Translations under genes and position numbers: made by a program
Source: Paludisphaera mucosa
GTDB taxonomy: Bacteria; Planctomycetota; Planctomycetia; Isosphaerales; Isosphaeraceae
DNA length: 64,000 nucleotides
NCBI RefSeq assembly: GCF_029589435.1
Contig: NZ_JARRAG010000002.1
Location: forward strand, 1,612,001-1,676,000
Direction: 5' to 3'
In this document: positions 1 through 64,000 of the stretch, piece by piece
How the letters are laid out: every line of letters begins with the position of its first letter
How positions within the stretch are numbered: position 1 is the first letter of the stretch
The notes under the pieces: model-generated
The model's database searches: none
The model's input: the letters and a program-made list of their open reading frames with translations, nothing else
What the model was told of the DNA's origin: nothing

Positions 1-132
1 CGCCTCGACCTCGTCGGCCTTCACGGCCTCGGCGTGCTTCCGGGTCGAGGGCTTCAGGGTGTCGCAGCCGGCCGCCGAGAAAGCTGCGCAGGCCGTCAAG
101 AGACACGCCGGGACGAGTATGCGTCGCCGCAT
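1..132 (-). CDS. Lipoprotein of unknown function, N-terminal part only
   Basis: The gene runs off the left edge, so only the first 44 codons are visible. The ATG at 132-130 opens a short basic start (MRRR), a hydrophobic stretch, and a lipobox ending AAGC at residues 20-23. This is a typical lipoprotein signal, so the mature protein is probably lipid-anchored at Cys23. The mature start is rich in Lys and Glu. The rest lies outside the window and no function can be proposed. Confidence 0.6.
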   Translation of the reverse strand, partial: MRRRILVPACLLTACAAFSAAGCDTLKPSTRKHAEAVKADEVEA

Positions 133-444
133 GGCCGCACCATCCTTGCTTTGAGCCTTGCGGAGCCTCGGGCCGATCGAAAGCCGGCGGGCGGGCTCCA
201 GGTCTTCCCACGGGCGAGGGCCCGTGGCGGGACGTCTCCACGAAATGGCGACGTACTATGTCCGGTCCGCCCGAGTTGGTCCAGCTCAAGTTCCGGCCGG
301 CCTCGCGCGGCGTCCGAGCCATGCGGACGACGCCCCCGGAAGGCCGGGACGTCGCTATCTCGACGGTCGCGGCCTGCGGTATGATCGGACGTGTCGACGC
401 GACCGCCTCCGGGGAGGTCCTCGCGGCGGGGAGAGGCACGTTCC
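133..444. other. Intergenic region between divergent genes
   Basis: No convincing gene is present. This stretch separates the minus-strand lipoprotein gene from the plus-strand sugar dehydrogenase gene, so it should carry promoters for both. A TATGAT hexamer at 380-385 is a plausible -10 element for the downstream gene, but I see no good -35 at the usual distance. Confidence 0.4.
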
Positions 445-1764
445 ATGAGCGCGGCAGCGGCACTCGCGGCGAAGATCCGGTCGGGCGACGTCACGGTCGG
501 GGTGATCGGCCTGGGCTACGTGGGCCTGCCCCTGGCGCGGGCGTTCATCGAGAAGGGCGTCGACGTGCTCGGCTTCGACGTCGACCCGGCCAAAGTCGCG
601 AAGCTCCGCGAGGGCCGCAGCTACATCGGCCACATCGATTCCGACGTCGTCCGCTCGATGCGTGCGAACGGCTTCGACGCCACGGCCGACTTCGGCCGGC
701 TCGACGAGCCCGACGCGATCCTGATCTGCGTCCCCACGCCGCTCACCGAGACCCGCGACCCGGACCTGGCCTACGTCGTCGAATCCGCCCGCGCCATCGC
801 CGCGCGGCTGCGTCCCGGCCAGCTCGTGGTGCTGGAGAGCACGACCTATCCCGGCACCACGCGCGACGTCGTGCTGCCGATCCTGGCGGCCGGCGGCCTG
901 CGCCCGGGCGTCGACTTCCTGCTGGCGTACAGCCCCGAGCGCGAGGACCCGGGCAACCCGGATTTCTCGGCGCCGACGATCCCCAAGGTGGTCGGCGGGC
1001 TCGACGCGGAGAGCCTCGCGGCGGCGACGGCCCTCTACGCCCGGATCGTGGTCCGCGTGGTCCCGGTCTCGACCGTCGAGGTCGCCGAGGGCTGCAAGAT
1101 CCTGGAGAACACCTACCGGGCCGTGAACATCGCGCTCGTCAACGAGCTGAAGGTGCTCTACGACCGCATGGGGGTCGACGTCTGGGAGGTCATCGAGGCC
1201 GCCAAGACCAAGCCGTTCGGCTTCCAGGCGTTCTACCCCGGGCCCGGACTGGGCGGGCACTGCATCCCCATCGACCCGTTCTACCTGACCTGGGTGGCGC
1301 GCAAGCACGGCCTGGCGACCCGCTTCATCGAGCTGGCCGGCGAGATCAACACGTCGATGCCCGCATACGTCGTCGGCCGGATCGCCGACGCCCTCAACGA
1401 CCGCGAGAAGCCGGTCAAGGGGAGCCGGATCACGATCCTGGGCATGGCCTACAAGCGTGACGTCGACGACCCCCGCGAGTCGCCGGGCTTCGAGCTGATG
1501 GACCTGCTTTTGCAGAAGGGGGCGGACGTCGAATACAACGACCCCCACATCCCGACCCTCAAGCCGATGCGCCGCTACCCGAACCTCAAAATGTCCAGCC
1601 GCGAGCTGACCCCGGAATACCTGCGCTCGCGCGACTGCCTGTTGATCGCCACCGACCACTCGGCCTACGACTGGCCGAGCATCGTCGCCCACGCGTCGCT
1701 CATCGTCGACACCCGCAACGCCCTGCGCGGCCTGTCGGGCCGGGCGACGATCATCCGGGCGTGA
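445..1764 (+). CDS. Nucleotide-sugar dehydrogenase (UDP-GlcNAc/UDP-ManNAc 6-dehydrogenase family, WbpA/TviB-like)
   Basis: This 439-aa protein belongs to the UDP-glucose/GDP-mannose dehydrogenase family, which oxidises the C6 alcohol of a UDP-sugar to a carboxylate with two NAD+. The NAD-binding motif GLGYVG lies at residues 22-27. The catalytic cysteine is Cys273 in [13 protein letters not shown], a form of the motif typical of the WbpA/TviB/WecC branch rather than UDP-glucose dehydrogenases. The central dimer domain and the C-terminal UDP-binding domain are complete, and the length is normal. The ATG at 445 was chosen because it leaves a short tail before the Rossmann fold; a start at 391 in the same frame is possible but less likely. 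The epimerase gene at 3317 could act in the same pathway, making uronic acid precursors for surface polysaccharide. The exact substrate is inference. Confidence 0.9.
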
Positions 1765-1787
1765 GGATCGACTTCCGGCGGCCCGGC

Positions 1788-1807
1788 CGCGCCGGCATGC
1801 CGGCGCG
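1788..1807 (+). terminator. Perfect 20-bp palindrome, possible terminator
   Basis: A perfect GC-rich palindrome centred on GCATGC lies 24 bp after the stop of the dehydrogenase gene. It would fold into a strong stem, but no T-run follows, so its role as a terminator is inferred from position. Confidence 0.35.
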
Positions 1808-1885
1808 ACTCTCAGTCTGATTCGGGCCGAGGCGCGGCCCCGCAGCCCCGCAGTGGACGGCGATCAATCTCGGATCAGGAGGATC

Positions 1886-2842
1886 ATGGTGACGATCTCG
1901 GAAACTTCCTCGGGGCGGCGCGGATTCACTCTCATCGAACTGCTCGTCGTCGTCGCCGTCGTCGGGCTGCTCGTCGCGATCATCCTTCCCGCCGTGCAGG
2001 CGGCGAGGGCGGCCGCGAGAAGAATGAGTTGCGCGTCAAACCTGAAACAGCTCGGGCTGGCGGCGCTCAACTATGAATCAACATACAATGTGTTTCCTGC
2101 CCGATCGTCGCGCGTCGGATCTCAGTTCGCGGCCCTCCTTCCGTATCTCGAACAGGCGGCGTTGTTTTCGTCCATAAACACGAGCGGAATTATGGTAACC
2201 CTGCCCGCAGGCATGAACACGACCGTCGCGAACACGAGGTTGAGCGTGCTGCTGTGCCCGGCTGATAATCCGGCCGTTCGCCCGACGGCCCCCACGAACT
2301 ACGCAGGCAACGCTGGGACAGGCTTCCAAACAGGCGTCTCGGAAAACGGCATGTTCGTCAAGGGGGGGGCAACCATGGCGAGCGTCAGGGACGGCGGCTT
2401 GCATACCGCCTTGTTCGCGGAATGGGTGGTCGGCGATCCAGGCATACGCGACAATCCGCCGATGATGGACCGAAGGACGTGCGTGTTCAAGACGCCTTGG
2501 TTTGGAGGCGATCAAAGACTGGAACGATTTGCAAGCTATTGCAACAACAATGTCGATGCATCGAACATAATCATTTGGGAAGTCAAAGGGGAAACGTGGT
2601 TGCGCGGAGAAATGGGCGCGGCGCGTTACAATCATATCGTCGTGGTAAATGGTTCGTCGTGTATAAATGGCGGCTATGTGCCCGATGGCGCGTGGACTGC
2701 CGGAAGTTGGCATGCGGGGATTGCCCAGGTGGGGTTCGTGGATGGGCATGTCCAATCCATCCGGGAGACGATCGGCCCCATGAACTGGAGGGCGATGGGG
2801 ACGCGGGCCGGCGACGAAATCATGGACGGGATTGGATTTTGA
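1886..2842 (+). CDS. DUF1559 family pseudopilin-like exported protein
   Basis: The protein has a type IV pilin-like N-terminus: a short basic leader, then GFTLIELL at residues 13-20, with Gly13 as the prepilin peptidase site and the conserved Glu18. A hydrophobic helix with LPAVQAAR follows. The rest shows DUF1559 hallmarks: [12 protein letters not shown], a CPAD region, and a C-terminal [10 protein letters not shown] motif. This family is greatly expanded in planctomycetes and its function is unknown. The ATG at 1886 was chosen because AGGAGG lies five bases upstream; an earlier in-frame ATG at 1853 has no such site. The second half of the gene is clearly poorer in GC than its neighbours, with many A- and T-ending codons, which suggests recent acquisition or low expression. 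Length (318 aa) is normal. Confidence 0.85.
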
Positions 2843-3316
2843 ATGGAGTGGATGTCCGGGGCGATTTTGCAACAAACGGATTGGCAACCTCGAGCACTCG
2901 ATCCATCGGGCTGGTCGGCGTTCCGTATCCTTGCACTCCCGTCGCCGACGCGACGAGAGACGGTGGGAAAATCAAGGTGGCTGGCCAGGTCGGCTGGCAG
3001 GCAGGTCGTGCGGCCGCCCAGGGGGCGAGGATTCGGTCGAGTCCGTCCCCCCCGCGGCTCGTCCCTCTATAATCCAGCACCGAGACCGAGCGTCCTTCTC
3101 CCCTCGTGGGAGAAGGCGCCCCGAAGGGCCGGATGAGAGGGACCCCGATCGGGCCACCGACTTCGAGCCCGGATGGGCGGCCGGATCACGACGGCCGGCC
3201 TCGGATGACGAGCCCCTCATCCGGCCTGCGGCCACCTTTTCCCACGAGGGGGGAACGACGATCCACGACGGGCCCTCGCTTCCGTCCCTACAACCACGAC
3301 ACTCCCCGAGGAGCGT
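2843..3316. other. Intergenic region with a facing repeat pair
   Basis: No gene is supported over these 474 bases. The first part continues the lower GC of the preceding gene. The second part holds a facing pair of the dispersed palindromic repeats, listed separately. Confidence 0.5.
3094..3257. repeat. Facing pair of dispersed palindromic repeats (copies 1 and 2)
   Basis: Copy 1 (3094-3141, plus) starts with a short hairpin, CCTTCTCCCCTCG then TGGGAGAAGG, followed by GAAGGGCCGGATGAG. Copy 2 (about 3213-3257) is the same unit inverted. They face each other across roughly 70 bp of unrelated DNA, so a transcript could form a long hairpin. The same unit recurs near 7.7, 36.9, 37.1 and 43.6 kb. 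Confidence 0.75.
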
Positions 3317-4267
3317 ATGAGTCGAAACGATCGCGAGAAGATCCTGGTCACCGGCGGCGCGGGGTTCATCGGCTCGCACCTCGTCGAGGCGCTGTTGGCC
3401 GAGGGCCACCCGGTCCGCGTGCTCGACGACCTGTCGACGGGCCGCGCGGCGAACCTCGACGGCGTGCGCGACCGGATCGAGTGGATCGAGGCGAGCGCGG
3501 CGGACTTCGCGGCGTGCGAGCGGGCGGCGGAGGGGGTCGCCTACGTCTTCCACGAGGCGGCGATCCCGAGCGTGCCGCGGTCGGTGGCCGAGCCCCTGCC
3601 CTCGCACGCGAGCGGGCCGACGGCCACGCTCAACGTCCTGGAGGCGGCGCGGCGGGCGGGCGTGAGGCGGGTGATGTTCGCCGCGTCCAGCAGCGCCTAC
3701 GGCGAGTCGGAGACGCTCCCCAAGGTCGAGACGATGCTGCCCGACCCGCTCAGCCCGTACGCGGCCGGCAAGCTGGCGGGCGAGCATTACGTCCGCGTCT
3801 ACGCCCGCACGATGGGGCTCGACGGCGTGAGCCTGCGGTACTTCAACGTCTACGGGCCCCGGCAGGACCCGTCGAGCCCGTACTCGGGGGTGATCTCGCT
3901 GTTCATCAAGGCGATGGCGCGGGGCGATCGGCCGAGGATCTACGGCGACGGGCTCCAGACGCGGGACTTCACCTACGTCTCCGACGTCGTCGCGGCCAAC
4001 CTGGCGGCGATGCGCAGGCCGAAACCTTTGCAGGGGGCCGCGCTCAACGTCGGCGGCGGCCGGCGGGTGAGCCTGCTCGATTTGGTGGCCGCGCTGAACG
4101 CGATTTTGGGGACGGACCTGGAGCCCGAGCGGCTCCCCGCCCGCGCCGGCGACGTCCGCGACTCGCTCGCCGGGCTGGACCTCATCGGCCGCGAGCTGGG
4201 CTATCGGCCCTCGGTCGAGTTCGCCGAGGGCCTGCGACGGACGGTCGCCGCGACCGTCGCGAGCTGA
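3317..4267 (+). CDS. NAD-dependent sugar epimerase/dehydratase (extended SDR; UDP-GlcNAc/UDP-glucose 4-epimerase type)
   Basis: This 316-aa protein is an extended short-chain dehydrogenase. The NAD-binding motif GGAGFIG is at residues 13-19, the catalytic Tyr148-x3-Lys152 lies in YAAGK, and the Ser of SSSAYG precedes it. The segment RYFNVYGPRQDP is typical of nucleotide-sugar C4 epimerases, including the WbpP/TviC branch. It would interconvert UDP-sugars in the cytoplasm for polysaccharide synthesis. Together with the WbpA-like dehydrogenase at 445 it may feed a uronic acid sugar pathway. The exact sugar cannot be told from sequence alone. A facing repeat pair lies just upstream, so the promoter may lie between the repeat and the start. 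Confidence 0.85.
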   Translation: MSRNDREKILVTGGAGFIGSHLVEALLAEGHPVRVLDDLSTGRAANLDGVRDRIEWIEASAADFAACERAAEGVAYVFHEAAIPSVPRSVAEPLPSHASGPTATLNVLEAARRAGVRRVMFAASSSAYGESETLPKVETMLPDPLSPYAAGKLAGEHYVRVYARTMGLDGVSLRYFNVYGPRQDPSSPYSGVISLFIKAMARGDRPRIYGDGLQTRDFTYVSDVVAANLAAMRRPKPLQGAALNVGGGRRVSLLDLVAALNAILGTDLEPERLPARAGDVRDSLAGLDLIGRELGYRPSVEFAEGLRRTVAATVAS

Positions 4268-4279
4268 GCCGGCGTCGGC

Positions 4280-4423
4280 TCAGAGGCCCTTGCCGCCCAG
4301 GTGCTTGCGCTTGCGGGGGCTGCGGACGCCGTGGAATTTGGTGCGGCGGCCCTTGGCGATCGGCGACGAGTTGGCCTTCCGCCGCCACTTGCTCGACTTG
4401 CGATTCTTCGTCTTCGACTTCAT
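4280..4423 (-). CDS. Small, very basic protein of 47 aa, function unknown
   Basis: A short open frame on the minus strand, ATG at 4423-4421 and TGA at 4282-4280, encodes 47 residues. Nineteen of them are Lys or Arg (about 40%), with no acidic residues, ending SPRKRKHLGGKGL. This composition suggests RNA or ribosome binding. It does not match bL34, bL36 or bTHX, the usual tiny basic ribosomal proteins, as I know them. It lies 95 bp downstream of the LEPR-type gene on the same strand and converges with the epimerase gene. Even, high-GC codon use supports real coding. Function is unknown. Confidence 0.6.
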   Translation of the reverse strand: MKSKTKNRKSSKWRRKANSSPIAKGRRTKFHGVRSPRKRKHLGGKGL

Positions 4424-4518
4424 GACGACCTGCTCGTTTCTTCCCGGAACCTCGATTCGAACCCGTTCGAAGAGAGGCGATTATGCCACCTCGGGCCGGC
4501 CCGACGCAAGCCGAGTCG

Positions 4519-5382
4519 TCACTGGCCCTGGGGCGGGACGACCTTGAGGATGAAGACGCCGCTGGAGTTGCCGACGTGCCCCAGCTCGTCGACCGCCCGG
4601 ATCCGCAGCTTGTACGTCCCCACGCCCAGGGGCTGGTTGAGCGTGATCGAGTAGCGGCCGTTGGCGCCCGCCTGGGCCTCGCCCAGGACCTCGTTGGAGC
4701 CGTCCTGGAGGATCTGCATCTGGGCGGTGGCCTGATACGTGCCGGTGAACATCGGCGCCACGCCCTCCTTGCCGATGTTGTGCAGCGCGTCGACCTGGGT
4801 GCCCGTGCTCGGCGAGATCCGCGGCGGCGTCGGCGCGGGCATCGGCTGGCCGACGATCAGGGTCATCTGCAGGACCAGCGCGTAGTCGTTGGTCGTGAGG
4901 AAGACCGGCAGGCCCTGGGCCGTGTTGACGGTGGTCGCCAGCGCCTCCAGGTTGGTCGTGATCTTGTCGATCGCGTCGGTCGACGCCCCCGCCGAGACGA
5001 GGACCTGCGTGAGCGAGTTGTTCAGCGCCTTGGCGTCGGAGGCCCGCAGCGAGGGCCGGCTGACGACGTCTCTCAGCACGTTGTTGAAGCCCTTGATCGC
5101 GTCGGTCGACGCCGGCTTCAGCGAGCTGATCGTCTCCTCCATCCCCTGCTGGATCGCGTCGATCATCCCCTGGGGGAGGACCCGGTTGGGCGCGAGGGCC
5201 CGCATGTTGATGGGGATCCGGTCGATCCGCGTCATCTTCTGCTGGATCGTGTACGGCAGGTTCGCGTCGACGGTGGTCGTGGTCGTCGCGGCGGCCGTGG
5301 CGACGGCGGGGGCGGCCGCCGTGGAGAGCATCATCCGGCTCTCCATGCTCTCCGGCCCGGGTATGAAACGGCGGCGATCCAT
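4519..5382 (-). CDS. Exported protein with LEPR-XLL-like N-terminus and C-terminal Ig-like domain
   Basis: The 287-aa product starts MDRRRFIPGPESMESRMML, which resembles the planctomycete LEPR-XLL N-terminal sequence of large surface proteins (basic start, LE-x-R, then MLS). An Ala/Thr-rich linker (about residues 20-37) follows, then an all-helical middle region with repeated TDAI segments. The last 80 or so residues (from about GTYQATAQMQIL) look like a bacterial Ig-like or cadherin-like beta domain ending in FILKV. There is no enzyme motif. A cell-surface structural role is inferred from architecture only. Confidence 0.65.
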   Translation of the reverse strand: MDRRRFIPGPESMESRMMLSTAAAPAVATAAATTTTTVDANLPYTIQQKMTRIDRIPINMRALAPNRVLPQGMIDAIQQGMEETISSLKPASTDAIKGFNNVLRDVVSRPSLRASDAKALNNSLTQVLVSAGASTDAIDKITTNLEALATTVNTAQGLPVFLTTNDYALVLQMTLIVGQPMPAPTPPRISPSTGTQVDALHNIGKEGVAPMFTGTYQATAQMQILQDGSNEVLGEAQAGANGRYSITLNQPLGVGTYKLRIRAVDELGHVGNSSGVFILKVVPPQGQ

Positions 5383-5788
5383 CGCACCAGTCTCCTTGGC
5401 GGATACGTCGCGCCCCCGCCCCGCGTGATCGCGGACGTGCGGGCCGACGGAGCGCGAGAGCCGCCGGAAGGACGTGACGTCCGGCCTCTCGTCCGAAAGA
5501 TTCGATCTGAACTGATCCGTCGCGAGGTGTCGCCCGGGCGCCGCGAACGGGGGCCGGGCAGGCGGGATCTTTACCAGAACCGGGGGGTTCCGCCTAGAGC
5601 GTCTTGCCGAAAACGGGCCGCCGGGTCCGGCCGGCGGGCCCTGGGAATCCCCCGCCGGGGGCTGTTATGATGGCTCCGCGGCCCGCTCGGCCCACCTCCT
5701 CTCCCGCCCGGCGCGCGTCGTCTCGCGGCCGCGCGCCGCGGCTTCGTCGAGAATCCCCATCGCTCGGATCGACCCCTGGAGGACGCCC
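5383..5788. other. Intergenic region between divergent genes
   Basis: No gene is supported. A GC-rich inverted repeat lies around 5618-5643 (GGGCCGCCGG facing CCGGCGGGCC). A TATGAT hexamer at 5666-5671 could be a -10 element for the peptidase gene, but no matching -35 is clear. Confidence 0.4.
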
Positions 5789-7681
5789 ATGCTACGCATC
5801 CGCCCCACGGCCTCGACGCTCGCCGTCGCCGGCCTGCTCGGCCTCATCCCCTGCGCCCGGGCGCAGGCCCCCGTGCCGACACCGCCCGCCGAGGCCAAGA
5901 AGGCGGAGCCCGCCGCCCCGGCGCAGGCCGAGGCCCCCAAGCCCCCCGCCGACCCCATCGAGCGGATCAAGGAAGAGGGCGACAAGCGCTCGCAGGTGAT
6001 GGCGACCCTCAGCACCCTGACCGACGTCATCGGCCCCCGGCTCACCGGCTCGCCCGGCCTGAAGCGCGCCAACGAGTGGACCCGCGACGCCATGGCGAAG
6101 TGGGGCATGGAGAACGCCCACCTGGAATCCTGGGGCCCGTTCGGCCGGGGGTGGACCCTGAAGAGGTTCTCGGCGCAGGTCGTCGAGCCCCAGTGCATCC
6201 CGCTGATCGCCGTGCCGAAGGCCTGGTCCCCCTCGCTCGACGGCGTCCTGACCGCCGAGGTCGTCCACTTCGACGCCAAGACCGAGGCCGACTTCGAGAA
6301 GTACAAGGGCAAGCTCAAGGGGGCCATCGTCCTGACCGGCGTCGCGCCCGAGGTCCTCGCCCGCTTCGAACCCCTGGCCCGCCGCCAGACCGACAAGGAG
6401 CTGCTCGACCTGGCCGACGCCGCCGAGCCCGGCGCCGGCCGCGGCGGCCGTCCCCGCCCCCCCGGAGCCCCCGGCGCGCCCGGAGCCCCCGGCGCGCCTG
6501 CGGCGCTCGGGGCCCCCGCGACCCCGCCGGCCGCCCCTCCCGGTCGCGCCTTCCCGGCCGACATGCGGGCCCAGATGGAGCTGGCCGCCAAGAAGCAGCG
6601 GTTCTTCGTCGAGGAGGCCCCCGCCCTGCTGATCGACCCCAGCCGCAACGGCGACGGCGGCACGCTCTTCGTCCAGTCGGCGAGCGTCCCCGGCCCGACC
6701 CCCGCGCCGACGCCGAGCGAGCCGGGCGCCCCGGCCGCGCCGCCGGCCCGGCGGCCCTCGGCCTGGGACAAGGACGTGAAGGTCATCCCCCAGCTCGTCA
6801 TGGCCAAGGAGCACTACAACCGCCTCGTCCGCATGCTCGCGCAGGGCGAGAAGCTCAAGATGACCGTCGACCTAGCCGTCGAGTTCCACGACCAGGACCT
6901 CAACGCCTACAACACGGTCGCCGAGATCCCCGGGACCGACCTGAAGGACGAGATCGTCATGCTCGGCGGCCACCTCGACTCGTGGCACGGCGGCACCGGC
7001 GCGACCGACAACGCCGTGGGCTGCTCGGTCGCCATGGAGGCCGCCCGGATCCTCAAGGCGCTCGACCTCAAGCCCCGCCGCACGATCCGCGTCGCCCTCT
7101 GGACCGGCGAGGAACAGGGCATCTTCGGCTCCAAGGCCTACGTCGACGAGCACTTCAAGAAGCGCCCCGACCGCCCCATGGGCTTCGGCGGCCCCGGCGG
7201 ACCGAACGCGCCCGAGACCCCGGCCGAGGAGAAGGAGGAGACGAAGCCCGAGTTCGACAAGCTCTCCGGCTACTTCAACCTCGACAACGGCACGGGCAAG
7301 ATCCGCGGCGTCTACCTGCAGGGGAACGAGGCCGTCCGCCCGCTCTTCCGCAAGTGGCTCCAGCCCTTCCGCGAGATGGGCGCCCAGACGATCTCGATCG
7401 CCAACACCGGCGGCACCGACCACCTCTCGTTCGACGCCGTGGGCCTGCCCGGCTTCCAGTTCATCCAGGACGAGATCGAGTACGACACCCGCACCCACCA
7501 CTCGAACATGGACGTCTACGACCGCGCCCAGGTCGACGACCTGAAGCAGGCCTCGATCGTCATGGCCGCGTTCATCTACAACACCGCCAACCTCGACGAG
7601 AAGCTCCCCCGCAAGCCCGCCCGCACCCCCGCCCGCCCCGAGGTCCGCGCCGCGGCCGCCACCGCCGGCGGCGGCCAGTGA
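5789..7681 (+). CDS. Exported M28-family zinc metallopeptidase (aminopeptidase/carboxypeptidase type)
   Basis: This 630-aa protein begins with a Sec signal peptide ending around ARAQA (residue 27). The C-terminal half is an M28 peptidase domain: His395 in GGHLDSW, Asp407 in GATDNA, the Glu441-Glu442 pair in WTGEEQG, an Asp in YFNLDNGTG, and the last ligand at His570/His571 in THHSN. All five metal and catalytic positions of the co-catalytic zinc fold are present, so it should be active outside the cytoplasm on peptides. Before the catalytic domain there is a PA-like region, interrupted near residues 223-255 by a low-complexity GAPGAP repeat and later by a Pro/Ala-rich stretch. These inserts look lineage-specific. 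Substrate is unknown. Confidence 0.88.
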
Positions 7682-7698
7682 GCCTGGATCGATGAGGG

Positions 7699-7790
7699 CC
7701 TTCCCCCCTTCGCGGGGGAAGGTGGCCGAAGGCCGGATGAGGGGGAGACGCACCACAAGCCGTCGCCCCCTTCATCCGGCCTTTTCTCGT
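7699..7790. repeat. Dispersed palindromic repeat (copy 3) with a facing half-copy
   Basis: The unit CCTTCCCCCC...GGGGGAAGG, then GGCCGGATGAGGGGGAGACG, starts 17 bp after the stop of the peptidase gene. An inverted partial copy follows at about 7766-7790. The pair could fold and may end transcription of the peptidase gene. Confidence 0.7.
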
Positions 7791-7862
7791 CATCCGAGTT
7801 CTTCGCCGACCGGATGGACCAGAAGCGGAACACTCGCACGAGATCGCGATCCGCCTTTGGAT

Positions 7863-7891
7863 TTGACGCATGCAATCCGTCGCGTTAGCAT
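7863..7891 (+). promoter_or_regulatory. Probable promoter of the exported protein gene at 7956
   Basis: TTGACG (7863-7868) and TAGCAT (7886-7891) are separated by exactly 17 bp. The preceding AT and the spacer segment CCGTCGCG (7877-7884) are also found at the same relative positions in the promoter-like site at 9083, suggesting shared control. Confidence 0.5.
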
Positions 7892-7955
7892 GCCTCGGTC
7901 CAGCCCTCGCCGGCGGCGAGGTTCCCATCCTGCTCCCCGGGTACGAGGACTCGCG

Positions 7956-9029
7956 ATGAAGACCACCCTGATCCTGGCGGCGATCCTGATCGGCCAGGCG
8001 ACCCCGGCCCGGCCCTACCGCTCGTCGATGGGCGACTTCACGGTGGTGACGCCCCTCCTGCCGCAGGAGGACCGCAGCACCGACGCGGCGGGCGAGGAGA
8101 CCGCGACCTGGACGTGCGAGAAGGACGGCCGGCTCTACCTCATCCGTCGCGCCCCCCTCGAACAGCCCGCCGACAGGCTCGCGTTGCTCGCGATCTACGA
8201 CCGCGTCGAGCAGGCGATGGTCAAGGGCGTCAACGGCCAGGTCCTCGACAAGAAGGACCTGACCCAGGACGGCCGGCCCGTCCGCGAGATCACGGTCGAG
8301 GGCTTCATCAGGCTGCCGCACGCGAACTCGGGCGTGGCCGTCGTCCGCTTCTATCAGGCGAACGGCTTCGCCTACACCGTGACGATGGCGATGCCGGGCG
8401 ACCGCGTCGCCGATTCGACCCGCCCCGAAGTCGACGCCTACCTGAACAGCTTCCACCTCACGGCCCCTCCCGATGCGCTGGCGGAGACTCCGGCCGACAA
8501 GCCCGGCATGGCGGCGCCCAAGGACGCGGGGAAGGCCGACTGGAAGGCCTACGCGTCGAAACAGGCCCGCTACTCGATCCAGATGCCCGGCGACCCGACC
8601 GAGCAGGCGACGGAGCCCGAGATCGAGGGCCGCAAGGCCAAGGTCCTCGCCTCCGCCGTGGTCGTCCAGGGGGCGTCGTTCGCGGTCGTCGAGATGACCC
8701 TCCCCGAGGCCGTGCCCCGGAACGCCGCGTCGCAGTTCCTGGAGGCCAGCGCCAACGGCATGGTCGACGGCGTCGAGGGCCGGCTCTCGAAGTCGCGGCC
8801 GGTCACGCAGGGGACGCTCGCCGGCCGCGAGCTGGACTACGAGGGGAAGCTCTCCGACGGCTCCCCCGGCGTCTTCCGTTCCCGCGTCTTCCTGGTCGGC
8901 GACCGCTATTACAACCTCACGGTCTCCGCGCCGCCGGGGAAGGCCCCCAGCAAGGACGCGAAGCGCTTCTTCGACTCCTTCAAGCCCGAGGCCTCGAAGG
9001 ACGCCCCCAGGGCCAAACGTCGCCGCTGA
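7956..9029 (+). CDS. Exported protein of unknown function (two similar halves)
   Basis: This 357-aa protein has a Sec-type signal (MKTTLILAAILIGQATPA). The two halves look alike: each contains a short beta-rich domain of the type seen in predicted exported planctomycete proteins (GDFTVVTPLL and, later, ARYSIQMPG), followed by a conserved FYQANGFAYTVTM or VFLVGDRYYNLTV strand and a helix ending FDSF or LNSF. This suggests an internal duplication. The start was placed at the ATG at 7956 because the longer frame upstream reads through a repeat and has no signal. No catalytic motif is seen. It is followed by a membrane protease gene that has a matching promoter. Confidence 0.7.
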   Translation: MKTTLILAAILIGQATPARPYRSSMGDFTVVTPLLPQEDRSTDAAGEETATWTCEKDGRLYLIRRAPLEQPADRLALLAIYDRVEQAMVKGVNGQVLDKKDLTQDGRPVREITVEGFIRLPHANSGVAVVRFYQANGFAYTVTMAMPGDRVADSTRPEVDAYLNSFHLTAPPDALAETPADKPGMAAPKDAGKADWKAYASKQARYSIQMPGDPTEQATEPEIEGRKAKVLASAVVVQGASFAVVEMTLPEAVPRNAASQFLEASANGMVDGVEGRLSKSRPVTQGTLAGRELDYEGKLSDGSPGVFRSRVFLVGDRYYNLTVSAPPGKAPSKDAKRFFDSFKPEASKDAPRAKRRR

Positions 9030-9082
9030 CCCGGGGCGAGGCCGCTCCCGTTCCTCGAACCAAGCTTTGACGACCATTTCAT

Positions 9083-9111
9083 TTGACGCTCGCGAGCCGT
9101 CGCGATAGCCT
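9083..9111 (+). promoter_or_regulatory. Probable promoter of the M48 protease gene
   Basis: TTGACG (9083-9088) and TAGCCT (9106-9111) lie 17 bp apart, 55 bp before the ATG. The spacer carries CCGTCGCG at 9097-9104, exactly as in the site at 7863. Confidence 0.5.
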
Positions 9112-9165
9112 CCTTCCGGGCGGCCTCGACGGCCGATCCCGGCGCCACCTGGAGCGGGGCCCGCG

Positions 9166-11004
9166 ATGAACGACGCGCGACGCGACTTCACGAGGATGGG
9201 ATTCTTCAAGACGTACGTCCTCCCAGGCGTGTCGATCTTCCTGATCCCGGTCCTGACGCTGCTCTTCTTCCTGCATGCCCAGGCCCTCTGCGACGGCCGG
9301 GCGCGCGACGCGATCCTGGCGAACGTCGCGACCTCGAACCTCTCGCCCGCCCGGCGCGAGCAGGCGGTCGCGTTCGCCGTCGAGCACCCCTACTCGGAGC
9401 TGATCCAGGACGAGCGGTTCGCGGCCGACGTCGACTCGACGACGCGGTTCTACTTCGCGACGTTCCGGTGGATGATCCGGCTGTCGGCCCTCTCGATCGT
9501 CGCGGGCGTCGCGATGTGCGCGGTCGCGGCGATCGGCCTCTGGCTCTCGCGGCGGTCGCAGCGGGCCCAGTACCTGAGCCTCGCGGCCGGCTGGCAGGTC
9601 ATGCGGATCTACGGGGCGCTCCAGGCGATCGCCCAGGGGGTCATGGTCCTGGCCCTCTCGTTCTGGGTCACGGCGCTCTGGATGAACTTCTACTCCGTGA
9701 AGCTCGTCGGCGCCGCCGGGCTCGTCGCCGCGGCCGGGACGCTGGCCGTCGTCATGGCGATCTTCAAGAAGCCCCGGATGGACATGCACGTCGAGGGGAA
9801 GGTGCTCGCCCCGGCGGGTTCGCCCCGGCTCTGGGAGGACCTGGGGGCCGTCTGCGAGAAGGTCGGCACGGCCCCGCCCGACAACGTCATCGTGGGCGTC
9901 GACTCCAACTTCTTCGTCACCGAGACGCCGGTCCACGTCGACGGGTCCGTCTGTCGGGGCCGGACGCTCTACGTCAGCCTGGCGCTCCTGAAGCAGATGG
10001 CCGGCGCCGAGGCCGAGGCCGTCCTGGCGCACGAGATGGCGCACTTCAGCGGCGACGACACGCTCTATTCCCGGAAGATCTCCCCCCTGCTCGCCCGCTA
10101 CGGCCTCTACCTGCAGTCGCTGAGCGAGAACCCCATCGCGCTGCCCGTCTATTTCTTCATGAACGGCTTCCGCGCGTTGTTCGAGCTGTCGCGGGGCGAG
10201 CAGAGCCGGAGCCGCGAGTTCCGCGCCGACCGCATCGCGGCCGAGGCGACGTCGCCGCGCGACCTGGCCGCCGCGCTGCTGCGGATCTCCGCGTACGCGG
10301 AGTTCCGGGGCGAGATCCAGCAGGACCTCTTCAGCCGGAAGGAAGCCCTCGAGGCCGCCGACATCTCGGCGCGGATCGAGCGGGGGTTCCACGAGCACGC
10401 GATGGCGTTCGCCGCGGATCCCCGCCTCGGCGACCTCGAGCCGGCCCACCCGTTCGACACCCACCCGCCGCTGGCGCAGCGGCTGGAGGCCGTCGGCGTG
10501 CCGATCGATTCGCAGGACGTCCCCTCGCTCGTCGCCTCGCCCGGCGACGGCCGGTGGTACGACGCCATCGACGCCGCCGAGGAGATCGAGCGCGGCCAGT
10601 GGCGGGAGTTCGAGGAGCGGTTCCGCGACGTCCACGAGGTGACGCTCGCGTACCGGCTCCTGCCCGAGACCGACGAGGAGCGGGCGATCGTCGCCGCGAG
10701 CTTCCCGGACGTCGAGATCGAGGGCAAGAAGGGCTCGCTGTCCCTCGCCTGCGACTCCCTGCACTACTCGGCCTGGCCCGGCCGGATCGCCTTCGCCGAG
10801 GTCCTCGGCTTCGTGTTCGAGGGCCAATCGCTCCTCGTCAGCTACACCCGCGGCGGCCGCCACGTGGCGACCATCCCCACCAAGACCTTCGGCCCCCGCC
10901 AGGCCGAGGCCATCCAGGCCGTCCAGGCCTACTACGGCCGCTACCTGAGCGCCGCGAGCCACTGCGAAGAGAAGCCGGACGAGTCGCAGGCCGACACGGT
11001 TTGA
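9166..11004 (+). CDS. Membrane-bound M48-family metalloprotease (HtpX/Ste24-like)
   Basis: This 612-aa protein has an N-terminal membrane helix (about residues 16-39), then two or three more helices around residues 100-200. The zinc site is His289-Glu290-x2-His293 in HEMAHFSGDD, with the third ligand Glu351 in SREFRADRIA, as in HtpX and CAAX prenyl protease 1. After the catalytic region a DTHPPLAQRLEAV segment, also typical of this family, is followed by a cytosolic tail of about 150 residues without clear homology. The protein probably takes part in membrane protein quality control. It is longer than HtpX (about 290 aa). The upstream exported protein gene shares its promoter motif. Confidence 0.87.
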   Translation: MNDARRDFTRMGFFKTYVLPGVSIFLIPVLTLLFFLHAQALCDGRARDAILANVATSNLSPARREQAVAFAVEHPYSELIQDERFAADVDSTTRFYFATFRWMIRLSALSIVAGVAMCAVAAIGLWLSRRSQRAQYLSLAAGWQVMRIYGALQAIAQGVMVLALSFWVTALWMNFYSVKLVGAAGLVAAAGTLAVVMAIFKKPRMDMHVEGKVLAPAGSPRLWEDLGAVCEKVGTAPPDNVIVGVDSNFFVTETPVHVDGSVCRGRTLYVSLALLKQMAGAEAEAVLAHEMAHFSGDDTLYSRKISPLLARYGLYLQSLSENPIALPVYFFMNGFRALFELSRGEQSRSREFRADRIAAEATSPRDLAAALLRISAYAEFRGEIQQDLFSRKEALEAADISARIERGFHEHAMAFAADPRLGDLEPAHPFDTHPPLAQRLEAVGVPIDSQDVPSLVASPGDGRWYDAIDAAEEIERGQWREFEERFRDVHEVTLAYRLLPETDEERAIVAASFPDVEIEGKKGSLSLACDSLHYSAWPGRIAFAEVLGFVFEGQSLLVSYTRGGRHVATIPTKTFGPRQAEAIQAVQAYYGRYLSAASHCEEKPDESQADTV

Positions 11005-11114
11005 CCGGGCGCGGCCCTGAGGAACGCGACCCGTTTGCAGAGCTTTCGCCTTCTCGACCGCCGCCACCCGCAGGGGCACGCCGGCCGTGGCATTCAACTT
11101 CTGAGCGCCTGCCC

Positions 11115-11492
11115 ATGCGACTCACCGCATTCCGCTTCTCCATTCGATCGTTCATGGTCGCCCTGGCGGTCGCGACTGGTGTGGCGACCTGCGGGGTGCA
11201 GGCGCTACGCTGGGCCAGGCTCCGGGCCGACTGCCTCCAGCAGGTGGACAATTACCGGATCATGCTCGGGGAAACCGAGAAGTCCCTCTCCGAGGCCGAA
11301 GCGAGCCTGGACGACCGGGATGAACAGGCCCTGCCGGCCAAGCCGCCCGACGATCCGAGGGCGGCGTGGCTCGCCATAATGGATCAGCTCCGCCGGAGCC
11401 GCGAGGTCTATCGCCTGGCCATCTCCCGCTGGCAACACCTGGCCGACCATCCCTGGGAGGCCAGGCCCGCCGACCTGTACCGGATCGAGTGA
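11115..11492 (+). CDS. Small membrane-anchored protein of unknown function
   Basis: The 125-aa product begins MRLTAFRFSIRSFMVALAV, a short basic and aromatic start leading straight into one hydrophobic helix (about residues 13-32). Many small planctomycete proteins of unknown role share this FSIRS-type start. The remainder is a charged, helical region rich in Glu and Arg, probably a coiled coil. It lies 110 bp after the protease gene on the same strand and may be co-transcribed. No function is proposed. Confidence 0.6.
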   Translation: MRLTAFRFSIRSFMVALAVATGVATCGVQALRWARLRADCLQQVDNYRIMLGETEKSLSEAEASLDDRDEQALPAKPPDDPRAAWLAIMDQLRRSREVYRLAISRWQHLADHPWEARPADLYRIE

Positions 11493-11560
11493 TGACTCGC
11501 GGAGGAATCGTCGACGACCTGCCTGGCTCGCCTCACGGCCTCGTGGACGATGCTTCGTCC

Positions 11561-11607
11561 CCGCGAAGCCCCGGGGCGGACTCTGAACGCGGCCCGGGGC
11601 TTCGCGG
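11561..11607. terminator. Bidirectional hairpin terminator between convergent genes
   Basis: Two perfect 15-bp arms (11561-11575 and 11593-11607) with a 17-nt loop lie between the stop of the small membrane protein gene and the stop of leuA. The arm core GCGAAGCCCCGG also occurs in the leuA leader hairpin. Confidence 0.65.
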
Positions 11608-11612
11608 CGAGG

Positions 11613-13232
11613 CTACAGACCCGCGCCGGGGCGGCCGACGACCTCGCGGACGTTGCCGCGGGCCTGGCGGGCGCTGATGGCGTTGACGGCGTTGATGTAC
11701 GCCAGGGCCGAGGCCTCGATGATGTCGGTCGACGCGGCGCGGCCGCGGAAGCTGGTCTCGTCGCTCTCGACTTCCAGCTCCAGGGTCACCTCGCCCTGCG
11801 CGTCCTTCCCCTGGCTGACGCTGCGGACGACGAACTCGTGGAGGTTGGCGTGGACGCCGGTCACGCGCTCGACGGCCTTGAAGATGGCGTCGACGGGGCC
11901 GTCGCCGATCGCGGCGTCCTGGACGATCTCGCCGTCGGGGCGGCGGATCGAGATCGTCGCGGTGGGCAGGACGCCGGTGCCGGCCGTCGTGTGCAGGCTG
12001 AGCAATTGCCACGACGCCGGGACGTCGCCCAGCCGCTTGTCGACCAGCACGGCCAGGTCCTCGTCGTAGACTTCCTTCTTCTTGTCCGCCAGCGCCTTGA
12101 AGTCGTTGAAGACGGCCTCGACCTGCTCGTCGTTCAGGGTGTAGCCCATCTCGACGATCCGGTCGCGGAGGGCGTGGCGGCCCGAGTGCTTGCCCAGCAC
12201 CAGGTCGGTCTGGGGTACGCCGACGTCCTGGGGCTGCATGATCTCGTAGGTCGTGCGGTTCTTGAGCATGCCGTCCTGGTGGATGCCCGACTCGTGGGCG
12301 AAGGCGTTGCGGCCGACGATCGCCTTGTTGCGCTGGACGGCCAGGCCGGTGATCGTCGAGAGCATCCGGCTGACGGGGTAGAGCCGCTCGGTCTTGATGG
12401 CCGTGTCGACGCCGAAGTAGTCGCGGCGGGTCTTGATCGCCATGACGATCTCTTCGAGGGCCGCGTTGCCGGCCCGCTCGCCGATGCCGTTGATGGTGCA
12501 CTCGACCTGCCGCGCCCCGGCCTCGACGCCCGCCAGGCTGTTGGCGACGGCCATGCCCAGGTCGTCGTGGCAGTGGGTGCTGACGACCGCCCGGCCGATG
12601 TTGGGGACGTTCTGGATCAGGTCGCGGATCATCGCCGCGTACTGCGAGGGCATCAGGTAGCCGACCGTGTCGGGGATGTTCACGGTCGTCGCGCCGGCCT
12701 CGATGACGGCCTCGATGACCTCGCGGAGGAAGTCGGCCTCGGTCCGGGCGGCGTCCTCGGGGCTGAACTCGACGTCCTTGCACAGGGCCGCGGCGCGGCG
12801 GACGCCGGCGACGGCCCGCTCGAGGACCTGCTCGCGGCTCATCCTCAGCTTGTGCTCGCGGTGGATCGGCGAGGTCGCCAGGAAGACGTGGATCCGCGGC
12901 TTCTGGGCGTATTGGACGGCCTCCCAGGCGCGGTCGATGTCGCGGTCGTTGCAGCGGGCCAGGCCGCAGACGGTCGCGCCGGCGACCTCGGCGGCGATCG
13001 CCCGCACGGACTCGAAGTCGCCGACCGACGCGATCGGGAACCCGGCCTCGATGACGTCGACGCCCATGCCGGCGAGCGCCCGGGCGATCTCGAGCTTCTC
13101 CCCCAGGTTCATGCTCGCGCCCGGCGACTGCTCGCCGTCGCGGAGGGTCGTGTCGAAGATCCGCACGCGATCGCGTTCGCGCTCGGGGGCCGGGTTCGAC
13201 GACGCGGGCTGGGACGTCGGGTCGACGGTCAT
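11613..13232 (-). CDS. leuA: 2-isopropylmalate synthase
   Basis: LeuA condenses acetyl-CoA with 2-oxoisovalerate, the first committed step of leucine synthesis, in the cytoplasm. The 539-aa protein starts its TIM-barrel domain with [13 protein letters not shown] (Arg31 and Asp32 of the HMGL signature) and carries the metal motif [13 protein letters not shown]. The region from about residue 400 is the allosteric LeuA dimerisation domain that binds leucine. The ATG at 13232 was chosen over a longer frame that begins inside an upstream hairpin. Length and domain order match bacterial LeuA of the long form. No other leu gene is adjacent. The 350-nt leader carries a Leu-rich leader peptide and a terminator/antiterminator, so transcription should fall when leucyl-tRNA is plentiful. 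Confidence 0.95.
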
Positions 13233-13392
13233 GGCGGGGCTCGTTCCTTGGGTTCGGGCGCGGTCGTCGGCGTCTCGTGGAGATGCGCCGCCGCGCGATT
13301 CGCTGGCCTTCAGTTTACGACGCGTTCGGGGGCGCCCGCAAAGGCGAAAGGCGAGGACGAGGGCCCGGCCGGGGATCGTCGGGGCTCGAACG

Positions 13393-13452
13393 ACGAAAAG
13401 CGAAGCCCCGAGATCCACCGGTCAGGGTGAGTCTCGGGGCTTCGCTTTTCGT
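13393..13452 (-). terminator. Attenuator terminator hairpin of leuA
   Basis: Perfect 21-bp inverted repeat: 5' arm 13452-13432 and 3' arm 13413-13393 on the minus strand, with an 18-nt loop. The outer stem is CGAAAAG/CTTTTCG, so the 3' arm ends in a T-run as in an intrinsic terminator. It lies 24 nt after the stop of the Leu-rich leader peptide and 160 nt before leuA. Its 5' arm can pair instead with the leader-peptide coding region. Confidence 0.8.
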
Positions 13453-13497
13453 CTCTATCGAGAAGCTGGCCAGCCCTAAGACGACCTACCCTGACGG
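13418..13497 (-). promoter_or_regulatory. Predicted antiterminator of the leuA attenuator
   Basis: The RNA segment from 13497 to 13472 (codons 18 to stop of the leader peptide plus six bases) is complementary to the segment from 13441 to 13418 (inner 5' arm and loop of the terminator). One block pairs CCG-UCAGGGU with ACCCUGA-(C)-CGG, with one bulged base. The second pairs GUCUUAGGGCU with AGCCCCGAGAC, with one G-U pair and one mismatch. A 5 by 2 internal loop joins them. This structure excludes the terminator. A ribosome stalled on the Leu codons would leave it free to form. Confidence 0.65.
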
Positions 13498-13547
13498 CCG
13501 ATAAGGCCCAGGAGGAGGAGGTCGAGGCTGGTAAGCGACAGGATCAT
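13476..13547 (-). CDS. leuA leader peptide (leucine-rich, 23 aa)
   Basis: ATG at 13547-13545, TAG at 13478-13476. The peptide begins MILSLTSLDLLLLGLI and ends GRQGRSS. Eight of the first 15 residues are Leu, including four in a row, like the LeuL leader peptides of enteric bacteria. The ribosome-binding site is weak (GGAGCCGCCCG before ATG). The stop codon lies within the antiterminator strand, and the terminator follows 24 nt later, which is the spacing expected for attenuation by ribosome position. Confidence 0.78.
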   Translation of the reverse strand: MILSLTSLDLLLLGLIGRQGRSS

Positions 13548-13592
13548 CGGGCGGCTCCGGGTCGGGTCGCATCGGGATGATGGACCGGCAGC

Positions 13593-13622
13593 ATCCTAGG
13601 CGCAGGTCGCCCGGCCGGTCAA
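13593..13622 (-). promoter_or_regulatory. Probable promoter of the leuA leader transcript
   Basis: On the minus strand, TTGACC (13622-13617) and TAGGAT (13598-13593) are 18 bp apart. Transcription would start near 13586, about 40 nt before the leader peptide. The -35 lies in the loop of the hairpin that ends the upstream gene. Confidence 0.5.
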
Positions 13623-13632
13623 GGGCCGGGCG
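13608..13632 (-). terminator. Hairpin terminator after the PEP-CTERM metalloprotease gene
   Basis: Nine-bp arms (CGCCCGGCC and GGCCGGGCG) with a 7-nt loop, 12 bp beyond the stop codon at 13645. There is no clear T-run. It separates this gene from the leuA leader promoter. Confidence 0.45.
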
Positions 13633-13644
13633 GAAATTCGGCCG

Positions 13645-14604
13645 TCAAGCGGCCCGGCGCCGCCGCGTCGCGACGGACCGAGAAGCCCGAACTCCGGCCA
13701 GCCCGAGGCCGAGCGCCAGCAGCGAGGCCGGCTCGGGGACCGCCGTCGGGGCGAGGCCGACGAGGGCCCGGCCCTCGGCGGTCAGCGAGTAACCCATGTC
13801 CGAGAGCACCCCCACGTCCACGCCCGACAGGCTGTAGTGGATCGATTGCGAGACGACCCCGTTCATGACGTCGTTCACCAGGTCGACGCCCGGCCGGCCC
13901 GTCCACCAGCCGTTGCCCACGTGCGAGAAGTTGCCGTAGGTCAGCGGGACCGGCTTCCCGCCGTAGGCGAGCATCGCATTCTCGCCCAGATAGTAGAAGT
14001 CGCCATTCGAATCGAACCCGCTCAGGGCGTCGAACGTCGACTGGTACGGCGTCCCGTCGGAGAATCGGGGCAGGTCGCCGTTGGGGTCGCGGAACGACGA
14101 GAAGCCGAGGATGTGCCCGAGTTCGTGCAGGAAGAAGTAGTGGGAGTCGACCTGTCCCGGCGGAGGAGGGGTCGACGATCCGGGATCCGGGTTGTACCAG
14201 AGGACGTTCTCGAGCCAGTCCCTGCCGATGTTCAGGACCGCGTCGGCGCCCTGGGTGATGTCGATCCCGCGCATCAGCTTCATCGCCGCGCCCGCCTCGA
14301 AGGTGGGGAGGCCGACGGCCTGCGAGACGTCGGCGTCGTACCCGTACAGGAAGCTCCCGCCGCTGCCCGTGGGCTCGTTGGTGAAGTTCAGCTGGATCTC
14401 CAGCGTCTCATTTCGCGTGTCCAGGTAGCGGCCCCATTCGGCCGCCGCCGCATCGATCCCGGCCGTGATCCGGTCGTAGTATGCGGCGTTGCTCCCCGAA
14501 GGATCGTTGTAGTCGACCTGGACGTGGAAGTCGGCCCGCGCGTCGACGCTCGCCTGAAGGCCCGTCAGGAAGAGGATCGCCGAAAGCCCGAAACGGATGC
14601 GCAT
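13645..14604 (-). CDS. PEP-CTERM zinc metalloprotease-like exported protein
   Basis: The 319-aa protein has a signal peptide (MRIRFGLSAILFLTGLQAS), a central domain with the zinc motif HELGHILGFSSFRD (metzincin-like HExxHxxGF), and a C-terminal PEP-CTERM tail: VPEPASLLALGLGLAGV followed by a basic end. The tail is the sorting signal cut by exosortase/EpsH-type enzymes, so the protein is exported and processed. The VDYNDPSG start and D-rich segments match a PEP-CTERM-associated metalloprotease family seen in planctomycetes and proteobacteria. It probably acts outside the cell. The ATG at 14604 gives the signal peptide directly. Confidence 0.82.
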   Translation of the reverse strand: MRIRFGLSAILFLTGLQASVDARADFHVQVDYNDPSGSNAAYYDRITAGIDAAAAEWGRYLDTRNETLEIQLNFTNEPTGSGGSFLYGYDADVSQAVGLPTFEAGAAMKLMRGIDITQGADAVLNIGRDWLENVLWYNPDPGSSTPPPPGQVDSHYFFLHELGHILGFSSFRDPNGDLPRFSDGTPYQSTFDALSGFDSNGDFYYLGENAMLAYGGKPVPLTYGNFSHVGNGWWTGRPGVDLVNDVMNGVVSQSIHYSLSGVDVGVLSDMGYSLTAEGRALVGLAPTAVPEPASLLALGLGLAGVRASRSVATRRRRAA

Positions 14605-14662
14605 GAAGTTCTCCCGACCTCGTCCTCACCCGGCATCGCTGTTTCTTCGACGAGGAGGGGCC

Positions 14663-14690
14663 AGCATAGGGGGCGGACGGCCGAATTCAA
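14663..14690 (-). promoter_or_regulatory. Possible promoter of the PEP-CTERM metalloprotease gene
   Basis: TTGAAT (14690-14685) and TATGCT (14668-14663) on the minus strand are 16 bp apart, about 60 bp before the ATG. Each matches four of six consensus bases, so support is moderate. Confidence 0.35.
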
Positions 14691-14807
14691 GACAAAACCA
14701 GACGATCCTTGCGAACACCCTTGATATCGCGGCCCGGCGCGAGCGTCATGGGGATCCCGGATCGACGCCCTGATCCCGCAGTCTTGGCACGATCGCGTCG
14801 GGCCGGC

Positions 14808-14836
14808 TTGACGCGGCCGATCGGGGGTCTTAAGCT
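14808..14836 (+). promoter_or_regulatory. Possible promoter of rpsR
   Basis: TTGACG (14808-14813) is followed after 17 bp by TAAGCT (14831-14836). The -35 is strong and the -10 weak. A 5' leader of about 95 nt would precede the rpsR start. Confidence 0.35.
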
Positions 14837-14936
14837 GTCAGCTTGCCCTAGAGTCGGCGCAAACACACCAGGCGACGCTCCTGCCGGCGTCGCTCGTGCA
14901 TCCTTTTTTACGTAAGCGGCTGAGGACAGAAGGTTT

Positions 14937-15179
14937 ATGCCCCGTAAGAAGTTCGGACGCAACCGCAAGAATCGCTGCCGGTTCTGCACTCGCGAAGGCT
15001 GCCCCCGCCCGGCCTATGTCGATTACAAGGACATCGGCCTCCTGAAGAAGCTCTGCACCAACCAGAGCAAGATGTTCTCCCGCAAGCGGAGCGGCAACTG
15101 CGCCGCGTTTCAGCGGGCTTCGAGCGCCGCGGTCAAGCGGGCCCGCTTCATGGGGCTCCTGCCGTACGTCGGCGAGTGA
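14937..15179 (+). CDS. rpsR: 30S ribosomal protein bS18
   Basis: The 80-aa protein has the bS18 core: DYKDIGLLKKLCTNQSKMFSRKRSG followed by a basic helical end that binds 16S rRNA next to bS6 in the small-subunit platform. The N-terminus has cysteines (CRFCTREGC, plus later CTN and NCAAF) in a pattern that could hold zinc. AGAAGG seven bases upstream supports the ATG. rpsR usually sits with rpsF, ssb and rplI, but here it stands alone between unrelated genes. Confidence 0.93.
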   Translation: MPRKKFGRNRKNRCRFCTREGCPRPAYVDYKDIGLLKKLCTNQSKMFSRKRSGNCAAFQRASSAAVKRARFMGLLPYVGE

Positions 15180-15207
15180 ACCCGGCCGGACGACGACGGG
15201 GCGCGGC

Positions 15208-15225
15208 CGGGCCTCGGACGGCCCG
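15208..15225. terminator. Weak hairpin between rpsR and the DUF1570 gene
   Basis: Six-bp arms (CGGGCC and GGCCCG) with a 6-nt loop lie between two convergent stop codons. The structure is short and lacks a T-run. Confidence 0.25.
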
Positions 15226-15239
15226 CCCGCCCGCCGCGT

Positions 15240-16760
15240 TCACCGCCCCTCGCGCGGGGCGAGGAACGCCTTGAACCGGCGCTCCAATTCGTCGACGGGG
15301 ATCCCGAGGCGGTCTTCCAGCGATCGCCCCGAGCCTCGCTTGATGCGCCCCCGGTACGCGTCCCGGACGTAGTCCAGGAAGGGCTCGCGGTACGCGCCCT
15401 GATCGGCCTGCATCAGGAAGACCGTCAACGCCATCGCCTGCTGGTAGTTGACGTGGATCCGCTCGTCGCGGTTGAACGCCGCCTGGTTCTGGCGGAGGAA
15501 CTCCGCCAGCCGCAGGAACTTGCCGGCGGCCAGCGACCGCACGGCCTCGTCGAGCCGCGCGCCGACCGTCCCGCCGACCTCGATCGCGCCGTCGTCCGTC
15601 GGGGCGACCGTCTCGAAGTACGTCCCGAGCCCCTCGAAGACCCAGTAATCCCCCGCGTTCGCGAGGTAGGAGTTGGGCCCGGCCGACTCGAACAAGAGCT
15701 GGTGCGAGACCTCGTGGTAGAGGGTCGCCTCGCTCGGCAGCTCGGCGTCGGCGTCGCGGAAGAAGTAGGCCGGCCGGCGGTTCCCCTTGCCGTTGCGGGG
15801 CGGGTCGTAATAGCCCAGGCTCTCGGCCCCCACCTGCTCGCCGGCGACGGGCCGCATCCGCTCGCGATACTCGTCGCGGTCGGCGTAGTAGATCACCTGA
15901 TGGGGGCGATAGCTCGCGTCGGGGGCCAGGCCCGGCGACCGGAAGCGGCGGGCGAGCGGCAGGTCGTCGCCGACGACGTCGGCCATCAGGGTGAAGAAGA
16001 GGTCGTGGAACGCCTCCAGCCGGCGGCCGAAGCGGATCGCCTCGGCGAGCGGCACGTCGGCGAGCACGTCGAAGTGCTCGGTGTGGATCTCCCAGGGGGT
16101 CCGCCAGGTGTTTCGCAGGCGGTCGGCCTCGGCGGCGGGAAGCCAGTTCGCCTCCCTGCCCCGGACCGCCGGCGCGGGCAGCTCGCCGAGTTCCAGGCGC
16201 GGGACCCAGGCCTCGGGCACCCAGCCGTAGGTCGGATGCGCGACGTTCCCCTCCTTCAGCCGGGCGACGGCGAACGGCCGCGCCCAGCCCCCCTCGTGGG
16301 GGACGTAGCCCAGCAGCCGGCGGACCTCGGCGTGGTCGGGCAGCCGCGCCAGGGCCTCGCGCAGGGCGACCGCCGCGCGGGCCATGTGGGGGGGCGAGGC
16401 CGCCGCCGCCTTGCGAGCCAGCTCGAAGGACGCCTCGCCGGCCGCCTTGCGGATCGCGTCCAGGTCCTTCCGCCAGGCGGGCTCGGCCGTCGCCCGCCCG
16501 CGCGCCTCGACCACCTCCGGCAGCGGCACGAGCCGCGTGGCCGTCCCCTGGGGCGACTGCACCATGAGCTTGCGGACCTCGGCGGCGCCCCGGGCCTCGC
16601 CTTGCTTCGCCAGGCTGTCGGCGAGGGAACGGAGGGCCTCGGTCTCGCGCGATTCGATCGCGTGGGCCTCGTCGCGCAGCCCCCTGGCCGTTTCGGCGGC
16701 CGACGTCGGCGGGGGGACCTGGAGCGTCAGGGCGAGCAAGGCGAGGATCGTCGAGGTCAT
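15240..16760 (-). CDS. DUF1570 family exported protein (putative metallopeptidase fold)
   Basis: The 506-aa protein begins with a signal peptide (MTSTILALLALTLQVPPPTSA). Its second half matches the planctomycete DUF1570 family: a segment on hair-pinned beta strands (HTEHFDVLADV), RRLEAFHDLFF, then His349-Glu350-x2-His353 in HEVSHQLLFES, followed by a conserved WVFEGLGTYFE. This HExxH plus EG-x-GTYFE layout resembles gluzincin peptidases (M1/M61 style), so it could be a zinc protease, but activity is not established. The N-terminal part is helical. A TATAAT sequence on the minus strand at 16804-16799 is a good -10, about 40 bp before the start. Confidence 0.75.
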   Translation of the reverse strand: MTSTILALLALTLQVPPPTSAAETARGLRDEAHAIESRETEALRSLADSLAKQGEARGAAEVRKLMVQSPQGTATRLVPLPEVVEARGRATAEPAWRKDLDAIRKAAGEASFELARKAAAASPPHMARAAVALREALARLPDHAEVRRLLGYVPHEGGWARPFAVARLKEGNVAHPTYGWVPEAWVPRLELGELPAPAVRGREANWLPAAEADRLRNTWRTPWEIHTEHFDVLADVPLAEAIRFGRRLEAFHDLFFTLMADVVGDDLPLARRFRSPGLAPDASYRPHQVIYYADRDEYRERMRPVAGEQVGAESLGYYDPPRNGKGNRRPAYFFRDADAELPSEATLYHEVSHQLLFESAGPNSYLANAGDYWVFEGLGTYFETVAPTDDGAIEVGGTVGARLDEAVRSLAAGKFLRLAEFLRQNQAAFNRDERIHVNYQQAMALTVFLMQADQGAYREPFLDYVRDAYRGRIKRGSGRSLEDRLGIPVDELERRFKAFLAPREGR

Positions 16761-16970
16761 GGCGGCGAGGGCCTCCCGAGTGACGGTGGGACGAATCCAT
16801 TATAGTCGAACGGCCGCCAGCCGCGCCCGCCCCGGGACCGCCGCCGCCGGGTTGGGCTGGACGGGCCGGGACAAGGCTCGCAGAATGCGGCCCTGAAGGT
16901 GCGCGGAGGCTCGCCGCCGTCGGGCCCCGTCCGGGCGCAGGATCGAGATCTCGACACGGAGGAGACGGAC

Positions 16971-17531
16971 ATGAATGCGACGCGTCCTCGGCTGGGAACC
17001 GCGTTCGGCCTGATCGTCGGCCTGATCCTGGGGGTCCTGATCGCCGGGGGCCGGCCGCAGCCGATGCTGGCGGGGGGGAGCGACCGCTCGGGCGAGTCGA
17101 TCGTGGTCACCGGGCCGATCGCCGTCCGGTTCGACGAGGGGCACAAGGTGCAGATCCCCGAGGACGCCCTGTACTACCTCGACTACAAGGCCGGGAAGCT
17201 GAAGGCGACGCTCCCCACCTACCGCCAGACGGCGACCGGCACGCGACACCTGGACGTCTTCGCCGAGCGCGACCTGGTCGCCGACTTCGCGCTCGACGTC
17301 GACAACGGCCCCAAGCCCCACTTCCTGATGACGACCGGCCAGCTCGGGACCCTGGGGGAGGGCTGGGCCCCCCTGTTCGTCATCGAGACGACGACCGGGA
17401 AGGCCGGCGTCTATCGCGTGCGGCAGGCGTTCGGCGTCCGGAACAAGCTCAGCATCGAGCTGATCGAGGTCCGCTCGACGAATCCGGTCGAGGAGGCCGC
17501 GGCCGTCGTCGCGCCGCCGGCCGCCCGCTGA
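16971..17531 (+). CDS. Membrane-anchored protein of unknown function
   Basis: The 186-aa product has one N-terminal hydrophobic helix (FGLIVGLILGVLIAGG, about residues 12-27), then a beta-rich domain containing DALYYLDYKAGKLKATLP, a motif seen in planctomycete membrane proteins of unknown role. A strong GGAGGAG site supports the ATG at 16971, which is preferred over the longer upstream frame. The end is Ala/Pro-rich. It converges with the CvpA-like gene. No function is proposed. Confidence 0.7.
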   Translation: MNATRPRLGTAFGLIVGLILGVLIAGGRPQPMLAGGSDRSGESIVVTGPIAVRFDEGHKVQIPEDALYYLDYKAGKLKATLPTYRQTATGTRHLDVFAERDLVADFALDVDNGPKPHFLMTTGQLGTLGEGWAPLFVIETTTGKAGVYRVRQAFGVRNKLSIELIEVRSTNPVEEAAAVVAPPAAR

Positions 17532-17559
17532 GGCCGCCCCGACCTCGACCCGGCGGCGG

Positions 17560-18354
17560 TCAGTTCGGCACCGCCGGGGCCACCGGCCCGCCGATCGGCC
17601 GCGAGGTCGCCGCCCCCGGAGGCCCGCCGGGGCCCGCGGGCCCGCCGCCGCCCCCGCCCGCCTGGCCGCCGCCCGCCGCGGCGGGCGCCCCCGCCTCGCC
17701 GCCGCCCTCGAGGATCGCCCCCCCCTCGCCGTACGGGCGGGCCTCCTGGTGGTCGAGCAGCCAGCGGCCGCGGGGGTCGAACAGGTGGACCTGCATGAGC
17801 TGGTTGCCGGTCTTGCCGTACGTGCTGTAGGGGTCGCGCACGCCCGAGCCGTAGCGGGCGAAGATGTCGCCGGTGGTGTACTGGAAGAAGCCCAGCCAGG
17901 CGTGGTCGATCCCCATGCCGAACGGCGGCTTGGTGTTGTAGTTGATGTAGCCGAACATGTTCTTGTGGATCGGCGCGGCGTGGAAGGCCAGCAGGATGAT
18001 CGCAAAGGTGACGATCGTCGTCGCGAAGCCGAAGATCAGCCGCGTGACGTGGTAGACCGGGTTGGGGAACCGCACCATGGCCGGGGCCAGCGTCTCGGTC
18101 GCCAGTCGCAGCAGCAGTACCGACACGCAGAAGATGAGCATCATCGCCAGCGTCTCGGAGAAGCCCCAGCCGATCCCCGTCGAGTCGATCAGGTTGGCCA
18201 GCGGCTCGTAGAAGTTGAACGCGATCAGGCCGCCGAACAGCACGTTGAAGAACATCAGGGCCGCGCCCCAGGCCCCTTCGCTCGTTAGGACGTAGGTCAT
18301 GAAGAGCATCAGGGCGACGAGGAGCGTGTCGAGCAGGGCTGGGGGCACGGACAT
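17560..18354 (-). CDS. CvpA-like membrane protein
   Basis: The 264-aa protein has four predicted membrane helices in the first 130 residues (starting LLDTLLVALMLFMTYVL) in the arrangement of the CvpA/colicin V production family, including FFNVLFGGLIAFNFYEPLA. A soluble middle region with YGKTGNQLMQVHLFD follows. The last 50 residues are Gly/Ala/Pro low complexity. It is the third gene of a minus-strand cluster after pilT and the secretion ATPase, with 91 bp between. CvpA proteins are envelope proteins of uncertain role. Confidence 0.6.
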   Translation of the reverse strand: MSVPPALLDTLLVALMLFMTYVLTSEGAWGAALMFFNVLFGGLIAFNFYEPLANLIDSTGIGWGFSETLAMMLIFCVSVLLLRLATETLAPAMVRFPNPVYHVTRLIFGFATTIVTFAIILLAFHAAPIHKNMFGYINYNTKPPFGMGIDHAWLGFFQYTTGDIFARYGSGVRDPYSTYGKTGNQLMQVHLFDPRGRWLLDHQEARPYGEGGAILEGGGEAGAPAAAGGGQAGGGGGGPAGPGGPPGAATSRPIGGPVAPAVPN

Positions 18355-18445
18355 GGAAAGGTTCCCGTTCTGCTGGGGGCGGCGGCGGTCGGGTCGGTCC
18401 GTTTCGGTTCGGGATGCGGGGCCGGGTCGGTCGATCCGGTCCGGG

Positions 18446-20215
18446 TCACTTGACGACGCGGAGCAGCTCCTCGATCGACGTCCGCCCCTGGATCACCTGG
18501 CGGAGGCCGTCTTCCTGGAGGTAGATCATGCCGCCGCGGCGGGCCTCGGCCTTGATCTTGGTGAGCGAGGGGTTCTCGCGGAGCATGTCGCGGATCGGCT
18601 CGGTGAGGACGAGCAGTTCGAAGATGCCGGCGCGGCCGAAGTAGCCGGTGCCGCCGCACTGGGGGCAGACCTGCTCGGGGTTCTCGGGGCGGCGGTAGAA
18701 GACGTCGACCTTGTCGGCCGGCAGGTTGGCCTTCTTGAGGAACTCGGGCTTGGGCTTGTACGGCTCCTTGCACTGCTCGCACAGCAGCCGGACGAGCCGC
18801 TGGCCCAGCACGGCCGAGAGCGCCGAGGCGATCATGAAGGGCTCGACGCCCAGGTCGAGCAGCCGGAAGAGGGCGGTCACCGCGTCGTTCGAGTGGACCG
18901 TGGAGAAGACCATGTGGCCGGTGTTCGCCGCCTGGCAGGCGATGTTGGCCGTCTCCTGGTCGCGGATCTCGCCGATCATGATGACGTCGGGGTCCTGCCG
19001 CAGGATCGACCGCAGGCTGGTGGCGAAGGTCTGCCCGGACTTGGTGTTGACCTCCATCTGGGTGATGTTGTCGAGGTGGTACTCGATCGGGTCCTCGACC
19101 GTGATGATGTTCCGCTGGTAGCGGTCGATCTCGCGGAGCGCCGCGTACAGCGTGGTCGACTTGCCCGAGCCGGTCGGCCCGCACGAGAGGAACATGCCGT
19201 GGGGCTGGGTGACGAGGCTCTTGACCTGCTCGATGAGCTTGCCGCGCATCCCCAGGTCTTCGAGCTTGGTCACGCCCGACGAGTTGTCGAGGATTCGCAT
19301 GACCAGCTTCTCGCCGGCCTTCGAGCCCGAGGTGGCGACGCGGAAGTCCAGGTCGCGGGCCTGCAGCTTGGCCCCGAACGAGCCGTCCTGCGGCTTCCGC
19401 TTCTCGGAGATGTCCATCGCCGAGAGGACCTTGAAGACGTTGATCACGGCGTCGCCCGTCGGCCGGTCGAACGGCTCGGCCGAGTGCAGGATGCCGTCGA
19501 TCCGGTAGCGGACCGAGAGCTGGTCGGCCGTCGGCTCCAGGTGGATGTCGGTCGCGCGGCGGAGGACCGCGTCATACACCAGCTCCTTGGCCGCCATGAA
19601 CGACCGCGACTCCTCGGCCTGGCGGAGGCGGCTGGGATCCTCCTTGCCGGCCGACCCGCTGCTCTTGCCGATGAACGTGATCGGCGGCCCGGCGCGGTCG
19701 ACCGAGCCCATGTTCCGGTTGAACAGGGGCCGCATCCCCAGCTTCGCCAGGACGTCGTTGGTGACCTCGCCCAGGTGGTAGGGGGTCAGCACCTTCTGGT
19801 CGTCGGCGACCGTCTGGTTGCGGATGAAGACGTAGGTCAGGATCGGGATGAAGTAGGCCAGCAGCAGCAGCGTGACGCCGATCGGGTAGATGGGGATCGA
19901 GAAGACCATCGCCAGGCCGAGCACGCCCGAGAAGAAGACCACGCAGTTCCAGGTCTCGGTCTTGGGGTTGTTGAGCAGCTTGCCGTCGTGCTCCACCCAG
20001 TCGGTCGTCCAGGTCCAGAGCAGGTAGATCAGGACGACCGGGACGAACTTGTAGAGGTTCAGGTAGAAGCCGGGCCCGCGCGGGACGGCGACGACCGTCT
20101 CGGCGGCGGCGGCCTGCGCGAGCAGCCCCGTGAACGCTTCGGCCGCGTCGGCCCCCGTGGCGACGCCGAGCGTCCCGATCAGAAACGTCGCGAGCACCAG
20201 AGACGGACGAATCAT
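18446..20215 (-). CDS. Type II secretion/type IV pilus assembly ATPase with N-terminal membrane segments (GspE/PilB family)
   Basis: The 589-aa protein carries a complete GspE/PilB motor: the N2-like domain (ATDIHLEP, RYRIDG), Walker A GPTGSGKST with Lys352, the Asp box ITVEDPIEY, Walker B region LRQDPDVIMIGEIRD, the His box STVHSNDA, and a four-cysteine zinc loop (CEQC and CPQC). It should hydrolyse ATP to assemble pili or pseudopili. Unlike known members, the first 130 residues are not the usual MshEN domain. They hold a signal-like start (MIRPSLVLATFLIGTLGVA) and about three membrane helices (near 48-73 and 85-130). The ATG at 20215 has AAGAAAGG upstream. pilT lies directly upstream on the same strand. 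Confidence 0.88.
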   Translation of the reverse strand: MIRPSLVLATFLIGTLGVATGADAAEAFTGLLAQAAAAETVVAVPRGPGFYLNLYKFVPVVLIYLLWTWTTDWVEHDGKLLNNPKTETWNCVVFFSGVLGLAMVFSIPIYPIGVTLLLLAYFIPILTYVFIRNQTVADDQKVLTPYHLGEVTNDVLAKLGMRPLFNRNMGSVDRAGPPITFIGKSSGSAGKEDPSRLRQAEESRSFMAAKELVYDAVLRRATDIHLEPTADQLSVRYRIDGILHSAEPFDRPTGDAVINVFKVLSAMDISEKRKPQDGSFGAKLQARDLDFRVATSGSKAGEKLVMRILDNSSGVTKLEDLGMRGKLIEQVKSLVTQPHGMFLSCGPTGSGKSTTLYAALREIDRYQRNIITVEDPIEYHLDNITQMEVNTKSGQTFATSLRSILRQDPDVIMIGEIRDQETANIACQAANTGHMVFSTVHSNDAVTALFRLLDLGVEPFMIASALSAVLGQRLVRLLCEQCKEPYKPKPEFLKKANLPADKVDVFYRRPENPEQVCPQCGGTGYFGRAGIFELLVLTEPIRDMLRENPSLTKIKAEARRGGMIYLQEDGLRQVIQGRTSIEELLRVVK

Positions 20216-20456
20216 TGCAGACCTTTCTTGCGTGCGTGATCCCGGGGCGAAGGCGAGCGGGCCGGCGTGCGGCGGGCGGGCGGCGGGTCGACGCGGGCCG
20301 GGCGCGGCGAGCCCCAACGGGCCCTCGTCGCGCCGATCCTCGCGGTCGGTCCCCCCGGGGCCGCGCTCGCCTCGCGGCGGCCCCTGGCGTGGGCGGACGG
20401 GCCCCGGCCCCCCCCGGCGCGGGGGCCGCCGGGACGACGTCGGGGCGTCGAGACCG
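20216..20456. other. GC-rich spacer between pilT and the secretion ATPase gene
   Basis: About 240 bases without a supported gene. It is very G- and C-rich with short inverted repeats, and I see no clear promoter. Confidence 0.35.
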
Positions 20457-21608
20457 TTATAGGATACCAGGCTGGTTGATGGTAATCCCCTTGAGGGCCA
20501 TTTTCAAAGACTCGGGCTGCGGAGCCACCTCGAAGGCCACCGCGCGCTCGATCTTCTCGGCGACGACGAGCTGGCGGAGGCTCTCGGTGAAGTCCATCAT
20601 CCCCTCTTCCTTGCCGATCCGGATGGCGTCGCCGAGCTTGTTGTCGTCCTCGTTGAGGATCAGCTTCTTGACCGTCGGGTTGATCCGCATGATCTCGTTG
20701 GTCGGCACCCGGCCCACGCCCTTGTCGGCCCACTCCTTCGTCGTCGGCAGCAGCTTCTGGGCGATGACCGCCTTGAGGTTGAACGCCAGCGACTGCCGCA
20801 GCGACGAGTGCATGTCGCGCGGGAAGAGGTCGAGGAGGCGGCCGATCGTCGACGGCGCCGTGCCGGCGTGGATCGTCCCGAACACGAGATGGCCCGTCTC
20901 GGCCGCGTGCATGGCCGCGCTGAAGGTCTCGCGGTCGCGCATCTCGCCCACGAGGATGATGTCGGGGTCCTGACGCACGGCGTGCTTCAGGGCCGTGTCC
21001 CAGTCGATGACGTCGATCCCCACCTCGCGCTGGTTGATGATCGACTTGTCGTCCTTGAACGTGTATTCGACCGGGTCCTCGATCGTGACGATGTGCATCC
21101 GCTCGCGCTCGTTGACGTACTGGAGCATCGAGGCGATCGTCGTCGACTTGCCCGAACCGGTCACGCCGGCGAGGATCACGATCCCCTGGTCGTACTGGGT
21201 GATGTCGGCCAGGACCGCCGGCAGGTGGAGCGCCTCGAACGACGGGATCTTGTTGTTCACGCGGCGGGCGACCAGGCTGAGCCGGCCCCGCTGCTTGAAC
21301 AGGTTCACGCGGAACCGGGTCTCGACGTCGCCGTCGAAGACGAGGTGCGCGAAGTCCACGCCCCCCTCCTCGTCGAGGATCCCGCGCTGGCGGGGCGAGA
21401 GCAGCGGGAACATCAGGCGTTCCATGTCCGACGAGGTCAGGGGCGGCAGCTGCATCTGGCGGAGCACGCCCGACAGCCGCATCGACGGCGGCATGCCGAC
21501 CTTCAGGTGGAGGTCGGACCCCGCGTACTTGATGCACATGCGGAACAGCTTGTTCGCCTCGGGCTCGTTGGCCGGCGTTTCGATCTTGGGGTCGACGGCT
21601 GTAGACAT
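20457..21608 (-). CDS. pilT: Twitching motility/pilus retraction ATPase PilT
   Basis: The 383-aa protein matches PilT in length and motifs: GSDLHLKVGMPP near the start, Walker A GVTGSGKST with Lys154, the Asp box IVTIEDPVEY, Walker B RQDPDIILVGEMRD, and the His box FGTIHAGTA. The AIRNLIRE-type PilT motif is not obvious at the C-terminus, but the MRINPTVKKLI region is typical. It should power retraction of type IV pili. GAGGAG before the ATG at 21608 supports the start, four codons inside the longest frame. Downstream on the same strand are the assembly ATPase and a CvpA-like protein, so the three may form one transcript. Confidence 0.9.
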   Translation of the reverse strand: MSTAVDPKIETPANEPEANKLFRMCIKYAGSDLHLKVGMPPSMRLSGVLRQMQLPPLTSSDMERLMFPLLSPRQRGILDEEGGVDFAHLVFDGDVETRFRVNLFKQRGRLSLVARRVNNKIPSFEALHLPAVLADITQYDQGIVILAGVTGSGKSTTIASMLQYVNERERMHIVTIEDPVEYTFKDDKSIINQREVGIDVIDWDTALKHAVRQDPDIILVGEMRDRETFSAAMHAAETGHLVFGTIHAGTAPSTIGRLLDLFPRDMHSSLRQSLAFNLKAVIAQKLLPTTKEWADKGVGRVPTNEIMRINPTVKKLILNEDDNKLGDAIRIGKEEGMMDFTESLRQLVVAEKIERAVAFEVAPQPESLKMALKGITINQPGIL

Positions 21609-21691
21609 GGCTCTCCTCAAGTCGAGATCGAGATGCGAGTGGGATCGTTGGGTGTCGGACGCGGGGCGGGCCGGGCGGGGCGAAGGCCCGT

Positions 21692-22504
21692 TCAGGACGC
21701 CCCGACCGACGTCGCCGCGGCCGCGGCCCGGGCCGCCGGCCGCCTCACCGGCACGCCGCGGCCGGCCAGGTAGTCCTTGGTCTCCCGGATCGAATACTCC
21801 TTATAGTGGAAGATGCTCGCCGCCAGCGCGGCGCTCGCGCCCGCCTCGGCCAGCACCGCCCGCAGGTGCTCGGGGCTGCCGGCCCCCCCCGAGGCGACCA
21901 CCGGGATCGTCACGGCGTCGACCACGGCGCGGGTCATCTCCAGGTCGTAGCCGTTCTTGGTGCCGTCGGCGTCCATGCTGGTGAGGACGATCTCGCCGGC
22001 GCCCAGGCGCTCGACCTCCTCCGCCCAGGCGACCGCCTCCAGGCCCGTCGCGATCCGGCCGCCGTTGATGTGGACCTCCCAGACCTCCCGGCCGCCGCGG
22101 TCCACCCGCTTGGGGTCGATGTTCACCACGATGCACTGGCTGCCGAACTTCCGCGCCGCCTTGCGGATCAGGTCGGGGTCGCGCACGGCCGCCGAGTTGA
22201 TCGACACCTTGTCGGCCCCGGCCTTCAATAAAGCCCGCACGTCGTCGAGCGTCCGGATCCCGCCGCCCACCGTCAGGGGCATGAAGCAGACTTCCGAGGT
22301 CCGCCGGACCACGTCCCAGAGGATCTCCCGCCGCTCGTGGCTGGCCGTGATGTCGAGGAAGACCAGCTCGTCGGCCCCTTCCTCATCGTACCGCCGCGCC
22401 ACCTCGACGGGATCGCCGGCGTCGCGCAGGTTGAGGAAATTCGTCCCCTTCACCACGCGGCCTTGATTGACGTCCAGGCAAGGGATGATCCGCTTGGCCA
22501 GCAT
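21692..22504 (-). CDS. hisF: Imidazole glycerol phosphate synthase, cyclase subunit HisF
   Basis: HisF closes the imidazole ring in histidine synthesis, making IGP and AICAR from PRFAR with ammonia supplied by HisH. The 270-aa TIM barrel starts [12 protein letters not shown] with catalytic Asp11, has the first phosphate site [10 protein letters not shown], the second catalytic Asp in VNIDPKRVD, and the C-terminal phosphate site [11 protein letters not shown]. The last 20 residues form an Ala-rich tail beyond the usual length. I chose the ATG at 22504, where all HisF proteins begin; an ATG four codons earlier is also possible. HisH is not adjacent. The gene lies alone, 83 bp after pilT on the same strand. 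Confidence 0.95.
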
Positions 22505-22516
22505 GCGCGACCCCAT

Positions 22517-23658
22517 CGCGGGCCCGACCGGGGGCCTACGCCCATCCGCGCGCCCGAACCGTTTTCGACGTGTGCAGTTGCGTCCGACTCCCCGGCAGAG
22601 CGACGCGATATTCTATAACAGCCGTCGAGCGGAGCCTAGAGGGTGGATGAAAGATCCCGGAGTCGTCCCGGGCCGCCCCCCGCCGCGATTAAGGTCGATC
22701 CGAGATCCCCCAGATTCCCCGAACTCTCGGGACGGGCTGCGTCCCGCTTCTCCGGTCGGCGAGGTCCGGGCGACTCCCCGCGCCGTCGGGGTCTGCCGCG
22801 GCGTGGCTTCGCCGCCCTCCGGCCGGAATTTTTCCCCCGCCCGACGGCGCCCGGCCGGGGCGCAGGCGCGGGGGTGGAGCGGCCCCTCGACGAGGAGCGG
22901 CCAACCTCGCACATGTTCACCAGACGGCCCGACCCGCGGCGAGTCTGATCTGGAATTCGACTTCCCATTCTCGACGATCGCGGGGGCCCTGCGCCGCCGG
23001 GCCCCGGGCGGATGAAATCCCATTCAAGATCCCCAATACGTCGGCGGCCTCCGTCCCGGCCGCGCCGGCCTCGCCGACGGCCCCCGACGGCCGAGGCCGA
23101 GCCCGTTCGACCTCGCGGATTGGGGCGATTGGTCCGCCTGGAACCCTGCGGGAAGCCGCCTTCTCACATTCTCGGCGAGGACCGATCCCTCCCGCTTACG
23201 TCGCATCCCAGTCGTCGAATCGAGCTATGTATAATGCGAGACATGATGTCCATAAAGCTGTCGTCCCGCGATGCGGCGGGTCCCGAAGGGGCGGCTCGAG
23301 GGCGGCGGGGCCCGCGATCCCGGCCCCCTGAACGGCCGCTCCCGAACCCCCGCTTAGCTTAGCCCGAATTGGAGTTGCGCCGTCGCGTCGGGACGGCCCG
23401 AACGCGCCGGAGCGATCGAGAAGCCAGAAATTTTGGACATCTAAATATGTAAAAGCAAGTCGTGCAGAAGGCATGTTGAAAATTTTCATCACGCCCAGAA
23501 AGGGTTTGCGTTTTGAGGATTCGTGTCCCATTTTGGCACCTTGTGCGAGGGAAGCTCGGGAGACGCGAATGAATCCTTCCCGGATTCGGGTCGCCGCCCG
23601 GCGGTTACGGGCGCGGCATGGTGCTGCGCCACTCGCACGACACAAGGGAGTTTGTCCG
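22517..23658. other. Gene-free region of about 1.1 kb
   Basis: No frame here has convincing codon use, a ribosome site or a recognisable motif; long frames are by-products of high GC. The left part is very GC-rich. The right part (about 23180-23480) contains AT-rich patches, including TATAAT at 23230-23235 without a clear -35, and a stretch near 23425-23480 that may hold the promoter of the CAP-domain gene. I found no tRNA or known RNA element. Confidence 0.5.
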
Positions 23659-24288
23659 TTGCCCATTTCCAACTTCGCGATCCGCATCCCCAGCCGGTTG
23701 CTCCTATCCCTCGTCGCCCTGTTCGCGACCGGCATGCGGGTCGAGGCCCAACAGTACTACTACCCGACCGCGGAAGTCGCCGCGACCGCCGCCCCTACTT
23801 ATACCTATCAAACCGCCCCCGCCGCCGCGGCCCAGCCGACGTACCAGGTCGCCCAGCCGACCCAGTACGTCCAGCAGCCTGCGGCCCCCCAATATTACTA
23901 CCAGAGCGCCTACGCCGGGATGGCCGCGCCGGCGCAGCCGGCCCAGGTCCAGCAGTACGCCGCCGCCCCGGCGGCCGCGTCCGGCGACCCGTACGGGTTC
24001 GTCGCCTGGCTCAACGGCGTGCGGGCCTCGTACGGCCTCGGCGCCGTCGGCTACGACGCCAACCTGTCGAACTGGGCGGCGATGAATAACAGCCAGCAGG
24101 CCGCCCGCGGCCTGGGCCATCACGTCATGGGCCCGGCGCGTCGCCAGAATTCGGCGATGGGCGGGTTCCCCGGCATCGAGAACATGTGGATGGCCTCGCC
24201 GGCCCACCGCGCGGCGCTCCTCGACCCGACGATCACCTTCGTCGGGATCGCCGGCGCCGGCGCCTGGTGGACGTTCAACGCCAACTGA
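23659..24288 (+). CDS. Exported CAP-domain (SCP-like) protein
   Basis: The product (209 aa from the TTG) starts MPISNFAIRIPSRLLLSLVA, a Sec signal ending near RVEAQ. A Gln/Tyr/Pro/Ala-rich linker (about residues 30-105) follows, with repeated TYQ and QPAAPQYYYQ units. The C-terminal 100 residues are a CAP/SCP domain: WLNGVRASYGL, NWAAMNNSQQAARGLGHH, then IENMWMASPAHRAALLDP and FVGIAGAGAWWTFN. CAP proteins are extracellular and of diverse function. The TTG at 23659 was chosen because GGGAG lies eight bases upstream and it yields a clean signal peptide; the longer ATG frame at 23473 does not. Confidence 0.75.
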   Translation: MPISNFAIRIPSRLLLSLVALFATGMRVEAQQYYYPTAEVAATAAPTYTYQTAPAAAAQPTYQVAQPTQYVQQPAAPQYYYQSAYAGMAAPAQPAQVQQYAAAPAAASGDPYGFVAWLNGVRASYGLGAVGYDANLSNWAAMNNSQQAARGLGHHVMGPARRQNSAMGGFPGIENMWMASPAHRAALLDPTITFVGIAGAGAWWTFNAN

Positions 24289-24474
24289 TCGGGCGTCTCC
24301 GCTCGATCGAGGGCGTCTCAGGGCCGGCGAAGTCGGCGGCCCGCACTCCGCCGCGACGGCGGACCTCGGGGGCGAAGGGGCCCGGGCCCCGAGCGGGAGC
24401 GATCGCGGGCGGACGTCCCGGCGCGCGGAAGGACCGCGCCGGGATCTCGGCCGCGATCGACGGCACGCACCGCC

Positions 24475-25086
24475 TCAAAGGAAGAACGCGCTGCGGATCC
24501 CCGAGAGGATCACCTGCTCCAGGTTGGCGTCGCGGCCCCTGGGGATCCATCCCACGGCCACCGGCACGGGACCGACGGTCTCGCGCGAACGGTTCACGGG
24601 GAACTCGTTGTTGAACACGGCCCGACCCGCCATCTGCCGGTCGGGCTTGATCATGTCCTCAAGTTCCTTGTGGACTTCCACCTTCACGAGGAAGCCGCCG
24701 TTGGGTGCCGGGTCGATCTTGATGATCGCACGCCGTCGGATCGTCTGCAGGGTCGCTTCGACCCGGTCTCCCAGGGTGGTGGAGTCCGCCAGCCAGGGCT
24801 CCAGGACCGTGGGGCTGATCTTGGGCTCGGTCGTGATCGTCCGCGACAGCCGGTTCTCCGAGGCCACGTCGAAGTAGCCCCCCACCTCGGCCACCGTCTT
24901 GTTCCAGACGGCCTCGAAGTCGTCGACCGGCACCCGCAGCGGGTTCTCGGCGACGGGCTCGGGCGCGAAGACCCGCGTCACCCGCGACGTCGGGATCCAC
25001 CCCGAGGCGCATCCCGCCTGCGCGAGCGTCAGGGCGAACGCCCCGACCAACCCCGCCCCTTTGGCGACGACCCGCGACTTGCGCAT
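24475..25086 (-). CDS. Lipoprotein of unknown function
   Basis: The 203-aa product has a lipoprotein signal: a basic start, a hydrophobic stretch and LAQAGC with the acylated Cys near residue 26. The rest is a single alpha/beta domain with VDDFEAVWNKTVAEVGGYFDVASENR, which resembles small planctomycete lipoproteins thought to be anchored in the outer envelope. No catalytic residues stand out. It is transcribed away from the GGDEF gene. Confidence 0.7.
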   Translation of the reverse strand: MRKSRVVAKGAGLVGAFALTLAQAGCASGWIPTSRVTRVFAPEPVAENPLRVPVDDFEAVWNKTVAEVGGYFDVASENRLSRTITTEPKISPTVLEPWLADSTTLGDRVEATLQTIRRRAIIKIDPAPNGGFLVKVEVHKELEDMIKPDRQMAGRAVFNNEFPVNRSRETVGPVPVAVGWIPRGRDANLEQVILSGIRSAFFL

Positions 25087-25411
25087 GATTCTGGCCCCAT
25101 CCTGCCTGGCCTGCCCGGTCCGCCGGGACCCGCGCGCGATCGTGGGATTCGCTTGCGGGGGATCTTCGGATCCGCCCCGATGGCATCCTGACTATCGGCG
25201 TCCCGGCCCGGTCGAAGACATGAAACCGAGCGGGCCGGCCTCCCCGGACGCGGGCGAACCGCGGCCGGGACGAGGTGACGCCGCATCCTGCCCGATCCTG
25301 CGAATCCCGGCAAGGCCGATCTCCTTCGTCCCGGCCGCCCGGATATGGCCTAGGCTATTTGTGGATGGCCAGGGGTTCCCACGGGGCGCGGCGAGATCGC
25401 ACGAGGTTGCC
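25087..25411. other. Intergenic region between divergent genes
   Basis: No supported gene in 325 bases between the lipoprotein and GGDEF genes. I could not pick a clear promoter. Confidence 0.35.
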
Positions 25412-26425
25412 ATGCATTCAGATCGAGGATGGAGACGAGACGTGCCGGCGTCTGCGACGACCCTTCGCGAGGGTGAGGGGCCGGCGCCGGATCACCGGGC
25501 CGCGACGGCGGCCGCGGCGGTGGGCGAGGTCGCGGTCCACGATTTCGCCGCCGCGGCGGCCGCGGCGGGCGACCTGGATGCGATCCGCCACGCGCTGGCC
25601 GCGGCCTCGCACTGGGCGGCGGGCCACGACCCGGTCGCCCTGATCCTGGCCGGAGAGCCGGACGAGGCCGACGACGGGGCCGGGGTCGACGCCTCGATCC
25701 CGGTCCGCGTCGGGGAGCGGGGGCGGACGTGGGGCCGGCTCGTCCTCAGGCGGCGGGCCGTGGAGCCCGCCGTCCGGCCCGCCTTGGTCCGGCGCCGGCT
25801 CGAATCCCTGGCCACGCTCGCCGCCTTCGCGATCGAGCGGATCGCGGCGCGGCACGCGGCGGCCGGCTCTTCGAATCTCGGCGACGAGAGCGACGGCGGC
25901 GAGCCTCGCGACGCGGCGGTCCACGATGCGACCCTGCTGAGCGCCGTGCTGCCGTTCGCGATGAGCCAGGCGCGGCGGCACAAGGAGCCGCTGTCGATCC
26001 TTTGCCTGGCGATCGACCCCCTGCGCGGCGTCCGCGAGCTGCTGGGCGCCGCGGCCGCCGACCGGGTCGTGGAGCGCGTGGGCGTCCGGATCGCGGGCCT
26101 GCTGCGGTCCAGCGACCTCGTCGGACGGCTCGACGACGATCGGCTGATGGCGGTCCTGCCCCGGGCCGACCTGCGCGACGCGATCCACGTCGGCGAGAAG
26201 CTGGGCCGGACGATCGCCGCCGACGTCGACCTTCTGGACATCCCCCTGACCGTCACGCTCTCGGTGGGCGCGGCCGCGCTGCCGTCCAGCGCGGGGACGC
26301 TGGGGGGGCTCCTCGACGCGGCCGACGCGGCGCTCTCCGAGGCGAGGAAATGCGGCCCCGGCCGCATCGCGGCGGCCCCGCATGCGGGCGTCGGGCGCGA
26401 CCGGGACGTCTTCGCCCGGGCCTGA
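25412..26425 (+). CDS. GAF-like/GGDEF protein with a degenerate active site
   Basis: The 337-aa product has an N-terminal region (about residues 40-150) that looks like a small sensor of the GAF type (VALILAG, IPVRVGERGRTWGRLVLRR), then a C-terminal GGDEF-type fold: ILCLAIDPLRGVRELLGAAAA, RIAGLLRSSDLVGRL, and VTLSVGAAAL. The signature itself reads R239-L-D-D-D-R-L where a diguanylate cyclase has R-Y-G-G-D-E-F. Both Gly and the Glu are gone, so cyclic di-GMP synthesis is unlikely. It may bind a nucleotide or act as a scaffold. The ATG at 25412, with CGAGG nearby, was preferred over a much longer upstream frame. Confidence 0.75.
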   Translation: MHSDRGWRRDVPASATTLREGEGPAPDHRAATAAAAVGEVAVHDFAAAAAAAGDLDAIRHALAAASHWAAGHDPVALILAGEPDEADDGAGVDASIPVRVGERGRTWGRLVLRRRAVEPAVRPALVRRRLESLATLAAFAIERIAARHAAAGSSNLGDESDGGEPRDAAVHDATLLSAVLPFAMSQARRHKEPLSILCLAIDPLRGVRELLGAAAADRVVERVGVRIAGLLRSSDLVGRLDDDRLMAVLPRADLRDAIHVGEKLGRTIAADVDLLDIPLTVTLSVGAAALPSSAGTLGGLLDAADAALSEARKCGPGRIAAAPHAGVGRDRDVFARA

Positions 26426-26533
26426 GCCCGGCGACGGCCATGCCGGTCGACCCTGAGAGACGAGCCGCCGGCGACGGTTTTTCAGCCGGGGCGTTCGCGC
26501 CACCCCGCCGGCCGGACGCGCCCCATCCGAAGG

Positions 26534-26550
26534 GACGCCCGTTGGGCGTC
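26534..26550. terminator. Short hairpin between convergent genes
   Basis: Seven-bp arms (GACGCCC and GGGCGTC) with a 3-nt loop lie between the stops of the GGDEF and VOC genes. There is no strong T-run. Confidence 0.35.
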
Positions 26551-26562
26551 GGCCGCCCGGGA

Positions 26563-27114
26563 TCAGGATTTCGGCTCGTCCGACTGCTTGGCGATCTGCG
26601 CCAGCGTGCTCCAGATTTGGGGCGTGCTGTGGGAGTAGATCTCGACGATGTTGCCGAACGGGTCTTCGCAATAGCAGACGTAGAAGCCGACGCCGGGGGC
26701 GAACTCCCAGACCGCGCTGCGCTGCTTGCCCCCGCTCTCGACGATCCGCCGGGCCAGGCCTTCGACGTCCGGGTCGATGACGCAGAAGTGGAACGTGCCG
26801 GTCTTGTGCAGGTAGAACTCCTGGTTCTCCTCCGCCCCCCGGCGATCGGCCTTCGGCTCGGAAAACTCGAAGAGCTCCAGGCCGACGCCGCCGGCGTCCA
26901 GCATGGCGATCCGGCCGCGGACGACCTTGGGACCGAGCATATCGGCGACCAGTCGCCCGAAGTGGCCCTGGCCGGCCGTGTAGTCCACCGGCCCGTGGAG
27001 GAGCTGGAATCCCAACACCCGCCGATACCAGTCGATCGAGGCTTCAATATCCGTGACGGTGACGCCCACATGCGTGATCGGGCGGGGTTGAACCTTCTCC
27101 GATGCCGTCGTCAT
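26563..27114 (-). CDS. VOC superfamily protein (glyoxalase/dioxygenase-like)
   Basis: The 183-aa protein has two beta-alpha-beta-beta-beta modules of the vicinal oxygen chelate fold: THVGVTVTDIEASIDWYRRVLGF and FHFCVIDPDVEGLARRIVESGG. The metal-ligand positions (His near residue 15, Glu in LELFEF, His in TFHFCV and Glu in IVEIYSH) are present, so a divalent metal could bind. Members include glyoxalase I and extradiol dioxygenases, and the substrate here is unknown. The ATG at 27114 has AGGAGGAAG upstream, a strong ribosome site. The frame is open far upstream, but that is a by-product of GC content. Confidence 0.82.
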   Translation of the reverse strand: MTTASEKVQPRPITHVGVTVTDIEASIDWYRRVLGFQLLHGPVDYTAGQGHFGRLVADMLGPKVVRGRIAMLDAGGVGLELFEFSEPKADRRGAEENQEFYLHKTGTFHFCVIDPDVEGLARRIVESGGKQRSAVWEFAPGVGFYVCYCEDPFGNIVEIYSHSTPQIWSTLAQIAKQSDEPKS

Positions 27115-27473
27115 CTCGCTTCCTCCTGGCCCATGACCGGCCGCAGGTCGGCGGCGCGCCAGGTCGCGTGGGCCGCGGCTCCGCCGCCCGGAGCCGATGT
27201 CCAGGCGCCCCGAGTGGCCGCGACCACTCCAGAATATCGGGCCGCCGACGGTCGGCAAGCCCCGAGATCCTCTCCCAAACCGACGAGCTTCGGTCGATCG
27301 CCTCCCCCGTCCGACGCTCTGGCGAAACGGGGGCCGGACGGCCTGGACGTCATGGTCGCCGAAGCGATCGTTCAGGTGCCGGCGTCGGGCGCCTGGGCCG
27401 GGGCCGCCCGCGGAAGGACGGCCTCGGAGGGTTCCCGGTGAGACCGTCGGCCGCCCGCTTGGCGCCGAGGCGC
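27115..27473. other. Intergenic region
   Basis: No gene is supported in these 359 bases between two minus-strand genes. The promoter of the VOC gene should lie here, but I cannot identify it. Confidence 0.35.
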
Positions 27474-29301
27474 TTACTGGCTCTTGCTGAAGGTCAGGCC
27501 GGGGTCGCCGGCCCCGCCGCCGAGGGCCTGGAAGACGAAGTTCGACGCGTCCTTCCAGGTCACCCGGCCGACCATGGCGTCGTTCTCGGCCCCGGCTCGG
27601 GCCATGGTCAGGACGCCGCCGCCGTAGGTGTACTTGCCGGTGATCGGCTGGGCGCGGCCCTGCTGGGTGACGTTCCAGGTGAAGCCGCCGTCGGCCTGGA
27701 TGGTCAGCTCGATGGCGGTCGTGCCGTCGGGCGCCGCCTTCCACGTCCCGACCAGGCTGGGCTCGTCGGCGGCGGGCGTCGCCGGGGTGTCGGGCGTGGC
27801 GATGGGCGGAGCTTGCCCCTGGCCGGCGTCGGCCGCCGCGGCCGGGGCGGCCTGGTCGCCGCCGCTGGTCAGGCTGGCGACGATCTGCTTGGACAGGGTG
27901 TCGCCGGGCTGGAGCTTGGCGACCTCTTTGAACTCGCGGATCGCCTCGTCGTTGAAGCCCTCGGTCAGGTAGTGGTAGGCCAGCACGAAGCGGGCGGGGG
28001 CCGACTCGGGGTGCGCCGAGCGGTAATCTTCGAGCTTCCGGAGCTGCGACGAATAGACGTCGACGTTGGGATAGAGGCCGATCAGGGTCGTCCAGTCCCA
28101 TCCCGGGCCCACCGAGAGCACCGCGTAGAGCACGCCCGCCGCCTGGTCGTACTGCTGGAGCGCGAACAGGCAGAGCGCGCGGAACTCGTGCGCGGCGGCG
28201 TCGTTGGGCATGGCCTTGAGGGCCTCGTCGGTCTTCTGCAGCGCGGCGGCGTAGTCGCCGGCCTTGAACGCGGCGCGGGCCTCCTCGAACGTCTGGAGGG
28301 CCGGGTCGGGGGTGGCGGCGTCGGGGGTCGACGCCTGCAAGGGCTGCGAATAGTCGTAGGTCGGCTGGGCCTCGGCCACCTGCACGGGCTGGACGGCCCC
28401 GGCCACGACGATGGGCTGCTGGATGATCACCGGCTGGCTGGCGACCATCCCGTAGGGGTTCATGTACGGCCGGTACCCCCAGTTGTAGATGGCCGAGTTG
28501 AGCCCCCAGCCGGCGATCCCGCCGACCGCCAGGCCGGTCCAGAAGGCGCCGCCGTTGTTCCAATTGTTCCAGTTGTTGTTGCGGCCGTGCCAGTAGCCGT
28601 TGACCCAGGCCTGGTGATTGTTCCAGCCGGGCCGGCCGCCCCACATCGGCGGATTCGTCCCCGGTCCCCATCCCGGAGGACGGCCGCCAGGGCCGACGCC
28701 GGGAGGACGGCCGCCGGGGCCCGGTCCCACCATCCCGGGAGGCCGACCGCCGGGCCCCACTCCGGGAGGCCGACCGCCGGGCCCCACTCCGGGAGGCCGA
28801 CCGCCAGGCCCGGGGCCGGGGCCGGCGATGGGGGGGCGGACGCCGGGATTGCCGGGGCCGGGGCCGACGCCCGGGGGCCGCATGCCTCCGCCGACGGGGC
28901 CGTTGGGGCCCGGTCGGTTCACGCCCGCCCCCAGGTTGGGCCGGTTCACGGGCGGCTGGGGTTGCGCGACCGGGAAGTTGGGCCGCTGGGCCGGCGTGGA
29001 GGGCCGCATCTGGCCCTGCCAGCCGCCGGGCGCGCCGCCGTAGTTGGGCCGCTGGATGTTCCCCGGGGTCGTGAACGACGGCGTCCGGTTGAACGATGGC
29101 CGGGCCGCCGGGCCGGGTGAGAATCCGCCGCCGCCGCGCATGGCGCCTCCGCCCCCGCGCATCCCTCCGCCGCCGCCGCCTCCGCATGCCGCCCCCGCCC
29201 CCGCGGCCGCCGCCGCCCCGCTGGGCCTGGACCTGGGTCGTCTGCAAGCAGAGGCACGCGGCGAGCAGGCCCGCGATGGCCAGTCGGGTCGTCGAGTTCA
29301 T
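27474..29301 (-). CDS. Exported Gly/Pro-rich protein with TPR repeats and lipocalin-like C-terminus, frameshifted near its start
   Basis: The main frame (stop at 27474) encodes about 560 residues: a Gly/Pro/Arg-rich region with tandem GGRPPGVGP repeats, a Trp/Asn-rich segment, a short membrane-like stretch (GGIAGWGLNSAIY), TPR-like helices (FEEARAAFKAGDYAAALQKTDEALK), and a C-terminal beta domain (LVGTWKAAPDG, TYGGGVLTMAR) that looks lipocalin-like. The signal peptide, starting MNSTTRLAIAGLLAACLCL at 29301, lies in another frame. The two frames meet in a glycine-rich stretch (about 29152-29200), where a single-base change would join them. The ATG at 29301 overlaps the stop of the upstream gene (ATGA), which supports it as the real start. 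Either a true frameshift or a sequence error. Confidence 0.6.
28667..28815 (-). repeat. Tandem 27-bp repeats encoding a Gly/Pro/Arg-rich segment
   Basis: The coding region holds at least three near-identical 27-bp units plus diverged ones, each encoding PGGRPPGVG or a variant. They are part of the low-complexity domain of the protein and probably expand and contract by slippage. Confidence 0.6.
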
Positions 29302-30302
29302 GGCTGGGTCCCGGCGGGTTCGGACGGCTTGGGAGAGGTCGTGACGGATCGCGGCGCGGGCGGCTTGCGGACGAGCGTGATGGCCTCGGCGTCGGGCAGG
29401 GCGGCGCCGCCGAGCGTCCGGTCGACCGACGTCCAGCTCAGGACGTCGCGGCCGAGACGCGCCAGGACGTTCGTGGCCGAGACCGCCCGGCCGTCCTTGA
29501 GGACGCCCGTCGCCTTGACGACCCAGCGATCGGCGGCCTGGCCCTCGCGCGACCAGAGGCCCTCGGAGAATCCGCCCTCGGAGTCGAACGTCCAGGACCG
29601 GAACTGCTTCTGCCGGGGGTCCCAGCCGATGCGCTGGACGCCCGACATCACGACCTCGCCCTCGATCTTGACGCGGTACTTGCGGATCAGGAAGGCGCCG
29701 TCCTCGGACCAGGCGCCCGTGGTGCGGACCTCGGCGTCGTCGTCCTCGTCGATCCACTCGCCGATCAGCCAGGCCAGCTCTTCGAGCCGTTCGCGGGGGG
29801 CCTTGTCGGCGTCGGGATCGTTCGAGGGGTAGTCGTGGATGCAGTCCTGGAGCCAGCGGCCGTCCTTGCGGACGTAGGCGGCGGCGTACTTGTAACGCGT
29901 GACCTCGGCCGACTCGCCCAAGTCGGAGGGGGTCGTGATCGCGGCCGACCCTTCCTCGATCGCCGCGTCGGCGCCGAGCATGCGCAGGGAGTCCATCTTG
30001 AGGACGATCGTCTGGCCCGGCCCGGCCGCGAAGCGGTCGGCGAAGAGCTTCTCGATCGCGGCGCGGCCCTGGACGGGCGGCGAGCCCTCGGTCTCGATGC
30101 GGGCGGCCTCGGTGAAGAGGGCGGCGACCGCCTTGGCGTCGCCGGCGTCGAAGGCCCGGACGAAGTCGGCCACGACGGCCTCGATCGCGGCGCGGTCGGC
30201 CCCGCCGGTCGCGGCGGCCGGCGGCTCCTCCGCGAGGGACCGGCCGGCGGCGAAGGGGATCGTCCCCAGCAGAAGGAGCAGCGACGCCCTGGATTTCGAC
30301 AT
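29298..30302 (-). CDS. Exported SnoaL/NTF2-like (DUF4440-type) protein
   Basis: The 334-aa protein starts with a signal peptide (MSKSRASLLLLLGTIPFAAG, cut near LAEE). Residues about 35-160 form an NTF2-like cone fold as in the SgcJ/EcaC family (IEAVVADFVRAFDAGDAKAVAALFTEAARIE). The second half is a beta-rich domain with LEELAWLIGEWIDED and FRSWTFDSEGGFSEGLW, found together with NTF2-like domains in planctomycete exported proteins. Catalysis is not predicted. The ATG at 30302 was chosen over an earlier one because of the signal peptide. Its stop overlaps the next start by four bases, so translation is probably coupled to the TPR protein downstream. Confidence 0.75.
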   Translation of the reverse strand: MSKSRASLLLLLGTIPFAAGRSLAEEPPAAATGGADRAAIEAVVADFVRAFDAGDAKAVAALFTEAARIETEGSPPVQGRAAIEKLFADRFAAGPGQTIVLKMDSLRMLGADAAIEEGSAAITTPSDLGESAEVTRYKYAAAYVRKDGRWLQDCIHDYPSNDPDADKAPRERLEELAWLIGEWIDEDDDAEVRTTGAWSEDGAFLIRKYRVKIEGEVVMSGVQRIGWDPRQKQFRSWTFDSEGGFSEGLWSREGQAADRWVVKATGVLKDGRAVSATNVLARLGRDVLSWTSVDRTLGGAALPDAEAITLVRKPPAPRSVTTSPKPSEPAGTQP

Positions 30303-30454
30303 GAGCGACTCGCCTTTCTCCGCCCCTGGGGCGGCCCGTGACGCGCCTGATGAGTTACCTATGTAGCACAATACGCGCCGCGAGGCGGCGGGGCGAGTCG
30401 CGCTCCCGGCATTCGCCCGGAATCCCGTTCGACGCCCCCGGGTCGCCAGGGAGG

Positions 30455-30483
30455 TTCCCAGGGTCGGGCGGCGGGGCTATGAT
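30455..30483 (+). promoter_or_regulatory. Possible promoter of the TerC-family gene
   Basis: TTCCCA (30455-30460) and TATGAT (30478-30483) are 17 bp apart. The -10 form TATGAT recurs before several genes in the window. The start codon lies about 107 bp downstream. Confidence 0.4.
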
Positions 30484-30590
30484 GGGGGCTTCGCGGCGCG
30501 CGGCCGGCTCCGGCCCGCGACGGCCGCCCTTCCCCGCCGACGGCCCCCCGGCGTCGGCGGCCGCCCCTCGCTCCAACATCCGGACCACGC

Positions 30591-31376
30591 ATGGTTGTCG
30601 ATTTCGCGTTCGTGATCGCGATCCTGAAGATCATCCTCTTCGACCTCGTCCTCTCGGGCGACAACGCGGTCGTGATCGGCCTGGCGGCGCACCGGCTCCC
30701 CCCCAAGCAGCGGAAGCAGGCGATGATCTGGGGCTGCGGCCTCGCCATCGTCATGCGGATCGGCCTGACGCTGATCGTCTCGACCCTGCTGTTCATCCCC
30801 GGCCTGCGGTTCATCGGGGCCGTCCTGCTCGCCTGGATCGCCTGCAAGCTGATGCAGGAGGAGGCGCAGGCGGCCGCCGACCCGACCGTCGCCCCGACCT
30901 CGCTGCTGAAGGCCGTCCAGCGGATCGCCATGGCCGACTTCATCATGAGCCTGGACAACGTCCTGGCCATCGCCAGCGCCGCGCAGTCGTGGTCGCAGAT
31001 CGTCCTGGGCCTGGTCCTCTCGATCATGATGCTGCTCTTCCTGAGCGCGATCATCACCGAGATCATGAGCCGGTATCGCTGGATCGCCTACGCCGGCGCG
31101 GCGCTGCTGGCCTGGACGGCCGCCGACATGATGGCGCACGACCTCCACGAGTTCTTCCACGCCGGCTACGTCGCCGGCTGGCCCGAGTTCCCCCAGTGGG
31201 GCGTCTGGGCGCTGCGGATCGGCCTGGTGACCCTCTGCCTCACCATCAACTGGTGGCTGCCCGGCTCCGCCCGACCGGCCGCCTACAGCCATGAGTCCGA
31301 GCCCGAGCCTGCGGCCGAAACCGCGGCCGGGCCGGCCCCCGTCGAGTCGCCGGTGGAGCGGGTCGTCGAATCCTGA
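30591..31376 (+). CDS. TerC family integral membrane protein
   Basis: The 261-aa protein has seven or so membrane helices and the TerC hallmarks: DLVLSGDNAVVIGLA in the first helix and, in the second half, MADFIMSLDNVLAIA, each with the conserved acidic-Asn pair. This matches the short YjbE/YkoY group, implicated in manganese export or metal loading of exported proteins in Bacillus. The last 30 residues are an acidic, Ala/Pro-rich cytosolic tail not common in the family. A hairpin terminator follows. Confidence 0.88.
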   Translation: MVVDFAFVIAILKIILFDLVLSGDNAVVIGLAAHRLPPKQRKQAMIWGCGLAIVMRIGLTLIVSTLLFIPGLRFIGAVLLAWIACKLMQEEAQAAADPTVAPTSLLKAVQRIAMADFIMSLDNVLAIASAAQSWSQIVLGLVLSIMMLLFLSAIITEIMSRYRWIAYAGAALLAWTAADMMAHDLHEFFHAGYVAGWPEFPQWGVWALRIGLVTLCLTINWWLPGSARPAAYSHESEPEPAAETAAGPAPVESPVERVVES

Positions 31377-31390
31377 GCCTTCGAAACGCA

Positions 31391-31423
31391 GAACGCCCCG
31401 GGCCGTCGCCGGCCGGGGCGTTC
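31391..31423. terminator. Hairpin terminator between convergent genes
   Basis: Eleven-bp perfect arms (GAACGCCCCGG and CCGGGGCGTTC) with an 11-nt loop lie just after the TerC gene stop, ahead of the converging gene. Confidence 0.6.
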
Positions 31424-31452
31424 GCACGCGCCGCATTCGGGCGCGATCGGGG

Positions 31453-32772
31453 TCAGGCTCCCCGCGGGGGGGAGCGGGGATGTCGGCGGCGGCGGCCGTC
31501 GTCCCAGCGGCGGGTGCGGCGGCCGGGCCGCCGTTCGCCGCGCACCCGCGTCGTCCGACCCGAGCGGGCCGGGCGAGGCGAGGAGCCGCGAGGGCGGGAG
31601 GTCCGGACGCGTTCGCCGCGGCCGACGATCCGCGAGACCCGGCGGAGCACGCCGAGGCCGGGGGACCGTACGGCCGACTCCGACGACCGCGCCGCCGACC
31701 TCTCGGGCGCGGGGCGCCCGGGCGTCGGCGAGGCGATCGTCTGCGTCGGGCTGCCGGCCCCTTGCGGCATCGCAGCCCCCATGGACCGGACTTCGGCCGG
31801 GACTCCCGTCTCGGCCGGGACCTCGTCTCGGGCTTCTCCCTGGGCGAACCCTCCGGCCACGGAAGACGGTTCGGGGGCGGGCGTCGGCTCGTCGTCGGAG
31901 ACGGGGTCGGGAAGGGCCTCGGGCTCCCGGGATCCGGCGAGTGCAGAGGGCGCGATGCCGTACTCCTCGTCGAACTCCGGGGGGGCCGCTTCGTCGCCGT
32001 CGAAGGGGGCCGGCGAAGGCTCGCGCGGCCTTTCTTCGTACGGCGACGCGGGCGTCGCTTCCGCGTCCGTCTCCGGATCGACGGCCTCGCCGGCGGCCGC
32101 GAACGCGCCGGGCGCGGACGTGGGGCTCGCTTCGGGATCGGCCTGAGAGTCGGTCTCGGCTTCGGCGGGGGTCTCGGTCTCGTTCTCGGTCTCGGTCGGG
32201 GCCTGGACGTCGGCCCGGACGAATTTGCCCGGCCCGACGCGGATCCAGGTGGGCTGCGCCGCCGCGGCCTCGGCGAGGGCCGCCGCCTTGGCCGCGCGCT
32301 TTCCCTTGCCCCGCCGTTTGCGGGGCTTGGTCGACGGCGGCTCGGCGGGGTCCTCGGCCGGCGCGGTCGCTGCGGCGAGCCCCTCGGGCCGTCCGTCGTC
32401 CGCCCCGGCGACGGCTCCGGCCTCGGGAGAGGCCGTCGCGGCGTCGTCGGGGGGCGAGGCGGGGGCCGTCGGGGACGTCGCGGGCGATCCGGCCGGCCGG
32501 TTCGGCCGGGGGGTGGCGAAGATCAGGACCATCGCGGCCATGTAGACCGGCGTCAGCCAGATCGAGATCGTGGCCACCACCAGGCTGGTCACGCCGGTCA
32601 GGATCGCCAGGCCCACCAGCCCCCAGAACCGCCCCGACGTCGGCCGGACGAGTCCGGTTTCCGTGGGGGGGGTCGCGGGGGCGTGAGGGCCGTCGGCGGT
32701 CCGATCGACTCGTGACCAGGGCTCGGCGCGGCGCTGGGTCGAAGTCTCGTTCAAGGCGGGACCATCCTGCAT
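31453..32772 (-). CDS. Membrane protein with a long acidic then basic disordered tail, function unknown
   Basis: The product (439 aa from the ATG at 32772) has two close membrane helices (LVGLAILTGVTSLVVATISIW and the next, near residues 50-90), an Ala/Pro/Glu-rich segment, a basic stretch (KPRKRRGKGKRAAK), a conserved-looking patch PTWIRVGPGKFVRADVQ, a long acidic disordered region, and a very basic Arg-rich end. The WIRVGPGKFVR patch is the only part that looks folded. The start is uncertain because the frame is open far upstream. Length and composition suggest a membrane-tethered scaffold, but this is a guess. Confidence 0.5.
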   Translation of the reverse strand: MQDGPALNETSTQRRAEPWSRVDRTADGPHAPATPPTETGLVRPTSGRFWGLVGLAILTGVTSLVVATISIWLTPVYMAAMVLIFATPRPNRPAGSPATSPTAPASPPDDAATASPEAGAVAGADDGRPEGLAAATAPAEDPAEPPSTKPRKRRGKGKRAAKAAALAEAAAAQPTWIRVGPGKFVRADVQAPTETENETETPAEAETDSQADPEASPTSAPGAFAAAGEAVDPETDAEATPASPYEERPREPSPAPFDGDEAAPPEFDEEYGIAPSALAGSREPEALPDPVSDDEPTPAPEPSSVAGGFAQGEARDEVPAETGVPAEVRSMGAAMPQGAGSPTQTIASPTPGRPAPERSAARSSESAVRSPGLGVLRRVSRIVGRGERVRTSRPRGSSPRPARSGRTTRVRGERRPGRRTRRWDDGRRRRHPRSPPRGA

Positions 32773-33154
32773 GGCGCGAGGCCGACCCGAGGCCGCACGT
32801 CCGCCCGGGGTTTCCCAGGCGGCGCGGGCCGGGGGATCGGCAGGGTTTGCTCGTCCCGATCCGTCGTCGCGGGGCGACGGGCCGTCTTGCGACGCGTCCC
32901 GCCCCCCTACCGTTGATCGGCCCTCCCGCGGGGGCGATTGACGTTTTCGAGGGCCTCCGGGTCGCCCCGGCGGGTCCCGCGGACGCAGAACGCCTACCGC
33001 CGGCCTTCTCGTTGCGGCCGGCCCCGGATCGTCCCGAGATCGGCCGATTCCGGCGCGTCCCGAGCCGGGAGGCGAAATGGGCCTTGCCGCGCGAAGCGCC
33101 GGCGTGCGATCCTCGGACAGTCGTCGATTTCCGGGGCCGAGCGAGCTTCGCGTC
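32773..33154. other. Intergenic region between divergent genes
   Basis: No gene is supported in 382 bases. No clear promoter hexamer pair was found. Confidence 0.35.
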
Positions 33155-33628
33155 ATGACCAAAAGTCGCAGGTGGTGGCTGACGGTCGTCCTGATCGTCC
33201 TTGCGGCGGTTGCGATCGAGGTGGGCGTCCGGCTCGCCCGCAAGCCTCGGGCGGCGCTGCTCGTGATCAACGGCGGCGGGACGCCGGTGCGCGACCTGGT
33301 CGCGTCGTACGCGGGCGTGAGGCAGCTCGTCGGCGTCGTGCCCTCCGGAGGCTCGACCCTGGTCCGGCTGGAGAACGGGACGAAGGACGACGTGACGCTG
33401 GCCTTCGTGCAGGAAGGCAACCCCGCGCCCGGCTTCCTGGTGGGGGGCGAGGAGCTGGACCAGGCCCGCCGCGACGGCCTGCGGGTCGTCGTGGTCCTGA
33501 AGCCCAACGAGGTGTCGCGCTACATGGAGGAGGACGTCGAAGTCGACGATCCCTCCCCCCTCATCCGGATGATCCGGCTCGGGATCGCCCGCCTCCGGCC
33601 CGACCTGCCGACCTTCCCCAATCGTTGA
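33155..33628 (+). CDS. Small membrane-anchored protein of unknown function
   Basis: The 157-aa product starts with a basic end and one membrane helix (WLTVVLIVLAAVAIEVGVRLA, near residues 7-27), then a small beta-rich domain (ALLVINGGGTPVRDLVASY, VRLENGTKDDVTLAFVQEG). The ATG at 33155 places the helix at the N-terminus and is preferred to the longer frame. No family was recognised. The galactosidase gene follows 56 bp later and may be on the same transcript. Confidence 0.6.
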   Translation: MTKSRRWWLTVVLIVLAAVAIEVGVRLARKPRAALLVINGGGTPVRDLVASYAGVRQLVGVVPSGGSTLVRLENGTKDDVTLAFVQEGNPAPGFLVGGEELDQARRDGLRVVVVLKPNEVSRYMEEDVEVDDPSPLIRMIRLGIARLRPDLPTFPNR

Positions 33629-33684
33629 CATGATCGCGAGATTCTTCGAGCGGCCGCCCGTCCACTTCGTCCAGGGAGGGATAG

Positions 33685-35022
33685 ATGCGTTTTCGTCGAT
33701 CGATCGCATGGCTGCCGGTCCTGGCGAGCCTCGCGCCGCCGGCGGCGACCCCGGCGCGGGCCGAGCGTCCCCCCGCGGAGCGGCCCTACCTCGGCTGGAG
33801 CAGCTGGAGCCTCCAGGCGACGGAGTCCCCCGGTTACGGCAAGGCCTTCCTGACGGCCGAGAACGTCAAGCGGCAGTCCGACGCGATGGCGGCCCGACTC
33901 CAGGCGCACGGCTTCCTCCGCATCAACGTCGATTCCGGCTGGCGCGGCGGCTGGGACGAGCACGGCCGGCCGACCCCCGACCTGGAGCGGTTCCCGCAGG
34001 GCGTCCGCGACGTCGCCGACCACGTCCATGCGCACGGCCAGAAGTTCGGGATCTATTACGTGCCGGGCGTCGACGACGACCTCCTCGCGCTCGACCCGCC
34101 GATCCTCGGGACCTCGTACACCGTCAGGCAGATCGTGCACACCCCCCGGCGGCTCGCCCACGCCTGGAAGGGGGGCCACGCCATCGACTTCGCGAAGCCG
34201 GGCGCGAAGGAGTACGTCCGGTCGATCGCCGACCGCTTCGCCGCCTGGGGCGTCGATTTCCTCAAGTTCGACGGGGTCACGCCGGGCAGCGACGTCGACG
34301 ACCCCTCGATCGACGCCCGCGACGACGTCGCCGCCTGGTCCGAGTCCCTCCTCGCGACCGGCCGGCCGATCTGGCTCACCGTCTCGTGGAAGCTCGACAT
34401 GCGTCACGCCGACTTCTGGCGGGGCCGCGCCGACGCCGTGCGCGTGACCCAGGACGTCGAGTCGTACGACGCGCTCTTGACGCACTGGCGGCCCCAGATC
34501 CTCCGCGCCTTCCCCGCCGCCCGCGACTTCGGGCCGACCTCGGGCCGGGGCAAGGGCTGGAACGACCTCGACTCGCTCCTGGTCGGCAACGGCGCGATGA
34601 GCGGCCTGACCCCGGACGAGCGCCGCAGCGCGATGACGCTCTGGGCGGTCGCCTGCTCGCCCCTCTACGCGGGCGACGACCTCACGAAGCTGGACGACCT
34701 GGGCCTGGAGCTGCTGACCAACGACGAGGTGATCGCCGTGCAGCAGGCGGGCTTCCCCGCCGCCCTGATCCGCGACGACGGCCGCGGCGGCCAGGTCTGG
34801 TCCTCCGCGAACGCCGGGGGCAAGGTCGTCGCCCTCTTCAACCTCGCGGAAGAGCGCCGGACCATCTCGATCCCCCTTAGCGGCCTCGGCCTGCCGAGCT
34901 CGGTCGCCGCCCGCGACCTCTGGGCGCGTCGCGACCTGCCCGCGGCGTCCGATCGCGTCGAGGCCGACCTCGCCCCCCACGCCTGCCGGCTGCTCCGCCT
35001 GGCGCCCGAACCGCCGCGATGA
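33685..35022 (+). CDS. Exported glycoside hydrolase family 27 (alpha-galactosidase-like)
   Basis: The 445-aa protein begins with a signal peptide (cut near ARAER). It has the GH27 TIM barrel: YLGWSSWS near the start, FLRINVDSGWRGG, FGIYYVPG, the nucleophile Asp196 in FLKFDGV, and the acid/base Asp257 in RVTQDVES. The later GWNDLDSLLVGNGAMSG and the C-terminal beta-sandwich (QVWSSANAGGKVVALFNL) are also typical. GH27 includes alpha-galactosidases and alpha-N-acetylgalactosaminidases. It would release alpha-linked sugars from polysaccharides outside the cytoplasm. GGGAGGG lies just before the ATG at 33685. Planctomycetes carry many such enzymes along with sulfatases, one of which is encoded 2 kb downstream. 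Confidence 0.9.
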   Translation: MRFRRSIAWLPVLASLAPPAATPARAERPPAERPYLGWSSWSLQATESPGYGKAFLTAENVKRQSDAMAARLQAHGFLRINVDSGWRGGWDEHGRPTPDLERFPQGVRDVADHVHAHGQKFGIYYVPGVDDDLLALDPPILGTSYTVRQIVHTPRRLAHAWKGGHAIDFAKPGAKEYVRSIADRFAAWGVDFLKFDGVTPGSDVDDPSIDARDDVAAWSESLLATGRPIWLTVSWKLDMRHADFWRGRADAVRVTQDVESYDALLTHWRPQILRAFPAARDFGPTSGRGKGWNDLDSLLVGNGAMSGLTPDERRSAMTLWAVACSPLYAGDDLTKLDDLGLELLTNDEVIAVQQAGFPAALIRDDGRGGQVWSSANAGGKVVALFNLAEERRTISIPLSGLGLPSSVAARDLWARRDLPAASDRVEADLAPHACRLLRLAPEPPR

Positions 35023-35110
35023 GCGCCCGACGCCTCGCACGATCGCCGGGCTCGGGGTATGATGCCGGGACGCCGGACCGACCAGCCCGCGGCGTGAGGG
35101 AGACGACGCG

Positions 35111-35722
35111 ATGGCCCAGACGACCCGGACGTTCCTCGCCATCGACGTGCCCTCGGCGGTCGCCGACCGGATGAGCAAGCTTCAGAGGAAGCTCGCGCCC
35201 CTCGCCCCCGGGTTCAACTGGGTCGACGCGACGCCGTTCCACATGACGCTCGCCTTCCTCGGCGACGTCCCCTTCCCCGAGCTGAACGAGGTCTGCGAGG
35301 CCGCCGCCAAGGCCGCCCGCGGCTCGCGGCGTTTCGAGGTGCAGATCGCCGGCCTGGGCGCGTTCCCCCGGCCCGACCGCCCCCGCGTGGCCTGGGCGGG
35401 GTTCGCCGGCCCCGGCCTCGAACCGCTCGCCGCGCTGCAGAAGGCCGTCGTCGCCAACCTGCGGCGGATCGGCCGCCAGCCCGAGGACACGCGGTTCACC
35501 CCCCACGTCACCCTCGGCCGCCTCAAGGCCGGCCGCGGCAAGGCCCCCGCGGCCGCCCCGGACCTCACCGCGCTGATCGAGCAGCACCGCGAATGGACCG
35601 CCGGCGCGTTCACCGTCGGCGAGGTCGTCGCCTACTCCTCCACCCTGACCCCCGAGGGCCCCACCTACGCCGCCCTCGCCCGCGCCCCCCTGGCCTCCGC
35701 AAAGGCCCGGACGGATACTTGA
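35111..35722 (+). CDS. thpR: RNA 2',3'-cyclic phosphodiesterase (2H family)
   Basis: The 203-aa protein starts TRTFLAIDVPSAV, as ThpR/LigT proteins do, and has both catalytic H-x-T motifs: His44 in HMTLAFLGDV and His132 in HVTLGRLK. The family hydrolyses 2',3'-cyclic phosphate RNA ends and can join tRNA halves with a 2'-5' link in vitro. The C-terminal part has YSSTLTPEGPTYAAL, also conserved. It lies 71 bp upstream of recA; the recA promoter -35 overlaps its stop codon. In several other bacteria a thpR/cinA/recA neighbourhood is seen. Confidence 0.92.
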   Translation: MAQTTRTFLAIDVPSAVADRMSKLQRKLAPLAPGFNWVDATPFHMTLAFLGDVPFPELNEVCEAAAKAARGSRRFEVQIAGLGAFPRPDRPRVAWAGFAGPGLEPLAALQKAVVANLRRIGRQPEDTRFTPHVTLGRLKAGRGKAPAAAPDLTALIEQHREWTAGAFTVGEVVAYSSTLTPEGPTYAALARAPLASAKARTDT

Positions 35723-35747
35723 CCAATGCGCCCGGCCGTGCTACAGT
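35719..35747 (+). promoter_or_regulatory. Probable recA promoter
   Basis: TTGACC (35719-35724) overlaps the stop codon of thpR, and TACAGT (35742-35747) follows after exactly 17 bp. Transcription would start near 35754, about 40 nt before the recA GTG. I see no GAAC-N-GTTC or CTG-N10-CAG type SOS box here. Confidence 0.5.
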
Positions 35748-35793
35748 AGTGATCGGGTGTACAGAACTCAGGCGAGCATGAAGGAGCCGCGTC

Positions 35794-36894
<1,101 letters not shown>

Positions 36895-36912
36895 ACCACC
36901 CCACCGTAATGT

Positions 36913-36967
36913 CCTTCCCCCCTTTCGCGGGGGCAGGTGGCCTGAAGGGCCGGATGAGGGGGAGACG
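36913..36967 (+). repeat. Dispersed palindromic repeat (copy 4)
   Basis: One unit, CCTTCCCCCC...CGCGGGGGCAGG then GAAGGGCCGGATGAGGGGGAGACG, starts 19 bp after the recA stop. A degraded inverted piece may follow near 37000. Its hairpin could serve as the recA terminator. Confidence 0.7.
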
Positions 36968-37069
36968 CGCCGCGAGGCCGTCGCCCCGTCAGCCCGGTCC
37001 TCTCGCCTTTTCCCGCCGGGAGTCCGCAGCGTGACGTCGCTCCCCTTCTCCGACCCGTCTGGACGACGG

Positions 37070-37240
37070 CCTTCCCCCCTCGCGGGGGAAGGTGGCCCGA
37101 AGGGCCGGATGAGGGGGAGACGAGCACGGAAGCCGGCGGCTCCACGTGACGCGGGGTTTCGCTTTCCGACGACCCCTCTGCAGGGCACCCCCTCATCCGA
37201 CCCCTGCGGGGTCTGCCTTCCCCCGCGAGGGAGGAAGGCC
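37070..37240. repeat. Facing pair of dispersed palindromic repeats (copies 5 and 6)
   Basis: Copy 5 (37070-37122, plus) and copy 6 (37188-37240, inverted) face each other with about 65 bp between. Copy 6 ends directly at the signal-peptide coding part of the sulfatase gene, so the normal start of that gene may have been altered by the repeat. Confidence 0.75.
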
Positions 37241-38875
37241 GTCGGGCTTCGAATCCTGATCGCCTTCGCGGCGACTCTCCTGGCCGCGCCCGCCCGCGCC
37301 GAGGATCCTCGCCCGAACGTCGTCATGATCGTGCTCGACGACCTGGGGTTCAGCGACCTCGGCTGTTACGGCGGCGAGATCCGCACGCCCAACATCGACC
37401 GCCTCGCGGCCGACGGCCTCCGGTTCACGCGGTTCTACAACGCGTCGCGCTGCTGCCCGACGCGGGCTTCGCTGCTGACGGGGCTTTATCCGCACCAGGT
37501 CGGGCTGGCCCGCAACGGCCGCGACCTGACTCGCGACGGGGCCACGATCGCCGAGCTGCTCCACGCTGCCGGCTACCAGACGGCGATGGCGGGCAAGTGG
37601 CACCTCTCGGAGACGGCCCCGCTCGGGGGCCGGGCCGACGGCCGCGAGCACCTCGCCTGGCTCAACCACCAGGCGGATTTCGACCGGCCCTTCGCCGACG
37701 TCCGCTCCTACCCGATCCACCGGGGCTTCGAGCGGCATTACGGGACGATCTGGGGCGTGTCGAACTACTTCGACCCCTTCTCGCTGGTCGACGGCGCCGA
37801 GCCGGTCCGGGCCGTGCCCGACGGATTTTACCTGACCGACGCGATCACCGCGAAATCGGTCGAGTACATCCAGGCGATGGCGCACGACGACCGGCCGTTC
37901 TTCCTCTACGTCGCCCACTGCGCCCCCCACTGGCCCCTGCACGCCCGTCCCGAGGACGTCGACCGCTACCGCGAGACCTACCGCGGCGGCTGGCGGGCGC
38001 TCCGCGAGTCGCGCTATCGCCGGCAGGTCGCGATGGGCCTGTTCGACGCCGCGACGCACCCCCTTCCGCCGCTGAGCGGAAGCGGCCCGGATTGGGACGC
38101 CCTCGACGACGGCCGGCGCGAGCACGAGTCGTCGTTGATGGCGGTCCACGCCGCGATGGTCGACCGGGTCGACCAGGGCGTCGGGTCCATCCTCAAGGCG
38201 CTCGAAGCCGCCGGCCGTTCCGAGGACACGATCGTCGTGGTGCTCGCCGACAACGGGGCCTCCCCCGAGCGCTATCTCGACCCCGGCTTCGACCGCGCCT
38301 CGCAGACCCGCGACGGCCGGCCCATCCAGTACGCCGGCCGCTTCGAGCCCGGGCCCGAGACCACCTGGGGCTACATCGGGGCCCCCTGGGCCAGCGCGTT
38401 GAACACGCCCTACCGCTACTGGAAGGCCGATTCCTTCGAAGGCGGCTGCCACACGCCGATGATCGTGCACTGGCCGCGCGGTCTGAAGGCCCCTCACGGG
38501 ACGACCACCGCACAGGTCGGCCACGTGATCGACCTGATGCCGACCTGCCTGGAGCTTGCCGGGGTGGCTTATCCGAACCAGTTCGACGGCCACGACCTCA
38601 AGCCGCTCGAAGGCGAGAGCCTGGCGCCGGCCCTCCGCGGCCGACCGCGCGAGGGCCCGCGGACGCTCTTCTTCGAGCACGAAGGCGCGCGGGCCGTTCT
38701 GGCCGGCGACTGGAAATCGGTGGCCCTTCCCCGCGGGGAGTGGGAGCTTTACCACGTCGCCGACGACGCCACCGAGACCCGCGACCTGGCCCTCCGCGAG
38801 CCCCGGCGCGTCGCGGAACTCGCCCGGATGTGGCGGGCCTGGGCCGAGCGCGTCGGCGCGGTCGATCGACCCTGA
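37109..38875 (+). CDS. Exported sulfatase (arylsulfatase family)
   Basis: The protein has a signal-like stretch (LRILIAFAATLLAAPARAE) and a complete type I sulfatase domain: NVVMIVLDDLGFSDLGCYGG with the metal Asp pair, then Cys115 in CCPTRASLLTG, the formylglycine site, GKWHLSE, the metal Asp-Asn pair in VVVLADNGAS, and a C-terminal EHEGARAVLAGDWK segment. It should remove sulfate esters from polysaccharides outside the cytoplasm after activation by a formylglycine-generating enzyme. The start is doubtful: no ATG, GTG or TTG lies close to the signal peptide. The nearest is the ATG at 37109 inside a dispersed repeat, which would add about 45 unusual residues. Reading starts may be non-canonical or the gene may be start-impaired. 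Confidence 0.82.
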   Translation: MRGRRARKPAAPRDAGFRFPTTPLQGTPSSDPCGVCLPPRGRKAVGLRILIAFAATLLAAPARAEDPRPNVVMIVLDDLGFSDLGCYGGEIRTPNIDRLAADGLRFTRFYNASRCCPTRASLLTGLYPHQVGLARNGRDLTRDGATIAELLHAAGYQTAMAGKWHLSETAPLGGRADGREHLAWLNHQADFDRPFADVRSYPIHRGFERHYGTIWGVSNYFDPFSLVDGAEPVRAVPDGFYLTDAITAKSVEYIQAMAHDDRPFFLYVAHCAPHWPLHARPEDVDRYRETYRGGWRALRESRYRRQVAMGLFDAATHPLPPLSGSGPDWDALDDGRREHESSLMAVHAAMVDRVDQGVGSILKALEAAGRSEDTIVVVLADNGASPERYLDPGFDRASQTRDGRPIQYAGRFEPGPETTWGYIGAPWASALNTPYRYWKADSFEGGCHTPMIVHWPRGLKAPHGTTTAQVGHVIDLMPTCLELAGVAYPNQFDGHDLKPLEGESLAPALRGRPREGPRTLFFEHEGARAVLAGDWKSVALPRGEWELYHVADDATETRDLALREPRRVAELARMWRAWAERVGAVDRP

Positions 38876-39166
38876 ACGGGGTCTCCTCGCGATTCCTCGT
38901 CTGCAAACGGCATTCGCAGCCCATCCTTTCAGATAGGCTTCAGTGGCCGCGGTTTCTGGAGGATGGTCGAAGTGACGCTCAAACGCCTCAAATTCATAAG
39001 CGAAATGCGACGAGCGAACCCAATCATCGCTGAGGATTGTCGGACTCAAGATATTTGATGACAGGGTTTAACGTCGAGATCGCCGGTTCGCCCGGCTGGC
39101 GAGCGGACCCGATAGCGAAGCCGAAGGGAAGCCGATTTTTCGGTTCGTCTGGAAGTCGGCCCCGGC
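38876..39166. other. Convergent intergenic region with a possible gene remnant
   Basis: This 291-bp stretch is lower in GC than its surroundings. On the minus strand, from 39049, a short frame begins MSPTILSDDWVRSSHFAYEF with natural-looking codons for about 43 codons, then loses coding character. It may be the remains of a transferred gene. I could not assign it to a family. Confidence 0.35.
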
Positions 39167-40495
39167 TTAGTTCGCCCCCATCGTCCGGGTCGGCCGGGCG
39201 GCGATGTTGGGCGCGACCGGCAGGCACAGGAGGACCCGAGACTCGGTCGTGAGCGGGACCATGGTGCCGGGGCTGGCGGTCGCCGGGACGAGGGCCTTGA
39301 TCAGGCCGTGGACGCTGGAGGCGCCTTCGGGGGCGTGGATCAGCGCGTTGGAGCCGGCGGCCAGCACGGCGTCGGGGGCGTGCTCGTTGCCGAGGGCCCC
39401 GGCGAGGTGGATCTCGCCGTCGGCCCGCATGTCGAAGGCCAGTCCCAGCGACCCGAACTCGACCTCGGGCTTGCGGGGGTCGATCCGGGCGTGCCGCGAG
39501 GGGGGCCGGAACCTCATCTCGCGGCCGAGGGCGGCCAGCAGGTCGAGGCCCACGCTGCCGGGGCCGGCCGTGAGCCTCCCCTTGGCCTCGATCCAGCCCG
39601 GCCCCTGCCCCGGCCGGTCGCCCCATCGGGCCTTCTCGACGGCGACCCGGGCCGAGCCCGCCAGCCGGTGGCTGGGGAACCGGCGGGCGACGAGCGCGGC
39701 GAGGTCGACGTCGTGCAGGTCGCCGGCGAACTCGCCCTCCCAGGCCCGGCCGCCCGACTGGCGGAGCGTCAGCCGGCCGTCGACGCGGGCGGACTCGCCG
39801 ATCCAGTCGGTGGCGTCGAAGAAGACGTCGAGCACCCGGCCCGGCAGCGGCAGGCCCTCCAGCGTCTTGAGCGCCAGCGTCGTCTGGACCGGGTCGACGC
39901 GGCGGTCGCGGCTCAGCGTCAGCTCGCAGCGCGGCTTCGAGCCCGGCTCGACGAGCTTGTACGCCACCCGCAAGGTCGGCCCGGAGGCCTCGGCGGTCAG
40001 GGTCGCGGCGACGTCCTGGGCCTGGAAGGCCAGGCCTTCGCCGAGGTCCACCCTGCAGGCCGGCGCGGTGATCTCGACCCGATCGTAGGGGACCTCGCCC
40101 GAGCGCTGGAGGAACGCGCCGACCTGGGTCATGGCCAGGCCCGGGCTCTCGCCCCGCAGCGCCAGCTCGTCGGCGTGGACGACCAGGTCGCGGCCCGACG
40201 CGACCAGCCGGAGCGACCCGGCGCGGGCGATCTCGGCCAGGCCCTTGCCGCGCGGCTCTTCCTGGCGGAGGACGATCCCCCGGTAGAGGATCTCGCCGGG
40301 GCGCGGGTAGAGGACGGCGTCGAGCGTGACCTGGAGGCCGAGCCGCCGGCCGAGCGTGATCTCGACGTCCCGGACGTGCCCGGGGCGGTTGATCCGCCAG
40401 GCGTGGAACGCCGTGAAGCCCGTCGGCAGGACCGTCAGGGCCACCAGGGCCGCCGTCGCCAGCCCCTGGCGGGCCGGGCGCGAAAGGGGGAACAT
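39167..40495 (-). CDS. Membrane-anchored protein of unknown function, AsmA-like appearance
   Basis: The 442-aa protein has one N-terminal membrane helix (TAALVALTVLPTGFTAFHAW) and then a long beta-rich region with VRDVEITLGRRLGLQVTLDAV and repeated LRLVASGRDLVVHADEL-like strands, resembling AsmA/TamB-type envelope proteins. Near the C-terminus is a helix SSVHGLIKALVPATA. This suggests a periplasmic role in envelope lipid or surface assembly, but the similarity is only structural in feel. It follows aroC by 167 bp on the same strand. Confidence 0.6.
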   Translation of the reverse strand: MFPLSRPARQGLATAALVALTVLPTGFTAFHAWRINRPGHVRDVEITLGRRLGLQVTLDAVLYPRPGEILYRGIVLRQEEPRGKGLAEIARAGSLRLVASGRDLVVHADELALRGESPGLAMTQVGAFLQRSGEVPYDRVEITAPACRVDLGEGLAFQAQDVAATLTAEASGPTLRVAYKLVEPGSKPRCELTLSRDRRVDPVQTTLALKTLEGLPLPGRVLDVFFDATDWIGESARVDGRLTLRQSGGRAWEGEFAGDLHDVDLAALVARRFPSHRLAGSARVAVEKARWGDRPGQGPGWIEAKGRLTAGPGSVGLDLLAALGREMRFRPPSRHARIDPRKPEVEFGSLGLAFDMRADGEIHLAGALGNEHAPDAVLAAGSNALIHAPEGASSVHGLIKALVPATASPGTMVPLTTESRVLLCLPVAPNIAARPTRTMGAN

Positions 40496-40662
40496 CCGTG
40501 CCTCCCTCGAATCGAACGAACGAACGCCATGCGCGGAAGCGGGCCGCAGGCGTCCGGGATCCTCCGGGCGGCCGACGGCGGCGCGATACCTACGTTCTAT
40601 CGCCCGGTCCGGCCGCGGGAATCCAGCCGGCCCGGGGCCCGTCGGCGGCGCGGGTTCGGGTT

Positions 40663-41817
40663 TTACGGGCGCTCGGCCCAGTGGTCCAGCTTCTCGCGGT
40701 TCAGGGCGTGGACGGCCGCCATCGTCGCCCTCAGCGAGTCGAGGCTGGAGCCGTCGAAGCGTTCGAGCAGGGCGGCGGCGATCTCGAAGCCGACGACGTT
40801 CTCGACGATCACGCTGGCCGCCGGCACGGCGCAGACGTCGGAACGTTCGTACGTGGCCGGCGACTCGGCCTTGGTGGCCATGTTGATCGACGGCCCCCGG
40901 CTGGCCAGCGTGCTGATCGGCTTCTTCGCCGCGCGGACGACGATCGGCTCGCCGTTGGACGTCCCCCCCTCGATGCCGCCGGCGTTGTTGCTGGGGCGGC
41001 GGAAGCCGTAGCGGCGGTCGTCGGCGTCGTGCTCGGGCTCGTAGCGGATCGGGTCCATGACCTTCGAGCCGGGCCGGCGGGCGGCTTCGAAGCCCAGGCC
41101 GATCTCAACCCCCTTGATCGCCTGGACGCCCATCACCGCGCAGGCGAGTCGGGCGTCGAGCCGGCGGTCGGGCTGGACGTGGCTCCCCAGGCCGATCGGG
41201 CAGCCCGTGACGATCGTCTCGACCACGCCGCCGAGCGTGTCGCCGGCCTCGCGGGCGGCGTCGATGGCCGCGACGATGGCGGCGTCGGCCTCGGGGTTGA
41301 GGGTGTAGACCGGGCTGGCGTCGCGGACGGCGACGTCCCGGCTCAACGGCGGCGCGGCGATCCCGCCCAGCTCGGCGACGTAGCCGAAGACGGTGATCCC
41401 GACCTCGCGCAGGACCAGCCGGGCGAGCGCGCCGGCGGCCACCCGCACGGCGGTCTCGCGGGCGCTCGCGCGTTCGAGGACCTGGCGGATGCCCGTCTGG
41501 TAGCTGATCGAGCCGGCCAGGTCGACGTGCCCCCCGCGCGGGGCGGCGGGCTCGGACAGGCGTTCGAGCTTGGCGTCGTTGTTGATGAGCCGGAGCGTGA
41601 TCGGCGCGCCGGTGCTGACGCCCTTGAAGGTGCCGGAGTCGATGAAGATCCGGTCGGTCTCCAGCTTCTGCCGCTTGCCGCGGCCGTACCCCCCCTGCCG
41701 CCGCTCCAGCTCGCGGTCGATGAACGCCCTGTCGAGCGTCACGCCGGCGGGGATCCCCTCGACGATCGCGGTCAGGGCCGATCCGTGCGATTCACCGGCG
41801 GTCAGGGTGCGGAGCAT
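40663..41817 (-). CDS. aroC: Chorismate synthase
   Basis: AroC converts EPSP to chorismate, the last shared step of aromatic amino acid synthesis, using reduced FMN. The 384-aa protein shows the family signatures: LTAGESHGSAL near the start, RGGHVDLAGSISYQTGIRQ and ERASARETAVRVAAG, and later FRRPSNNAGGIEGGTSNGEP. The conserved His11 (in ESHG) and the second catalytic His region are present. Length is usual. purC lies 32 bp upstream on the same strand, so the two are probably one transcript despite belonging to different pathways. Confidence 0.96.
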   Translation of the reverse strand: MLRTLTAGESHGSALTAIVEGIPAGVTLDRAFIDRELERRQGGYGRGKRQKLETDRIFIDSGTFKGVSTGAPITLRLINNDAKLERLSEPAAPRGGHVDLAGSISYQTGIRQVLERASARETAVRVAAGALARLVLREVGITVFGYVAELGGIAAPPLSRDVAVRDASPVYTLNPEADAAIVAAIDAAREAGDTLGGVVETIVTGCPIGLGSHVQPDRRLDARLACAVMGVQAIKGVEIGLGFEAARRPGSKVMDPIRYEPEHDADDRRYGFRRPSNNAGGIEGGTSNGEPIVVRAAKKPISTLASRGPSINMATKAESPATYERSDVCAVPAASVIVENVVGFEIAAALLERFDGSSLDSLRATMAAVHALNREKLDHWAERP

Positions 41818-41849
41818 GGGCGGGTCTTTCGAACCTTCTTCGGGGCGCC

Positions 41850-42737
41850 TCAGCGCCAGGGGAACGGGCGGCCGGTGATCAGCTCGTAGGCCTCGACGTA
41901 CTTCGATCGGGTGCGGGCGACGACGTCGTCCGGGAGCGCGGGGGGCGGGCTGGACTTGTCCCAGCCGGTCGCCTCGATCCAGTCGCGGACGTACTGCTTG
42001 TCGAACGACGGCTGGGGCCCGCCCGGCTCATACGCTTCGAGCGACCAGTACCGCGAGCTGTCGGGCGTCAGCACCTCGTCGATCAGCAGCAGCTCGCCGG
42101 ACGGCTCGTCGAACCCCCACTCGAACTTGGTGTCGGCCAGGATCAGGCCCTTCCCGCGGGCCTCCCCGGCCGCCTTCTCGTAGACGGCCAGGCTGCGGCC
42201 GCGGAGGGTCGCGGCGACGTCGCCGCCGAGGGCGTCGGCCATGTAGTCGAACGAGACGTTCTCGTCGTGGCCGGTCTCGGCCTTGGTGGCGGGGGTGAAG
42301 ATCGGGTCGATGCGGTCGCTCTCGACCAGCCCCGACGGCAGCCTCACGCCGCAGACCGCGCCCGACTTCCGGTACTCCTTCCAGCCGCTGCCGGACAGGT
42401 AGCCGCGGACCACGCACTCGAAGGGGACGACCTTCGCCTTGCGGACGAGCATCGCCCGGCCCCGGAGCGCCTTGCGGGCCGCGTCGTCGAGCGCGATCGG
42501 GAAGTCGTCGACGTTCGCGGAGATCAGATGGTTCGGCACGCCCAGCCGCTCGAACCAGTATTCGCTGAGGCTGGAGAGCACCCGCCCCTTGTCGGGGATC
42601 GGCGTCGGCAGGACCCAGTCGAACGCGCTGATGCGATCCGAGGCGACCAGCAGCAGCCGGTCCCCCAGGTCGTACACGTCGCGCACCTTCCCCTGCTTCT
42701 TCGGCAGGCCGTCCAGGGGCGTTCCCAGGGGGACCAA
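41850..42737 (-). CDS. purC: Phosphoribosylaminoimidazole-succinocarboxamide synthase (SAICAR synthase)
   Basis: PurC joins CAIR and aspartate with ATP in purine synthesis. The 295-aa protein has [27 protein letters not shown] at the N-terminus, [17 protein letters not shown], and the C-terminal [13 protein letters not shown] and [14 protein letters not shown] signatures. The size fits the longer, yeast-like form found in many planctomycetes and proteobacteria. The start is a TTG at 42737, with GGAGG nine bases upstream; no ATG is available before the conserved core. It leads a two-gene unit with aroC. Confidence 0.95.
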
Positions 42738-42929
42738 GTGCGCGAACCTCCACCCGACATCCGTTCATCAACGCAAAGCGACGAAATTACACGAAAAGGT
42801 GGCCGGCGGCAAGGGCCCCGGGCGATCGGGCGCCTGCCGCGATGCACCCTCGTCACCATCCGGGCCGGCGTCGTATAACCAGGGAAGGTCGGCGGCGGGA
42901 CCATGACGATCCGGAGCCGAGTCGCGGCG

Positions 42930-43505
42930 ATGAACGAGACCTCGCACAGCTTGCTCGATCGGCTGCGGAGCCGGCCCGACGACCAGATGTCGTGGAACCG
43001 GTTCGCGGGCCTGTACGCGCCCTTGATCCGCAAATGGCTCGTCGGCCAGGGCGCGCCCGACCCGGACGCCGAGGACCTGGCGCAGGAGATCCTCCTGGTC
43101 ATCTTCCGGGAGCTGCCGGGGTTCGACCACAACGGCCGCAAGGGGGCCTTCCGGAGCTGGGTCCGCTCGGTCACGGTCAACCGCCTGCGGGGCTACTGGC
43201 GGGCCAAACGATCCGGGCCGCTCAACGGCCTGGAGGAACGGCTCGCCCTGCTCGAAGACGAGGGAAGCGAGCCCAGCGCGGCCTGGGACCGCGAGCACGA
43301 CGAGTACATCGCCGCCCAGGTCATGAGGCTGGTCGAGCCCGAGTTCGCCCCCTCCACGTGGCAATCGTTCCGGAGGGTGGTCGTCGAAGACCGGCCGGCG
43401 GCGGCCGTCGCCGCAGAACTGGGCCTCACGGTCAACGCCGTCCTGATCGCCAAGTCCCGCGTTTTGCGTCGGCTCCGCGAGGAGGTCCGGGGGCTCGTTT
43501 CCTGA
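42930..43505 (+). CDS. ECF-type RNA polymerase sigma factor
   Basis: The 191-aa protein has both sigma70 domains of extracytoplasmic function factors: region 2 (WNRFAGLYAPLIRKWL, DAEDLAQEILLVIFRELPGF, FRSWVRSVTVNRLRGYWR) and region 4 (FRRVVVEDRPAAAVAAELGLTVNAVLIAKSRVLRRLREE). It should direct RNA polymerase to a small set of promoters. The ATG at 42930 (MNETSHSLL) was chosen; an ATG nine codons earlier is possible. The next gene encodes a membrane Ser/Thr kinase with a zinc anti-sigma domain, the usual partner of planctomycete ECF factors. A facing repeat pair sits between the two genes. Confidence 0.9.
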   Translation: MNETSHSLLDRLRSRPDDQMSWNRFAGLYAPLIRKWLVGQGAPDPDAEDLAQEILLVIFRELPGFDHNGRKGAFRSWVRSVTVNRLRGYWRAKRSGPLNGLEERLALLEDEGSEPSAAWDREHDEYIAAQVMRLVEPEFAPSTWQSFRRVVVEDRPAAAVAAELGLTVNAVLIAKSRVLRRLREEVRGLVS

Positions 43506-43526
43506 AGGAGTCGGCGTCCTCCGACG

Positions 43527-43700
43527 CCTTTTCCCCCGCGGGGGGAGGCAGACCCCGCAGGGGTCGGATGAGGGCGAGGCCGTGCGAAGCCCCGTCGGAT
43601 TCCCCCGGCGGATCGGATCTTAGGGCGACGGCCACCGTGCCCGTCTCCCCCTCATCCGGCCCATCGGGCCAGCTTCCCCCGCGAGGGGGGAAGGCCGTCG
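43527..43700. repeat. Facing pair of dispersed palindromic repeats (copies 7 and 8)
   Basis: Copy 7 (43527-43578) and the inverted copy 8 (about 43641-43700) lie between the sigma factor and the kinase gene. They span 174 bp, nearly the same as the pairs near 3.1 and 37.1 kb, with unrelated DNA between the arms. Confidence 0.75.
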
Positions 43701-43818
43701 ACTCCGGCTGGGAACGGCCTCTGAAAGGATGCCGCGATCGGCGCACTCACTTGTCGGACGGCGGACGTAAGATCGACACTTCCGGCTCGCCGGCCCTCAC
43801 CCTGGAGCATCCGGAACC

Positions 43819-46401
43819 ATGACCGACCCCTCGCCGACGGCCGACGATCATCCCGACGGGGAACTGCTCGCCGCCTTCGGGCGGGGGGAGATCGACCCGG
43901 TCGACGCCGACCGCGTCGAGCGGCACCTCGACGCCTGCGCCTCGTGCCGTGCGACGCTGGCGGACGGCCCCGCCGACGACCCGCTCGTCGCCTTGCTCCG
44001 CGCGTCGGCGCGGACGGGCCCCGCCGAGGGCGAAGGCGAGGCGGCCCCGGTCGCGATCCCCTCGGGCTATGCGCTGGAGGCGGTGATCGGCCGGGGCGGG
44101 ATGGGGGTCGTCCACCGGGCGCGGCAGGTCGGGCTGGGCCGGCTGGTGGCGCTCAAGCGGATCGCGGCCGGGGCCGACGCCAGCCCCGCCGAGCTGGCCC
44201 GCTTCCGGGTCGAGGCCGAGGCCGCCGCCAGCCTCCGCCACCCCAACATCGTGCCGATCCACGACGTGGGGGTGATCGACGGCACCCCCTTCTACGCGAT
44301 GGAGCTGCTCGAAGGGGGCTCGCTGGCCGATCGCCTGGCGGCCGGCCCGATGCCCGCGCGCGAGGCCGCGGCGCTGACGGCGACGCTGGCGCGGGCGATC
44401 GAGCACGCGCACCGGGGCGGCGTGGTGCATCGCGACCTCAAGCCGCCCAACGTCCTCTTCGCCGGCGACGGGACGCCCAAGGTCGCCGATTTCGGACTGG
44501 CGAAGCGGCTCGACGCCGCCGCGGTCACCCGCAGCGGGGCGATCATGGGGACGCCGTCGTACATGGCGCCGGAGCAGGCGACGGGCGAGATCGTGGGGGC
44601 CCACCCGCCGGTCGACGTCTACGCGCTGGGGGCGATCCTGTTCGAGTGCCTGACGGGCCGGCCGCCGTTCCTGGCGCCCTCGCCGGTCGAGACCCTGGAC
44701 CTCGTCCGATCGAGCGAACCCCCCTCCCCCGGACGGCTCCAGCCGGGCGTGCCGCGCGACGTGCAGACGATCTGCCTGACCTGCCTGGAGAAGTCGCCCG
44801 CTCGACGTTACGCGACGGCGGCCGCCCTGGCCGACGACCTGGACCGCTTCCTCCGCGGCGAGCCGATCCTCGCCCGCCCCGCCGGCCCGGTCGACCGCCT
44901 GGTCAAGTGGGCGCGGCGACGGCCCTCGCAGGCGGCGCTCGCGACCCTGGCGATCCTGGCGGCCGCGGGGGCCGTCGCGGGGGCGCTGGTCCACGACAGC
45001 CGCCTCCGCGCGGCGCTCGGCCTGGCCGAGGTCGCCGCGAACGAGGCGAAGCGGCAGCGGACGGCCGCCGAGTCGAACTACCGCGACGCCCGCGAGGCCC
45101 TCGGCCGCCTGACCGGCGCGTTCTCGGACCCCCGCTTCCGGAACGTGCCGCGCCTGGACGAGCTGCGGCGGGTGCAGCTCGAAGCGGCCCTCGGCTTCTA
45201 CGACCACGCGCTGGCCCGCGCCGACCCGACCGACCCGGTCGTGCTCCGCGACACCGCCGAGGCCGCCGTCGAGGCCGCCAACCTCCAGATCGTCCTCGGG
45301 CGGCGGGCCGACGCCGAGGCCAACCTGCTCCGCGCCCGCCGGCTGCTGACGACGCTCGCCGGCGACGCGTCCGACGACCCGGGGCTGATGCGCTCGCGGA
45401 TGATCACGCATCTCAAGCTGGGCGTCATGCTGATGGACGGCGAGCCGGCGAGGGCCGTCGCCGAGCTGGAGCAGGGCCTCGCCCTCGCCGAGCGCAGCCC
45501 CGACGCCGCGTCTTGGCAGGGCCGGCACGACGTCGCCTGGTGCCTGCACAACCTCGGCTCGGCCTGGCAGCTCGCGGGCCGATCGGAGCTGGCCGATCCC
45601 CACCTGGCCCGCGCCGCGACGATCCTCGACGGGCTCCTTCGGGAGCGTCCCGACGATCCCGGCCTGGCGGCGTCCACGGCGCAGACCTACATCAACCTGG
45701 GGAACGGCCGCGGCGTCCTGGGGCGTCTCGACCAGGCCGAGGCCGACTTCGAGCGAGCCGGGGACCTGCTCGAACGGGCGACCGCCGAGCAGCCGGAGAT
45801 CCCCTCGCACGCCGCCGACCTCTGCGACCTGGCGGTCAATCGCGGGAACCTGCTGGCCGGCCTGGGCCGCGTCGACCAGGCGGTCGAGCAGCTCACGGAG
45901 GGGCTCCGCCGCATCGCGCCGCTGCTCCAGGAGGAGCCGAAATCGCTGCGGCTGCTCCAGACGCTGCAGAACCTGCACGGCGCCCGCGCCCAGGCGCTGG
46001 AGGCCGCCGGCCGCTTCGCCGAGGCGGTCCCCGACTGGGATCGCGTCATCGAGATCCTGCCCGATCGTCCCGGCCGCCTGGGACGCCGCTTCCTCCGGCT
46101 GATCGACCTCGCCCGCGCCGGGCTGGCCGTCCGCGTCCGCGACGAGGCGGCCGCGATCCTCGACCATCCCGACGAGCCCCTCAAGCCCGCCGACCGCTAC
46201 AACGTGGCGTGCGCGCTCTGCCTGGCGACGGCCGCGCCCCTCGACGAGGCCGTTCGGACGAGCATGATCGACACGGCCCTCCGCGAGCTGACGCTCGCCT
46301 TCGCCGCCGACCCGTCGCTCCGCGAGGCGGCCAAGGCCGACGCGGACCTGGCCGCCCTGGCGGGACGCGAGGACTTCCGGAAGCTCCTGGAGGCGCGTTA
46401 G
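43819..46401 (+). CDS. Membrane Ser/Thr protein kinase with N-terminal anti-sigma zinc finger and C-terminal TPR region
   Basis: The 860-aa protein has four parts. Residues 1-60 carry a zinc anti-sigma signature (His36-x3-Cys40-x2-Cys43). Residues about 85-345 form a Hanks-type kinase: GRGGMGVVH loop, Lys113 in VALKRI, catalytic Asp206 in HRDLKPPN, Asp224 in DFGLAK, and APE in MAPEQAT. One membrane helix follows near residues 371-391 (ALATLAILAAAGAVAGALV). The outer part has TPR repeats (LARAATILDGLL, DLCDLAVNRGNLLAGLGRVDQAVEQL). All catalytic residues are intact. Next to the ECF sigma gene, it probably holds and releases that sigma factor in response to an outside signal. Confidence 0.92.
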   Translation: MTDPSPTADDHPDGELLAAFGRGEIDPVDADRVERHLDACASCRATLADGPADDPLVALLRASARTGPAEGEGEAAPVAIPSGYALEAVIGRGGMGVVHRARQVGLGRLVALKRIAAGADASPAELARFRVEAEAAASLRHPNIVPIHDVGVIDGTPFYAMELLEGGSLADRLAAGPMPAREAAALTATLARAIEHAHRGGVVHRDLKPPNVLFAGDGTPKVADFGLAKRLDAAAVTRSGAIMGTPSYMAPEQATGEIVGAHPPVDVYALGAILFECLTGRPPFLAPSPVETLDLVRSSEPPSPGRLQPGVPRDVQTICLTCLEKSPARRYATAAALADDLDRFLRGEPILARPAGPVDRLVKWARRRPSQAALATLAILAAAGAVAGALVHDSRLRAALGLAEVAANEAKRQRTAAESNYRDAREALGRLTGAFSDPRFRNVPRLDELRRVQLEAALGFYDHALARADPTDPVVLRDTAEAAVEAANLQIVLGRRADAEANLLRARRLLTTLAGDASDDPGLMRSRMITHLKLGVMLMDGEPARAVAELEQGLALAERSPDAASWQGRHDVAWCLHNLGSAWQLAGRSELADPHLARAATILDGLLRERPDDPGLAASTAQTYINLGNGRGVLGRLDQAEADFERAGDLLERATAEQPEIPSHAADLCDLAVNRGNLLAGLGRVDQAVEQLTEGLRRIAPLLQEEPKSLRLLQTLQNLHGARAQALEAAGRFAEAVPDWDRVIEILPDRPGRLGRRFLRLIDLARAGLAVRVRDEAAAILDHPDEPLKPADRYNVACALCLATAAPLDEAVRTSMIDTALRELTLAFAADPSLREAAKADADLAALAGREDFRKLLEAR

Positions 46402-46479
46402 CGAGCGGGCGTTCGGGCCTGGGATTTGCATGAATCCGACCCGAACGCCTCTTGAGCCCGCGACCCGAAAGGAGGGGAC

Positions 46480-47001
46480 GTGAGTTCTCCCGTCGAGACA
46501 CCCGCCGCGCGGCGCGCCCAGCCGCCGCCGCCGAAGGTCCGCATCGCCCTGGCGATCAACGGCGTCCCCAGGCGGCTCGAAGTCGCGCCCTGGACGTCGC
46601 TGCTCGACCTCTTGCGCGAGCACCTGGACCTGACCGGAACGAAGAAGGGCTGCGACCACGGCCAGTGCGGCGCGTGCACCGTGCTGGTCGACGGCGTCCG
46701 CATCAATTCCTGCCTGACGCTGGCCGTGATGAAGGACGGCGCGGAGGTGACCACCATCGAGGGCCTGGCCGAGGGCGACGCCCTGCACCCGGTGCAGCGG
46801 GCCTTCGTCGAGCACGACGCCTTCCAGTGCGGCTATTGCACGCCGGGCCAGATCTGCTCGGCCGTCGCCCTGATGGCCGAGGGACGCGCGAAGACCCCGG
46901 ACGAGATCCGCGAGCTGATGAGCGGCAACATCTGCCGGTGCGGGGCGTACCCGAACATCGTCGCCGCGATCGAGCAGGCCATGGCCGAGCGGGAGGGCTG
47001 A
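46480..47001 (+). CDS. Molybdenum hydroxylase, 2Fe-2S subunit (PaoA/CoxS-like)
   Basis: The 173-aa protein holds two [2Fe-2S] clusters. The plant-type N-terminal motif is GCDHGQCGACTVLVDG followed by NSCL. The C-terminal helical motif is CGYCTPGQ with ICRCGAYPN. It passes electrons from the molybdenum subunit to FAD. The start is GTG at 46480 with AAAGGAGG upstream. The E. coli relative PaoA has a Tat signal that exports the complex; here the N-terminus (SSPVETPAARRAQPPPP) has no twin-Arg plus hydrophobic helix, so the complex seems to stay in the cytoplasm. First gene of a three-gene operon. Confidence 0.92.
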   Translation: MSSPVETPAARRAQPPPPKVRIALAINGVPRRLEVAPWTSLLDLLREHLDLTGTKKGCDHGQCGACTVLVDGVRINSCLTLAVMKDGAEVTTIEGLAEGDALHPVQRAFVEHDAFQCGYCTPGQICSAVALMAEGRAKTPDEIRELMSGNICRCGAYPNIVAAIEQAMAEREG

Positions 47002-47008
47002 CGCCGCG

Positions 47009-47998
47009 ATGAAACCCTTCTCCTACGGCCGCGCCGACGACGTGGCGACGGCCCTGCTCGAAGCGGCCGGCCCCGGCGTCAAGTTCGTCGCCGGCGGCAC
47101 CAACCTGCTGGATCTGATGAAGGCCGACGTCGAACGGCCCGACCGGCTCGTCGACGTCAATCGCCTCGACCTGCGGGCGATCGTCGACCTCGACGGCGGC
47201 GGCCTGCGGCTCGGCGCGCTGGCGACCAATTCGCAGGTCGCGTACGACGAGCGTGTGGAGCGGCGCCACCCCCTGCTCTCCCGGGCGATCCTCGCCGGGG
47301 CCTCGCCCCAGCTCCGCAACATGGCGACGACCGGCGGCAACCTGCTCCAGCGGACGCGCTGCGCCTACTTCTACGACGTCCAGACCCCCTGCAACAAGCG
47401 CGAGCCCGGCACGGGGTGCCCGGCGATCGCCGGCTGGAACCGCTACCACGCGATCCTGGGGACGAGCGAGCACTGCATCGCGGTCCACCCGTCCGACATG
47501 TGCGTGGCCCTCGCGGCGCTGGGGGCCGTCGTCCGGGTCGAGGGGCCGAGCGGCGGGCGGGCGATCCCGTTCGAGGACTTCCACCGGCTCCCGGGCGACG
47601 CACCGCATCTCGACGCGAACCTGCAGCCGGGCGAGATCATCACGGCGGTGGACCTCCCCGCCGAGGGGTTCGCGGGCCATTTCTCGTATCAGAAGATCCG
47701 CGACCGGACGTCGTATGCGTTCGCGCTGGTGTCGGTCGCGGCGGCCCTCCGCATCGAGGGCGGGACGATCGCCGAGGCCCGAATCGCCCTGGGCGGGGTG
47801 GCCCACAAGCCCTGGCGAGACCAGGCCGCGGAGGCGCTCCTGAAGGGCGCCCGCGCCGACCGCGACGCGTTCCGCGCGGCGGCCGACGCGATCGTCCGGG
47901 ACGCCCGGGGACGCGAGCACAACACCTTCAAGATCGAGCTGGCCCGGCGGGTGATCGTCCGGGCGCTGCTCGAAGCGGCCGGGGGGCCGCAGGCATGA
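47009..47998 (+). CDS. Molybdenum hydroxylase, FAD-binding subunit (PaoB-like)
   Basis: The 329-aa protein has the FAD domain of the CoxM/xanthine dehydrogenase family: VKFVAGGTNLLDLMK and QLRNMATTGGNLLQRTRC. A short extra loop, CAYFYDVQTPCNKREPGTGC, carries cysteines like those that bind a [4Fe-4S] cluster in E. coli PaoB and 4-hydroxybenzoyl-CoA reductase. The C-terminal CO dehydrogenase flavoprotein domain is also present. It takes electrons from the 2Fe-2S subunit. It starts 8 bp after the first gene and overlaps the third by four bases (ATGA). Confidence 0.92.
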   Translation: MKPFSYGRADDVATALLEAAGPGVKFVAGGTNLLDLMKADVERPDRLVDVNRLDLRAIVDLDGGGLRLGALATNSQVAYDERVERRHPLLSRAILAGASPQLRNMATTGGNLLQRTRCAYFYDVQTPCNKREPGTGCPAIAGWNRYHAILGTSEHCIAVHPSDMCVALAALGAVVRVEGPSGGRAIPFEDFHRLPGDAPHLDANLQPGEIITAVDLPAEGFAGHFSYQKIRDRTSYAFALVSVAAALRIEGGTIAEARIALGGVAHKPWRDQAAEALLKGARADRDAFRAAADAIVRDARGREHNTFKIELARRVIVRALLEAAGGPQA

Positions 47999-50217
47999 GC
48001 ACCGCCCACGTCGGCAAGCCGATCGACCGCATCGACGGCCGGGCCAAGGTCACCGGGGCGGCCAAGTACGCCGCCGAGTACAACGAGCCCGGGCTCGCCT
48101 ACGGCTGGATCGTGAACAGCGCCGTGGCCAGGGGGCGGATCGCCGCGATCGACGTGGCGGAGGCGCTCAAGGTCCCGGGCGTGATCCACGTCTTCACGCA
48201 CGAGAACACGCCCCGCCTGGCCTGGCTCGACCGCAGCTATCGCGACCAGATCGCCCCGCCGGGCTCGCCCTTCCGCCCGCTCTACGACGCCGAGATCCAC
48301 TTCAGCTCCCAGCCGATCGCCCTGGTCGTCGCCGACTCTTCGGAGGTCGCGCGCTACGCCGCGACGCTCGTCCGGGTCGAGTACGCGGCGACGGGACACG
48401 CGACGGAGCTGGACGCGCACCTGGCCGAAGGACGCGCCCCCAAGAAGCGCGGGGGCATCAAGCCGCCTCCGAAGGCCCGGGGCGGTCCCGACGGGGCCCT
48501 GGAGAAGGCGGCCGTGAAGGTCGACGTCGCGTACCGGGTCCCGGCCGAGCACCACAACCCGATGGAGATGTTCGCGACGACCGTCCATCACGAGCCGGAC
48601 GGCAAGCTCGTGGTCTACGACAAGACCCAGGGCGTGCAGAACGTCCACGACTACCTTTGCAACATCTTCGGGTTCGCCGCGGACGACCTGCGAGTGGTCT
48701 CGAAGTTCGTCGGGGGCGGGTTCGGCGCGGGCCTGCGGCCGCAGCACCAGGTGTTCCTGGCCGTCCTGGCGGCGCGGGAGCTGAAGCGGTCGGTCCGGGT
48801 CGTCCTGACGCGCCCGCAGATGTTCAGCCTCGGCTACCGGCCCGCGACCCGCCAGCGGGTGGCGCTCGGGGCCTCGCCCGAAGGGGTCCTGGAGGCCGTG
48901 ATCCACGAGGCGTTCCAGGAGACCTCGCGGTTCGAGGACTACAGCGAGATGATCGTCAACTGGACGGGCCTGCTCTATCGCTGCGAGAACGTGCGGCTCG
49001 ACCACGCGATCGTGCCCCTGGACCTCTTCACGCCGCTCGACATGCGGGCCCCGGGCGCCGTGTGGGGCCTCTTCGCGCTCGAATCGGCGATGGACGAGCT
49101 GGCCGTCGCCCTCAAGGTGGATCCGATCGAGCTGCGGCTGAAGAACTACGCCGAGGAGGACGGCAACGAGGACAAGCCGTTCTCCAGCAAGGAGCTTCGG
49201 GAGTGCTACCGCCGGGCCGCCGAGCGCTTCGGCTGGGCCGACCGCAATCCCGAGCCGCGCTCCATGCGGAGGGGCTCCACGCTCGTCGGCCGGGGCATGG
49301 CGAGCGGCGTCTGGGAGAGCAACCAGCAGAAGGCCGCCGCGAAGGCCGTGCTGACCGTCGACGGCAAGCTCACCATCTCCAGCGCGACCGAGGACATCGG
49401 CACGGGGACCTATACGATCATGACCCAGGTCGCCGCCGAGGCCCTCGGCCTGGCGATGGCGGACGTGACCTTCCTGCTCGGCGACTCGACGCTGCCGCAG
49501 GCCCCGGTCGAGGGCGGCTCGTTCACGGCCTCGTCGGTCGGCCCGGCCGTGCAGGCGGCCTGCGAAGCGATCCGGGCCGACCTGCTGGGCTACGCCCTGA
49601 AGCTCGACGGCTCGCCGCTGGCGGGCGCGAAGATCGACGACGTCGAGTTCGTCGACGGGACGATCCGGCTCCGCGACGCCCCCGCGAAGGCGGTCGCGAT
49701 CACCGCCGTGCTGCGGGCCGGCGGGGTCGAGGCGATCGAGCGGGAGGCCGCCGTGGGGCCATCGGCGAAGCAGCAACGCTATACGCGTCTGACCCACTCG
49801 GCGACCTTCGCCGAGGTCGAAGTGGACGAGGACTTCGGCACGATCCGGGTGACGCGGGTCGTGGTCGCGGTCGCCGGGGCTCGCATCCTCAACCCCAAGA
49901 CGGCGCGGAGCCAGGTGCTGGGCGGGGTCGTCTGGGGGATCGGCTCGGCGCTCCACGAGGAGAGCGTCCTCGACCACGCCTTCGGCCGCTTCATGACCCA
50001 CAACCTGGCCGACTATCACGTCCCGGTCAACGCCGACGTCCACGCGATCGACGTGATCTTCGTCGAGGAGCACGACGAGATCGTCAATCCGCTGGGCGTC
50101 AAAGGGCTGGGCGAGATCGGCGTGGTCGGCGTGGCGGCGGCGATCGCCAACGCCGTCTTCCACGCCACCGGCCGCCGCGTCCGCAAGCTTCCGATCAAGC
50201 TCGACGATCTCTTGTGA
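47995..50217 (+). CDS. Molybdenum hydroxylase, molybdopterin-binding catalytic subunit (PaoC-like)
   Basis: This 740-aa subunit holds the molybdenum cofactor. It has the a/b hammerhead domain (RIDGRAKVTGAAKYAAEY), GGGFGAGLRPQHQ in the cofactor region, and the catalytic Glu707 in GVKGLGEIGVVG. Several segments (DMRAPGAVWGLFALES, GTYTIMTQVAAEALG) match PaoC-type aldehyde oxidoreductases. The likely reaction is oxidation of aldehydes to acids. The chaperone gene that inserts sulfurated cofactor (paoD/xdhC) is not nearby. The end overlaps the converging MBL gene by 23 bp. Confidence 0.92.
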   Translation: MSTAHVGKPIDRIDGRAKVTGAAKYAAEYNEPGLAYGWIVNSAVARGRIAAIDVAEALKVPGVIHVFTHENTPRLAWLDRSYRDQIAPPGSPFRPLYDAEIHFSSQPIALVVADSSEVARYAATLVRVEYAATGHATELDAHLAEGRAPKKRGGIKPPPKARGGPDGALEKAAVKVDVAYRVPAEHHNPMEMFATTVHHEPDGKLVVYDKTQGVQNVHDYLCNIFGFAADDLRVVSKFVGGGFGAGLRPQHQVFLAVLAARELKRSVRVVLTRPQMFSLGYRPATRQRVALGASPEGVLEAVIHEAFQETSRFEDYSEMIVNWTGLLYRCENVRLDHAIVPLDLFTPLDMRAPGAVWGLFALESAMDELAVALKVDPIELRLKNYAEEDGNEDKPFSSKELRECYRRAAERFGWADRNPEPRSMRRGSTLVGRGMASGVWESNQQKAAAKAVLTVDGKLTISSATEDIGTGTYTIMTQVAAEALGLAMADVTFLLGDSTLPQAPVEGGSFTASSVGPAVQAACEAIRADLLGYALKLDGSPLAGAKIDDVEFVDGTIRLRDAPAKAVAITAVLRAGGVEAIEREAAVGPSAKQQRYTRLTHSATFAEVEVDEDFGTIRVTRVVVAVAGARILNPKTARSQVLGGVVWGIGSALHEESVLDHAFGRFMTHNLADYHVPVNADVHAIDVIFVEEHDEIVNPLGVKGLGEIGVVGVAAAIANAVFHATGRRVRKLPIKLDDLL

Positions 50218-51688
50218 GCCGCTGGACGGCCGTCCCCAGGGCGAAGCCGACCGCGAACCCCGCGCCCAGCCGCAAGAGCGGATGCGGGACGTCCCTGGGC
50301 ACCGAGACGACCCCGGTGGCGTCGGCCCGCGCGGGTCGGCCGACGTAGCGCCCGTAGGTGGGCACGGCGGCGCGGTCGAAGTCGCGAGCCAGGGCCTGGA
50401 GGCCGACCCGGAGCACCTCGCCCGAGAGGGGCTCGCCGTGTCCCGTCCCGGCCGTCTCCGGGTCGAGCGCGGCGAGGGCCTCCACCGAGCGGCGGGCGGC
50501 TTCCCAGTCGCAGGTGTAGTACTTCGGCGGTCCGTGGATCTCGCGGCGCTGGGCCATCATGGCGAGCGCCGATTCCTGCCTGGTCGTGACGAAGGCGTCG
50601 CCGGCGATCAGCGCGCGATCGGCGTCGCGGAAGAACGAGACGTGCCCCGGGGTGTGTCCCGGCGTGGCGACCCAGCGCCAGCCCGGCAGGCCGGGGACGG
50701 TCCCGTCCTCGGGAAGCGGATGGACGCGGTCGCCCAGGTCGATCGGCCCGCGGGGGTACAGCCACGAGAGGGTCGCCATCGCCCCGCCGCCGACGGTCGG
50801 GTCGGGCGGCGGGTAGGCGGATCGGCCGGTCAGGTAGGGAAGCTCCATCGCGTGGGCGTAGATCGGCGCGTCCCAGCGATCGGCCAGGGTCTCCAGCGCG
50901 CCGACGTGGTCGAAGTGGCCGTGCGTCAGGACGATCGCCGCGGGCCGCGCACGCTCGCCGAACCGCCGGGCCGCGGCGTCGGCGATCGAGTCCGCCCAGC
51001 CGGGGAGGCCGGCGTCGACCAGGACCCAGTTCCGATCCCCGGCCCCGGGCCGGCCGACGAGGAAGACGTTGACGATCCCCGTCCGCAGGAAGGCCAGGCC
51101 CTCCGCGACCGGCCGCGGCCATTCCTGGGGCTCGACGCCCGCTGCATCCGTCGCCGATTCCTGGTGAACGCTCATGCGAAGCCTCCTCGGCCGCTTTTCG
51201 GCAAGGTCCGGGAAATCAGGGTCTCCGGCGAGAGAGCCGCAACCGTCGTGCCGCCCTTGAGCCAGGGTCGCGGCCAGGTTCTCCAGGGCCGTCGTCCAGC
51301 CGGCCTCGGCGACCGCGTGATCGGCCGGGTCCAGGTCCCGGTGGGTCAGGGTCAGCTCGCAGCCGGCCTCCAGAGGGGCGACGTCGACGCTGATCCGGCT
51401 CGTCTCCTGCGAGTACTTCGGGACCCACAGCGTGAAGGCCAGGCTGCGCGGGCGGTCGAGCCGGAAGTACGCGCCGACGTGCTCGACCTCGTCACCCTCG
51501 CGACGTTCCACGATTTCGTACGAGCCGCCGACGCGGGCGTCGATCGCCACCTGGACCATCGTCCCGGTCGGGGTCGCGAACAGCCATCGGCCCGCGACGA
51601 GGGGGTCCAACCAGGCGTCGAACACCCGCTCGGCGGGCTCTTCGAATCGGCGGACGACGCGGACGGGGGCCGTCGGATCGAGCGGCAT
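50195..51688 (-). CDS. SRPBCC (AHSA1-like) domain joined in frame to a metallo-beta-lactamase-fold hydrolase
   Basis: One open frame of 497 codons carries two domains. Residues 1-145 are an AHSA1/START-type SRPBCC domain (FEEPAERVFDAWLDP, SYEIVERREGDEVEHVGAYF). From about residue 185 on is a metallo-beta-lactamase domain: VLVDAGLPG, THGHFDHVGALE, GHTPGHVSF, GDAF and a C-terminal GHGEP. A hydrophobic stretch (LGAGFAVGFALGTAVQRL) ends the protein. At 51175, at residue 172, an internal ATG is preceded by GAGGAGG seven bases upstream. Two separate products may therefore exist, with the fusion caused by a lost stop codon or frameshift. It follows the catalase-like gene by 30 bp. Confidence 0.75.
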   Translation of the reverse strand: MPLDPTAPVRVVRRFEEPAERVFDAWLDPLVAGRWLFATPTGTMVQVAIDARVGGSYEIVERREGDEVEHVGAYFRLDRPRSLAFTLWVPKYSQETSRISVDVAPLEAGCELTLTHRDLDPADHAVAEAGWTTALENLAATLAQGRHDGCGSLAGDPDFPDLAEKRPRRLRMSVHQESATDAAGVEPQEWPRPVAEGLAFLRTGIVNVFLVGRPGAGDRNWVLVDAGLPGWADSIADAAARRFGERARPAAIVLTHGHFDHVGALETLADRWDAPIYAHAMELPYLTGRSAYPPPDPTVGGGAMATLSWLYPRGPIDLGDRVHPLPEDGTVPGLPGWRWVATPGHTPGHVSFFRDADRALIAGDAFVTTRQESALAMMAQRREIHGPPKYYTCDWEAARRSVEALAALDPETAGTGHGEPLSGEVLRVGLQALARDFDRAAVPTYGRYVGRPARADATGVVSVPRDVPHPLLRLGAGFAVGFALGTAVQRLTRDRRA

Positions 51689-51718
51689 GGGCTCCTCCTC
51701 TCTCGCGGGATTCCGGGA

Positions 51719-52786
51719 TCAGAGCTTCTCGACGTCGGCGAGCGTCGGCTCGATGCGGGGCTTGTCGTTCAGGCGGTGGCGTTCGGCGGAGACGGCCTGG
51801 TAGACCGCGCGGCGGGTCCGGTTGATGCCGCCGAGGGGCTCGTGCTCGGGCAGGGCGTGCCAGGGGGTGAACGAGAGGTGCTCGCAGAAGGTCCGCCGCG
51901 ACTCGGTGTCGAACTCCTGGCGCGGGATGACGAGCCGGGCGATCGGGATGAACTTCGATCGCTTCTCGTCCCACTCGACGGTCGGATCCTCGACGGGCGT
52001 CGACGTCGCGTCGGCCTGGAGCTGGACGGCGAACGTGAAGACCGCCTCGCCGCGATCGAGGGTCGATTTCATCGCCAGGCGCAAGAGGTCCTGCGAGTCC
52101 GCTCGGGGCGGCGCCTCGGTGGTCGCGGGGATGGCCGAATACTTGACGGCCCGCGGGCCCAGGCGGTACGGCGTGGTGCTCCAGAACCGCGAGGTCAGCG
52201 GGCTGTCCGGCTTCTTGCTGAGGGCTCGCGTGAGCAGGCCGAGCCCCTTGAAGGCCCGGGGGGCGTAGTAGAGCGACAGCAACGCCGCCAGCATCCGGGG
52301 CCCCTTGGGAAGCAGGAAGAGCGCGCTGCGGAGCGTCGACGGGACGTCCCCCTTGGCCTTCGCGAACGCCTCGAAGAAGGGGGCGTAGACGACGGCGTCG
52401 GGGATGAAGAAGACCGGGTCGTCGATCAGGATGAAGTCGTGGGTCGTCGCGTCCCGCTCCTCAGGGATCAGCTTCACCCCCTCGACGCCCAGGAGCTTGA
52501 TCGCCATGCCGTGGACGTCGGGCTTGCGGTCGTCGGTCTGGGCGCCGTTCGAGAACCGGACGACGGCCGGGAAGGTCTTCGCCTCGGCGAAGAGGCCGAC
52601 GCGGCACTCCGGGGGCAGGCCCGAGGGGTCGACGACGAACTCCGCGCGGACCATCCCATGCGCCTTCGGATGCTGGCCGCGGGGGACCGGCTTCGGGCCG
52701 CGGTCGAGCATCTTGAGGCTGAGGCCGACCACCTTGCGGATGGCCTCGGCCTCGCCGGCGGGGATCGGTTCGTCCTGGTGATTCAC
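51719..52786 (-). CDS. Catalase-family heme protein (KatE-superfamily, SrpA-like)
   Basis: The 355-aa protein is shorter than classical catalases but has the family layout: HPKAHGMVRAEFVVDP with the distal His, AVVRFSNGAQTDD, HGMAIKLLGVEG, and a heme-side Arg-x3-Tyr in RTRRAVYQ near the C-terminus. This is typical of the small catalase-related group sometimes called SrpA, which may act as peroxidases. It is the first gene of a minus-strand pair with the SRPBCC/MBL gene. The start ATG at 52786 fits. Confidence 0.8.
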   Translation of the reverse strand: MNHQDEPIPAGEAEAIRKVVGLSLKMLDRGPKPVPRGQHPKAHGMVRAEFVVDPSGLPPECRVGLFAEAKTFPAVVRFSNGAQTDDRKPDVHGMAIKLLGVEGVKLIPEERDATTHDFILIDDPVFFIPDAVVYAPFFEAFAKAKGDVPSTLRSALFLLPKGPRMLAALLSLYYAPRAFKGLGLLTRALSKKPDSPLTSRFWSTTPYRLGPRAVKYSAIPATTEAPPRADSQDLLRLAMKSTLDRGEAVFTFAVQLQADATSTPVEDPTVEWDEKRSKFIPIARLVIPRQEFDTESRRTFCEHLSFTPWHALPEHEPLGGINRTRRAVYQAVSAERHRLNDKPRIEPTLADVEKL

Positions 52787-52912
52787 GGGCCGCCGCCTCG
52801 AGGAAACGGGATCGCCCCGCCGCGATCGACGTCCCGGCCCGGGGCCGATCCTTTGTAGAGGAAGCGTCGACCGCTTTTCAAGCGAGCCCCGTCGCCCCGG
52901 CGGCCTTTTCGC

Positions 52913-53605
52913 TCAGGCGCGGCCCGACTCGGCCCGACGGCCGCGCCGCGACTTCGCGGCGCCGACGCCGAGCCCCAGCGCGGCGGCGCCGGCCGTCATC
53001 GTCAGCGTCGACGGCTCGGGGACGGCCGTGTTGTTGATGAATCGGGCGCCGGTCAGGCTGATCCCGTAGGCGCCGGCCTCGCCCGAGCCGTCGTAGCCGG
53101 TCACGGGCGAGGAGCCGCCGGGGCCCACGGGCCCGACGACCTCCTCGGGGAAGAGCGGCTGCAGGAAGATGGACCCGCCGGCGCTCAGCGGATCGATGGG
53201 GTAGCTCGTGACGGCCAGGAAGTAGACGCCGGCCGCCAGGGGCGTGAGCGGGTCTCCGGCGGGCAGCAGCGATTGCAGGGTGAAGACGTCGGCGTCGTCG
53301 TTGCCGTAGACGCCCAGCCCTGAGGCGTCGAAGAGGAAGAGCTTGGTGTCGACCGACGTCAGGCCCACGGTCGAGGCCGAGAACGTCCCGCCGCCGTCGA
53401 CGTAGATCGCGTACACGTCGACGTCGAACTCGTCCGCGAGCTGGCCGCTGATCAGGTCGAGGGGGCCCGAGCCGAGCACGTACTGGGCCGTGGAGGGCAA
53501 TGAGCCCGCGTCGCCGATCTCGACCCACGAGCCCGCCAGGGCCGAGGAAGCCATCGACGTCGCGAAGGCGAGGATTCCAAAGGTGAACACGCGCCGGAAC
53601 GACAT
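52913..53605 (-). CDS. PEP-CTERM exported protein, unknown function
   Basis: The 230-aa product has a signal peptide (FTFGILAFATSMASSALA), a beta-rich middle region with DEFDVDVYAIYVDGGGTFSAS as in bacterial pre-peptidase C-terminal-like domains, and a C-terminal sorting tail: AVPEPSTLTM, a hydrophobic helix and a basic end. It is probably exported and cut by an exosortase. It is the last gene of a minus-strand operon after the LEPR and HEAT genes, 68 bp downstream. Confidence 0.78.
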   Translation of the reverse strand: MSFRRVFTFGILAFATSMASSALAGSWVEIGDAGSLPSTAQYVLGSGPLDLISGQLADEFDVDVYAIYVDGGGTFSASTVGLTSVDTKLFLFDASGLGVYGNDDADVFTLQSLLPAGDPLTPLAAGVYFLAVTSYPIDPLSAGGSIFLQPLFPEEVVGPVGPGGSSPVTGYDGSGEAGAYGISLTGARFINNTAVPEPSTLTMTAGAAALGLGVGAAKSRRGRRAESGRA

Positions 53606-53673
53606 GTTGCGGGTCTCCAGAGGTGATGAAGGGATGATGAGCCGTTTGGTACGTCTTCGTCTCTCGCCCGGCC

Positions 53674-54234
53674 TCAGTCGGTTCGAGGCCGGGCGGGGGC
53701 TTCGAGCTTCTCGATCGCTTCGCGGAGCTTGCGGGCGATGAAAGGCCGCTCCTTGGAGGCGTCGAACGCCTTCAGGGCGTCGAGGGCCTCCGCCCGCCCC
53801 GACTCGCCCAGGCCGTCGATCGCCGCCTCGCGGTAGAGCTCGTCCCCGTCGCCCAGGAACGCCGCGGCGATCGCGACGCCCTCCTTCGTCCCGGAACGTC
53901 CCAGGCCGATCACGGCGTCGCGGCGGAAGGGCTCGTCGCGATCCTCGACGAGCCTGCGGAGTTGTGGCAGGGCCTTCTCGCCGCCGTGGCTCCCCAGGAC
54001 GATCACGGCGCGACGACGGAGGAACCGCCGCAGGTCTTCGGTCTCGCCCGGGGGCTCGCGGACGATGGCCGCGAGCCGCCGGACCAGGGCGTCGCGGTCG
54101 GCCAGGGCGCCGTCGGGGAGCCCCGCGAACTTCTCGGCCGTCAGGGCCTCGATCAGCTCGTCCCGATCGTCGTCCCGGCGGCCGGCGGCGGCCGCGACGA
54201 TCCCCAGGACGGACGCGATCAGGATGAGCTTCAT
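53674..54234 (-). CDS. HEAT-repeat exported protein
   Basis: The 186-aa product has a signal-like N-terminus (MKLILIASVLGIVAAAAG) and three or four HEAT-type helical repeats: RRRAVIVLGSHGGEKALPQLRR, FRRDAVIGLGRSGTKEGVAIAA and YREAAIDGLGESGRAEALDALK. These form a protein-binding surface. It starts 19 bp after the LEPR metalloprotease-like gene and is very likely co-transcribed. Partner and role are unknown. Confidence 0.75.
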   Translation of the reverse strand: MKLILIASVLGIVAAAAGRRDDDRDELIEALTAEKFAGLPDGALADRDALVRRLAAIVREPPGETEDLRRFLRRRAVIVLGSHGGEKALPQLRRLVEDRDEPFRRDAVIGLGRSGTKEGVAIAAAFLGDGDELYREAAIDGLGESGRAEALDALKAFDASKERPFIARKLREAIEKLEAPARPRTD

Positions 54235-54253
54235 CGATGGGTCCTCCTTCGGG

Positions 54254-56089
54254 TCAGGCGAGCGTCGCGATCCTCCTCGGCGCGAAGGCGGGCTTCCGCC
54301 TGACGCCGGCCTCGGCGGGCCAGGTCTCCCAGAAGCCGGGCGGGATCGCGCCCATGCCGACGGTCCGCCGCGACGCCGCCGCGGCGAACAGCGGGGCCGC
54401 CGCCCCGGCGCGCGACGTCGTCGCGACGGGCCGCCAGGTCGAGGCCAGCTCCATCGCCCCGGCGGCCTGCTTCGGCTGCGCGAATCCGCTGCCGACGATG
54501 GTCGTCCCCTCGCTGCGTAGGATCCGCTTGCCCAGCGGGCCGTCGGCGGGGACCAGCGACGTGTAGATCAGCCGCCGCCTGTCGGTGGAGTGGCCGCCCG
54601 AGTCGAACAGGATGTGCAGCAGCTCGTGCGAGACCGACTTGTAGTTCGAGATCCCCGAGATCACGACCGAGCCCGTGAACGGCACGTCCGCCGGGTCCTT
54701 GAACGCACCCGAGGGGAAGGCCTCGGCGCTGCTCCCGGCGCTCAGCGACTTGACGAAGTAGACGTTCACGACCTTGGCGGCGTTGTCGCGATTGATCGCC
54801 AGCAGCTGCCGCTCCTCGGCGGTCATCCGCAGGGGATTCGTCGTCGGGAACTCGTCCAGGTCGGCCAGCCCGCCGGGGTCGGCGACGCCCGTGACCGCCT
54901 TGATCTCCAGGAAGGTGTCGACCGGCGAGAACAGGCGGCTGGCGTCGGCGATCATGCTGCGGACGCCCGCCTCGGTGAAGCCGATGCCGGTCAGGTAGGT
55001 CACGTTCAGGACGATCTTCTTCACGTCGGCCGGCTTGCTGACGGGGATCTCCTTCTCGGTCAAGGTCCCGGTCGGATCCTTGTACTTGATCTTGAGCTTG
55101 CCGCCCGCCTCGGCCTGGATCGTGACGTCGTTCTCGGTCCCCTCGTTGCCGCCGAAGGCGTCGTCGAGGGCGTCCTGGACCAGGATCAGCGGCTGCGAGG
55201 CGAACCGGCCGTCCGCCTGGCGGTTGAGGCGGAGCTTCGGCAGGCTGTCCAGGACCGTCGCGCCGTCGCGGCCGATGCTCTGGATTTCGATCTGATCGAC
55301 GACGATCTGCGGCGTCCCGATGGACTTGTCGTCGATCACGATGAAGAACCGGTCGTTGTCGAGCTTGTTGAACTTGGCCGTGGGCGTGCCGTCGGCGTTG
55401 AGGACCCCGGCCTCGGAGATCAGCGTGGCGACCTTGACGAAGTCGGTCTTCTGCTGCCTGTAGTCCTGGATCTCGATGAGCGGCCCGAGGGTGATGTTGT
55501 CGAAGCCGATCTGGTTCGCCGTGCCGCCGAAGTCCACCGACTTGGCCGTCCCCGCGAACTCGACCGTGAGCGGGACGAGCGGGCTGTACACCCCGTTCGG
55601 GTCGGGGGCCCCGTTGAACGGCGTGACCGGGAGGACCAGCGTGGCCAGCACGTTCCCCGTGCCGCCGACGCCGTCGTACACCTGGATCGACCCCGGCAGG
55701 TTGACGGCGCTGTAATAGAACGAGAAGCCGCGCTCGAACCCGGCGGGGACGTTCATCGTCAGCGCGCCGCCGCCGGTGAGGAAGAACGCCGTGTTGGGCG
55801 AGGACGGCTCGCCGCCGAAGTTGCCCGAGCCGCCGGAGTCGGCGTCGGTGAGGGCCAGGGCGTTGCCCGAGAACGTCACCCCGTAGTTCGGGCCGGGGCC
55901 GCTGCCGTTCCCGCCCATCCCGCCGTTGTAGTAGTTCGCGATCGGCTCCAGGTCCTGCAGGCCCTCGAACGTGAGGGTGATCGCCAGCAGCTGGCGGTTC
56001 TCCAGCAACTCGAGCATCGGCTTCCGCGGGCGGGTCCGACCCCCGCCCCCCCTCCGCGCGCGCAACGACCGTCGTGTGGGCCAGCTCAT
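54254..56089 (-). CDS. LEPR-XLL-type surface protein with a metallopeptidase-like motif
   Basis: The 611-aa product begins with a basic region and MLELLENRQLLAITL, the LEPR-XLL type start of planctomycete surface proteins. Residues about 35-200 form a beta-sandwich typical of PEP-CTERM-associated proteins (FEGLQDLEPIANYYNGG). The middle part is beta-rich. Near residue 510 it has HELLHILFDSGGH, an HExxH zinc motif with a further His, within SVSHELLH. This suggests a zinc protease, but other family residues could not be checked. It is the first gene of a three-gene operon behind a near-consensus promoter. The C-terminus is Arg-rich. Confidence 0.72.
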   Translation of the reverse strand: MSWPTRRSLRARRGGGGRTRPRKPMLELLENRQLLAITLTFEGLQDLEPIANYYNGGMGGNGSGPGPNYGVTFSGNALALTDADSGGSGNFGGEPSSPNTAFFLTGGGALTMNVPAGFERGFSFYYSAVNLPGSIQVYDGVGGTGNVLATLVLPVTPFNGAPDPNGVYSPLVPLTVEFAGTAKSVDFGGTANQIGFDNITLGPLIEIQDYRQQKTDFVKVATLISEAGVLNADGTPTAKFNKLDNDRFFIVIDDKSIGTPQIVVDQIEIQSIGRDGATVLDSLPKLRLNRQADGRFASQPLILVQDALDDAFGGNEGTENDVTIQAEAGGKLKIKYKDPTGTLTEKEIPVSKPADVKKIVLNVTYLTGIGFTEAGVRSMIADASRLFSPVDTFLEIKAVTGVADPGGLADLDEFPTTNPLRMTAEERQLLAINRDNAAKVVNVYFVKSLSAGSSAEAFPSGAFKDPADVPFTGSVVISGISNYKSVSHELLHILFDSGGHSTDRRRLIYTSLVPADGPLGKRILRSEGTTIVGSGFAQPKQAAGAMELASTWRPVATTSRAGAAAPLFAAAASRRTVGMGAIPPGFWETWPAEAGVRRKPAFAPRRIATLA

Positions 56090-56164
56090 CGTCGCAGTCT
56101 CCGTAGATGTGCCTTGGCTGCGTCAGGGAACGCCGGGCCTTTCGTCCGCGCGGGCGAAGCCGAA

Positions 56165-56193
56165 AAGATAGGTGATAACAAGATGCGTGTCAA
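56165..56193 (-). promoter_or_regulatory. Near-consensus sigma70 promoter of the LEPR-HEAT-PEP-CTERM operon
   Basis: On the minus strand, perfect TTGACA (56193-56188) and TATCTT (56170-56165) are 17 bp apart in a locally AT-rich stretch. Transcription would start near 56158, giving a leader of about 70 nt. Confidence 0.65.
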
Positions 56194-56424
56194 CATCGAA
56201 TGCATCGGTGTGTTTCATTTTCTGCATCTATGATTAGAAAGCGCTAACGAGCTACCGGCCGAGTCGGAACCGTGCTTGGCTCGAGCCGTGCGGATGCGAG
56301 CCTCGCGATCGGCCGCCGGTTGCGGGCCCGGGGGCGGCGTCGCACAATGGGGCGAGGTCGAGGCCGCCCGACTCGGGCCGGGCGGGGGCCGCGTTTCGAA
56401 GGGACCGAACGGAGGCTGGACTTC

Positions 56425-57759
56425 ATGCGACACGACGCGCGGACCGATCGCAGGGGCTTCCTCAGGGGCGCCGGGGCGGGGATGGCGGCCTGCACGTTCC
56501 CGGCGGTCCTGACCGCCCGGGGCCGGGCCGCCGCGGCCGCGCCCGGCGAGCGGATTCGGCTGGGGTTCATCGGCGTCGGCCGGCAGGGGACGGACAACCT
56601 CAAGGCCTTCCTCAAGCGGCCGGGGGTGGAGGTCGTCGCGCTGGCGGACGTCGATTCGAAGCACCTGGCCGAGGCCGCGAAGGTCGTCGAGGAGGCCGGC
56701 GGACGGGCGGCGACCTTCGGCGACTATCGCAGGCTGCTGGACGACCGGTCGATCGACGGCGTGGTCGTCTGCACGCCGGACCACTGGCACGCGTTGGCCA
56801 CCACCGACGCCTGCGTCGCGGGCAAGGACGTCTACTGCGAGAAGCCCCTGAGCCTCACCGTCGCCGAGGGCCGGCGGATGGTCGACGTCGCCCGCCAGGC
56901 CGGGCGGGTCGTCCAGACCGGCAGCCAGCAGCGCTCGGAGGAGCGCTTCCGCCTGGCCTGCGAGCTGGTCCGCTCGGGCAAGATCGGCAAGATCAAGGAG
57001 GTGAAGGTCCTGCTCCCCAAGGTCAACTTCGCCGGCCCGGCCGTCGCCGACTCGACGCCGCCGCCCGAGCTGGACTACGCCGCGTGGCTCGGGCCCGCGC
57101 CCGAACGCCCCTACAACGAGAAGCGGGTGCACTACCTCTTCCGCTTCTTCTGGGATTACTCCGGCGGCCAGATGACGAACTTCGGCGCGCACCACCTGGA
57201 CATCGCCCAGCGGGCCCTGGGCCGCGACGAATCCGGCCCGGCGGCGATCGAGGCGACCGCGACGTTCAACAAGGACGGCTGGTTCGAGGTCGCCGAGACC
57301 AGCCGGATCGTCTACACCTACGACGACGGCGTGCGGCTCGTCTGCCTCCAGGGCGAGGGGTCGGGCCACTCCGTCCAGTTCGAAGGCGAGACGGGCTCGA
57401 TCGGCGTCTCGCGCGGCAGCATCGCGTCGACCCCGAAGGAGCTGATCCACGAGCCCCTGGGCGAAAAGGACGTCCACCTGCAGGTCAGCAAGAACCACCA
57501 CCAGAACTGGCTCGACTGCATCCGGTCGCGCGAGCGGCCGATCTGCGACCTGGCCGTCGGCCACCGCTCGGCGACCGTCTGCCACCTGGGGAACATCGCC
57601 ATCCGCACCGGCCGGAAGATCGCCTGGGACCCGAAGGCCGAGACCATCGTCGGCGACCCCGAGGCCGCCGCGATGCTCTCCCGCCCCTACCGCGCCCCCT
57701 GGCGGCTCCCCGAGGCGTCCTCCGTCAAGGCCCGGGCCGAGACGCCGGGGCGGGCCTGA
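56425..57759 (+). CDS. Tat-exported Gfo/Idh/MocA family oxidoreductase
   Basis: The 444-aa product starts with a Tat signal (RTDRRGFLRGAGAGMAACTF), then the NAD(P)-binding fold with GFIGVGRQGTDNLKAF and the CEKPLSLTVAEG motif that carries the conserved Lys of EKP. The C-terminal oxidoreductase domain has GAHHLDIAQ, with the His used in catalysis. Such exported family members are very numerous in planctomycetes and probably act on sugars or inositols. The ATG at 56425, with GGAGG ahead, was chosen over a longer frame. The FAD oxidoreductase gene follows. Confidence 0.88.
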   Translation: MRHDARTDRRGFLRGAGAGMAACTFPAVLTARGRAAAAAPGERIRLGFIGVGRQGTDNLKAFLKRPGVEVVALADVDSKHLAEAAKVVEEAGGRAATFGDYRRLLDDRSIDGVVVCTPDHWHALATTDACVAGKDVYCEKPLSLTVAEGRRMVDVARQAGRVVQTGSQQRSEERFRLACELVRSGKIGKIKEVKVLLPKVNFAGPAVADSTPPPELDYAAWLGPAPERPYNEKRVHYLFRFFWDYSGGQMTNFGAHHLDIAQRALGRDESGPAAIEATATFNKDGWFEVAETSRIVYTYDDGVRLVCLQGEGSGHSVQFEGETGSIGVSRGSIASTPKELIHEPLGEKDVHLQVSKNHHQNWLDCIRSRERPICDLAVGHRSATVCHLGNIAIRTGRKIAWDPKAETIVGDPEAAAMLSRPYRAPWRLPEASSVKARAETPGRA

Positions 57760-57775
57760 CCGCCCCGCGCGGGGA

Positions 57776-57804
57776 TCGACCGCGTCCGACAGGAATGATA
57801 AAAT
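57776..57804 (+). promoter_or_regulatory. Possible promoter of the FAD oxidoreductase gene
   Basis: TCGACC (57776-57781) and TAAAAT (57799-57804) are 17 bp apart in a short AT-rich patch. Confidence 0.4.
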
Positions 57805-57882
57805 TCGGAGATGCGGCCGCGACGCGGCGGCCGTTGTCGACGAATGAGCATGCGCGTCGGTCTGGATCATCGGGGGCTTGGG

Positions 57883-59646
57883 ATGCGAAGGCGAGAGTTC
57901 CTGGGGGCGTGCGGGGTCGGGTTGGCGGGGACGGTGGTTGCGGGGAGGCTCGGCGTCGCGGCCGAGGCGGGGGCCGACGGGGTCTTCCGCGACTTCGACG
58001 TGGTCATTGCGGGCGGCACGACGGCGGCCTTCGCGGCGGCCGTGGCCTCGGCGCAGAGCGGGGCGAAGACCTGCCTCATCGAGCCCACCGACTGGGTCGG
58101 CGGCCAGATCACGGCGAGCGCCGTGCCGGCGATCGACGAGGCCTGGCACGAGATCAAGGACAAGAGGACCGGCGAGGTCTACAAGGTCCACGCGATCGCC
58201 CGCGACCGCGCCAACATGACGCCGAACTTCCGCGCCATGCTCGACGCCACCGGCAACCCCGGCAAGGGCTGGGTCAGCAACTACTGCTTCGAGCCCGAGA
58301 ACTTCCTGAGGGATCATCTGCTCCCGCTGGAGCGGTCGCTCGTCGCCGCGGGGACGCTCGTCGTCTTCCGCGAGGCCGTGATCAAGAAAGTGGACGTCGA
58401 CGCCGCGAAGGGGCTCGTGACGGCGATCACGGCGATCCAGCGCAAGCCCCGGCCGGGCGTGGCGGCGGGCGGCTACGACCTCACGCCCTCGAAGGACCTC
58501 GCCGACTGGTACAGCCCGGAGCCGTCGTCGCGGTTCGACAAGGCGGTGTTGCGTTTCGAGGCCCCGAAGGGCCGCGACGTCGTCTTCATCGACGCCACCG
58601 AATGGGGCGAGGTCCTCGTCCTCGCCGGCGCGCCCTACCTGCAAGGGGTCGAGCACGAGGACGGCGGCCGCGAGGGGGACGACCGCTGCGGGCAGTCGAC
58701 GGTCTTCGACTTCGTCCAGCGCTACGCCGCCGAGCCGGCCGACGAGCCCGACGGCCCTGCGGGGGTCTCGGGCTTCGGCTACGACGAGTTCGACGGCAAG
58801 GCCGAGGCCTGGAACAAGATCTGGACCTACCGCCGCATCAAGAGCGCCAAAGGGGGCGGGCCGGCGGCCGTCGGCGACCTCTGCCTGCAGAACTGGGGGT
58901 ATTCCGCCAAGCTCAAGGCCGGCGGCAACGACTACCCGTTCGGCTACCTGTTCGTCTCCCGCGCCGAGGCCGATTCCCAGCGCGGCGACTGGAAGGGGGG
59001 CGTCGACCTGGCCGTCATGGCCGAGGCCGAGAGGCGGGCCCTGGGCTGGCACCACTGGTTCAAGGCGCACGCCCCCGAGGGGATCGACCCGCGCCAGATC
59101 CTGCTCGACGGCGAGGTCCTCGGCACCGGCCACGGCCTGGCCAAGCTGCCCTACATCCGCGACACCCGCCGGTCGGTCGGCCTGGACGGCTTCCTGCTCA
59201 AGGGCCGGGACCTCGCCGGCTCGGTCGCGAAGAAGACCGGCCGAAGGTTCTTCGACCGCGTCGCCCTGGGCGCGTACCCGTCCGACGTCCACCCGATCTC
59301 GACCTGCACGATGCCAGCCTACGTCACGGCCGCGCACGACACGCTGCCGTTCTACATCCCCTTCCGGTCGCTCACGAACGAACGGTTCGGGAATTTGCTC
59401 GTCGCGGGCAAGACGATGGCGCAGAGCTTCCTGGCCAACGCCGCGACCCGGCTGCACCCGATCGAGTGGTCGAGCGGCACCGCCGCCGGGGTCGCCGCGG
59501 CCGACATGGCGCGCAACGGCCGCGGCAGCCGTCAGGAGATCGACCAGATCGAGCAGCTCCAGGCGCTCGTCCGCAAGAAGACGCCCGTCGAGTGGACCAT
59601 CGACGGCAAGCTCTACCCCGGCCCCGGGTCGACCGCGGCCGAGTGA
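57883..59646 (+). CDS. Exported FAD-dependent oxidoreductase (FAD_oxidored family)
   Basis: The 587-aa product has a Tat-like start (MRRREFLGACGVGLAGTVVA), then an FAD-binding fold with FDVVIAGGTTAAFAAAVASAQSG and EPTDWVGGQITASAVP, the hallmark of the large FAD_oxidored group found in planctomycetes and Bacteroidetes. The C-terminal FGNLLVAGKTMAQSFLANAATRLHP also matches. The substrate is unknown. The ATG at 57883 was chosen because it starts the Tat signal; another at 57844 is in frame. A good hairpin terminator follows the stop. Confidence 0.82.
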   Translation: MRRREFLGACGVGLAGTVVAGRLGVAAEAGADGVFRDFDVVIAGGTTAAFAAAVASAQSGAKTCLIEPTDWVGGQITASAVPAIDEAWHEIKDKRTGEVYKVHAIARDRANMTPNFRAMLDATGNPGKGWVSNYCFEPENFLRDHLLPLERSLVAAGTLVVFREAVIKKVDVDAAKGLVTAITAIQRKPRPGVAAGGYDLTPSKDLADWYSPEPSSRFDKAVLRFEAPKGRDVVFIDATEWGEVLVLAGAPYLQGVEHEDGGREGDDRCGQSTVFDFVQRYAAEPADEPDGPAGVSGFGYDEFDGKAEAWNKIWTYRRIKSAKGGGPAAVGDLCLQNWGYSAKLKAGGNDYPFGYLFVSRAEADSQRGDWKGGVDLAVMAEAERRALGWHHWFKAHAPEGIDPRQILLDGEVLGTGHGLAKLPYIRDTRRSVGLDGFLLKGRDLAGSVAKKTGRRFFDRVALGAYPSDVHPISTCTMPAYVTAAHDTLPFYIPFRSLTNERFGNLLVAGKTMAQSFLANAATRLHPIEWSSGTAAGVAAADMARNGRGSRQEIDQIEQLQALVRKKTPVEWTIDGKLYPGPGSTAAE

Positions 59647-59655
59647 GCCGGAAAA

Positions 59656-59696
59656 CGCGGGCCGTCCCTCTCCGCCCTCGCGGGGGACGGCCCGCG
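59656..59696. terminator. Strong hairpin terminator between convergent genes
   Basis: Thirteen-bp perfect arms (CGCGGGCCGTCCC and GGGACGGCCCGCG) with a 15-nt loop lie between the stop of the FAD oxidoreductase gene and the stop of the lipoprotein gene. AAAA precedes it, so it has a T-run on the minus strand. Confidence 0.65.
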
Positions 59697-59699
59697 GGA

Positions 59700-60242
59700 T
59701 CACTCCTTGGCGCCCTCGGCCGGCGCGTCGGTCCTGGGCCCGGGCTCGGAGACCTCGACCCGGGCGTCGACGTCGAAGTCGACGGTCGTCCCCTCCGGGG
59801 GGACCGTGGCCGCGAGCGTCGAGCGTTCGAGGGAGGAGACCGAGGCGGGGAGTTTCTCGGTCGCGGTCGCCACGGCGGGATCGGGGACGAAGCCGCCGCG
59901 CGGGCCGAGGCCCAGGACGCGGCCGTCGGCGGCGACGAGGTAGCTCAGGACGACCTTGTACTCGCCGGGGATCGCGCCCGGGCGGGCGGCGGTCTCCAGC
60001 GTGAACCGGCCCTCGTCGTCGGTCTCGGCGTGCGCCGGGGCCCACTCCCTGGGCACGAAGGTGACGACGACGCCCGGCAGCGCCTTGCCGCCCACCTTCA
60101 CGACGCCCGTGACGGGCGCGAGGCGGTCGAGCTTGGCGAGGCGGTCGTCGACGGATTCTTCGGCCGGGCCGCAGCCGGCGGCCAGGGCGGCGAGCATCGC
60201 GGATGCGATCAGGCCGATCGGGAGGCTGAGGCGTGCAATCAT
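59700..60242 (-). CDS. Lipoprotein with carboxypeptidase-regulatory-like domain
   Basis: The 180-aa product has a lipoprotein signal (LAALAAGC) and a transthyretin-like beta-sandwich: VTGVVKVGGKALPGVVVTFVP and DDEGRFTLETAARPGAIPGEYKVVLSY. Such single-domain lipoproteins usually accompany DUF1559 genes in planctomycetes. It starts 17 bp after the similar lipoprotein gene upstream. A role in envelope structure is likely but unproven. The ATG at 60242 has GAGGAA upstream. Confidence 0.78.
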   Translation of the reverse strand: MIARLSLPIGLIASAMLAALAAGCGPAEESVDDRLAKLDRLAPVTGVVKVGGKALPGVVVTFVPREWAPAHAETDDEGRFTLETAARPGAIPGEYKVVLSYLVAADGRVLGLGPRGGFVPDPAVATATEKLPASVSSLERSTLAATVPPEGTTVDFDVDARVEVSEPGPRTDAPAEGAKE

Positions 60243-60259
60243 CGGGGGTTCCTCGCGAC

Positions 60260-60781
60260 TCATCGGGAGGCGGTCTGCTTGCCCGAGACGGCCTGCTTGA
60301 CGTCGAAGTCGAGCGTCGCGCCGTCGCTGGCGACCTCGGCCTCGAACTCGGCCTTGAACTCGGCGGCCTTCTTCGCCTTGCGCCCGGCCTTCGACGAGCT
60401 GGCGGCGCTGCGCTGCATCTCGCCGAGCATGATCGGGTCGTCCTTGAAGGCCTCCTGGACGTTGGAGTCGACCAGGACCCCGGCCGCGTCGAGGCCCGGG
60501 GTGACGATCACCTTGTACTTGCCGGGCGCGAGGCCCGAGCGCGACTTGTACCGCGCGAGGTAGGTCCCCGCGGGGCCGCTGGCGTCGCCGCCGGGGGTCT
60601 GGTCGGGGTTGCCGGGGTCGGGCATGAACGAGACCGAGGCGTTGGCCAAGGGCTCGCCGTTGCGGGTGATCGTTCCCTTGACGGGGACCAGCGCGACGGC
60701 GTCGTCGGGGTGGCCGCAGCCGGCCGTGAGCATCAGGATCGCGATCGGGGCGAGTCGTCGGGTCGTCGGGCGGCGGTTCAT
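60260..60781 (-). CDS. Lipoprotein with carboxypeptidase-regulatory-like domain and Lys-rich segment
   Basis: The 173-aa product has a lipobox LTAGC and the same beta-sandwich as the following gene (VKGTITRNGEPLANASVSFMP, LAPGKYKVIVTPG), then a Lys/Ala/Glu-rich helical stretch not found in the other copy. The two are probably old duplicates. It lies 90 bp downstream of the DUF1559 gene on the same strand. Confidence 0.78.
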   Translation of the reverse strand: MNRRPTTRRLAPIAILMLTAGCGHPDDAVALVPVKGTITRNGEPLANASVSFMPDPGNPDQTPGGDASGPAGTYLARYKSRSGLAPGKYKVIVTPGLDAAGVLVDSNVQEAFKDDPIMLGEMQRSAASSSKAGRKAKKAAEFKAEFEAEVASDGATLDFDVKQAVSGKQTASR

Positions 60782-60871
60782 GTCGGGGGCTCCCACACGG
60801 AAGACGCGCGGCGACGCCGGTGGGGACGTCGCCGCGCCTGGGGCGTTCGGATCGGACGCGGGCCTGCCGGG

Positions 60872-61918
60872 TCAGAAGGCGTCGGCGCTGATGATCTCGC
60901 CGCCGGCCATGGTGGCGGCCGACCACCAGGTGTAGGGGCTGATCGAGTTCTTGATGAACCGGACGCTGCCGTCGCCCATCAGCATGTTCACGCCGCCGGA
61001 GTGCTTGCTGGAGAAGACCCAGGCGTACGGGGCCTTCTTCTGGAACTCGCTGGAGCCCGTGGGGTACAGGAAGCCCGAGACGCCGTTGGGGACGAAGGCG
61101 ACGGCCTGGACGTCGGTGGGCGGCAGGATCCGGCCGTGGACGGCCGTGTGCGTGCCCGAGCCCCAGTAGGGGCCGAAGCGGGGCGGAGGGCCCACGTCGT
61201 ACTTGGACGCGCCGTTGACCGACTCGCCGGCGAGGAACGTGTTGCTCGTGCCGTCGGTGATGGCGGCGATCGACGTCCCCAGGTCGTTGAAGAAGGGCGT
61301 CCGCTGCGCGCCGTCGGGCGTGAACGTGACCGCCCCGCTCCCCGGGCAGTGGTAGTCGGTGTAGTTGCCGGTGTTGAGCTGGTAGTTCGCCCGCATGGCG
61401 TTGATCCGCCGGTAGGGCCACGTCGGCGACGTGTTGGGGTCGTTGACGGCCTCGGGCTGGTTGTCGCTGGGACACCAGAAGGCGGCGACCATCGTGCCGA
61501 CGACCGTCGTGTTGACCAGGTCCGACCCCACGACGACCGTGTTGACGCCGCCGAAGTTGGTGTTGTTCGAGGCGTGGCTGAAGTTGTAGGCGTTGGCCAG
61601 CGCCGTCTGCTCGAAGTACGGCAGGATCATCGTGAACGCGGTCGTGTTCAGGACCTGGCCGCCGGGGTTGAGGCCGGTGGTGCAGCTGCCCGAATAGATC
61701 TTGGGCGGAGGCAGGGCCCCGGTGGCGCTCAGGTAGTTGTGGAAGGCCAGGCCCATCTGCTTGAGGTTGTTCGTGCACTGGATGCGCCGGGCGGCCTCGC
61801 GCGCCGACTGGACGGCGGGCAGCAGCAGCGCGATGAGCACGGCGATGATCGCGATCACGACCAGGAGTTCGATCAGCGTGAAGCCCCGGCGGGGCTCGCT
61901 TTTCCGGAATGCGGTCAT
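60872..61918 (-). CDS. DUF1559 family pseudopilin-like exported protein
   Basis: The 348-aa product has the N-methylation type start: a basic leader then [20 protein letters not shown] with LPAVQSAREAARR, and DUF1559 motifs NNLKQMGLAFHNY, FWCPSDNQPE, ITDGTSNTFLAGE and the C-terminal LMGDGSVRFIKNSIS. Codon use is high GC, unlike the other DUF1559 gene at 1886. It leads a three-gene operon with two beta-sandwich lipoproteins, a common planctomycete arrangement of unknown function, perhaps surface fibres. Confidence 0.87.
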   Translation of the reverse strand: MTAFRKSEPRRGFTLIELLVVIAIIAVLIALLLPAVQSAREAARRIQCTNNLKQMGLAFHNYLSATGALPPPKIYSGSCTTGLNPGGQVLNTTAFTMILPYFEQTALANAYNFSHASNNTNFGGVNTVVVGSDLVNTTVVGTMVAAFWCPSDNQPEAVNDPNTSPTWPYRRINAMRANYQLNTGNYTDYHCPGSGAVTFTPDGAQRTPFFNDLGTSIAAITDGTSNTFLAGESVNGASKYDVGPPPRFGPYWGSGTHTAVHGRILPPTDVQAVAFVPNGVSGFLYPTGSSEFQKKAPYAWVFSSKHSGGVNMLMGDGSVRFIKNSISPYTWWSAATMAGGEIISADAF

Positions 61919-62231
61919 CAGGCTTTCACTCCTCGACGAGGGGACCGGGCCAGGGCGGCCGCACAGGGCGTGCGCCGTCGGCCGTCGGAGGATCCGAACG
62001 AGAACGGGACAAGGGAGGTGGGAGAGATGTGACCCACCATAGAGGCTTCCCGAGAGGGCGGCTATGCAATATCCGGCATCCTTTTTCTAACTTTCGGCCC
62101 GCCCCGTCGGCCGCCCGATTTCGGGCCTTTCCGCCCGTCTCGTCCGGTTGTCGCCGCGGGCCCGCGAGGCTACCTTGTAGGCCGCGCCATCCCGCGGACG
62201 CCTCCACGTCACCTTATATGAATTTCGACGC
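61919..62231. other. Intergenic region between divergent genes
   Basis: No gene is supported. The region separates the DUF1559 operon from the AraC/XylR-type regulator and should hold both promoters; the regulator may bind here. An AT-rich patch lies near 62065-62090. Confidence 0.4.
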
Positions 62232-63437
62232 ATGGCCGAACCCCTGAAACTCGCAGTCGCCCGATGCCGCCCGCCGCACGTCGCGCTGGTCGTCCAGACC
62301 TCGATGGCGTACGGCCGCCGGATCCTCGAGGGGGTCTCCCGATACGCCCGCGAGAACGGGCCCTGGACGTTCTACTTCGAGCCCCGCTCGCGCCAGGACC
62401 CCCTGCCCGCGTGGCTGGCCTCGTGGGACGGCGACGGGATCATCCTGGGGGTGTCGAAGGCGCGGCGCGAGGTGCGTCCGGCCCGGCGGGTCCCGACGGT
62501 GGACCTGGACGACCAGGGGGGGCGGCCCCACGTCCAGAGCGACCATCGGGCGATCGGCGCCCTGGCGGCGGAGCACCTGCTGGAGCGCGGCTTCAAGCGG
62601 TTCGCCTTCTTCGGCTATCCCGGCTTCCGCTGGTCGGTCGGCAACTACGACGGGTTCGCGGAGCGGGTGCGTCGCGAGGGCTGGGAGTGTCGGCTCTACC
62701 GCGGCGGCCAGCAGGCCTCGTGGGGCCACCAGCTCCCGGCCTGGGACCAGGAGATGGAGACGGCCTCGCGCTGGGTCGCCTCGCTCCCCAAGCCCCTGGG
62801 CCTGATGGCCTGCAACGATTTCCGGGGCATCCAGGCGCTCGAGGCCTGCCGCCGCGCCGGGGTCTCGGTGCCGGAGGAGGTCGCGGTCGTCGGCGCCGAC
62901 GACGAGACGCTCGCCTGCGAGCTGGCCGACCCCCCGCTGTCGAGCGTGATCCCCGACTGCCGCTCGATCGGCTACCAGGCCGCCTCGCTGCTCGACCGGA
63001 TGATGCGCGGCGAGCGTCCCCCCCGCACGACGCTCATGATCCCGCCGCTGGGGGTCGCCGTCCGCCAGTCGACCGAGATCACGGCGATCGAGGAGCCCTG
63101 CGTCGCCGAGGCCCTCCGCTACATCCGCGACAACGCCTGCCTGGGCATCCGCGTCGACGACGTGCTGGAGCACGTGGCGGTCTCGCGCAGCAAGCTCCAG
63201 CGCCGGTTCCGCGAGGCGATCGGCCGGACGATCCACGAGACCATCGCCCGCGAACGGCTGCGGCGGGTCGAGCAGCTCCTGGCCGAGACCGACTTGAGCT
63301 ACGAGGCCGTCGCCGCCCGGTCCGGCTTCGCCTACCTCGGATATATGAGCACCGTCTTCCGCCAGGCGACGGGCGTCACCCCCGCCGCCTACCGCCAGCA
63401 GCACGCCCGCGACCGCGGTTTCGACCCATCCGCCTGA
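62232..63437 (+). CDS. XylR/LacI-type ligand-binding transcriptional regulator with AraC HTH
   Basis: The 401-aa protein has an N-terminal periplasmic-binding-like sensor domain (HVALVVQTSMAYGRRILEG, FAFFGYPGFRWSVGNY, AVVGADDETLACELADPPLSSV) as in XylR of E. coli, and a C-terminal AraC pair of helix-turn-helix units (VDDVLEHVAVSRSKLQRRF and YEAVAARSGFAYLGYMSTVFR). It should bind a sugar-like ligand and control a nearby or distant carbohydrate gene set. The nearest candidates are the Tat-exported oxidoreductases and the DUF1559 operon, but no direct link is shown. Confidence 0.9.
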   Translation: MAEPLKLAVARCRPPHVALVVQTSMAYGRRILEGVSRYARENGPWTFYFEPRSRQDPLPAWLASWDGDGIILGVSKARREVRPARRVPTVDLDDQGGRPHVQSDHRAIGALAAEHLLERGFKRFAFFGYPGFRWSVGNYDGFAERVRREGWECRLYRGGQQASWGHQLPAWDQEMETASRWVASLPKPLGLMACNDFRGIQALEACRRAGVSVPEEVAVVGADDETLACELADPPLSSVIPDCRSIGYQAASLLDRMMRGERPPRTTLMIPPLGVAVRQSTEITAIEEPCVAEALRYIRDNACLGIRVDDVLEHVAVSRSKLQRRFREAIGRTIHETIARERLRRVEQLLAETDLSYEAVAARSGFAYLGYMSTVFRQATGVTPAAYRQQHARDRGFDPSA

Positions 63438-63459
63438 TCCGGCCCCGCGGCTCGCCGTC

Positions 63460-63488
63460 TTGACGTTGCAGGACGGTCGTCCTATGAT
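63460..63488 (+). promoter_or_regulatory. Probable promoter of the beta-ketoacyl synthase gene
   Basis: TTGACG (63460-63465) and TATGAT (63483-63488) are 17 bp apart, about 40 bp before the ATG. This is among the best promoter matches in the window. Confidence 0.55.
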
Positions 63489-63529
63489 TCGGCGCGATGA
63501 AGGTGGTTCCTGGGCGGAGGGCCTCGCGA

Positions 63530-64000
63530 TGCGGCGACGGGTTGTGGTCACGGGGATGGGGATGATCACGCCGGTCGGCGGGGACGTCGAGTCGTCCTGG
63601 ACGGCGCTCTGCGAGGGCAAGGGGGGCGTGGGGCCGATCACCCTGTTCGACGCCGGGACGTTCGCGACGAGGATCGCGGCCGAGGTCCCCCGCTTCGACC
63701 TGGGGGCCTACCGCACCGACGCGGATCGCTGGCGCGACCACAGCCGGACGTCGCAGTTCGCCCTGGCCGCCGCGACGCAGGCCGTGGCGCACGCGGGGCT
63801 GGAGACGTCCGAGGTCGACCCGTCGCGGTTCGGCGTCTACCTGGGCTCGGGCGAGGGCCAGCAGGACTTCGGCCGGTTCGTCGAGCTGGTCCACGGCTCC
63901 AGCAAGTCGGGCAAGGTCGACACCGCGGCCTTCACCCGCATGGGCCGGCACTCCCTGCACCCGGTCCGCGAGGCCGACCAGGAGCCGGGCAACGCGGCCG
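63530..64000 (+). CDS. Beta-ketoacyl-ACP synthase (FabF/KAS II family), N-terminal part
   Basis: The gene runs off the right edge; 157 codons are visible. It starts RRRVVVTGMGMITPVGGDVE, the usual KAS start, followed by the SRTSQFALAAATQAVAHAGL segment and FGVYLGSGEGQ, the region before the active-site Cys. The active-site Cys-His-His lies outside the window. It should extend acyl-ACP in fatty acid or polyketide synthesis. The segment after GSGEGQ departs somewhat from FabF, so a specialised KAS is possible. Confidence 0.82.

Follow-up and report, generated by a model that had tools for sequence, protein, structure and literature searches.

Is the leuA gene of this planctomycete controlled by transcription attenuation, and if so, how widely is such a control distributed? 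The question arises from a short leucine-rich reading frame and a strong inverted repeat, which lie upstream of leuA on the minus strand of the window (the whole stretch of 64,000 nucleotides that was analysed). An original prediction had interpreted them as a leucine attenuator. We consider it highly probable that the region is a ribosome-mediated transcription attenuator, which senses charged leucyl-tRNA and controls leuA.

Anatomy of the leuA leader region

The features are given below in window coordinates.

13622 to 13593, minus strand: sigma-70-like promoter, -35 TTGACC at 13622-13617, -10 TAGGAT at 13598-13593, spacer N18
13558 to 13555, minus strand: GGAG, Shine-Dalgarno-like, 7 nt 5' of the leader ATG (direct reading)
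13547 to 13476, minus strand: putative leader peptide gene, 23 codons, 8 Leu, MILSLTSLDLLLLGLIGRQGRSS and stop (reading frame; Leu-rich leaders in relatives; synonymous Leu codons)
13541 to 13503, minus strand: control region, Leu codons from 13541, 13535, 13526, 13520, 13517, 13514, 13511 and 13505
13536 to 13465, minus strand: 1:2 hairpin (anti-antiterminator), Leu-codon region with stop-codon region (minimum-energy fold; state without ribosome; swap test)
13497 to 13461, minus strand: segment 2, leader 3' end and stop codon, core GUCUUAGGG at 13482-13474
13453 to 13420, minus strand: segment 3, terminator 5' arm and loop, antiterminator partner of segment 2 (swap tests)
13453 to 13392, minus strand: putative terminator hairpin 3:4, a perfect 22-bp stem with 5 more pairs inward, UUUU at 13399-13396
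13232 to 11613, minus strand: leuA, 2-isopropylmalate synthase, 539 aa, putative start ATG 13232 picked by alignment to relatives

The leader is exactly as it had been described, with eight Leu among its first 15 residues, four of them consecutive. No sigma-70-like site other than the predicted promoter TTGACC-N18-TAGGAT was detected between 13150 and 13800; shuffled sequences gave a mean of 0.0 (sd 0.1). Purine-rich sites like the GGAG are also found ahead of the leader in several relatives. The assignment of the downstream gene as leuA holds as well, since its product scores 732 bits against the bacterial LeuA model TIGR00973 (cut-off 598.7). The upstream neighbour (13645-14604, minus strand) presumably encodes a secreted-looking protein with a PEP-CTERM-like C-terminal tail.

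The terminator stem is perfect as claimed and one pair longer than the 21 bp that had been given for it. It is a GC-rich inverted repeat of 22 bp (13453-13432 with 13413-13392), followed inward by one mismatch and five further pairs. The distance from the leader stop codon to the hairpin start, put at 24 nt in the original prediction, is 22 nt, and 160 nt separate the hairpin from the leuA ATG. The U-tract UUUUCGUCGUU is short, interrupted and mostly paired inside the stem, which is why a strict terminator scan of the window stretch reported no terminator.

The core of segment 2 is similar to the 3' arm of the terminator. As foreseen, the 3' end of the leader can pair alternatively with the 5' arm and loop of the hairpin in two blocks, with a duplex energy of -34.0 kcal/mol. 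Block 1 joins GUCAGGGU (13495-13488) to ACCCUGAC (13428-13421), and block 2 joins the core to CCCCGAGAC (13439-13431) with one A-C mismatch. This antiterminator begins past the control codons, and its formation rules out that of the hairpin. The competing 1:2 hairpin was absent from the original prediction and completes the classical four-segment layout. The RNA from 13586 to 13380, which had been proposed for folding, is exceptionally stable (z = -7.8; none of 200 shuffles as stable).

Conservation of the putative leader peptide in Planctomycetia

Up to 400 nt upstream of leuA were compared in 162 genomes of the class. They comprise 41 genomes of the window's family (f1), in which 41 of 45 have a leuA match at the cut-off and four have none, and 121 of the 132 other genomes with leuA. 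Four genomes (G067, G073, G127, G176) were kept in which a stop among the first aligned codons shows that the alignment begins ahead of the true LeuA start.

In 117 of the 162 genomes a short ORF reaches six or more Leu within a stretch of 15 codons, and in 140 it reaches five or more. At six Leu the reverse strand gave 3 of 162 and dinucleotide shuffles 67 of 3240; the next commonest amino acid at this threshold is Arg with 15 of 162. Some of the high Leu counts use an in-frame upstream start, which is probably not the true one. Six-Leu leaders occur at least once in 14 of 17 families, including f1 (31/41), f2 (33/40), f3 (21/37), f5 (11/16) and f11 (8/8). Judged by LeuA, the nearest named relative of f2 is Fuerstiella and those of f5 are Pirellulaceae records, while f3 fits Gemmataceae, one record of which shows 84-86% LeuA identity to it. 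Fewer than five Leu were counted in 22 of the 162 genomes, and the Isosphaeraceae-like genus g6 of f1 has no convincing leader or terminator.

In genus g3 of the same family (L030 from G007, L029 from G026) the hairpin and the stop-codon motif GUCUUGGGUU are kept, and the leader has only four Leu and several Pro. It is perhaps a decaying or retuned attenuator.

Outside the Leu codons the leader peptides vary widely in sequence. Several f3 genomes, e.g. G070, G082, G091 and G168, share a C-terminal stretch of the leader past the Leu codons (PPRGRSSSR or similar).

To gauge the constraint on the Leu codons, related leaders were compared in 33 independent pairs. Of 103 changes that hit Leu codons, 61 were synonymous (0.59; expected 0.42, p = 2e-4), in contrast to 34 of 149 at other codons (0.23; expected 0.28; Fisher p = 8e-9 against Leu). 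In the other two frames, Leu changes were synonymous in only 2 of 45 and 1 of 17 cases. By this comparison of sequences, Leu codons that change stay leucine above expectation, with an effect size that is biased upward because leaders were chosen for Leu and pairs for identity.

Terminator hairpin and antiterminator pairing

When 480 nt of upstream sequence were taken, a leader with at least five Leu was present in 142 genomes. A hairpin within 130 nt of the leader stop, followed by a tract in which four or more of seven bases are T, was detected in 133 of them, with a hairpin score of at least 40 in 130 of the 133; control positions on the reverse strand gave 64 of 710. Many relatives differ from the window in having a long and clean U-tract.

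If segments 2 and 3 are functional partners, they should fit each other better than they fit the segments of other genomes. Swap tests therefore compared the RNAduplex energy of own with that of permuted partners in the 130 genomes with a hairpin score of at least 40. For 2:3 the own partners reach -21.5 kcal/mol and permuted partners -16.8 kcal/mol, and none of 5000 permutations was as good. Permutation within families gave -19.1 kcal/mol and again 0 of 5000. Taken singly, f1, f2, f3 and f5 each gave 0 of 5000 and f11 gave 232; for a control region placed 100 nt upstream the figure was 2839 of 5000. After dereplication to 72 genomes the result was 0 of 10000 both overall and within families, with four control regions at 8697, 9484, 2422 and 3143 of 10000 (the last in 45 genomes).

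Most of this signal comes from the stop-codon core. The upper block alone gave 3 of 5000 overall and is weak within families (305/5000). In the window's genus this block is altered on both sides: it reads GUCAGGGU/ACCCUGAC in G000, GCAAGGG/CCCUUGC in G002 and UCGGGU/ACCCGA in G003. In 25 aligned sequences the core columns are 80.4% paired and show covariation no better than shuffles (212/500), because the core hardly varies. The RNAalifold consensus on alignment A1 found the terminator alone, in which both partners have changed in 4 of 17 pairs.

The 1:2 pairing, tested with non-overlapping segments, is genome-specific too (0/5000 overall and within families). By family it gave 1 of 5000 in f1, 0 in f2, 12 in f11 and 121 in f3; in f5 it received no support (4345/5000).

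Judged from these alignments and energies, the antiterminator pairing is genome-specific, and it takes its place with the parts of the region, their conservation and the constraint on the Leu codons among the observed properties of the locus. The original prediction had made its case depend on conservation in leuA-bearing relatives, most of which have retained this pairing together with a Leu-rich leader and a terminator-like hairpin.

Promoter and function of the hairpin

The pattern TTGAC-N16-19-TA..[AT]T was searched upstream of the leader in the 133 genomes. It occurs in 52 of them, in 1 of 133 on the reverse strand and in 4 of 1330 shuffles. By family it was found in 30 of 32 genomes of f1, 15 of 39 of f2 and 0 of 26 of f3. 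In the window's family the leader thus has a promoter of its own; the promoters of other families may differ from this consensus.

The position of the promoter bears on a simpler explanation, according to which the hairpin is the terminator of the upstream PEP-CTERM-like gene, the leuA promoter lies further down and the leader ORF is fortuitous. The hairpin does lie between two same-strand genes and is unusually strong for a terminator, and between hairpin and leuA the window's genus keeps CGCCUUUGCGGGC, then GUA-ACU, which could be a weak promoter. Yet the conserved promoter in the Isosphaeraceae-like genomes is 5' and not 3' of the hairpin, a Leu-rich ORF stands ahead of it in most genomes of many families, and segment 2 coevolves with it. 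We therefore regard an upstream-gene terminator as very unlikely.

Slightly less credit still is due to the idea that, in place of a choice between terminator and antiterminator, the leader uses translational coupling, Rho or nascent-peptide arrest. The hairpin and U-tract at a set distance after most leaders speak against it, even though 9 of the 142 leader genomes have no detected hairpin and the U-tract of the window is poor; the wide variation of the peptide outside the Leu codons ill suits a specific arrest peptide.

T-boxes are known regulators of leu genes in other phyla, but a T-box or other ligand-binding leader RNA that senses leucine or its tRNA directly deserves hardly any credence here, since neither the window stretch nor the loci of 12 relatives gave a match at the gathering score of any Rfam family, the T-box model included. 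Up to E = 1 the sole sub-threshold Rfam match in the window stretch was ohsC (27.7 bits against 50).

Further elements were noticed between the hairpin and leuA. Five of six genomes of the window's genus have in common the sequence CGCCUUUGCGG (within 13340-13290 in the window), with GUAAACU, GUACACU or GUAAAAU some 20-25 nt further on; the sixth keeps only part of it. This motif might be a weak second promoter for basal leuA transcription. In f5 a second conserved short frame with a Leu run, e.g. ILLLAGPACGRL or GRLLLTAPAPGR, lies over a GC-rich palindrome between terminator and leuA in L051, L050, L191, L193, L187 and L189 (G049, G057, G068, G083, G107 and G112), with a shorter run in G068 and G107. 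L048, L174, L180 and L183 (G040, G071, G086 and G101) have such a frame as well, and in all these loci it is no more than 190 nt upstream of leuA. It could be a tandem second leader.

Stepwise folding and the proposed switch

Growing transcripts were folded with the bases covered by a ribosome masked. With the RNA end at 13420 and a ribosome stalled on the Leu codons, 2:3 forms, at -36.1 kcal/mol for stalls on Leu10 and Leu13 and -26.1 kcal/mol on Leu15. It stays the best fold to 13410 for the stalls on Leu10 and Leu13, and to 13405 for Leu10. A ribosome on the stop codon blocks 2:3, and the terminator is then the best fold from 13410 on. These folds match the original proposal of an antiterminator that is available while the ribosome sits at the Leu codons and covered once it has reached the stop codon. 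In the transcript without ribosome, 1:2 and 2:3 have near-equal energy at RNA end 13420, with the 2:3 fold marginally best, and at full length 1:2 and the terminator exist together.

Once the full segment 4 has emerged, no state, that with the stalled ribosome included, has a better fold than 3:4. Antitermination must therefore be kinetic, that is, a matter of timing. RNA polymerase hides roughly the last 14 nt of the transcript, so that the emerged RNA at the decision point ends about where 2:3 and 3:4 cross.

In the attenuator model, RNA polymerase would start near 13586 and transcribe the leader gene. When leucine is plentiful, the translating ribosome would reach the UAG at 13478-13476 inside segment 2 and cover this segment; 3 would pair with 4 and transcription would end near 13392. 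When leucine is short, the ribosome would stall at the Leu codons in segment 1, and 2 would pair with 3 including the terminator loop. The terminator would then be unable to nucleate while the polymerase passes, and leuA would be transcribed. If the leader is not translated, 1:2 would pair and the terminator would form. Leader translation, termination and the response to leucine are steps that we infer, and leuA is most likely fully transcribed only under leucine scarcity.

Breadth and possible coupling of transcription and translation

The pattern is broader than had been guessed: it is class-wide, with traces in other classes. Outside Planctomycetia a six-Leu leader was found in 14 of 48 planctomycete genomes with leuA (3 of 48 on the reverse strand). 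Of 80 named loci, 77 were used, since three had too little upstream sequence. Six Leu are reached in Stieleria, Roseiconus, Rubripirellula, one Gemmataceae and one Phycisphaerales record, five in Fuerstiella, and the best count upstream of leuA in Blastopirellula is two.

In the window's genome a search with model R1 (150 of 14781 first-look candidates scored) gave two matches, both this locus, which is matched on both strands because the terminator is nearly a palindrome. The next-best match elsewhere (E = 0.025) was inspected and dropped. The 520 nt upstream of ilvB in the same genome contain no ORF with at least 30% Ile+Leu+Val.

The class has probably inherited leucine attenuation of leuA from its ancestor. 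In f3, the Gemmataceae-like family, 30 of 37 genomes have a leader with at least five Leu, 26 of these have the hairpin, and the genome-specific 2:3 pairing was obtained with 24 genomes. The switch needs a translating ribosome while the polymerase is within about 100 nt, and it would hence require transcription and translation to be coupled at leuA. We lean, with some reserve, towards the wider view that the attenuation goes back to the ancestor of Planctomycetia, perhaps of much of Planctomycetota, that it is still active in Gemmataceae and that the two processes are coupled at this gene.

For Gemmata obscuriglobus, a separation of transcription and translation has been reported (Gottshall et al. 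2014, as cited in the parts consulted of PMC6212462 and PMC5287468), and one of these two reviews calls the extent of the separation unclear in those parts. The leuA attenuator bears on this open argument, in which a separation of ribosomes from the DNA has been proposed for planctomycetes, and a leuA reporter would make the question of coupling directly testable.

Comparison with known systems

In the parts consulted of PMC2965389, histidine leader peptides of hisS genes are described in Firmicutes, and the authors state that the leader-peptide systems known to them before were solely from Proteobacteria and Actinobacteria. The planctomycete leaders resemble these hisS leaders in that attenuation beyond the classical phyla was found by comparison; they differ in the amino acid and in the gene. 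Leader genes of Planctomycetes were counted by distance to the next gene, with reinitiation in view, in PMC4833913, the consulted parts of which mention neither leucine nor leuA. In agreement with the original prediction, which knew of no planctomycete case, our searches of an open-access library showed no description of an attenuator from this phylum. A leucine attenuator widespread in Planctomycetia extends known leader-peptide attenuation to such a phylum.

In the actinobacterial LEU element, too, leuA is preceded by a leader containing a run of Leu codons; this element is described, in the consulted parts of PMC1262725, as a conserved pseudoknot in which the Leu codons and the Shine-Dalgarno box of leuA pair to form the base stem. 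In contrast, the locus studied here has a putative terminator with its antiterminator some 160 nt ahead of leuA, and because of this distance between hairpin and gene a pseudoknot of the LEU type is unlikely.

In enteric bacteria the leuL leader precedes the leuABCD operon and forms its leucine attenuator. The planctomycete region shares with it the Leu-rich leader, the alternative 1:2, 2:3 and 3:4 pairings and, putatively, the terminator before leuA. It differs in that it belongs to another phylum, that its leader sequence is, as far as we are aware, unrelated, and that a single leuA follows. The leuA attenuator therefore resembles the classical leu attenuator in its anatomy and in its sequence evidence, and by this model it would also share its regulatory response to leucine.
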